Below, one piece after another: positions 1-32,569 of a DNA stretch of 32,569 nt. This stretch comes from Halomonas sp. (GTDB lineage: Bacteria; Pseudomonadota; Gammaproteobacteria; Pseudomonadales; Halomonadaceae): contig NZ_JAFWFN010000079.1 of assembly GCF_017515565.1 (NCBI RefSeq), positions 1-32,569 on the forward strand. The letters run 5' to 3'. Position numbers and translations under genes: made by a program. Each line of letters starts with the position of its first letter. Position 1 is the first letter of the stretch. Under the pieces are notes generated by a model. It ran no database searches, was not told where the DNA came from, and saw nothing but the letters and a program-made list of their open reading frames with translations.

Positions 1-487
1 TAATGCGTAAATAAAGATGCGTATGTTGTAGGCCATTCCAATATCCGCGAAAGCACAGCGTTAGCGCAATGGCTGTCAATCCAATAACCCGCCAGCGGAA
101 GTACTCCACCGCAATGCGCGATACGTCATCCGCGGGCGCCAGTAGCGTGATAAGTGCCGGTGCTTGCCACCACGCTATACCAGACAGCGGGATACCCACC
201 AAAGCGCCAAGGAGAAGCCCGGCGCCCAACGATCGAGATGCGGTCTTTTTACCAGCCCCTAAGTCCTGTGCGGTTTGTGACTGTACGCTGGAGGAGAGGC
301 CAAAGACCAACGCCGTCATCATAAACATGGCATAGCCGCCGATACCGACGCCTGCTAATGCCTCTTGGCCTAAATGACCCACCAGCGCAGCATCAATAAG
401 GTTGAGCATGCTTTGGGAAAGCATGCCCAGCATAATAGGTAAGGCTAATCGCATAACCCTACCCTGGCGGCGTACCACAGGTGACAT
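1..487 (-). CDS. MATE family efflux transporter, N-terminal part (runs off the window)
   Basis: I translated this by hand on the minus strand; it runs open from an ATG at 487 to the window edge, about 162 codons. The product begins [20 protein letters not shown] and shows early hydrophobic helices with the motifs MLSQSMLNLIDAALVGHLG and AGVGIGGYAMFMMTALVFGL, typical of the first helices of MATE (NorM/DinF type) exporters, which use a Na+ or H+ gradient to expel drugs or metabolites. The ATG overlaps the metH stop as TAATG, so translation is probably coupled to metH. A second ATG at 454 would start at MRLALP and is also plausible. The C-terminal part lies outside the window, so the subfamily and substrate cannot be judged. 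The family call is fairly secure. Confidence 0.8.
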   Translation of the reverse strand, partial: MSPVVRRQGRVMRLALPIMLGMLSQSMLNLIDAALVGHLGQEALAGVGIGGYAMFMMTALVFGLSSSVQSQTAQDLGAGKKTASRSLGAGLLLGALVGIPLSGIAWWQAPALITLLAPADDVSRIAVEYFRWRVIGLTAIALTLCFRGYWNGLQHTHLYLRI

Positions 488-3400
488 TAGCTAGGGTCGT
501 AAGAGAGCACTGGGGATAGCCAGCGCTCCATCTCTGCTAACGGCATCTGTTTACGTTCGGCGATGGCTTCAACTTGGTCGCGGGTGATTTTTCCGGTAGA
601 GAAGTACTTCGACTGGGGGTGGGCGAAATACCAGCCGGAAACCGCGGCAGCAGGCCACATAGCGAAGTTTTCCGTGAGCGTAAGCCCAGTGTTTTCCGGC
701 GCATTGAGCAGGCGGAAGAGCGTGGCTTTTTCGGTATGATCCGGACAGGCCGGGTAGCCTGGAGCAGGGCGGATGCCCTGATACTTTTCGGCAATCAGCG
801 CATCGTTATCTAGCGTTTCTTCTGGCACGTAGCCCCAAAACTCTTTGCGCACCCGCTCGTGCATCCGTTCAGCAAAGGCTTCAGCCAGCCGGTCGGTCAG
901 TGCCTGGACTAAAATGGCGTTATAGTCGTCACCCGCCGCTTCGTAGGCTTTGGAAAGCTCATCCACACCGTGGCCAGTCGTGACGGCGAAGCCACCAATC
1001 CAATCGGCTTTGCCGCTCTCTTTAGGAGCGATAAAGTCTGCAAGGCTATAGCAAATGCCGTCGCGGCCTTTGGTAGTTTGTTGACGAATATGATGCAAGT
1101 GTTCTACCACCTCAGTGCGGCTTTCATCGGCGTACACTTCGATGACATCGTCATCCACGCTATTTGCTGGCCACAGCCCAATAACCCCGCGGGCTTGAAT
1201 GCGCTTTTCGTCGATGAGTTTACGCAACATGACTTTTGCGTCGGCAAAGAGGTTACGCGCCGCTTCGCCCACAATATCGTCTTCGAGAATTTTGGGATAC
1301 TTGCCGGCTAGCTGCCAGCTCATAAAGAACGGTGTCCAATCAATCCGCTCTACGAGTTCTTCTAGATCGTAGTCATCAAAGGTGATCAAACCAAGGGTGT
1401 TGGGTTTAGCCGGCGTGTGGGTGTTCCAATCGGTGCGAAAGCGTCGCTTACGCGCCTGGGTGTAGTCCAAGTCCGCCGCTTTCGGGCGACGCTTGGCGTT
1501 ACGCTCGCGCACTTTTTCATACTCTTCACGAATTTCTGCTACATAGGCGGCTTTTTGATTCGGCGCCAGCAGCTTGCCAGCAACGCCCACAGCGCGAGAG
1601 GCATCGGTGACGTAAATCACCGGGTGCTCATACTGCGGCTCAATTTTAACCGCGGTATGCGCTTTGGAGGTGGTCGCCCCGCCAATTAATAGCGGCAAGT
1701 TCAGGCCGCGACGCTGCATCTCTTTAGCAACGTGAACCATCTCATCAAGCGAGGGGGTGATTAAGCCTGAAAGCCCGATAATATCGGCGTTATGGTCTTG
1801 TGCTGCCTGGAGGATTTTTTCAGTGGGCACCATCACACCGAGGTCTATTACCTCGTAGTTGTTACACTGCAGGACGACACCCACAATATTTTTGCCGATA
1901 TCGTGTACATCGCCTTTTACCGTCGCCATGACGATCTTGCCTTTGGCCTGGGTCTCTTCGCTTTTCTCGGCTTCGATATAAGGAATCAAGTAGGCAACGG
2001 CCTGCTTCATAACCCGCGCTGACTTAACCACCTGGGGCAGGAACATTTTGCCCGCGCCAAATAGGTCGCCCACCACGTTCATGCCATCCATTAACGGACC
2101 TTCAATGACCTCGATGGGGCGGGCCGCTTCGGCACGGGCTTGCTCCGTATCTTCTTCAATAAATGCGGTAACACCTTTCACCAGCGCGTGTTCAATGCGC
2201 TTGTTGACTGGCCAGCTGCGCCACTCCAGGTCCTCCTTTTTTGCAGCGCCGCTGCCGTCGCCCTTGTACTTATCAGCAAGCTCAAGCAACCGTTCGGTGC
2301 CGTCGCTTCGACGGTTGAGCACTACATCTTCCACCGCATCGCGTAGCTCAGCGGGGAGGTCGTCATACACGGCTAACTGCCCAGCATTAACAATTCCCAT
2401 GCTAAGGCCAGCGCGAATAGCGTGGTATAAAAATACCGAGTGGATGGCTTCACGTACCGGGTTATTGCCCCGGAAAGAAAACGATACGTTAGATACGCCA
2501 CCGGAAATCATTGCATGGGGTAGGTGCTCACGAATCCACTGTGTTGCCTCGATGAAATCGACCGCGTAGTTATTGTGCTCGTCAATGCCGGTGGCGATGG
2601 CAAAAATATTGGGATCGAAAATGATGTCTTCCGCGGGGAAGCCAATGTCATCAACTAACAGGCGGTAGGCGCGCTCGCAGATCTCAGTTTTACGTGCGAA
2701 GGTGTCCGCTTGGCCCTCTTCGTCAAACGCCATGACAACAATTGCTGCGCCGAAGCGGCGGCACTTGGTGGCTTGTTCGCGGAACGCGGCTTCGCCCTCT
2801 TTCAGCGAGATCGAGTTCACAACCGCCTTACCTTGAACGCACTTTAAACCCGCTTCGATGATGTCCCATTTAGAGGAGTCGATCATAATCGGCACGCGAG
2901 CAATATCAGGCTCGCCGGCAATTAAGTTCAGAAAGCGCACCATGGCTTCCTGGGACTCAAGCATGCCTTCATCCATGTTGATGTCGATGATCTGTGCGCC
3001 GTTCTCTACCTGCTCAAGCGCCACCTCTAGTGCGGTAGTGAAATCTTCTTCGACGATCAAGCGCTTAAAGCGTGCGGAGCCAGTGACGTTGGTGCGCTCA
3101 CCGACGTTCACAAACAGCGAATCCGCTTGGATATTGAAAGGCTCAAGCCCTGAAAGTCGGCAAGCGTTACTGCGCTGAGGCACTTGGCGAGGCGCCATAG
3201 AGCGCACTGCATCGGCAATGGCTTGAATATGCTCAGGCGTTGACCCACAGCAACCGCCGATGATGTTAACCAGTCCGCTCGCGGCGAACTCGCTGACTAT
3301 CGCAGCCATCTCCTCTGGGGTTTGGTCATATTCACCAAACTCGTTAGGCAGGCCTGCGTTGGGGTGCGCGGAAACAAATGTATCCGCTTTGGTGGAAAGC

Positions 3401-4182
3401 TCTTCAATGTAAGGGCGCAACTCTTCGGCACCCAGCGCACAGTTAAGGCCTACCGAGAGCGGTTGAGCGTGACGAACAGAGTTCCAAAAGGCTTCCGTGG
3501 TTTGGCCAGATAAGGTGCGCCCTGAGGCGTCGGTAATGGTGCCGGAAATCATCACCGGCAATCGCTTACCTAAATCGTCAAACAGCTCTTCCAGGGCGTA
3601 AATCGCGGCTTTGGCGTTCAGCGTATCAAAAATGGTTTCGATCATGATGAGATCGGCGCCACCTTCAATTAGGCAAGTCGCCGCTTCGTAATAGTTCTCA
3701 CGCAGCTCATCAAAGGTGACGTTACGCTTAGCGGGGTCGTTCACATCCGGAGAGAGGGATGCCGTGCGAGAAGTGGGGCCAAGCACGCCTGCAACATAAC
3801 GAGGAGTGCCGGTTTCAGCCGCTACCGCATCGCACACCACCCTGGCTAAACGCGCTGACTCGCGGTTTAGCTCAGGAACTAGGTCTTCCATGCCATAGTC
3901 CGCCTGGGAGAGGCGCGTACTGTTAAACGTATTGGTCTCAAGAATGTCGGCGCCAGCCTCCAGGTAGTCGCGATGAATGCGCGCTACAACGTCGGGGCAG
4001 GTAAGTGCTAACAGGTCATTGTTACCTTTTACGTCAGACGGCCAGTCGCTAAAACGGTTGCCACGAAAATCCTCCTCGCTCAGCTGGGCGTTCTGCAGCA
4101 TGGTACCCATACCGCCATCAAGAATAAGGATGCGTTGGGTAAGGCGTTGGGTGAGGGAGGCAGTCAAATCACTAGCAGCCAT
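487..4182 (-). CDS. metH: Cobalamin-dependent methionine synthase MetH
   Basis: This cytoplasmic enzyme transfers the methyl group of 5-methyltetrahydrofolate to homocysteine through methylcobalamin. At 1231 residues it is full length. In order: the homocysteine domain (about 1-330) with zinc ligands Cys248 (NCAL) and Cys311-Cys312 (GGCCGS); the pterin domain (about 350-615) with [13 protein letters not shown] near 357-369; the helical cap and B12 domain (about 655-890) with the DVHDIG motif, His760 being the lower axial cobalt ligand; and the AdoMet-binding reactivation domain (about 900-1231). Key residues line up with the E. coli numbering within one position. The start ATG at 4182 has only a weak ribosome site (GGAG, 13 bases upstream). 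The MATE gene is coupled to its stop. I saw no cobalamin or SAH riboswitch in the leader. Confidence 0.97.
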
Positions 4183-4256
4183 GGCAGGGGGGAATCTCCA
4201 GCGTCTCAGTCGAAAAGGATATTTTTATAGTCGTCGTCATAGTGTGAGCGGCGCCT

Positions 4257-4265
4257 ATCATAGCA
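4257..4265 (-). promoter_or_regulatory. Possible extended -10 element of metH
   Basis: On the minus strand TGC-TATGAT forms an extended -10 (TGn plus a hexamer matching TATAAT at five of six positions) about 75 bases upstream of the metH ATG. No good -35 lies at the usual distance, which is acceptable for extended -10 promoters. This is a pattern match only. Confidence 0.3.
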
Positions 4266-4367
4266 AAGGGCACACCATAGGGCAGCAAGTGCGGTCGTGA
4301 AGTTATTGCAGCATCCTTATTAGGCGCGTTCATAGACGTAAGTAATAGCCGACTAAAACACTCAGGA

Positions 4368-4396
4368 TTGTGTCGGCGGGCAGTTTTGCTTACCAT
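4368..4396 (+). promoter_or_regulatory. Candidate sigma-70 promoter of nfuA
   Basis: TTGTGT (4368-4373) and TACCAT (4391-4396) are separated by 17 bases and lie about 55 bases upstream of the nfuA start. Each hexamer matches the consensus at four positions. It is the best candidate in the metH-nfuA divergent gap, but unproven. Confidence 0.35.
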
Positions 4397-4453
4397 AGAG
4401 ACAAATGACATGTGAAGTGGCCACGCCACTACCACGGGAGGACAACACCCCTC

Positions 4454-5059
4454 ATGACCACGACTATCGAAGCTCCTGGTATTGATATTACCGAAAGCGC
4501 ACAAGACTACCTCGCAGAACTGCTTGAAAAGCAGAGCGTTGAGGGAATTGCGGTACGTATTTTTATTACTCAGCCGGGCACGCCCTATGCTGAAACGTGT
4601 TTGGCGTACTGTCGCCCGGGTGAAGAAGAACCCACCGACATGAAGATAGAGCTTGAGAAAATTAACGTTTTTCTCGATAAAAATAGCTTGGTCTTCCTGG
4701 AAGAAGCGGTTGTGGATTTCAATGCAGACCGTATGGGTGGCCAATTAACGATTAAAGCGCCCAACGCAAAAATGCCTAAAGTTAATGCCGATAGCCCCTT
4801 GGAAGATCGCATTAACTACACGCTTTACAGTGAAATTAACCCAGGACTGGCAGCCCACGGCGGTGAAATTAAACTGGTGGAGCTGACGGAAGACAGAGTT
4901 GCAATTCTTGCTTTCGGTGGTGGTTGCCAGGGCTGCGCAGCGGTGGACTTAACGCTTAAAGATGGCGTTGAAAAGACGCTAATGGAGCGTATTCCTGAGC
5001 TTGCGGGTATTCGTGATGTTACCGATCACACGGATACTTCTAACGCTTATTATCGCTAG
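4454..5059 (+). CDS. nfuA: Fe-S cluster carrier protein NfuA
   Basis: NfuA carries a 4Fe-4S cluster to client apoproteins, especially under oxidative stress or iron limitation. The 201-residue product has the two-part NfuA layout: a degenerate A-type (IscA-like) N-terminal domain (about 1-100) and a C-terminal Nfu domain (about 115-195) with the cluster-binding CxxC at Cys158 and Cys161 ([12 protein letters not shown]). The length fits E. coli NfuA (191). An in-frame ATG at 4412 would add 14 residues. I chose 4454 because the family protein begins near the TIEAPGI segment and a GGGAGG sequence lies upstream, though its spacing (about 12 bases) is long. The gene is monocistronic, divergent from metH, and closed by a strong terminator. 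Confidence 0.95.
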
Positions 5060-5076
5060 TCGCTATCAAGCTTCAC

Positions 5077-5106
5077 AAAACCCAGCAGGCATTTGCTGGG
5101 TTTTTT
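5077..5106 (+). terminator. Rho-independent terminator after nfuA (probably bidirectional)
   Basis: The arms AAACCCAGCA and TGCTGGGTTT pair around a short loop and are followed by a T run (5101-5106), 18 bases after the nfuA stop. Read on the minus strand the stem ends in TTTTG, so it may also stop transcription of the convergent gene ending at 5119. Confidence 0.9.
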
Positions 5107-5118
5107 ATTGCCCTTTAA

Positions 5119-6153
5119 TTACTTTGTTGGCTCGTCGCTCTCTTGAACCTTAGGGGCCAGCGTTTCTGGCAGGGCGGTTAGCTGTGCCTGCAAGGCCTCC
5201 ATACGCTGCCAAAGCTGTTGCTGCCACTCATCATCCTGAACGGTTTGCTGCTGCTGTCGTGTTAACGCCAAGTGGGCTTTATCTATTTCGCCCTGCAGCT
5301 TGGTGCACTGCTCTTCACGTGCTGCATTGTCACGCTCCAGCTCAGCAATACGCTGTTGCTGAGTGCTGTTCTCTAACTGGTGCTGCTGCAATGCGGCATT
5401 TTTGATCTGCAGTTCTTTGTCTAGGGTATTAGCCCGCTGCTCCCAGTGCTGTAAGCGCTTTTGTAGCGCCTTCTCTTCTTGGGCACGCTCCTGTCTTAAC
5501 GTATCCAGTAACGCCATTAATTTCCCTTCCGCGGCCTCATTGCGCTGCTCTTCCTGTGCCAGTCGCTCTTGCCAAGTGGCCTGCTGTTTTTGTTGCTCAT
5601 CGGCAAAATGCGTCTTAAGTACGGCAAGGTCTTGCTCTGCCTCGGCATGCTGCTGTCGATACTCCTCTGCTTGTTGGCCGGCTTTTTCTGCCTGTAGCTG
5701 CCACTGGTTCTCATTTGTTTGGCTTGCGGCTAATTCTCGATTCACGGCTTCTAGCCGCTGTTCGGTGTGGCGAAGATGTTCGGCTAGGGCGCTTTCCCGT
5801 TGTTCGGCGTTGGCGGCGTGTTGTGCTGCTTCTGCTGCCTGCTTTTGAGCAGTCTCTACCTGGCGGTTAGCCTCTTCACGATAGTGGGCAAGGGCTTGGT
5901 TGGCGACATTTTGTGCTTCTAGCCATAGCTCGCTTGCCACACTCACTACTACTTCTGGCACGCCTTTGGGAGGCGGTACATCGCGATTTTGCTCTCGCTC
6001 AATACGCCATAGCCGGAAGTGCTCACTAATTGTCGTGAAACTGCCGGTACCCAATACCTCACGAATACGCTGAACGCTAGGCGCATCGCCACGGGCAAGC
6101 AGCGTATCAATCGCTTGCTGAACGTCACTGTATTGAATGCCACTGCGCGCCAT
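5119..6153 (-). CDS. KfrA/TnpT-like DNA-binding coiled-coil protein
   Basis: The N-terminal segment (about 1-60; MARSGIQYSDVQQAIDTLL, then VQRIREVLGTGSFTTISEHF) is a KfrA-type helix-turn-helix DNA-binding domain. From about residue 90 to 335 the protein is a long, Gln/Glu/Ala-rich heptad-like sequence, a strong coiled-coil prediction. KfrA proteins are known as plasmid autorepressors that bind operators next to their own gene. TnpT, the accessory factor for Tn4651-type cointegrate resolution, has a similar plan as I recall it. The start at 6153 is preferred because the recognisable domain begins there; an upstream in-frame start at 6228 would fall inside the palindrome at 6212-6241. It is transcribed divergently from a tyrosine recombinase, suggesting it is that enzyme's accessory DNA-binding partner. 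No plasmid genes lie nearby. The domain call is firm; the role is inference. Confidence 0.8.
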   Translation of the reverse strand: MARSGIQYSDVQQAIDTLLARGDAPSVQRIREVLGTGSFTTISEHFRLWRIEREQNRDVPPPKGVPEVVVSVASELWLEAQNVANQALAHYREEANRQVETAQKQAAEAAQHAANAEQRESALAEHLRHTEQRLEAVNRELAASQTNENQWQLQAEKAGQQAEEYRQQHAEAEQDLAVLKTHFADEQQKQQATWQERLAQEEQRNEAAEGKLMALLDTLRQERAQEEKALQKRLQHWEQRANTLDKELQIKNAALQQHQLENSTQQQRIAELERDNAAREEQCTKLQGEIDKAHLALTRQQQQTVQDDEWQQQLWQRMEALQAQLTALPETLAPKVQESDEPTK

Positions 6154-6211
6154 GATGTTTATCTCGATTAAAAGGAAAACGTTATTCTCACCGGGATTGG
6201 TTAAAACTTCA

Positions 6212-6241
6212 ATTATTACGTAATACATAATACGTAATAAT
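6212..6241. promoter_or_regulatory. Perfect 11-bp inverted repeat, likely operator
   Basis: ATTATTACGTA (6212-6222) and its exact reverse complement TACGTAATAAT (6231-6241) are separated by 8 bases. Inside them the 9-mer TACGTAATA occurs twice as a direct repeat (6217-6225 and 6231-6239, a 14-base offset), and 6215-6224 is itself palindromic. It lies about 60 bases upstream of the KfrA-like gene, where an autoregulatory operator would be expected. Its role in binding is inferred. Confidence 0.65.
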
Positions 6242-6256
6242 ATTTATGTTAATTGG

Positions 6257-6294
6257 TATAAATTCAAGATTACCCGTCTTATCTTGAATTTATA
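6257..6294. repeat. Perfect 14-bp inverted repeat with 10-bp spacer; candidate recombination core site
   Basis: TATAAATTCAAGAT (6257-6270) and ATCTTGAATTTATA (6281-6294) are exact reverse complements around the spacer TACCCGTCTT. The site lies between the divergent KfrA-like and recombinase genes, 70 bases before the recombinase start. Two inverted arms around a short asymmetric spacer is the form of a tyrosine recombinase core site, although the 10-base spacer is longer than the usual 6-8. No T run follows, so a terminator is unlikely. An operator is the main alternative. Confidence 0.6.
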
Positions 6295-6364
6295 TACGCG
6301 TAAGCCCACACTTAACTCATTGAATATCCATCTGATCGCTATGAAGGCTGATAAGGACGTAAAC

Positions 6365-7531
6365 ATGCCCCACCGTGTGGCCACCTCATTGCCACCCAAA
6401 GAAAAAGGTGTGCAAAACCAGCGATTACCTTTAATCAGTCAGCTAGGGCGCATAGATGCGCAAAGTGACGCTGAAGCGGTGGCTGCCTGGCTTGCGGAGT
6501 ATCACGACAGCCCGCAAACTTGGAAATGCTACCGACGAGAAGCGGAGCGGCTGCTGCTATGGCTAGGAAGTCACCATCAACAGCTGCGAGATATAAATCG
6601 CGAAACGCTGCGCCAATTTGAGCTGTTTCTTGAAAATCCGCAGCCTGCTGCCCAGTGGGTAGGGCCAGCGAAGCCACGACATCACCCGCAATGGCGGCCC
6701 TTTCGAGGCGGGCTTTCTCCGGCGAGCCGCCGTCAAAGCCTAGTCATTTTGCAGGGAATGTTTAGCTGGCTAGTCGAAGCGGGGTGGGTGACGCATAACC
6801 CGTTTGTGTTAATGCGTGATAAGTCACGGCGGCTCAACAACCAAACCCAGCGAATTGAGCGCTATCTAGAGCGTGAGTTATGGGAGTGGCTATGGGGGTG
6901 GATCAATGCGCCCACAGAGCAGCAAAGTGAGCGCGCACGTTATGAATATGCCCGCCGTCGCTTTATATTTAGTTTTGCTTACCTGCTGGCACCACGTATT
7001 AGCGAAATGTCGGGTGCGCAAATGGGCGATTTTCAACAAAGCGAAGGGCGCTGGTGGTGGGTGGTCGTAGGTAAAGGCAATAAAGTAGCGCGTATCCCAT
7101 TGCCTAGTGACATGCTCGATTGTTTGCGCGAGTGGCGAGAAGCGCTTGGCCTGGATGGTCTGCCGGGGCACCATGACGCAACGTCGGTAATTCGTGCGTT
7201 AGATAAGCGTCGCGGTATTAGCGATAACCAGCTCTACCGGCTGATACGCAAAACATTTTTCGATGCAGCCAATGCATTAGAGGAGCAGGGCGGTAAGCCT
7301 GCCCATATCAGCACTCTTCGCCAAGCAACCCCCCATTGGCTACGCCATACATCAATCACCCACCAAGCTCAATCCGGCATTAGCCTTCGCTACTTAGCAG
7401 AAAGCGCCCGCCACGCACGAATAGAAACCACCACGCGCTACCTCCATAGCGAAGAGGCAGAGTGGCATCAAGAACAGCAGCGACACCGTTTAGGGGAAAC
7501 GACCCCAAAAGTGCGTAATGAACCGTTATAA
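6365..7531 (+). CDS. Tyrosine recombinase (TnpS/XerD-like site-specific integrase)
   Basis: This enzyme would cut and rejoin DNA at a specific site through a covalent phosphotyrosine intermediate. With the start at 6365 it has 388 residues: an N-terminal core-binding domain (about 25-155) and a catalytic domain (about 165-365). All catalytic positions are visible: Arg211 (LLAPRISEM), Lys237 or Lys240 (GKGNK), His324 and Arg327 (HWLRHTS), His350 (SARHARIETT) and the nucleophile Tyr359 (TTRYLH). It therefore looks active. The start at 6365 follows an AAGGA at a 7-base spacing. Upstream in-frame starts at 6341 (ATG) and 6284 (TTG, inside an inverted repeat) have no ribosome site. It pairs divergently with the KfrA-like gene. 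No attachment site, transposase or other phage gene accompanies it. Family certain; substrate site unknown. Confidence 0.9.
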   Translation: MPHRVATSLPPKEKGVQNQRLPLISQLGRIDAQSDAEAVAAWLAEYHDSPQTWKCYRREAERLLLWLGSHHQQLRDINRETLRQFELFLENPQPAAQWVGPAKPRHHPQWRPFRGGLSPASRRQSLVILQGMFSWLVEAGWVTHNPFVLMRDKSRRLNNQTQRIERYLERELWEWLWGWINAPTEQQSERARYEYARRRFIFSFAYLLAPRISEMSGAQMGDFQQSEGRWWWVVVGKGNKVARIPLPSDMLDCLREWREALGLDGLPGHHDATSVIRALDKRRGISDNQLYRLIRKTFFDAANALEEQGGKPAHISTLRQATPHWLRHTSITHQAQSGISLRYLAESARHARIETTTRYLHSEEAEWHQEQQRHRLGETTPKVRNEPL

Positions 7532-7571
7532 TAGATCGCATTCTGTGACACTTAACCCAAAGGGAAACGCC

Positions 7572-7988
7572 ATGAGCACTTCCGGCGCCGAGTTAGCCCA
7601 GCAAGAGCTGGTCGAAGAGTTCGAAATGTTTGATAACTGGATGGATCGCTATCAATACATTATCGATATGGGAAAGCAGCTGCCTGATTTTCCAGAAGCG
7701 TGCAAAACAGACGAGTTTAAGATTCAGGGGTGCCAATCCAATGTTTGGATGCGCCACGAAGAGGAGGGCGGCAAGCTAATCTTTAAAGCCACCTCTGATG
7801 CCGCGATTGTATCGGGCTTAATTGCAGTGCTGCTGAGGATTTATAGCGAACGTAGTGCAGAAGAAATTAACCATACCGAACCCCACTTTATGAAAGACCT
7901 TGGCCTGGATAACCACTTATCTCCTACGCGCAGTAACGGACTGCATGCCATGCTGGAGCGTATTTACCAGGTAGCGAAACAAGGCTGA
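7572..7988 (+). CDS. sufE: SufE family sulfur acceptor protein
   Basis: SufE and CsdE take persulfide sulfur from a group II cysteine desulfurase (SufS or CsdA) and pass it to Fe-S assembly. The 138-residue length equals that of E. coli SufE, and the acceptor cysteine is Cys54 in IQGCQSNVW. The start at 7572 follows AAGGGAAA. A longer frame from 7518 would overlap the recombinase and is unlikely. No suf operon or desulfurase lies beside it, so whether it partners SufS or CsdA cannot be decided here. A TATAAT at 7527-7532, overlapping the recombinase stop, could be its -10, but I see no matching -35. Confidence 0.9.
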   Translation: MSTSGAELAQQELVEEFEMFDNWMDRYQYIIDMGKQLPDFPEACKTDEFKIQGCQSNVWMRHEEEGGKLIFKATSDAAIVSGLIAVLLRIYSERSAEEINHTEPHFMKDLGLDNHLSPTRSNGLHAMLERIYQVAKQG

Positions 7989-8033
7989 TGGGACATGTTA
8001 ATTGCTGTTAACTAATATTGTTGGCTATTGCTT

Positions 8034-8366
8034 TTAGTGGCGATGGTTGCATTTGGCGTGGGGAGGGGCTGTTGAACTGTCATCTTCTTGGCAAAGTTGT
8101 TCGCTTCTACCGCCAGGCACAGGATCCATACCGCCAGGGTTACCGGGGTGGCACTTCACGATACGTTTAGCTGCCATCCAGGCTCCTTTAAAGGGGCCAT
8201 GCACTTGAATGGCTTCAATAGTGTAAGACGAACAGCTTGGCCAAAACCGGCAGCGTGGGCCAAGTAGGGGGCTGATGGTGTATTGGTAGACCTTTACTAA
8301 GCCTACCATGACTCCTCCCATTAACGTCACCAAGCCATGGCTCAGCGCAGTAAAGAACCGGCGCAT
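8034..8366 (-). CDS. yidD: Membrane protein insertion efficiency factor YidD
   Basis: YidD is a small protein of the inner face of the cytoplasmic membrane that aids YidC-dependent insertion. The 110-residue product carries the family signature: a hydrophobic N-terminal segment, then [20 protein letters not shown] with paired cysteines, [18 protein letters not shown] and [14 protein letters not shown]. The C-terminal tail (about 85-110) is poorly conserved. The gene normally sits in the rpmH-rnpA-yidD-yidC cluster; here it is the last gene of a zur-hisI-yidD unit, its ATG overlapping the hisI stop as TAATG. Whether another yidD copy exists at the usual locus cannot be seen. Confidence 0.93.
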
Positions 8367-8833
8367 TACTTCTTGCCGTAAAGGGTGGCAGGGTCAATCA
8401 ATGGCTCGCTATTAATGGTTGCCTGCTCACTGTCCATACTTATGTAAAAACAGCTGCGGCGGCCGGTATGGCAAGCGGGTCCGGTTTGTTCAACCTGGAG
8501 AAGTAGAGTGTCCCCATCGCAATCTAGCGCGGCACTTTTCAGCCGCTGCTGCTGTCCAGAAGACTCCCCTTTACGCCACAGTTTTTGACGAGAGCGAGAG
8601 TAGTAACACACTTGCTGGGTAGTCAACGTCTCTTCCAAGGCTTCCCGATTCATCCATGCCATCATCAACACTTCGCCGGTGTCGTGTTGTTGGGCAATGG
8701 CGGGCAGTAGCCCATCTTTATTAAAGCGCGCAGCGTCTAACAGCGTATGCGTTGCTGGTAGCGTATCTTTGGGAGTGGCAACTTCCAGCGCTTTAAACAG
8801 GTTGCTTGGTTCTAGGTGATTAAAACGGGACAT
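8366..8833 (-). CDS. hisI: Phosphoribosyl-AMP cyclohydrolase HisI
   Basis: HisI opens the purine ring of phosphoribosyl-AMP in histidine synthesis and is a zinc enzyme. The 155-residue product contains [17 protein letters not shown], the acidic metal motif DCDGD (104-108) and the zinc cysteines Cys105, Cys121 and Cys128 (ACHTGRRSC), so it looks like a canonical zinc-dependent form. The N-terminal 30 residues extend beyond the usual core. The start at 8833 lies two bases after the zur stop; an ATG at 8866 inside zur is the alternative. No hisE follows. Position directly behind zur suggests that its expression follows zinc status. Confidence 0.92.
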
Positions 8834-8835
8834 AA

Positions 8836-9282
8836 CTAAGCACTCGTTTGTCGGCAATGTTGGCAAAGGCCTTGAAGCTCAATGGTTTGGCGCTCAACGT
8901 TAAAGCCTTGGCGTTTTGCCAAGATCGCCAGCTCATCGCTGATAGCGTCTAAGTGAAGCTCTTCCACGTAGCCACACTGCCGACAAATAAGCAGCTGGAA
9001 ACCGTGGGCATGCTCAGGGCATGCGCAGGCCACGTAAGCATTTTGTGACTCTATACGGTGTACCAACCCCTGGTCGATCAAGAACTCCAGAGCACGATAA
9101 ACCGTGGGCGGCCGTGCGGCAGCATGTTCAGTGGAGAGTTTATCCAGCAGATCATAGGCTTTTAAACCGCCCCCATTCTCAGCAATTAGTTCAAGCACAC
9201 GGCGGCGAATCGGGGTAAATCGTACGCCCCGGGTGTGGCACTGAGTTTCTGCTTGCAACAGTAACGAATTGGCTTCAGTCAT
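8836..9282 (-). CDS. zur: Fur family zinc uptake regulator Zur
   Basis: Zur is a dimeric zinc-responsive repressor. The 148-residue protein has the Fur winged helix (about 15-85, with PPTVYRALEFLIDQGLVHRIES) and a dimerisation domain with structural CxxC pairs Cys100/Cys103 and Cys140/Cys143. Putative sensory ligands His75, Cys86, Cys88 and His91/His93 are present. Segments such as AYDLLD, PPTVYRAL and GLCQHC match Zur better than Fur or PerR. The start at 9282 follows a GAG; an ATG at 9300 has no ribosome site. It lies 30 bases after the ATP-grasp gene on the same strand, so read-through from that operon is possible. No zinc transporter genes adjoin it and I found no clear Zur box. Confidence 0.88.
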   Translation of the reverse strand: MTEANSLLLQAETQCHTRGVRFTPIRRRVLELIAENGGGLKAYDLLDKLSTEHAAARPPTVYRALEFLIDQGLVHRIESQNAYVACACPEHAHGFQLLICRQCGYVEELHLDAISDELAILAKRQGFNVERQTIELQGLCQHCRQTSA

Positions 9283-9312
9283 AGGTAACTCATTGAACAT
9301 CGTTAGCGTAGT

Positions 9313-10311
9313 CTACGCGCTAGCCGGAGCGCTGTCAGGGCTTTCAACCAGCTCGCTTTGTCGGGCAAAATGATGTTGAGCAAACGCTACTCGCTCTTCA
9401 ACTGAGACCCCATCTGGCTGACGCTCAATCAGGTCAAGGCGTCGGCGTAATCCTTCACCATTCGTCATTTGGATGGCTAAGCCGGGGCGGGCATTGAGCT
9501 CCAGCAGCATGGGGCCATGTGCGCGATCAAGCACCATATCGGTTCCCAGATAGCCAAGCCCGGTCATTTCATAACAACCCGCCGCCAAATGGAGCAGCGT
9601 ATTCCACTGCGGCACCACCAGGCTCGCCAAATCGTGACCTGTATCAGGGTGGCTGAAACAAGGACGGTCAAACTGAACGCCCCGAATAGCTGAGCCGGTG
9701 GCGATGTTTAACCCTACGCCTACCGCCCCTTGGTGCAAATTAGCTTTACCGTCGGAAGCCGCAGTTGAGAGCCGCATCATGGCCATGACCGGATAGCCTT
9801 TAAAAACAATGACTCAAATATCAGGCACACCCTCGTAGGTGTAAGCCAGCAGACTCTCATCAAAGTTGATCAGCGTTTCGATGACCGCCACATCAGGTGA
9901 TCCACCCAGAGAGTAAAGCCCAGAAAGAATATTGGAGACGTGGCGTTCAATATCTTCAATCGACTGACGCATCCCGCTGGGTTTGATAAAAGCGTCGTCT
10001 TCGACTCTCTCGATTACCAGAATGCCTTTCCCGCCACTACCTTTGGCAGGTTTGATTACAAAGCCACTATGCCCTGTCAACATTTCGCCAATGTGCTTTA
10101 CGCCGAACTGGGTGGTTACTGTGCCAATGAGTTCTGGCGTGGTAATACCGTACTGTTGAGCAAGCAGTTTGGTTTTAAGCTTATCGTCCACCAGCGGATA
10201 TAGACGACGGGAGTTGTAGCGCCCGATGTAACGAATGTTACGCCGGTTCATCCCGATAATCCCTTTGTCTCGCAACCGAGTTGGCCATGTCCAATCTTTA
10301 AGCCAATTCAT
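9313..10311 (-). pseudogene. RimK-like ATP-grasp ligase (alpha-L-glutamate ligase-related), interrupted by one in-frame TGA
   Basis: Both halves belong to one 333-codon frame. Codons 1-165 give the N-terminal ATP-grasp part, with RLYPLVDDKLKTKLL, HSGFVIKPAKGSGGKGILVIE and ILSGLYSLGGSPDVAVIE. Codon 166 (9814-9816) is TGA. Reading continues in the same frame with VIVFKGYPVMAMMRL, GKANLHQGAVGVG, and the metal-site region GYLGTDMVLDR and LLELNARPGL. In family members as I recall them the junction reads YEGVPDIR followed by a hydrophobic VIV-like stretch, so TGA stands for an Arg codon, most simply CGA to TGA. No frameshift or deletion is needed. The start overlaps the preceding stop as ATGA. An internal ATG at 9786 could restart the second half. 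The intact enzyme would be cytoplasmic and attach an amino acid to an unknown acceptor. Confidence 0.88.
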
Positions 10312-11831
10312 GAGGGTTTCTCGTCATCTGTAATTGGCTTGAAACGCCGCAACTCAAACAATCGGTAGCCAGTGTAATTACCCAAAAGCAGAATCAAGGC
10401 CATGAGTATCAGCTGGACGCCCAGGAAATTAAATGTGATGTGACGCACCCAAGGGTTATTCATGGCAAGGTAAGCCAGTACCGCGGTGAGCAGGCTGCCG
10501 CCACCTTGGATCAACACCTGTTTAGGGCCTTCTTCTTCCCACAGGATGGACATCCGCTCGATGGTCCACGCCAAAATAATCATAGGGAAGAAAGTAACCG
10601 TTAATCCAGCGCTTAGCCCCATGCGATAAGCTAAAACGGTGAAGATAGAGATGATGGCGATGACCGTAATGATCACCGCCGACACTCGCGCCACAAGGAG
10701 CAAATTGAGGTAAGAGAGGTAGTTACGAATGATCAAGCCAACAGCCACGATTAACAGAAAGCCGATTAAACCGGTTAGCAGGGTGGTTTGAATAAAGGCC
10801 AATGCAATAAGTACCGGCATAAAGGTGCCCGATGTTTTAACACCCACCAGCACCCGCAGAAAGACCACCACCAGCGCGCCTATCGGAATGAGTAGAATCG
10901 TTTGGAACAGCGCTTGCTCTTCCAGCGGCAGGCTGTGAATAGAGAAGTTCAGTAGAGTGTCGTCAGAATAGTGGTTGCGCACCGCAGCCGACGCCGGCTG
11001 ATGGTGGGTTAGCATCGAAAAACTAACCCGAGAGTTGGTGCCGCCTTGAACCTCTAACACCGCACGCCCGCCAGTTTCCCATAGCAGTAGGTTATCGGGT
11101 TTACCTTGCTCGCCGGTGGTTGGGTTAAATATCGCCCAGCGCTCGGCGGATGCATCAAACACTTGTATCCAGCTGCTTAATAGCTGACGCCTGCGCCCAT
11201 CTTCAAGTAGTAAACCGCTTACTTCACGTGCTTGAACACCCGCTTGATTGAGCAAGCGGACCACTAGCGTAGAGGGCTGTTCTTGGGTGAGCAGCAAACG
11301 GGCGTTTTCGCCTTGCCGGGTACCATTAATGTCGAGTATCAGTTCCCTAGCAAAGGTCGCGTTATTGGCACTGCGTCCCCAGGCGCGCTCAATGAGTTGG
11401 TTAGCCGCCGTGTCGTATGGGCTCTCCCATGGAGGCGGAGAAGAGAGGCCTGGAGGCGTTTGTACGGGAGAGCGGGCATCGGGAGATACCAGCATTTGTA
11501 CCGAATAGTACAGTTGCTGGCTACCGGCGGCCTCGCGAATCGTCCATTGCGCCTGACGGCCAAGCTCATCAGCCTGGTAAGCTAAACCATAACCAGACGA
11601 GGCGGTGTTTTCGGTAAGTACGCGGAAACCTGCCTGATGGGTAGGTAAAGCCAAGTCGACCTGAACCGGCCCATTTTGCGCATTGAAATTAATGACCGCT
11701 TCAATTTCCCATACTTGGCGTTGTTCACCGGGAAACCAGGGTATCTCAAACTGGATATGTCGATGAATGCTGGTAGCAATACCCGCAACTAGCAAAAAAC
11801 CTACGATCAAATAAAACGGCAGCCGTGACAT
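10308..11831 (-). CDS. Inactive transglutaminase-like protein with C-terminal seven-helix membrane domain
   Basis: The 507-residue product has one N-terminal membrane anchor (about 5-22), a long extracytoplasmic region (about 25-310) resembling the inactive transglutaminase domain (AIFNPTTGEQGKPDNLLLWE), and a C-terminal block of about seven hydrophobic helices (about 312-495; VKTSGTFMPVLIALAF). This is the known 'inactive transglutaminase fused to 7 transmembrane helices' architecture, the membrane member of a trio with a retropepsin-like lipoprotein and an ATP-grasp ligase, both present next door. The start at 11831 has AAAGGAAT at a good distance; a TTG at 11846 is less likely. Its stop overlaps the ATP-grasp start. 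I recall homologous operons being tied to osmotic stress tolerance; its biochemistry is unknown. Confidence 0.85.
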   Translation of the reverse strand: MSRLPFYLIVGFLLVAGIATSIHRHIQFEIPWFPGEQRQVWEIEAVINFNAQNGPVQVDLALPTHQAGFRVLTENTASSGYGLAYQADELGRQAQWTIREAAGSQQLYYSVQMLVSPDARSPVQTPPGLSSPPPWESPYDTAANQLIERAWGRSANNATFARELILDINGTRQGENARLLLTQEQPSTLVVRLLNQAGVQAREVSGLLLEDGRRRQLLSSWIQVFDASAERWAIFNPTTGEQGKPDNLLLWETGGRAVLEVQGGTNSRVSFSMLTHHQPASAAVRNHYSDDTLLNFSIHSLPLEEQALFQTILLIPIGALVVVFLRVLVGVKTSGTFMPVLIALAFIQTTLLTGLIGFLLIVAVGLIIRNYLSYLNLLLVARVSAVIITVIAIISIFTVLAYRMGLSAGLTVTFFPMIILAWTIERMSILWEEEGPKQVLIQGGGSLLTAVLAYLAMNNPWVRHITFNFLGVQLILMALILLLGNYTGYRLFELRRFKPITDDEKPS

Positions 11832-11870
11832 GGAGATTCCTTTCAACGAAAAGCGGCAAGGGGAGAGCGG

Positions 11871-12707
11871 TTACTCTTCGGTATCGTCTTGATCAGCCGC
11901 TTCATCATCAGCAGCTTGCTCGGCTGGCTCACCGCCAGGAAACTCAGGTCGCTCATGAATATAGGTTTGAGCAACATCAATGGTGGCAATATCCATCATG
12001 AAACGCCGCCCCAGTAGCACTGGGTAGTCTAAATGCGTGCGGTTATTCAGGGTAAATTCAACGTTTTCACGGAGAGGGCCAAGCGTCATTAACAATGAAA
12101 TAACGGGACGAGACTCTTCGCCGGAAGCCTGAACAATACGCACCCTGCGTATAATAGGCGCTTCAATCCACTCATCACGAATACGTTCGACAACAACATC
12201 TTCTTCGTTTAGCGCAAGCTTAAAGCGCACCCAGTTTTCACCGTCTCGCTCAAAGCGAGTGATATTAGAGGCGGAAAGCGACGACGTATGAGCGCCGGAG
12301 TCGACCCGTGCTTTCAAATAGGTGCCAATACTGGGTAACCCTACCCACTCATTACGGCCCAGCATGGTCTTGGTATCTTCAATACTCGCCGCTTCGCACT
12401 CTTCACGAATAATGATGGGCTCTTCGCCTCGAGCTTCTAAGTTCGCGATATCGTCGCGCAAAAAGCGGAGCAGGCTGCCTACTTCTCGTACATCGGCTGT
12501 AAGCACCTGCTGCTGATTAAGCTGACGCTCTTGCAGCGAGGATGTTGCACTACACTGCTGTGAAAAGGCATTTTCTAGCTCAAGGATGCGGGTATTGAAT
12601 GAGGCTTCGCTCAGCGGTGGTGGTTCATTAGTATCTGGCTGGGTGGCGGCACAGCCTGCAAACGTAAGCGACAAACCAGCCAACAGCCACAAAACACCTG
12701 GGCGCAT
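11871..12707 (-). CDS. Retropepsin-like (putative ATP-dependent zinc protease family) lipoprotein
   Basis: The 278-residue protein starts with a lipoprotein signal peptide (lipobox TFAGC, Cys19), so it is probably anchored in the envelope. A short helical region (about 35-95) is followed by the family core (about 113-255): VGLPSIGTYLKARVDSGAHTS carries the Asp-Ser-Gly-Ala aspartyl protease-like motif (Asp136), and YPVLLGRRFMMD is the second conserved motif. Databases have called the family 'ATP-dependent zinc protease', but the fold is retropepsin-like. The tail (about 258-278) is very acidic, as expected for a halophile. It is the first gene of the trio and its promoter must lie in the stretch containing dif. 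Proteolytic activity and substrate are not known. Confidence 0.85.
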   Translation of the reverse strand: MRPGVLWLLAGLSLTFAGCAATQPDTNEPPPLSEASFNTRILELENAFSQQCSATSSLQERQLNQQQVLTADVREVGSLLRFLRDDIANLEARGEEPIIIREECEAASIEDTKTMLGRNEWVGLPSIGTYLKARVDSGAHTSSLSASNITRFERDGENWVRFKLALNEEDVVVERIRDEWIEAPIIRRVRIVQASGEESRPVISLLMTLGPLRENVEFTLNNRTHLDYPVLLGRRFMMDIATIDVAQTYIHERPEFPGGEPAEQAADDEAADQDDTEE

Positions 12708-12805
12708 AACGAGTGATATCCTTGAGTGATGAGAGCACGAATGATAAGGAGAAGGGAGACCAGTTGTCCAACATAGCGGTGGTTTTCACGTCTAACGGTT
12801 AGGCA

Positions 12806-12833
12806 ATTTAACATAATATATATTATGCGAACC
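12806..12833 (-). other. dif site: XerCD chromosome dimer resolution site
   Basis: Read on the minus strand the 28 bases split into a left arm GGTTCGCATAA, a 6-base centre TATATA and a right arm TTATGTTAAAT. The E. coli dif is GGTGCGCATAA, TGTATA, TTATGTTAAAT. The XerD arm is therefore identical, the XerC arm matches at 10 of 11 positions and the centre at 5 of 6: 26 of 28 in all. It lies in the gap between divergent genes, as dif commonly does. XerC and XerD act here with FtsK to resolve chromosome dimers at division. The comparison rests on my memory of the E. coli sequence. Confidence 0.93.
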
Positions 12834-12930
12834 TATAGAGTTAACTATTATTGCCATACACTGCTACTTTTGCAGAAAAAATTCTCTTACAATGATTATA
12901 CATGCTGCCCACTATATATAGGAAATCCTT

Positions 12931-13512
12931 ATGAAACGTAGAACATGGCTGTCTCTCTTGGCTTCTCTTTTCCTCCTTGCAGGCTGTGCAAGCGTGGATG
13001 TTGAGGACTACGCAGGTACTACACCGCATTTTGATATCGCCGAGTACTTTACAGGCACCACCCGCGCTTGGGGTATGGTACAGGACTACTCAGGTGAAGT
13101 TCAGCGTCGTTTTACTGTCGATATCACTGGGACCTTTGAAGATGACACCCTAACCCTTGATGAGACTTTTCTATTTGACGATGGTGAAACCGATCAGCGC
13201 ATTTGGGTATTTGAGCGCACTGGCCCACATCACTGGCTAGGCACTGCCAACGATGTAGATGGCGAGGTAGAAGCTCGTCAGTATGGTCACGCCTTTAATA
13301 TGCGCTACCCCTTGGTTATCGACGTTGGCGGCCGCAGCATCCGCTTTACTATGAATGATTGGATGTATTTACAGCCAGATAACCGAGTGATTAATCGCAC
13401 AGCAATGCGCAAATTTGGCCTCACCTTGGGGGAAATCACCTTAGTTTTTGAAAAGGTAGATGTTGAACCCAATGCCGATGAACGCTTGGCCACCAAAGAG
13501 GCTAATGGTTAG
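12931..13512 (+). CDS. DUF3833 family lipoprotein
   Basis: The 193-residue product begins with a lipoprotein signal peptide (LLASLFLLAGC, Cys19). The mature part matches the DUF3833 pattern: FDIAEYFTGTTRAWGMVQDYSG near the start, RRFTVDITGT, a TLDETFLFDDGETDQRIW segment, and close to the end NDWMYLQPDNRVINRTAM and KFGLTLGEITLVF. It would be a membrane-anchored beta-rich protein of unknown function. A good AGGAAA ribosome site lies 5 bases before the ATG. It is alone on its strand, 98 bases from dif, and ends in a terminator shared with ectC. No link to ectoine is implied by the sequence. Confidence 0.85.
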   Translation: MKRRTWLSLLASLFLLAGCASVDVEDYAGTTPHFDIAEYFTGTTRAWGMVQDYSGEVQRRFTVDITGTFEDDTLTLDETFLFDDGETDQRIWVFERTGPHHWLGTANDVDGEVEARQYGHAFNMRYPLVIDVGGRSIRFTMNDWMYLQPDNRVINRTAMRKFGLTLGEITLVFEKVDVEPNADERLATKEANG

Positions 13513-13535
13513 CGCTACACCTATCGTCCAGTAAC

Positions 13536-13571
13536 AAAAAGCAGCCCGCTCAATAGCTAGGCTGCTTTTTT
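13536..13571. terminator. Bidirectional rho-independent terminator
   Basis: AAAAAGCAGCC (13536-13546) pairs with GGCTGCTTTTT (13560-13570) and a longer T run follows on the plus strand. On the minus strand the stem is followed by TTTTTG. It sits between the convergent ends of the DUF3833 gene (13512) and ectC (13601) and can serve both. Confidence 0.88.
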
Positions 13572-13600
13572 TACGTAATTGTACGCTAAGCGCTTGCTAA

Positions 13601-13993
13601 CTACTCATCTGCAGGCGCGTAAGAACCATCGTCCCGGTGCACTTCATTACCAGTGATAGGCGGCGTAAATACGCAGGCTAAATGCATGGTTTTGTGGGCG
13701 CGCAGCAAGTGTTCATCGTGCTGGTCCAGAATATAGATGTCGCCTGGCTTAATAGGCCAAATTTTGCCATCGGCCAGGGTCTCCACCTCACCTTCGCCTT
13801 CAATGCAGTACACAGACTCGTAGTGATGCTTGTAGTGAATGTGTGTCTCAGTGCCTTCGAAGATACGGGTAATGTGGAACGAGAAGTTGCCCCCGTCATT
13901 AGCCAAGACCAGGCGTGTGCTGTCCCAGTTGCCGTTTTCAGCGGTCACTAAGCGGTCAGTTTTGCGTGCTTCTTCAATGTTGCGAACGATCAT
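13601..13993 (-). CDS. ectC: L-ectoine synthase EctC
   Basis: EctC closes N-gamma-acetyl-L-2,4-diaminobutyrate to ectoine, the compatible solute; it is a cytoplasmic iron-dependent cupin. The 130 residues match the family length. The metal residues equivalent to Glu57, Tyr85 and His93 of the characterised Paenibacillus enzyme appear as Glu59, Tyr87 and His95, in [17 protein letters not shown] and [13 protein letters not shown] strong AAGGAG precedes the ATG. The 104-base gap after ectB could hold an internal promoter (H. elongata has been described with a sigma-54 promoter before ectC), but I see no TGGCAC-N5-TTGC match here. It is the last gene of the ectABC operon. Confidence 0.98.
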
Positions 13994-14097
13994 AGATATG
14001 CTCCTTTATTAGGCGTCTAGCGCTGACCAGCCGCCTACTCTTTAATCGATATCATACGCCGAGAAATTCGTGCGTAGCATAGTCACGAAACGCTAAC

Positions 14098-15366
<1,269 letters not shown>

Positions 15367-15446
15367 TTAGCGACCTCCTTTTTTTGAATAGTTGAGCCGA
15401 GCGGACTTATAACAAGTCAAGTAAATGTGAGTGGGAAAACAAAACG

Positions 15447-16025
15447 TTAGAGCGCTTCGGTTTGAAACGGGCCTATACGGACTAGGTTTTCCGGGTCGTG
15501 CTCTCCACCCAGTTGTTCGGTAGAGAAGTATTCACGACTATTGAGGGGGGCATGCCAGCGTGTGGCAAGACGACGAAACAGGCCCCAAGAGGCTTGATTG
15601 TCGGGGGTGATCGTTGTTTCCAGGTGGTGGACATTTGCCAATTCAGGGCGTGACATAATGGCTTCCACCAAGCGGCGTGCTAATCCGGTACCCCGCGCCT
15701 TTTCACCTACGGCCACCTGCCATAGGAAATAGGTATCCGGCGCATTGTCTTTTACATAGCCCGAAACAAAGCCAACAATCTCGCCCTCCTCATTAGTGGC
15801 GACAGCGCAGGTATCACGAAATTGCGTTGCCAACAATAAATAGGCGTAGGCTGAGTTCACATCCAGAGGCGGGCAAGCTTTAATCAGCTCGAAGACACCC
15901 CATCCGTCATCCGCATTGGGTTTACGAATAAACAGTGGCGTCTCTGCATGACCGACTACCGCATCAGCAACAGTAGGCCGTGCTAAGTCGGCAGAGGGTG
16001 TAAAAGGCTTTATAGGCGTACTCAT
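15447..16025 (-). CDS. ectA: L-2,4-diaminobutyrate N-gamma-acetyltransferase EctA
   Basis: EctA acetylates diaminobutyrate with acetyl-CoA, the second step of ectoine synthesis. The 192-residue protein is a GNAT enzyme: WQVAVGEKARGTGLARRLV (102-120) is the acetyl-CoA pyrophosphate loop, and TTITPDNQASWGLFRRLA (137-154) is the conserved motif B region. The first 30 residues are a variable extension. The ribosome site is weak. It is first in ectABC and has a good sigma-70-type promoter just upstream, giving a short leader of about 25 bases. Confidence 0.97.
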   Translation of the reverse strand: MSTPIKPFTPSADLARPTVADAVVGHAETPLFIRKPNADDGWGVFELIKACPPLDVNSAYAYLLLATQFRDTCAVATNEEGEIVGFVSGYVKDNAPDTYFLWQVAVGEKARGTGLARRLVEAIMSRPELANVHHLETTITPDNQASWGLFRRLATRWHAPLNSREYFSTEQLGGEHDPENLVRIGPFQTEAL

Positions 16026-16057
16026 GGTTATGCTTCGCTGTAGCGAATTTGACGTTC

Positions 16058-16086
16058 ATTATAACAGCTGATTATGAGCAATTCAA
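16058..16086 (-). promoter_or_regulatory. Sigma-70-type promoter of ectABC
   Basis: On the minus strand TTGAAT (16081-16086) and a consensus TATAAT (16058-16063) are separated by exactly 17 bases. The start of transcription would be near 16051, about 26 bases before the ectA ATG. This is the best promoter match in the window. In H. elongata sigma-70 and sigma-38 promoters have been mapped in front of ectA; no separate sigma-38 element is distinguishable here. Confidence 0.7.
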
Positions 16087-16214
16087 AAGCCATATTATCC
16101 TCAGGTCTATTTTCCATAATTTTTAGTTATAGACAAGGCGTAAACCGCTTTAGCCGGGCCTTTTGGTGCAATGCCTGTCTGAAGTTTAGAGCAACGTTTC
16201 GACAGCGCCAGATG

Positions 16215-16237
16215 AAAAAGGCGAGCCTAAGCTCGCC
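16215..16237 (-). terminator. Rho-independent terminator of gor
   Basis: GGCGAGC and GCTCGCC form a perfect 7-base stem with a 4-base loop (16220-16237), followed on the minus strand by TTTTT (16215-16219). It lies just past the gor stop and separates gor from ectABC, so ectoine genes are not read from gor. Confidence 0.88.
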
Positions 16238-16260
16238 AAGTAGGCTAGAAAAAAATCACC

Positions 16261-17637
16261 TCAATAGCGTGAAGGTTCTCTCATAGTGACAAACTCTTCA
16301 GCCCCTGTCGGGTGAATGCCCACGGTGCAATCAAAATCGCGCTTGGTTAGCCCTGCTCTTACCGCTATCGCTATGCCCTGAATTAGCTCTCCGGCGTCCT
16401 CCCCCACCATGTGCGCACCTACGACGACATCTGTTTCATCATCAACAATCAGCTTCATTAACACGCGCTCCGTATTACCAGAGAGCGTATGTTTCATCGA
16501 CCTGAAGTCAGTGCGATAAACGCGGATTTTGGTATGTTTTTCCCGCGCTGCTTCCTCTGAAAGCCCCACGGTACCAATGTTCGGATGGCAAAATACAGCA
16601 GTAGGAATGGTGGCGTAATCTAGCGGTTGGGGTTCTGTTTTATTAAAGTGCGTATCAACCAGCTGCATAGCTTCGGCTAGGGCGACAGGGGTTAATTCAG
16701 GCCCATCGGTTAAATCACCCAATGCTAATACAGAACCGACTTGGGTTTCATAACGCTCATTGATGGGTATTTTTCCACTAGCATCTAGCGCTATCCCCAC
16801 CGACTCTAGTCCTAAGCCCTTAGTATTAGCCCTACGCCCTGTGGCTGCGAGTACAGCGTCTACTTCCAGCACCTCTCCTGTAGTGAGGTGCACATTCAGC
16901 GCTGAGCCATTGGGCTCAATTCGTTCGATGTTGGTATTGAAATGAAGTTTGACCCCTTTTTTGGCCATCTCTTCGCAGGTGAATTCGCGGACTTCCTGGT
17001 CGAATCCTTTTAAGAAAAGATCGCCGCGATAAATTAAGTGCGCTTCACTGCCTAACCCATTAAAAATACTGGCAAACTCGACTGCAATATAGCCACCACC
17101 CAACACTAAAAAGCGGTTCGGAAAATCTTGCAGATCAAAGACTTGGTTAGAATTAATAGCATATTCACACCCCGGGAAATCGGGCACCCATGGCCAACCG
17201 CCAGTTGCTAATAAAATCTGCTTAGCGGTTACCTGGGTCTCGTTTCCTTGGGAAACTAACGAAACGGTGTGTGGATCGATCAGCCTCGCGCGAGCGTTAA
17301 ACAAGGTTACACCAGCACCTTCAAGCATCCGCTGGTAAATGCCGTTTAGGCGGCTTATTTCACTGGTTTTGTTATCACGCAACGTGGCCCAGTTGAAAGA
17401 GGCTGGCCCCGCCATTTGCCACCCAAAGCCCTCAGCATCACTAAAGCTATCTTGAAAATGTGAAGCGTAGGCGTAAAGCTTTTTAGGCACACACCCCACA
17501 TTGACACAGGTGCCGCCCAAATAGCGGTCTTCTGCTATGCCAACGCGCGCGCCAGTTGATGCCGCCATACGGGCCGCACGAACGCCGCCAGACCCCGCGC
17601 CAATCACAAACAGATCATATTCATACTCAGCTGACAT
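16261..17637 (-). CDS. gor: Glutathione-disulfide reductase
   Basis: This FAD enzyme reduces oxidised glutathione with NADPH in the cytoplasm. The 458-residue protein has the FAD Rossmann motif GAGSGGVRAA (13-22), the redox disulfide Cys44/Cys49 in GGTCVNVGCVPKK, a second dinucleotide fold at LGGGYIAVEFA followed by YRGDLFLKGFD with basic residues that favour NADPH, the second FAD motif LALGDLTDGPELTPVA, and the C-terminal active-site pair His442 and Glu447 (HPTGAEEF). These fit glutathione reductase better than dihydrolipoamide or mercuric reductase. AGGAG lies 7 bases before the ATG. It is divergent from can and has its own terminator. Confidence 0.94.
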   Translation of the reverse strand: MSAEYEYDLFVIGAGSGGVRAARMAASTGARVGIAEDRYLGGTCVNVGCVPKKLYAYASHFQDSFSDAEGFGWQMAGPASFNWATLRDNKTSEISRLNGIYQRMLEGAGVTLFNARARLIDPHTVSLVSQGNETQVTAKQILLATGGWPWVPDFPGCEYAINSNQVFDLQDFPNRFLVLGGGYIAVEFASIFNGLGSEAHLIYRGDLFLKGFDQEVREFTCEEMAKKGVKLHFNTNIERIEPNGSALNVHLTTGEVLEVDAVLAATGRRANTKGLGLESVGIALDASGKIPINERYETQVGSVLALGDLTDGPELTPVALAEAMQLVDTHFNKTEPQPLDYATIPTAVFCHPNIGTVGLSEEAAREKHTKIRVYRTDFRSMKHTLSGNTERVLMKLIVDDETDVVVGAHMVGEDAGELIQGIAIAVRAGLTKRDFDCTVGIHPTGAEEFVTMREPSRY

Positions 17638-17690
17638 AGTTGACTCCTATCTACGGCGCTTAGTTAATCGCGCTAAAGCTAAACTGGCGA

Positions 17691-17724
17691 TTGACCTTGT
17701 ATTCCCAGGAGGTTAAAACCTCCT
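17691..17724 (+). promoter_or_regulatory. Candidate can promoter overlapped by a palindrome
   Basis: TTGACC (17691-17696) and TAAAAC (17714-17719) are 17 bases apart. The perfect palindromic arms AGGAGGTT (17707-17714) and AACCTCCT (17717-17724), two bases apart, overlap the -10. The palindrome could be an operator or an RNA hairpin. No T run follows. The -10 match is only four of six, so this is tentative. Confidence 0.35.
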
Positions 17725-17797
17725 ACTCTTGTAAAACAACGCTGTCATTACACGTCCAGCGCCCTACCACCTGATGATGTCATTCTATGGAGATTTA

Positions 17798-18445
17798 ATG
17801 TCTGACCCTATTGCGACACTTCTCGAAAACAATCGCGCCTGGGCGGAACGCATGTGCGAAGAGGATCCCGAGTATTTCAAGCGCCTCTCCAATCAACAGA
17901 ACCCTGACTATTTATGGATAGGGTGTTCTGATAGCCGGGTTCCCGCCAACCAGATTATTTCACTGCCACCGGGTGAAGTATTTGTCCACCGGAATGTAGC
18001 TAACCTGCTCCACCATACCGATATGAACGCGCTTTCAGTGGTCCAGTATGCGGTTGATGTACTGAAAGTCAGCCATATTATGATTGTGGGCCACTATGGC
18101 TGCGGTGGCATTAAGGCGGCCGTCACAGGTGGTGAATGCGGTATGGTTGATTACTGGCTTCACTCTGTAAGAGAACAGTATAACCACCACCGTGAGTCGC
18201 TCAAACATCTGCCCATGGATGAACAAATCGACCGCATGTGTGAATTGAACGTCAAGGCTCAGGTTAATAGCCTATGCCGCACTAAGATACTCCAACTTGC
18301 ATGGCAGCGCGGTCAACGTATCTCAGTGCATGGCTGGGTCTACGGGTTGAGTGATGGTCGGGTTAAAGATTTAAAATGCACCATTAGCGGCCTTGACCAG
18401 GTAGAAACGCTGTATCGGATTGACCGCCTTCAACCTGGGGACTGA
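17798..18445 (+). CDS. can: Beta-class carbonic anhydrase
   Basis: The enzyme interconverts CO2 and bicarbonate, feeding carboxylation reactions at low CO2. The 215-residue product has all beta-class residues: zinc ligands Cys43 (IGCSDSRVP), His99 and Cys102 (GHYGCGG), and the Asp45/Arg47 dyad, numbering one away from E. coli Can. A GGAG lies close to the ATG at 17798; an in-frame ATG at 17774 would add eight residues without a better ribosome site. It is a single gene, convergent with the cytochrome gene downstream. Confidence 0.95.
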   Translation: MSDPIATLLENNRAWAERMCEEDPEYFKRLSNQQNPDYLWIGCSDSRVPANQIISLPPGEVFVHRNVANLLHHTDMNALSVVQYAVDVLKVSHIMIVGHYGCGGIKAAVTGGECGMVDYWLHSVREQYNHHRESLKHLPMDEQIDRMCELNVKAQVNSLCRTKILQLAWQRGQRISVHGWVYGLSDGRVKDLKCTISGLDQVETLYRIDRLQPGD

Positions 18446-18485
18446 CATCTAACAATTCTCTAAGTCTTGCTTACCCAGTCTTCGA

Positions 18486-18533
18486 ACAATTTAGTAGCCG
18501 GTTGACCATGGACTGAAACCGCCGGCTAATTGT
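18486..18533. repeat. Imperfect inverted repeat between convergent can and cytochrome genes
   Basis: ACAATT and TAGCCGG (18486-18501) pair with CCGGCTA and AATTGT (18522-18533), with a further GGTT/AACC inside. The structure overlaps the cytochrome stop. It lacks a T run on either strand, so it may mark transcript ends only as a stabilising or roadblock structure. Confidence 0.35.
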
Positions 18534-19038
18534 GACGGTAAGCGCGGTGACAGCTACGACAGCTCAGGCTCACATCTGAAAAAGCCCGCGTTGCTGCACG
18601 ATAGTCTTCCTGCTCAGCGGCTTCTACTAACACGGACACCTTCTGTTCTAGATCTTGAAAACCGGCAGCAAATTCGTCCCACTCCTCCCATATAGCCGGG
18701 CGTGCATCAGAGCCGCGACCATGGGTTCCCTCGATAAAGGCAGGCAGAAAATAGTCTTGGGTTGCGCGCTCCTGCAGCTCAGCTAATCGAGGAGCTGCAC
18801 CGCGTGCATCGCGGTTATTAACCAGATCGAACCGGAGCTGACGCAGTAGGCGCTCTAAGTCTTTTAGCTCATCTTGCCGCCACATAACGGCTTCACGTTC
18901 GCTAGCAAACGGAGAGTCCTCCACGGTTTGCGGCAAATGAGCTGCGGTTTCTTCGTCAGTTGAAAACGCCACGGCAGAGTACATTATACTCACCGTCGCT
19001 ATGCCACTCAGCAGAGCGTAACGGGCTAAACATTGCAT
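18526..19038 (-). CDS. Periplasmic class II (cytochrome c'-like) cytochrome
   Basis: A signal peptide (about 1-25, ending near SAVAFS) precedes a largely helical, charged domain and a C-terminal heme site CRSCH (160-164) seven residues from the end. A single CxxCH at the extreme C terminus of a helical protein of about 145 mature residues is the class II cytochrome c arrangement (cytochrome c' or c556 type). Its partner is unknown; electron transfer or gas binding are the known roles of the family. I chose 19038 because AGGAG lies 10 bases upstream and the signal peptide fits; the ATG at 19071 overlaps msrA. It follows msrA by 17 bases, so co-transcription is likely. Confidence 0.78.
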   Translation of the reverse strand: MQCLARYALLSGIATVSIMYSAVAFSTDEETAAHLPQTVEDSPFASEREAVMWRQDELKDLERLLRQLRFDLVNNRDARGAAPRLAELQERATQDYFLPAFIEGTHGRGSDARPAIWEEWDEFAAGFQDLEQKVSVLVEAAEQEDYRAATRAFSDVSLSCRSCHRAYRHN

Positions 19039-19055
19039 TATTGATTGGCTCCTAC

Positions 19056-19676
19056 TTATCCAATGGGGCAAGTAACACCCGTGCCTTTTAAACCACAGTA
19101 ACCGCCAGGATTCTTATCCAAATACTGCTGATGATAAGCCTCCGCGTAATAAAACGTATCCAGAGGTTTGATTTCAGTGGTGATTGCCCCTTTGCTGGAG
19201 CGATTAAGTGCTTGCTGATAAGCGGCAGCACTTTGTTGAGCCACGTTGAGTTGCGTATCGGTGGTGGTAAAAATTGCCGAACGGTATTGGCTACCAACAT
19301 CGTTGCCCTGGCGATTACCCTGGGTGGGGTCGTGCTGTTCCCAGAAAATTTGCAGCAAAGTTTCTAGCGTCGCTTGGTTTGGGTCGTAGATGACCCGGAC
19401 AACTTCAGTATGCCCTGTTCGACCCGTGCAGGTTTCTTGATACGTGGGGTTAGGGGTCGTGCCCCCCGCGTAACCAGCCGCCGTCACATAAACTCCTGGT
19501 TGCTGCCAAAATAAACGCTCCACCCCCCAAAAACACCCCATGCCGAGGACGATTTCTTCATAACCTTCCGGAAAAGGAGGATGAAGGGAGTGGCCGTTTA
19601 TCGTGTGCACTTGGCTGGTTTCGATCGCTGTGTCGCGACCAGGCAGTGCCGATGTTGTGTCAGAAAATAGCGCCAT
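19056..19676 (-). CDS. msrA: Peptide-methionine (S)-S-oxide reductase MsrA
   Basis: MsrA repairs methionine-S-sulfoxide in proteins. The 206-residue protein has the catalytic GCFWG (Cys48), the conserved GYAGG (68-72) and [11 protein letters not shown], and two C-terminal resolving cysteines at Cys194 and Cys203, the three-cysteine plan of E. coli MsrA. There is an N-terminal extension of about 40 residues, as in the E. coli enzyme, and no signal peptide, so it is cytoplasmic. A GAGGG precedes the ATG, and the start lies 12 bases past tamB, which places it in the tam transcription unit. Confidence 0.96.
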
Positions 19677-19688
19677 GATGCCCTCTTC

Positions 19689-22600
19689 TCATTCCCGTGG
19701 GTAAATGTGGGGGTCGCCAGAACGGGTGAACGTATAGATTAAGTCCACCGCTTGATTAGCCCCGGATACCGCCTGCACATATAAATTACGCCAGAGCGTA
19801 TAGCGAAGTGTTAACTCGGCAATAGGCGAGAAAATACCGACGCCATAGCTAATACGAATATCGTCGGTTAGCTGCCCGCTTACCGCCACTTGGCTCTCGT
19901 CGCCAGCACCCGTGGTATCTAGCGTTAAGTCATCAATGCCAAAGGCTTCGCCAATAGAACCAACCGCCCCCCCTGTACGACCAAGCGACATACCAATTAG
20001 TGCCGTCGTTAAGGCACTGTCTATTCCGCCGCCGGAGGCGTCAGGAGCACGTCCACGTAATAGATAAGAGAGTGCACGGGTTTCATCCATTGGTGGTTCG
20101 GAGAAAATTGATACATTGGGTTCTTCGGCATTTCCCGTCACACGCAGGCCAGCAATAACATCGTCTTCTGTGACGTCAGGATTGCGGACAGCCTCAAAGT
20201 CCAACACCGGCAGGCCAGGAGGGCCACTAAATAATAGCTGGCCACGGCGTATTAGCAGATCCTGCCCAAACGCCTGGAAACGGCCATCAACCAAGTTGAC
20301 CTCCCCAAATAACTGTAACGCGCCGCTATCCTGGCGAATTTCCAGCGTGCCGCCAAGCCCAGATTCAAGCCCATAGGCCGAAAACAGCATGTCGCGGCCC
20401 AGTGTGAGAGTAATTAGGACGTCTAATGCCATACCGGTTTGGGCTAACTCGTCGGCCGCGCTGGGTCCATCGCTACTTGCGCGCTCCTGAGCTAAGCGTT
20501 CGGCTTCACGATCATCGCGCTCGGTAATGATTACTTCATCGGCGCTTGGCGAAATCGCTGAGGGGGCTCGATCGCCTATCTCCAAACGTGCCCAGGGTAT
20601 GTCGACATTGCCTCGCACTTGTAACAGTTCGGGTGTCACCCTGATACGGATATCAGGCGCCGCCTCTAGGCGCCCGAATTGAGGTAGCTCTACGAGCAAT
20701 GGCTCTTGAGTGGCGCTAAGATCGACCCCAATTCGCCAGTTATCACCGGTGGGCCAGTAAGCGTCGCCTGTGATATTGAGTCGGCCGCGCTCTGCGGCTA
20801 AAAAGCCATCAATGTCACCCTGTTCGCCGTCAAAGGTAACTGCCAAGACGCCGTCTTGGATATCAATAGGGATATCTGGCCCATGAACACGAATGCTGCG
20901 TAAGGCAAGTTCGCCTTGTAAATCTGGTTGGCTGGTGGTGCCACCTATTTGCACGCTGCCATTAAGGTTGCCCTTTAAGCGATCCATTTCCGCCAACATG
21001 GGGCGATAGGGTTCTAGTGAGACGTTGTTTGCACGCAGCTCACCTTGCAGCGCCCCTTGTCCCATAGGGTCGTTGACCGATAGGTTCAGAGAAAGCTCAC
21101 CCGCTTCTGAGAGAGACAGCGCTATATCGGCATCTGCCCTCGCTTGGTTAGCGTCTATCTGAGCATCTACGTTGATGACCGGCAGTTGGACAGGCTGCCC
21201 GTAATTATTAACGGCAGTAATCGCTAATTCACTGAGTAGCTGTACATCAGCTTGCCATTGGGCTCCCCCTTGGCGCCAAGAGGCCACCATATCGGCGGTG
21301 GTATCGCCCTCAAAACTCCACTCTTCAGGCAAGAAAGGTTCTAATATTTCCATGGGCACTTCGCGCACAGTAAGCACAGCACGCCCTTGTTCAGCTGACC
21401 CATCGATGGCTTCTTCGGAACACACTAGCCCACCTTGCTCTCGCCGCAAGCAGAATGGTGATAGCCGTATCTGCCCACTGGCTAGGTTGTAGCTCGCGTC
21501 TAACGGCGCTTCCAGTCGAATATCACCTGCCTCGGAATCGATTTCCAGCGGTATTAAACGCCCTTGATATTGCTGGGCTTGCTGGTCAAATTGGCCATTA
21601 ATGGCAAGCAGCGCTCGGCTAAGTGGGCTGCTGGGTTCTCCCTGCGCATTAATCGTAAGCGTATGCTCGGAAAGGCGACCACTTAACGCTAGCGCTACGC
21701 TGGAAAGCGACTGCCCCCCCGCGTTGACCTGTTGTAAATCTAAATCAACGTCAAAGCTAGGATCATCAATTCCCGTCACGTCTGCGGCAAGTGACAGCTG
21801 CTCTACCCGATTTTCGGCAAAGCGTAGGCTTTCCCCAGTTAGGCGCGCCATAAGCGCTGGCTGAGAAAAACTGCCGCTTACCTGCACGCGACCAGTTAGT
21901 GTGCCGGCCAAGTCTGGATGCAGGGTTTGCAGCTGGCGCAGGGCGATATCAGCGTCTAAAGACATCGCTTCTTGGCTGACTTGACCTTGGGCGTTCAGGC
22001 GGTTTTCTCCTTGAGTAAATAGTAGCTCTTGAATATCAACTTCAAGATTACTATTCGCCTCTAAGGCTGCCTGCAACATCAGTGGGTACTCTTGCAGCTC
22101 CCCTTCTATGGCCAGCTCAGGAACATTCACTTCCCATAAGTCGTCAATCTGGCGCACGCTTAGGGCAATGTCACCCGTCAAACTGCCATTCAGCTGATCA
22201 ACAAAATGAGAAGGATCAAACTGTTCTAAGCGGATCCGTGAATCAATCTGGAGCGGCGCGGCCCAGTTAATTTGCCCTTCGCTACGTAGTAAACTCTCAT
22301 CGATGCGCAGCGTTAATGGCTCCCAGCGGAAGGAGGTAAGATTTCCGTCCCCGGAAATATTCACCTGCGTAGAAGGCACTTGCGGCCCTTCGGTGGTAAA
22401 AGCCAGTGAAAGTTGATAAGCCTCTAAACTACCCGTAATGGCAAGATCCAATGCGTCGATTGAATAAACCTCTTGCTCTTCCCCATCAGGTTCAGTGAGC
22501 GGCCATTGTAAATTTTCACTTTGCAGGCGAGCCTCAAAGGGTACCGTTGGCGACAGCGCGTCTAGTTGGCCACTTAGGTTTACATTCACTTGTCCGCTTA

Positions 22601-23699
22601 CCGCTAAGTCGGCATAAAGCTCAGCAAGGTCCCCAGATAGCTCAAGTACGACTTTTTCTCCCTCAAGCTCTGGAAACAGCTCTGGTAAGAAAAGTTCCGC
22701 CGTTAAGCGTGCCTCCAATGGATAATCCCCTTCTAAAAAAACCGTAGTTGTAAGTGATGCGTGAGCGTCGGGGGTTAACACATCAAGGGTATTGATCGTT
22801 ATCTGATTATCTTGTGTTTCAGCTTCTAATACTAGGCGTTCAACATGGTAGTCAAATGCACCTTCCAAGTTGAAATCAGTCACCGTTAAGGCTTCAAGAT
22901 GGAGGTCTATGGGCAGCGTAATTTCCGGCAGCGCTAGTCGCTCATCGGTTACCGCGGAGGCAGGTTGAGCCACGGCGGGAGTACCATTGTCTATGGGGCG
23001 TGCAGCAATGATAGCGCCATCGATACCTTCAGCCATCAGCGGTGTTTCGATGCCTTGAGTAAGCTGCACGCCAGGCGATGGAGGCAGGTAAAGCGTTGGC
23101 CGAATCAGCGCTGTGGATGCAATAGCCAGCTGGTTTCCTTCCGCCACGGCAGAAGTGGTAAATGTATCCCAGTTAATCCGTGTGCCATCCGCCAGCTGAA
23201 TTTGAACGTCGCTGATCTCAATGGAACGCAGTTCAATAGGAAATGGCAATTGAATGCGAGCCTGCCCGGAGGAATCATCATCAGCCTCGTCAGAAGCCTC
23301 TGCGTCACTGCCTAGCTGTATATCGGCTCCTTTAAGGCGCAGCGTCTCTAAGCACAAGCGTCCCGAAAGGACACAGTCATCCGCCCAGGCTAGCTCGAAG
23401 TCATCAATTTGAATGCTTGTATCACCGATAGCAAGCTGGAAGCCCTGGAGCGTGAACCGATCCAGCAGCGCCCCTTCTTGTTGTTCAAAGGTGAAATAAC
23501 CGCGTTGCTCGCCTTGTGAAAACAGCTGCCCAGTGCCCCACGGTGAGAGTGCAACCCCCAGCAGCAGCGCTACGAGACCAAACAACCAAAGGGGCACAAC
23601 AATAATTAAGCGAATAAAACTCCACGCCGCTAACCATAAGCGACATTTAGGCGAGAGCAGCTGACGTTTTGCAGGGCCCCCTGTTTCAACCTTAGCCAA
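19689..23699 (-). CDS. tamB: Translocation and assembly module protein TamB
   Basis: TamB is a very large periplasm-spanning protein anchored in the inner membrane that works with TamA in outer-membrane biogenesis; the family is also implicated in phospholipid transport. The 1336 residues show one N-terminal anchor (about 24-52; SFIRLIIVVPLWLFGLVALL), a long repetitive beta-rich stretch and the C-terminal DUF490/TamB domain (about 1000-1336; GNAEEPNVSIFSEPPMDETRALSYLLRG). The start codon is TTG at 23699, supported by AGGAGAG a few bases upstream and by the absence of any ATG before the anchor. It begins 9 bases after the tamA stop, the classic tamA-tamB pair. Confidence 0.95.
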   Translation of the reverse strand: MAKVETGGPAKRQLLSPKCRLWLAAWSFIRLIIVVPLWLFGLVALLLGVALSPWGTGQLFSQGEQRGYFTFEQQEGALLDRFTLQGFQLAIGDTSIQIDDFELAWADDCVLSGRLCLETLRLKGADIQLGSDAEASDEADDDSSGQARIQLPFPIELRSIEISDVQIQLADGTRINWDTFTTSAVAEGNQLAIASTALIRPTLYLPPSPGVQLTQGIETPLMAEGIDGAIIAARPIDNGTPAVAQPASAVTDERLALPEITLPIDLHLEALTVTDFNLEGAFDYHVERLVLEAETQDNQITINTLDVLTPDAHASLTTTVFLEGDYPLEARLTAELFLPELFPELEGEKVVLELSGDLAELYADLAVSGQVNVNLSGQLDALSPTVPFEARLQSENLQWPLTEPDGEEQEVYSIDALDLAITGSLEAYQLSLAFTTEGPQVPSTQVNISGDGNLTSFRWEPLTLRIDESLLRSEGQINWAAPLQIDSRIRLEQFDPSHFVDQLNGSLTGDIALSVRQIDDLWEVNVPELAIEGELQEYPLMLQAALEANSNLEVDIQELLFTQGENRLNAQGQVSQEAMSLDADIALRQLQTLHPDLAGTLTGRVQVSGSFSQPALMARLTGESLRFAENRVEQLSLAADVTGIDDPSFDVDLDLQQVNAGGQSLSSVALALSGRLSEHTLTINAQGEPSSPLSRALLAINGQFDQQAQQYQGRLIPLEIDSEAGDIRLEAPLDASYNLASGQIRLSPFCLRREQGGLVCSEEAIDGSAEQGRAVLTVREVPMEILEPFLPEEWSFEGDTTADMVASWRQGGAQWQADVQLLSELAITAVNNYGQPVQLPVINVDAQIDANQARADADIALSLSEAGELSLNLSVNDPMGQGALQGELRANNVSLEPYRPMLAEMDRLKGNLNGSVQIGGTTSQPDLQGELALRSIRVHGPDIPIDIQDGVLAVTFDGEQGDIDGFLAAERGRLNITGDAYWPTGDNWRIGVDLSATQEPLLVELPQFGRLEAAPDIRIRVTPELLQVRGNVDIPWARLEIGDRAPSAISPSADEVIITERDDREAERLAQERASSDGPSAADELAQTGMALDVLITLTLGRDMLFSAYGLESGLGGTLEIRQDSGALQLFGEVNLVDGRFQAFGQDLLIRRGQLLFSGPPGLPVLDFEAVRNPDVTEDDVIAGLRVTGNAEEPNVSIFSEPPMDETRALSYLLRGRAPDASGGGIDSALTTALIGMSLGRTGGAVGSIGEAFGIDDLTLDTTGAGDESQVAVSGQLTDDIRISYGVGIFSPIAELTLRYTLWRNLYVQAVSGANQAVDLIYTFTRSGDPHIYPRE

Positions 23700-23708
23700 A
23701 ATGCTCTC

Positions 23709-25565
23709 CTAGAATTCCGGTCCAATGGAAAAGTGCACACGCCAGTCGTCATCATTGTCAAAGGGATGAGCGACATCAAAGCGAATGGGCCCTACGGGTG
23801 ATATCCAACGCACCCCTACACCAGCACCGGTTTTGAGATCTTCTGGCCCCCAGTTATCGAAGGCGTCACCACTGTCCACAAAGGTTGCTCCCCACCAATC
23901 TCCTGTCACTCGCCGCTGATACTCAAGCGTTGACGTAAGTAATTGTTGCCCGCCACGCAAACGGCCTTCTTCGTTTTTGGGCGATAAACTCTCAAAAGAG
24001 TAACCCCGAACACTACGGTCACCGCCAGCAAAGAAGCGTAGTGAGGGAGGCAGTTTATCAAAGTCATCTGTTTCTATAGCACCGATACTCAGCCGTGCTG
24101 AGAATCGGTTGTCATTTCCAATGGTGCGAATCCACTCTGTATCTCCCGTTAGCCGGGCAAATTGAGTGTTGGACCCCCATGTGGTATCGGAATATTCGAT
24201 GGAAAGCTGCTGACGGTCGCCCCATAGCGGAAAGCGTTGGGGCTGTGTCCGCGTTCGAGACCACTGAATGCCAGGGTAAAACAACCAAACGTCATCTGAA
24301 ACGCCGCCCTGAGTGAAGTCTTCATAAGTGGTACGAAAGTACAGCGTTTGCACCCAACGATTTTCAAATTCCCAGCGTCGCGCTACTTCAACCGTACCCT
24401 CTAGCGATTGGGTATCCCCATCGTCTCGGTTACGCACACCATATTGAAGGCGATAGTTATCGCGTATGGGGTCTTCCAGAGGGATGTTGTAGACGCCAGT
24501 GAAGCGCTGTTCAGGTGCAGAAATATACAGGTCGTGGTTGAGGCTATGCCCAAAGCGGTTAATCCAGGGCTGTTTCCAACCAAAACGTAACCGAGGCCCT
24601 ACATCCGTCGCGTAGCCAATACCCACCTCAAACTGATGCCGGTCAGCGGGTTCAACGCTAACATCAATAGGTAGATGTGTATCATCTTCATCGCGCCGAT
24701 TAATGCTCAATGCACTGGCCAATGCTGCACTGGATAAACGGGGCCGCTGAGGCTGAGAGGCCGTTGCTTCGCTCCACCAGGGGTCCCCGCCAGAAGGTGG
24801 AGTAATGGAAAGCTCTTGCGCTGTTTCCAGTCGAGGGCGGACGGTTACCGATCTAAACCACCCTGTCTCTGCAAGGCGCTGGTTATAACGGGCTAAGGAT
24901 TCTGCAAGGTAAGGGTCACCGGTCTCAAACGTTTGCATTTGGCGCAGGCGCTCAGGCTCGATATGGCTGCCTCTAATTGAGGTGTTACCAAATTGATAAC
25001 GCGGGCCGCTATTGAAATCCATATAGAGACGAGCGCTTTCAAGGTAAGGTCTGACTTCCATTCTGCGATCAGCAAACGCCCAATCAAAGTAGCCTCGCTC
25101 AATGGCTAGGCTCGAAAACTGATTACGCAGCCTATCCCATGGCGCATGTTGTAAGGCATCACCTTCCCGCAATGGAAAGTTATCTAGGGCGGCCTGAAAA
25201 GGTGGGTCGTTCTGCGCATCGCCTTCAACATTAATCGAAAGCACTTCAATTTTCACCTGGGGGCCGGGCTCAATACGCACCGAAATCGGTGCTTGATCCA
25301 GCTCAACGGTAATGTCAGGTTCGTAGTAACCAAAAACGCGCATGGCTTCACGAGTACGCTGGCTAATTTCACCCTTTAGACGCACATCGGTGTACTGTTC
25401 TTCATCAATACTTTGTAGATAGGCATCGATATTGTCTTCTACTGGGCTACTAACCCCACTGATTGCTGCGCTTAGTGCCCATGTGGAGGGACTCAACGTG
25501 AAGAGTGGCAGTATCACTAAGCAAGCTGCCTTTTTGGCCACAGGCCATCGCCGTTGTTTTCCCAT
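23709..25565 (-). CDS. tamA: Outer membrane translocation and assembly module TamA
   Basis: TamA is an Omp85-family outer membrane protein that partners TamB. The protein of about 618 residues has a signal peptide (ending near STWA), POTRA domains (about 35-270, with VRIEPGPQVKIEVLSINVEG and LRNQFSSLAIERGYFDWAFA) and a 16-strand BamA-like barrel (about 315-618). The conserved FFAGGDRSVRGYSFESLSP carries the VRGY lid-lock motif, and the chain ends in phenylalanine, the usual barrel signal. Starts at 25574 and 25565 are both possible; the second has a better spaced AGGG. It follows the coiled-coil gene by about 41 bases. Confidence 0.94.
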   Translation of the reverse strand: MGKQRRWPVAKKAACLVILPLFTLSPSTWALSAAISGVSSPVEDNIDAYLQSIDEEQYTDVRLKGEISQRTREAMRVFGYYEPDITVELDQAPISVRIEPGPQVKIEVLSINVEGDAQNDPPFQAALDNFPLREGDALQHAPWDRLRNQFSSLAIERGYFDWAFADRRMEVRPYLESARLYMDFNSGPRYQFGNTSIRGSHIEPERLRQMQTFETGDPYLAESLARYNQRLAETGWFRSVTVRPRLETAQELSITPPSGGDPWWSEATASQPQRPRLSSAALASALSINRRDEDDTHLPIDVSVEPADRHQFEVGIGYATDVGPRLRFGWKQPWINRFGHSLNHDLYISAPEQRFTGVYNIPLEDPIRDNYRLQYGVRNRDDGDTQSLEGTVEVARRWEFENRWVQTLYFRTTYEDFTQGGVSDDVWLFYPGIQWSRTRTQPQRFPLWGDRQQLSIEYSDTTWGSNTQFARLTGDTEWIRTIGNDNRFSARLSIGAIETDDFDKLPPSLRFFAGGDRSVRGYSFESLSPKNEEGRLRGGQQLLTSTLEYQRRVTGDWWGATFVDSGDAFDNWGPEDLKTGAGVGVRWISPVGPIRFDVAHPFDNDDDWRVHFSIGPEF

Positions 25566-25606
25566 ACCTTCCATCCCTAACTAAACAGCAATTCGGTAGG
25601 CATTGT

Positions 25607-26440
25607 CTACCGGAGCATTTCCATCTGCGCACTAAAAGCTAGCTGTGCTTGGCGTACCTGCCGAATGTCGCTTTCTAAGATAATTATTCGCTGTGACCAC
25701 TGCTGCTCTAGCTCCTCCAGCGATGCCTGGGTCGCCATCGGCGACTCAGCAGTGCTTAAATTCTCGATGGTTGAGGAAAGCGTACTTAACCGCTGATCAG
25801 TTGCTTCACGCCAGCGAGCAAATTCGGCTTCTAGCTCACCGTTTTCGCTTGCCAGCTGGCGCTCAAGTGCTGCTAAGCGCTGCGCTGTGTTCTCTTCCAG
25901 ATGAGAAACCTCTTCAAGCAAGTTCTGCCGACCTGAAGTGCCCGACTGCTCCAGTGCATCTAGGGATGCACGAATAGCTGCCAACTGACCATCACGAAGG
26001 CTTGCCTGTTCCCGAAATTGTTCAAGTGACTGCGACAGCGAACTCACTGCATCATTTGAAACCAGCTCCTCGTTAGCCGTTAACAAGCCATAGAGCTCTT
26101 CACGCGTATTGGTAACTACCATTGCTAGCTGCTCCTGTTCTTGGAACAGCGTTGTCATCTGTGCTTGTACAAAGGTTATCGTATCTTGGGTGTCCGTGTC
26201 ACCTGAGTCCAGCCTAGCGTGAAGATTAGAGACTTCACCGCTTACGCGGTTAAACTCATTTAACAAGCGCTCACGCTCGTACCAAAGGCCGACTGCCGCT
26301 GCACCCAGCGCAATAATGATCACTACCATAACCAACCACAATGGCCATAGCCTTGGCCCCCTGCGGTGACGCAAGTGTCGCGCGGTCAAACTTTGATCCA
26401 CATCGGGAACAATGCGCTGGGACGAAGTGCTATTAGGCAT
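25607..26440 (-). CDS. Single-pass membrane protein with long coiled coil, function unknown
   Basis: I do not recognise a named family. The 277 residues consist of a basic cytoplasmic N terminus (1-30), one transmembrane helix (about 31-52; WPLWLVMVVIIIALGAAAVGLW) and an extracytoplasmic, Glu/Gln/Leu-rich region (about 55-277) with heptad-like spacing, probably one long coiled coil. Cysteine is absent. The start lies two bases after the upstream dehydrogenase-like gene and has GAGGAA within that gene's end. Lying directly before tamA, it may be an envelope scaffold for the products of this cluster, but that is only inferred from position. Confidence 0.75.
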   Translation of the reverse strand: MPNSTSSQRIVPDVDQSLTARHLRHRRGPRLWPLWLVMVVIIIALGAAAVGLWYERERLLNEFNRVSGEVSNLHARLDSGDTDTQDTITFVQAQMTTLFQEQEQLAMVVTNTREELYGLLTANEELVSNDAVSSLSQSLEQFREQASLRDGQLAAIRASLDALEQSGTSGRQNLLEEVSHLEENTAQRLAALERQLASENGELEAEFARWREATDQRLSTLSSTIENLSTAESPMATQASLEELEQQWSQRIIILESDIRQVRQAQLAFSAQMEMLR

Positions 26441-26442
26441 GG

Positions 26443-27741
26443 TTATTCCTCAAAAGTGGTCGGATCGGCACGTCGCCCGATCCCTCTATAGCGTAAGCCA
26501 CAGCTTGCTACGAAGGCTGGGTCGTAGATATTACGCCCATCGAGCACTAACTTAGCGCTTAGTAATGAGGCTAAACGATGCCAGTCAGGGTTCCAATAGG
26601 ATTTCCACTCTGTGACTAGCATCAGTGCATCGGCGCCCTCACAGGCTTCATAAGGATCCCCTTCGAACGTGGTTAAATCGTCACGTTCGCCCACTGCCGC
26701 ATACAAGGCTGGAATAGCAGCGGGGTCATGCAGCCTTACCTTAACACCCTGAGCCCAAAGGGCTTCCAGCAAGGTTAGTACCGGTGCATGATCAATACGT
26801 GCAGTACCCGGTTTAAAAGCAGCTCCCCAAATAGCGATGGTTTTACCCGCTAAATTGCCTTCAAAAGCAGTCCATAGCTTTCTGAACAGCGTCTCTTTTT
26901 TCTGCTCGTTAATATCCATTACCTGTTCAAGCAGCGCTGAATATCTGCCACTTGCCGACTGAACATCTGCGAGGCGCATCAAATCACGGGAGAAATTGGG
27001 TCCACCGAAGCCACAGCCTGGGTACAAATACTCAAACCCGATGCGAGTATCTGCTCCCATTCCTTGGCGAACGTGCTCCACATCAACGCCGAGCGTATCT
27101 GCTAGGCCCGCAATTTCATTCATATAGCTTATGCGTGTTGCTAGCATGCCGTTAATGGCAAGTTTGGTCAGTTCGGCTGCCCGGCAGGGCATCCTCTGGA
27201 ACACTTCGCTGCGTCGATTAAAAGCACGCAGTAACTCCCGAGCTACCTGTTCCCCCATTGCGTCATCACAGCCCAACAACCATCGCACTGGGCGGGTAAA
27301 TGATGCCCAAGCTCTGCCCTCTTCAAGGGTGTCAGGCAGCGCAACACTGCTGTGCTGAGCGCCCATCACGGCATGAAGCCGCTCGGTTTCACCTACCGGG
27401 AAGGTCGAGTTATTAATTAATACAGCGCCACTGTGCGACTCAAACATGGGGTGCTGAAGTAATGTATTAGCTGATTGGCGCTGTCCGGGCGATAGCGCAA
27501 GCCATACCACATCGGGTGTGCTGGCTTGCTCAAGCGTTTCGATAATTCTCAGCGTGCCGCTGGAGAAGGCTTGCTCAATATGCGTCATAAGCTCGGGTTC
27601 GCGACGCAACCAGTCTTCTTTTGAGAGCGCGGGCCACTGGGCCTCTTCATGCAGCAGCCAGTCTACGTGATGGCCAACCCAGGCTAACGCGGCGGCGGCT
27701 GTTGCAGCACTTAATTCACTACCATGGAGTAATACACGCAT
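26443..27741 (-). CDS. UDP-glucose/nucleotide-sugar dehydrogenase-like protein, catalytic cysteine missing
   Basis: The overall 432-residue plan is that of UDP-glucose 6-dehydrogenase: an N-terminal Rossmann region, STFPVGE (112-118), the central helix AAELTKLAINGMLATRISYMNE with Lys193 and Asn197, a GFGG motif and the C-terminal IWGAAFKPGTARIDHAP domain. Several key positions differ. The family GGSCFPKD becomes GGPNFSRD, so the catalytic Cys is Asn249 and the Lys is Arg252. The NAD loop GxGxxG becomes GSELSA (7-12). The PEFLREG motif reads PDTLEEG. A cysteine occurs at 243, at the usual Tyr position. It is therefore probably not a working four-electron dehydrogenase. The reading frame is intact and has a GGGGAG ribosome site. 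It heads the cluster leading to tamAB. Confidence 0.82.
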   Translation of the reverse strand: MRVLLHGSELSAATAAAALAWVGHHVDWLLHEEAQWPALSKEDWLRREPELMTHIEQAFSSGTLRIIETLEQASTPDVVWLALSPGQRQSANTLLQHPMFESHSGAVLINNSTFPVGETERLHAVMGAQHSSVALPDTLEEGRAWASFTRPVRWLLGCDDAMGEQVARELLRAFNRRSEVFQRMPCRAAELTKLAINGMLATRISYMNEIAGLADTLGVDVEHVRQGMGADTRIGFEYLYPGCGFGGPNFSRDLMRLADVQSASGRYSALLEQVMDINEQKKETLFRKLWTAFEGNLAGKTIAIWGAAFKPGTARIDHAPVLTLLEALWAQGVKVRLHDPAAIPALYAAVGERDDLTTFEGDPYEACEGADALMLVTEWKSYWNPDWHRLASLLSAKLVLDGRNIYDPAFVASCGLRYRGIGRRADPTTFEE

Positions 27742-27882
27742 CGCTCACGCTCCCCGACAGGATAATATTCGGGAAAATAGGCTGTTATGTATCATGTAAA
27801 GTTCCTTTTCATGCGTTCCGCCCCTGGAGTGGTTAGAATGACATAATACTGAACGAATGGCCGGATGCCACCTTGCTACTTG

Positions 27883-27920
27883 ATATGCCAACAAGCGAAG
27901 GCGATAGCATCCTGGCATAT
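27883..27920. repeat. 8-bp inverted repeat in the divergent gap before ubiG
   Basis: ATATGCCA (27883-27890) and TGGCATAT (27913-27920) are perfect reverse complements 22 bases apart, about 40 bases before the ubiG start. It may be an operator with half-sites three helical turns apart, or chance. Nothing else is evident in the 219-base gap 27742-27960. Confidence 0.3.
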
Positions 27921-27960
27921 GCTGACAGACAAATCCCCTTTAGGCTAAGGAGTGCAAAAT

Positions 27961-28704
27961 ATGCAAGCGTCACCTCAGGATAGCACTGCTCATCGCTATC
28001 AAGGCAACGTCGATGCAGCGGAAGTTGCTAAATTTGAAGCGCTCGCCAGCCGTTGGTGGGATCCGCAGAGTGAATTCAAGCCTCTGCACGACATTAATCC
28101 CTTACGACTTGATTTTATTGATGCCCGTTCTGGCCTGGCTGGAAAACGTGTGCTTGATGTCGGCTGTGGCGGCGGCATATTAAGCGAGTCAATGGCGCAT
28201 CGTGGCGCTAAGGTTACCGGGATTGATCTAGGTGAAGCCCCGCTAGGAGTCGCACGTTTACATGCTGAAGCAAGCGGCGTTGAGATTGACTACCGCAACA
28301 TTAGTGTTGAAGCCTTAGCCGACGAACAGCCGGGCGAATTTGACATCATTACCTGCATGGAAATGTTAGAGCACGTTCCAGACCCCGCCTCTGTCATTCG
28401 TGCTTGTAGTCAACTAGTACGTCCAGGGGGCTACGTATTCTTCTCCACCTTAAACCGTACTCCTAAATCTTATGCCTTTGCGATTCTGGGCGCCGAGTAT
28501 GTGCTGAGGCTATTACCTCGTGGCACCCATGATTACGCAAAATTTATTCGCCCCTCTGAAATGGCCGCTTGGTCACGGACATCAGGGCTTGAGGTACGGG
28601 AACAAACGGGGCTTACCTACAACCCGTTAACACGGCGATATCGACTAGTAGCCAATGATGTATCGGTTAACTACATGATGTATTGCCGCAAGGTGAGCCA
28701 ATAA
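27961..28704 (+). CDS. ubiG: Ubiquinone biosynthesis O-methyltransferase UbiG
   Basis: UbiG performs both O-methylations of ubiquinone synthesis, using SAM. The 247-residue product begins with the family-specific [22 protein letters not shown] (22-43) and has SAM motif [10 protein letters not shown] (64-72), motif II near [13 protein letters not shown] and [15 protein letters not shown]. The start at 27961 follows AAGGAG by 9 bases; a GTG at 27952 is directly against the ribosome site and unlikely. The mupP ATG follows its stop without a gap, so the two are co-translated. Confidence 0.96.
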
Positions 28705-29397
28705 ATGCCAACGACACTTCCAACAGTAGTGCCTGAGGCCGTGCTGTTCGATTTGGATGGCACGTTAGTGGATACGGCGCCAGATTTAGCACAAGCGACG
28801 AATGCCTTAAGGCAGCATCATGGCCTAGCGCCTCTGGCCTACGCACAAATACGTGGGCAGGTATCCAATGGCGGGAGTGCACTGGTAACACTGGCGATTG
28901 GCCTTAAAAGTGGCACCCAGGCGCACGATATAGCGAGAGAGTATTTGCTGGATGCCTACGAACAGGCAGTGGCGGTGCATAGTCAGGTCTTCAAACCGCT
29001 GGATCAGTGGCTAACCCGCTGGCACGCACAAGCGCGTTTATGGGGTATTGTTACCAATAAACCGAGACGCTATACCTTGCCCTTACTTGATGCTCTAGCA
29101 TTAAAGCCAGGCGCACTACTCTGCGCTGATGACCTTAGCGTGAAGAAGCCCGCCCCTGAACCACTCTGGGAAGCAGCACACCGTCTTGGCGTAGCCCCAC
29201 AAGCGTGCTGGTATGTCGGTGACCATGTGCGTGATATAGAGGCAGCTAAAGCGGCGGGAATGACGGCAGTCGCCGTTGGCTATGGTTACATTAGCGAGGA
29301 GGACAATTATCAACAGTGGCCCGCCGATATCTGGTTTAAAACCTGTGAGGACTTGGTTGATGCTCTAAACGCGTTTCATCACACTGCTAAGCAATAA
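28705..29397 (+). CDS. mupP: HAD phosphatase, probably N-acetylmuramic acid 6-phosphate phosphatase MupP
   Basis: This is a HAD-superfamily hydrolase with all four motifs: DLDGT (Asp16/Asp18), TNK (117-119), Lys147/Lys148 in KKPAPEP and GDHVRD (Asp173/Asp177). By sequence alone it could be annotated as phosphoglycolate phosphatase (Gph). The gene order ubiG, then this gene, with yciK next to it matches the Pseudomonas locus where this protein was shown to be MupP, which removes phosphate from MurNAc-6-P in the recycling route that bypasses de novo UDP-MurNAc synthesis. The 230-residue length fits. AAGGTGAG at the end of ubiG is its ribosome site. Confidence 0.82.
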   Translation: MPTTLPTVVPEAVLFDLDGTLVDTAPDLAQATNALRQHHGLAPLAYAQIRGQVSNGGSALVTLAIGLKSGTQAHDIAREYLLDAYEQAVAVHSQVFKPLDQWLTRWHAQARLWGIVTNKPRRYTLPLLDALALKPGALLCADDLSVKKPAPEPLWEAAHRLGVAPQACWYVGDHVRDIEAAKAAGMTAVAVGYGYISEEDNYQQWPADIWFKTCEDLVDALNAFHHTAKQ

Positions 29398-29446
29398 ATA
29401 AGCAATAAACGTTTAGAGCACCTTGTTAACCCCGCCTCTGATGTTG

Positions 29447-30208
29447 TTAAACGCGAGGCGGTTGGGCATCAAGTTTTTGGCCACTCACGCCGCTGCTGTC
29501 TGGCCCCATTAACCAAAGGTAAGTCGGCATGATTTCTTCTGGTGTACGCAGCGTAGTGGCATCTTCGCCCGGAAACGCTGAACGGCGCATTTGTGTGCGC
29601 GTTGCACCAGGATTGAGGGTATTTACGCGTACATTTGGCTGATTTTCCAGCTCATCGGCCAACACTTCAGCAAATCCCTCAGTGGCAAACTTAGAAACCG
29701 AATACGCTCCCCAATAAGCACGCCCCTTACGACCTACGCTCGATGACGTAAAGATAACTGATGCATCTTTGGATTGTTGCAGCAATGGTAATAAGGCTTG
29801 CGTCATCCAAATTGGCCCATTGATATTTACCTGCATCACCTGCTCCCAAAGCTCGGGATTATACTGCTCAAAAGGCGTAATTCGCCCCAGCAAACCGGCG
29901 TTGTGAAGCAACCCATCTAAGCGTCCAAACTCTTTATCCAGCGTTTCAGCCATGTCATGGAAGTCTTTGAGCGTGGCGCCTTCAAAGTTCAGCGGAAAAA
30001 TGGCTGGTTGTGGCCCACCTGCTGCTTCAATTTCATCGTAAACGCTTTCGAGCTTTGCGATGGTACGCCCCAATAGCACAACAGTTGCCCCATGGCGGGC
30101 ATAGCTTAACGCCGCAGCGCGGCCAATACCGTCACCCGCACCGGTTACCAACACGACGCGGTTTTCTAAAAGATTGGCCGTTGGTTGATAGTCGATTTTG
30201 CAGCTCAT
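29447..30208 (-). CDS. yciK: YciK family short-chain dehydrogenase
   Basis: This is a classical NAD(P)H-dependent SDR of 253 residues with TGAGDGIG (22-29), HNAG (102-105), the catalytic Ser (155-157), Tyr169 and Lys173, and the YciK-type N terminus DYQPTANLLENRVVLVTG. The physiological substrate of YciK proteins is not established. In Pseudomonas the gene lies beside ubiG and mupP on the same strand; here it is inverted and convergent with mupP. AAGGAA lies 7 bases before the ATG. It starts 33 bases after cpoB on the same strand, so it may be read from the tol-pal operon. No convincing terminator separates it from mupP. Confidence 0.92.
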   Translation of the reverse strand: MSCKIDYQPTANLLENRVVLVTGAGDGIGRAAALSYARHGATVVLLGRTIAKLESVYDEIEAAGGPQPAIFPLNFEGATLKDFHDMAETLDKEFGRLDGLLHNAGLLGRITPFEQYNPELWEQVMQVNINGPIWMTQALLPLLQQSKDASVIFTSSSVGRKGRAYWGAYSVSKFATEGFAEVLADELENQPNVRVNTLNPGATRTQMRRSAFPGEDATTLRTPEEIMPTYLWLMGPDSSGVSGQKLDAQPPRV

Positions 30209-30241
30209 GAGGTTTCCTTGAAGCGAAAAAATTAAACAGGG

Positions 30242-31036
30242 TTATCCAGCAGCCTGGCGTAGAAAGTCATTTGCAAGCCCGGCAGCACTGCTTTGCGGAT
30301 AGTCATCGCGCACTTTCTCAAGCAGTTCTCGGCTGCGTTCAGCCTCGCCCTGGCGTGCTTTTACAAGCCCTAGCTTGTAAAGCGCATCGGGAACTTTGCT
30401 ACTACTGCTGTACTGCTCTATCACACGGCTAAAGGCTTCATCCGCCGAGCTCAGCTCGCCTTCAGCGGCATAAAGCTCACCTAGCCAGTAGTGGCCGTTG
30501 GCGGTCAAGCTACTGTCGGGGTGATCAGTGACGAAGGCTTCAAAAGCAGCAATTGCTTCACTAAAACGGCGTGCCTGCACATGAGCAAATGCTGCTTGGT
30601 AGTCCGCCTGGGCATCTTCACTTACATTGCGTGCCGAAGGCGCGTTAACCACCTGCTCCGCTGCTTCAGGCTCGACTTGCGGAGTGGATTGCTCAATTTG
30701 ACTGGGGCCACTACTCATCAAGCGGTCTTCAATATCTAAATACTGCTGCTGAGATTGGCGACGTAACTGTTCCAACTGATGGCGCAGCTCTTCAATTTGA
30801 CCACGCAGCTGTTGAATTTCCTGCTGGTGCTCTTGAACTTGGTTAAAAAGCACCAAGTTTCCGCCCGAGGCTTCTTGGCGCTGGGTCTGCTGATAAAAAC
30901 CGCTGGAAGAGCCCGACGAGATATCTTGAACAAGCGGCTGCTGCGCAAAAGCTGTTAGGGGCAATACGGACAGCGGGAGCACTAAGGCTCCCGCACCGCA
31001 CAGCCTCTCAAAATAACGTTTGAGACTGTGATTCAT
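30242..31036 (-). CDS. cpoB: Cell division coordinator CpoB (YbgF)
   Basis: CpoB is a periplasmic protein that links the Tol-Pal machine with PBP1B during septal constriction. The 264-residue product has a signal peptide (ending near LTAFA, cleaved before QQP), a trimerising coiled coil (about 60-105; VQEHQQEIQQLRGQIEELRH) and a C-terminal TPR domain (about 140-264; ADYQAAFAHVQARRFSEAIAAFEAF, then YWLGELYAAEGELSSADEAF). The length is close to E. coli YbgF (263). A GGAG lies 6 bases before the ATG. It sits 49 bases after pal, in the standard tolB-pal-cpoB order. Confidence 0.95.
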   Translation of the reverse strand: MNHSLKRYFERLCGAGALVLPLSVLPLTAFAQQPLVQDISSGSSSGFYQQTQRQEASGGNLVLFNQVQEHQQEIQQLRGQIEELRHQLEQLRRQSQQQYLDIEDRLMSSGPSQIEQSTPQVEPEAAEQVVNAPSARNVSEDAQADYQAAFAHVQARRFSEAIAAFEAFVTDHPDSSLTANGHYWLGELYAAEGELSSADEAFSRVIEQYSSSSKVPDALYKLGLVKARQGEAERSRELLEKVRDDYPQSSAAGLANDFLRQAAG

Positions 31037-31057
31037 GATGACTCCGTAGATACGCTA

Positions 31058-31080
31058 TTGGCGTGTCTTTAGCACGCCAA
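31058..31080 (-). other. Intercistronic stem-loop between pal and cpoB
   Basis: TTGGCGTG (31058-31065) and CACGCCAA (31073-31080) form a perfect 8-base stem with a 7-base loop in the 49-base gap. There is no T run, so it is not a full terminator. It could stabilise the 3' end of pal mRNA or reduce read-through, consistent with Pal needing to be far more abundant than CpoB. Confidence 0.5.
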
Positions 31081-31085
31081 CGCCA

Positions 31086-31628
31086 TCAATAATTGAACAC
31101 AACGCGGCGATTCTGTGAGTACGCGCTTTCAGTTTGTCCGCTTGCGGCTGGGCGCTCTTCACCGTAGCTAACCACGCTCATTTGTGAAGGTGATACACCT
31201 TGAATATTCAGGAAGCGCTGGACGTCTCCTGCGCGACGCTCACCCAGTGCCATGTTGTATTCACGCGTGCCACGCTCATCAGTATGGCCGTGTAGTACAA
31301 CTTGTGCACTTGGGTTAGCGCGCAGGTAGCGAGCATGCGCCATTACCACTGACTCGTATTCGCCCTTGATGGTATCGCGGTCGAAGTCGAAGTAAATGGT
31401 GCGTACCTCAGGGATACGCGAGTCAGCTTGCTGACCGGCACCTGCACCAGAGCCTGACGTGGAGCCGTATTGGCCACTAGTGCCAACACCCGTGGTAGAA
31501 CCCATGCTGCTGCCATCTTGGCTGCCGTATGAGTCACCATCTTGGGTTCCGCCGGTGCTGGAACAGCCAGCGATAACTACGATAGATAACGCTACTGCCA
31601 ATGAGCGAGCCAACGGTTTAAGTTGCAT
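31086..31628 (-). CDS. pal: Peptidoglycan-associated lipoprotein Pal
   Basis: Pal is an outer membrane lipoprotein that binds peptidoglycan and TolB/TolA. The 180 residues comprise a lipoprotein signal peptide (VVIAGC, Cys22), a flexible Gly/Ser/Gln linker (about 23-70) and an OmpA-like domain (about 72-180) starting VRTIYFDFDRDTIKGEY and carrying the diaminopimelate-binding region HGHTDERGTREYNMALGERRA. The linker is unusually rich in Gly, Ser and Thr but is in the range seen for Pal. AAGGAG precedes the ATG. It lies 46 bases after tolB. Confidence 0.97.
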   Translation of the reverse strand: MQLKPLARSLAVALSIVVIAGCSSTGGTQDGDSYGSQDGSSMGSTTGVGTSGQYGSTSGSGAGAGQQADSRIPEVRTIYFDFDRDTIKGEYESVVMAHARYLRANPSAQVVLHGHTDERGTREYNMALGERRAGDVQRFLNIQGVSPSQMSVVSYGEERPAASGQTESAYSQNRRVVFNY

Positions 31629-31674
31629 AATCAGACTCCTTGCCTGAAAAACAGAAAACTAATGCGGTTCAAGA

Positions 31675-32569
31675 TCAATTTAAGAAAGGTGACCACGCGG
31701 GATCGCGGACATCACCTTGTGCTGCGGGTAATCTAAATGACGAGCGGCCATCGGCCGATACAGCACTCAGCACCCCATTGTTACCCTGTTGGGTAGCGAA
31801 GATTACCATGGTCCCGTTCGGAGCAACACTAGGAGATTCATCCCTTGTTGATTCACTTAGCACAACTAAGCGACCACCATCGAGCTCCTGGCGTGCTACT
31901 TGGTATCCACGGCTTGAGCGGTGAATTAAAAATATCTGTTCACCATCTGGCGAGTAGCGTGCACGGGCATTGTAATTGCCCGTAAACGTCACGCGATTTG
32001 TTTCACCGCTACCTAATACGTGGCGATAAATTTGCGGCCCACCGCTGCGATCAGACGTGAAAATAAGGCTGCGACCATCAGGTGACCAAGCAGGTTCGGT
32101 ATCAATACTGTTGCTTTGCGTAATACGCTCAACAGAGCGATTAGCAACGTCTAGAATATAAATTTCCGGCTGGCCATCTTTAGAGAGCGACATAGCGATA
32201 CGTCGCCCATCCGGCGACCACGTCGGCGCGCCGTTAATGCCTTCAAACGAGGTAGCTTGCACCCGCTGTCCTGTGGCGACATCTTGGATATATATCGCAG
32301 GTCGCTCGGTCTCAAAAGAGACATAGGCAAGCTTTCTGCCATCTGGCGACCATGAAGGCGACATGATTGGCTGATCTGAGGTGAGCACTTGCTGGCTATT
32401 ACGACCATCCGCATCCGCCACATAAAGGCCGAACTGCATATTGTCGCCTAGCCCTTGGGCCGTTACATAAGCGATGCGTGTTGAGAAAGCGCCTCGGATA
32501 TCGGTGATGGCTTCGAAAATCTGGTCGCTAATGTAGTGTGCTGCGCCACGTAGGTCACTAGCATCGGCA
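31675..32569 (-). CDS. tolB: Tol-Pal system beta-propeller protein TolB, 5' end outside the window
   Basis: TolB is the periplasmic propeller that shuttles between Pal and TolA. The frame stays open to the window edge; from the edge the translation reads [15 protein letters not shown], then [20 protein letters not shown], then [12 protein letters not shown]. About 298 codons are present, including repeated propeller blades with [49 protein letters not shown] and [13 protein letters not shown]. The signal peptide and most of the N-terminal TolA-box domain lie upstream. It is followed by pal and cpoB on the same strand. Confidence 0.97.

Follow-up and report, generated by a model that had tools for sequence, protein, structure and literature searches.

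Introduction

The closest described system to the second module reported here is XerL, which the accessible text of PMC9765430 presents as the single recombinase of the Legionellales, with Tyr387 as the catalytic residue in L. pneumophila and with a symmetric dif. According to the same text XerL is restricted to Legionellales, the order within which the authors' search lay, gene and dif are more than 400 kb apart in L. pneumophila, and the genes of the XerH/difH and XerS/difSL systems are near their own dif. How dimers are resolved without XerCD/dif in large-genome gammaproteobacteria such as Saccharophagus and Colwellia was left open, as far as the accessible text goes, by Carnoy and Roten (2009; PMC2731167), a question to which XerL gave the answer for the Legionellales in 2022. 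In published full text, other than subscription papers and preprints, neither XerL beyond Legionellales nor the second site described below was found to be mentioned.

The window analyzed here, that is the whole stretch of 32,569 nucleotides from Halomonas sp., corresponds to the whole of contig 13 of the source draft genome. Our explanation, which we hold with good confidence, is that it carries a canonical dif at 12806-12833 plus a second Xer-type module (recombinase, palindrome and KfrA-like protein) that probably serves plasmids, with XerL apparently replacing XerCD elsewhere. Gene roles taken from Pfam names and the polarity rules of KOPS are used throughout as general knowledge.

A canonical dif site near the replication terminus

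The first-pass annotation had proposed a dif site of 11-6-11 layout sharing 26 of 28 letters with that of E. coli, and this was confirmed by the minus-strand letters of the interval, GGTTCGCATAA-TATATA-TTATGTTAAAT.

12806..12833, minus strand: canonical dif, 28 bp, by sequence, single copy and position in the closed genome G013
12806-12816: XerD-type arm of dif
12817-12822: centre of dif
12823-12833: XerC-type arm of dif

Compared with the sequence that we take to be the E. coli dif, with which 26 of the 28 letters are common, the XerD arm TTATGTTAAAT is identical and there is one change in the XerC arm and one in the centre. The surrounding divergent intergenic gap was also as annotated, the flanks being a Zn-protease gene (11871-12707, minus strand) and a DUF3833 gene (12931-13512, plus strand). 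Allowing up to 3 mismatches, dif is matched once in the window and never in 100 dinucleotide shuffles. The site had been expected to be unique, and it is: the match is single at the same tolerance in the source draft genome (3.755 Mb, 86 contigs, 97.6% complete), and a degenerate pattern (up to 2 mismatches) found exactly one dif in each of the 37 same-genus genomes and gave matches in 51 of 58 genomes, source genome included. Genes for XerD (357.7 bits, which exceeds the family cut-off), for a second protein that was taken as XerC (242.8 bits on the XerD model) and for FtsK_gamma (95.2 bits) are also present in the source genome. Judged by sequence, 12806-12833 is the canonical XerCD dif of the chromosome and an ordinary member of the E. 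coli-type class, which it resembles in the 11-6-11 layout, the single copy, the XerD, XerC-type and FtsK-gamma genes of its genome, and the terminus position and KOPS polarity seen in a colinear relative; it differs from that class in nothing of note.

Since the contigs of the fragmented source genome cannot be ordered, the terminus was checked in G013, a closed same-genus genome of 3,849,224 bp that is colinear with the window and of which 400 kb around dif were read. Here dif lies at 1,896,837, 49% of the way along the record. The 200 kb that precede dif contain 16 KOPS on the plus strand and 0 on the minus strand, and the 200 kb that follow it 3 and 23, respectively. The GC skew is positive before dif, about zero over the next 20 kb and then negative, and the cumulative maximum of the 400-kb stretch is at 1,913,138. 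The check that had been suggested, on copy number and skew extremum, thus turned out favorably in this closed genome, with one dif located 16 kb from the skew maximum and at the KOPS strand switch, which supports the terminus location of the window through its colinear relative. Nearly all ORFs of the window have their counterparts in G013 with their order kept, the cytochrome c' ORF giving no match, so that the terminus-proximal position claimed for tol-pal, ectABC and the recombinase applies to that genome as well.

Four GGGNAGGG octamers lie in the window where the annotation had named them (plus strand at 6657 and 8060, minus strand at 457 and 12339), and we agree that they are neutral evidence: KOPS inside the window say little because 3.3 octamers are expected by chance. 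Three of them are as follows.

6657..6664, plus strand: KOPS-type octamer, points to dif
8060..8067, plus strand: KOPS-type octamer, points to dif
12339..12346, minus strand: KOPS-type octamer, points away from dif

The GC skew along the window shows no turning point at dif.

A recombinase module with its own palindrome

At a distance of 6.5 kb from dif the window carries a recombinase gene, with the following features around it.

5119..6228, minus strand: KfrA_N DNA-binding protein (Pfam), divergent from the recombinase
6212..6241, no strand: further conserved palindrome, spans the kfrA start
6262..6289, plus strand: palindrome ATTCAAGATTA-CCCGTC-TTATCTTGAAT, 11-6-11, proposed recombinase target
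6284..7531, plus strand: XerL-like tyrosine recombinase (Pfam, family profile, tree)

The recombinase ORF comprises 415 aa from TTG 6284, a start that overlaps the palindrome; ATG 6365 would be the more plausible start, and the palindrome sits 75 bp before this likely start codon. The catalytic residues are all present (intact R-K-HxxR-H-Y), and the ORF scores below every NCBIfam Xer cut-off, the best being XerC with 65 of 335 bits. The gene was found in 37 of 37 genus genomes (E <= 1.6e-150, 65-100% identical), at 5.1-5.4 kb from dif in 33 of them, at 11.2 kb in two (G006, G012), at 32.7 kb in one (G009), and on a contig separate from that of dif in G016. A dN/dS of about 0.06 versus G001 and G023 shows that it is under purifying selection. 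In the order sample it is present in six of seven genomes of other Halomonadaceae genera, and it is dispensable, because the remaining one, G152, has none.

A first site matrix gave no match in the window or in Halomonas-type loci, and the site there came instead from an alignment of the upstream region in 11 genus genomes, in which ATTCAAGATTA-N6-TTATCTTGAAT is conserved before the recombinase; the 11-mer TTCTGGAAAAA, common to some gene flanks, was dropped as not site-like. With up to 3 mismatches, this second site lies beside the recombinase in all 37 genus genomes (reversed control, 0), which show 16 forms of the centre, and outside the genus a single 3-mismatch match was found in one of 21 genomes. 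The order kfrA-site-recombinase-dif is kept in four of four loci of other Halomonadaceae genera, where the site has 0-3 mismatches. Most likely the recombinase acts at the palindrome 6262-6289, and the annotated recombinase module has the appearance of a second system of the Xer type that possesses a site of its own.

The KfrA_N gene adjoins the recombinase in nine other genus loci and in the four other Halomonadaceae loci searched, and the palindrome at 6212-6241 is perhaps the KfrA operator. KfrA as a general partner of the family was rejected, with no match in 10 other-family loci and one weak local match (G269) among eight more. A ParB-domain protein is encoded in G051 (L125, 9239-11044), divergent from one of that genome's two XerL-type genes.

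Relation to XerL and other single-recombinase systems

A family profile was made from alignment A1, which holds the window protein and distant relatives in 11 rows, L134 (G009) having been left out because of an in-frame stop. This profile, which includes the recombinase itself, gave the recombinase 485 bits, against 31.7 bits for the source XerD, 38.2 bits for the XerC-type protein and at most 63.7 bits for other host proteins (XerC, XerD, integrases). In a midpoint-rooted tree of 72 rows, with long branches flagged (chiefly f8 and integrases), a XerL superclade (97/88) stands apart from XerC/XerD and two host integrases, and contains a Halomonadaceae clade (100/99) beside a clade with the Legionella genes (99/97). 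The window recombinase is closer to XerL than to XerC, XerD and the host integrases, and falls in the sister clade, outside the one with the Legionella genes; by sequence we regard it as XerL-like and a sister of Legionellales XerL, not as XerL itself. Identity between XerL and the recombinases of Halomonadaceae is only about 28%, and the window recombinase is not the only Xer system of its chromosome, XerCD-type genes and dif being present.

Likenesses to XerL/dif, as far as the accessible text of PMC9765430 describes it, are the length of about 400 aa, the same supported superclade, the inverted-repeat arms, the position near the terminus, the catalytic Tyr (residue 386 in the window ORF against 387 as reported for XerL of L. 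pneumophila) and the site copies on plasmids, reported for Coxiella. The window differs in having XerCD and a canonical dif alongside, another arm sequence and a KfrA-like neighbor. With XerH/difH and XerS/difSL it has in common one recombinase linked to its own site; in contrast, the match between PDB XerH and the window protein reaches no better than E 0.008 and ranks behind XerD and XerA entries.

A scan of named genomes with A1 gave at least 533 relatives among at least 565 pattern matches, and the best 80 were used. Among these best 80 of at least 533 were genes from Legionella, Rickettsiella, Pseudomaricurvus, Marinomonas, Thalassolituus, Oceanobacter, Microbulbifer and Natronospirillum, and with the last five, among others, close relatives appear in taxa beyond Legionellales. 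The Legionella genes of the scan are presumably XerL, as judged by family and by the position of the Tyr (388 in L. tucsonensis) and not via lpg1867.

Copies of the second site on plasmids

Extra copies of the second site were found in eight of the 37 genus genomes. Two copies are present in G012, on an 11.2-kb contig with Rep3, a relaxase and a terminal repeat, and two in G019 (one with 3 mismatches), on a 9.0-kb contig with Rep3 and a terminal repeat; the copy of G020 is on a 7.6-kb contig with Rep3 and a terminal repeat, and that of G002 on a 4.4-kb contig with MobA/MobL, where KfrA_N adjoins the site. The copies of G004, G014 and G016 are on unclassified contigs of 39, 19.6 and 19.5 kb, that of G014 with KfrA_N. 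The plasmid call is not established for the contigs in four of these eight genomes, and Pfam was applied to 10 ORFs from five of the eight contigs. In G030 the extra copy (contig 17, 17916) lies on a 403-kb contig that is probably chromosomal.

A 32-letter query against 72,556 plasmid records matched H. qaidamensis plasmid NZ_CP080628 (E 0.7) and the Halomonas plasmid pHAL40 (E 9), both non-significant, as well as three other records, and the arms were then read directly. On NZ_CP080628 the arms of the second site are perfect, with a ParA gene about 0.9 kb away, and on pHAL40 the site has 3 mismatches. Together with ectABC, the presence of the second site on plasmids of named Halomonas points to Halomonadaceae as the family of the window. 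At cer/psi-type plasmid multimer sites, small plasmids bear a copy of a Xer-type site that is served from the chromosome; the second site was likewise found on small plasmids of the same hosts, with the difference that the recombinase would be a XerL-like protein, not XerCD. Going by this likeness, the plasmid copies would be multimer-resolution sites served by the chromosomal recombinase, and it is also possible that they are integration sites.

The second-site core was present in 17 viral contigs, versus 1 and 7 for two rearranged palindromes, and the XerL core in 21, versus 6 for its mirror image; phage mimics of the sites were set aside, the signal being weak against these controls.

Apparent order-wide exchange of XerCD/dif for the XerL family

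The A1 profile was searched in an order sample of 245 genomes, each at least 90% complete. The search gave 88 strong carriers (at least 264 bits) and 12 weak ones (at most 175 bits), which were kept apart; the strong member of G086 is a fragment. XerC/XerD-type genes (E <= 1e-60) are present in 181 of the 245 genomes, counting G051 and G224, which are XerCD-bearing solely via matches that do not reach the family cut-off. A dif-like 24-mer, with up to 3 mismatches allowed, occurs in 165. A family member was found in 63 of the 64 XerCD-less genomes (59 strong, 4 weak), the sole one without being G140 (93% complete, dif present), and in 29 (strong) plus 8 (weak) of the 181 XerC/D-bearing genomes. 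The association between XerCD absence and a strong family member has a Fisher p of 1.5e-28 (strong versus rest), which is inflated by kinship because the genomes are not independent. Both states occur within genus g28, where five species (G094, G169, G208, G227, G245) carry XerCD plus dif and lack a family member, and four (G058, G145, G188, G264) have a family member without XerCD and dif. The XerL system appears to have taken the place of XerCD/dif completely in other families of the order, its function there being read by analogy with Legionella.

Outside Halomonadaceae, 19 genomes carry both XerCD and the XerL family. Their dif is on the contig of the gene in 13, on another contig in two (G210, G261) and absent from four (G051, G086, G190, G224). 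The gap between gene and dif is about 20-55 bp in G088, G124 and G164 (the family gene ends 41 bp from dif in G088 and 22 bp in G124), 0.6-1.4 kb in G143, G171, G225 and G269, 4-10 kb in G081, G186, G262 and G266, 18 kb in G072 and 94 kb in G156. This nearness fits two systems that would both work only near the terminus. Weakly related recombinases, in open frames of 373-384 aa, lie 2.5-3.7 kb from a canonical dif in family f8 (G161, G182, G202, G222, G277).

XerL-type sites outside Halomonadaceae

Palindromes of 11-6-11 layout, e.g., ATTTCCAATAC-TGGAGA-GTATCGGAAAT, were found in these families through words common to the gene flanks; that of G236 is uncertain and was left out of the counts. 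Among closed genomes without XerCD and dif, the nearest KOPS converge on the palindrome from both sides in G041, G252, G238, G258, G082 and G103, with two out-of-pattern octamers 26 kb away in G238 and a few farther out in G041. The distance from the palindrome to the skew maximum of the stretch read is at most 45 bp in G252 and about 1 kb in G103. A distance of 165-210 kb separates gene and site in genus g31 (G096, G123, G147), of which G096 is placed with Marinomonas in the tree, and the skew falls across each site, near which KOPS are too few to judge. KOPS around the sites of G205 are mixed, and G166 and G188 have one out-of-pattern octamer each near the site. Of 12 such records, which may begin at any point of the chromosome, nine have the site 47-53% of the way along; the exceptions are G147, G166 and G188.

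A covariance model built from 22 XerL-type sites was run on the 245 genomes, a test that is not independent throughout because four training sites stem from tested genomes and others maybe from the same species. At E <= 0.1 it found a site in 48 of the 59 XerCD-less strong carriers (and missed 11), in 15 of the 19 genomes outside Halomonadaceae with both systems, in 4 of 12 weak carriers, in 0 of 10 Halomonadaceae genomes and in 11 of 145 others, where about 14.5 are expected by chance. In the same classes and order the counts are 45, 9, 1, 0 and 4 at E <= 1e-3 and 32, 3, 0, 0 and 0 at E <= 1e-5. A few gene-less genomes do hold similar palindromes, because the 4 of 145 at E <= 1e-3 stand against about 0.1 expected. 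At the score used, the site motif occurs in 28 of the best 80 named loci, and no convincing motif was found in Legionella loci, save one Legionellaceae MAG (L251).

Two XerL-type palindromes with unlike centres lie 17.4 kb apart in G072 (L323, 1557 and 18942), one of them 0.3 kb from the canonical dif, and may mark an integrated element. Palindromes like XerL sites are also present without the gene in G097 and G148 (f28) and in G100, G126 and G173 (f34), with several per genome in G100 and G173; they would be a repeat family or relics.

Roles of the two systems

At dif, FtsK steered by converging KOPS would bring two dif copies together, and XerC and XerD would then exchange strands, leading to the resolution of chromosome dimers. 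The XerL-like recombinase would act alone at the palindrome 6262-6289, and in Halomonadaceae this second module would resolve multimers of site-bearing plasmids.

The palindrome 6262-6289 could instead be an operator for KfrA or for the recombinase and not a recombination site, as its position in the divergent kfrA/recombinase promoter region, with another conserved palindrome alongside, might suggest. We consider this unlikely: the site is downstream of kfrA on two plasmid-type contigs (L306, L310), no kfrA is annotated on pHAL40, the arrangement of two 11-bp arms with a variable 6-bp centre is that of Xer sites, and 11-6-11 palindromes occupy the same upstream position at related genes in other families. 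Furthermore, where gene and site are separate, the palindrome is found at or near the turn of KOPS or skew and not at the gene (G103 and G238; G096 and G123 by skew alone).

The retention of the recombinase in all 37 genus genomes under purifying selection, in 33 of them at the same distance from dif, makes it quite improbable that it came close to dif as the integrase of an old mobile island and has persisted there by chance or hitch-hiking. The Halomonadaceae genes also form one clade, and each genus genome has one dif, with no second copy as island border. Such an origin would nevertheless agree with the Pfam description of KfrA_N as a plasmid protein domain, with KfrA_N standing beside the site on two plasmid-type contigs, and with the way in which the family genes of G088 and G124 stop just short of dif (by 41 and 22 bp), as could be expected of an integrase gene.

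Of the 18 KOPS located between the second site and dif in eight genomes, 17 are directed at dif, namely all 15 in G005, G013, G017, G027, G029, G033 and G036 and two of three in the window, a direction that coding constraint may set because several of them lie inside the recombinase gene. With KOPS pointing to dif in the genus, FtsK should converge on dif, and the second module therefore probably no longer resolves chromosome dimers in Halomonadaceae. That this module, not XerCD/dif, is the working dimer-resolution system of the genus, as the same gene family seems to be on its own in other families of the order, is very improbable in view of these KOPS and of the XerD, XerC-type protein and dif of the source genome. 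The probability that the 28-mer resembles dif by mere chance is negligible, as nothing was found in favor of this reading and the 100 shuffles without a match, the single copy in each of 37 genus genomes, the matches in 51 of 58 relatives and the KOPS switch at dif in G013 all speak against it.

Extending the reading of a canonical dif beside a plasmid-serving module to the whole order, XerL would compete with XerCD/dif as a dimer-resolution system and would have ousted it repeatedly in the window's order, even among species of one genus, and Halomonadaceae would hold both systems at the terminus, with a XerL sister freed from chromosome duty and now serving site-bearing plasmids; our belief in this wider picture is evenly balanced. 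Outside the Legionellales, the same gene family in 63 of 64 XerCD-less genomes of another order, with a matching site by model in 48 of 59 strong carriers, may bear on the question of large-genome gammaproteobacteria such as Saccharophagus and Colwellia. With genomes that have both systems, and with species of either kind in one genus, it becomes possible to test directly how a core cell-cycle machine is replaced, and the plasmid copies of the second site point to a chromosomal recombinase shared with plasmids.

Two minor observations were made on the way. The ATP-grasp gene of the window (9313-10311, minus strand) is split by an in-frame TGA at 9814-9816, where the G013 homologue is intact. 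A second, less perfect dif-like site lies 13 kb from the first in G043 (contig 81), 4.5 kb in G156 (contig 5) and 64 bp in G133 (contig 8), and these extra sites are perhaps traces of dif-integrating elements.
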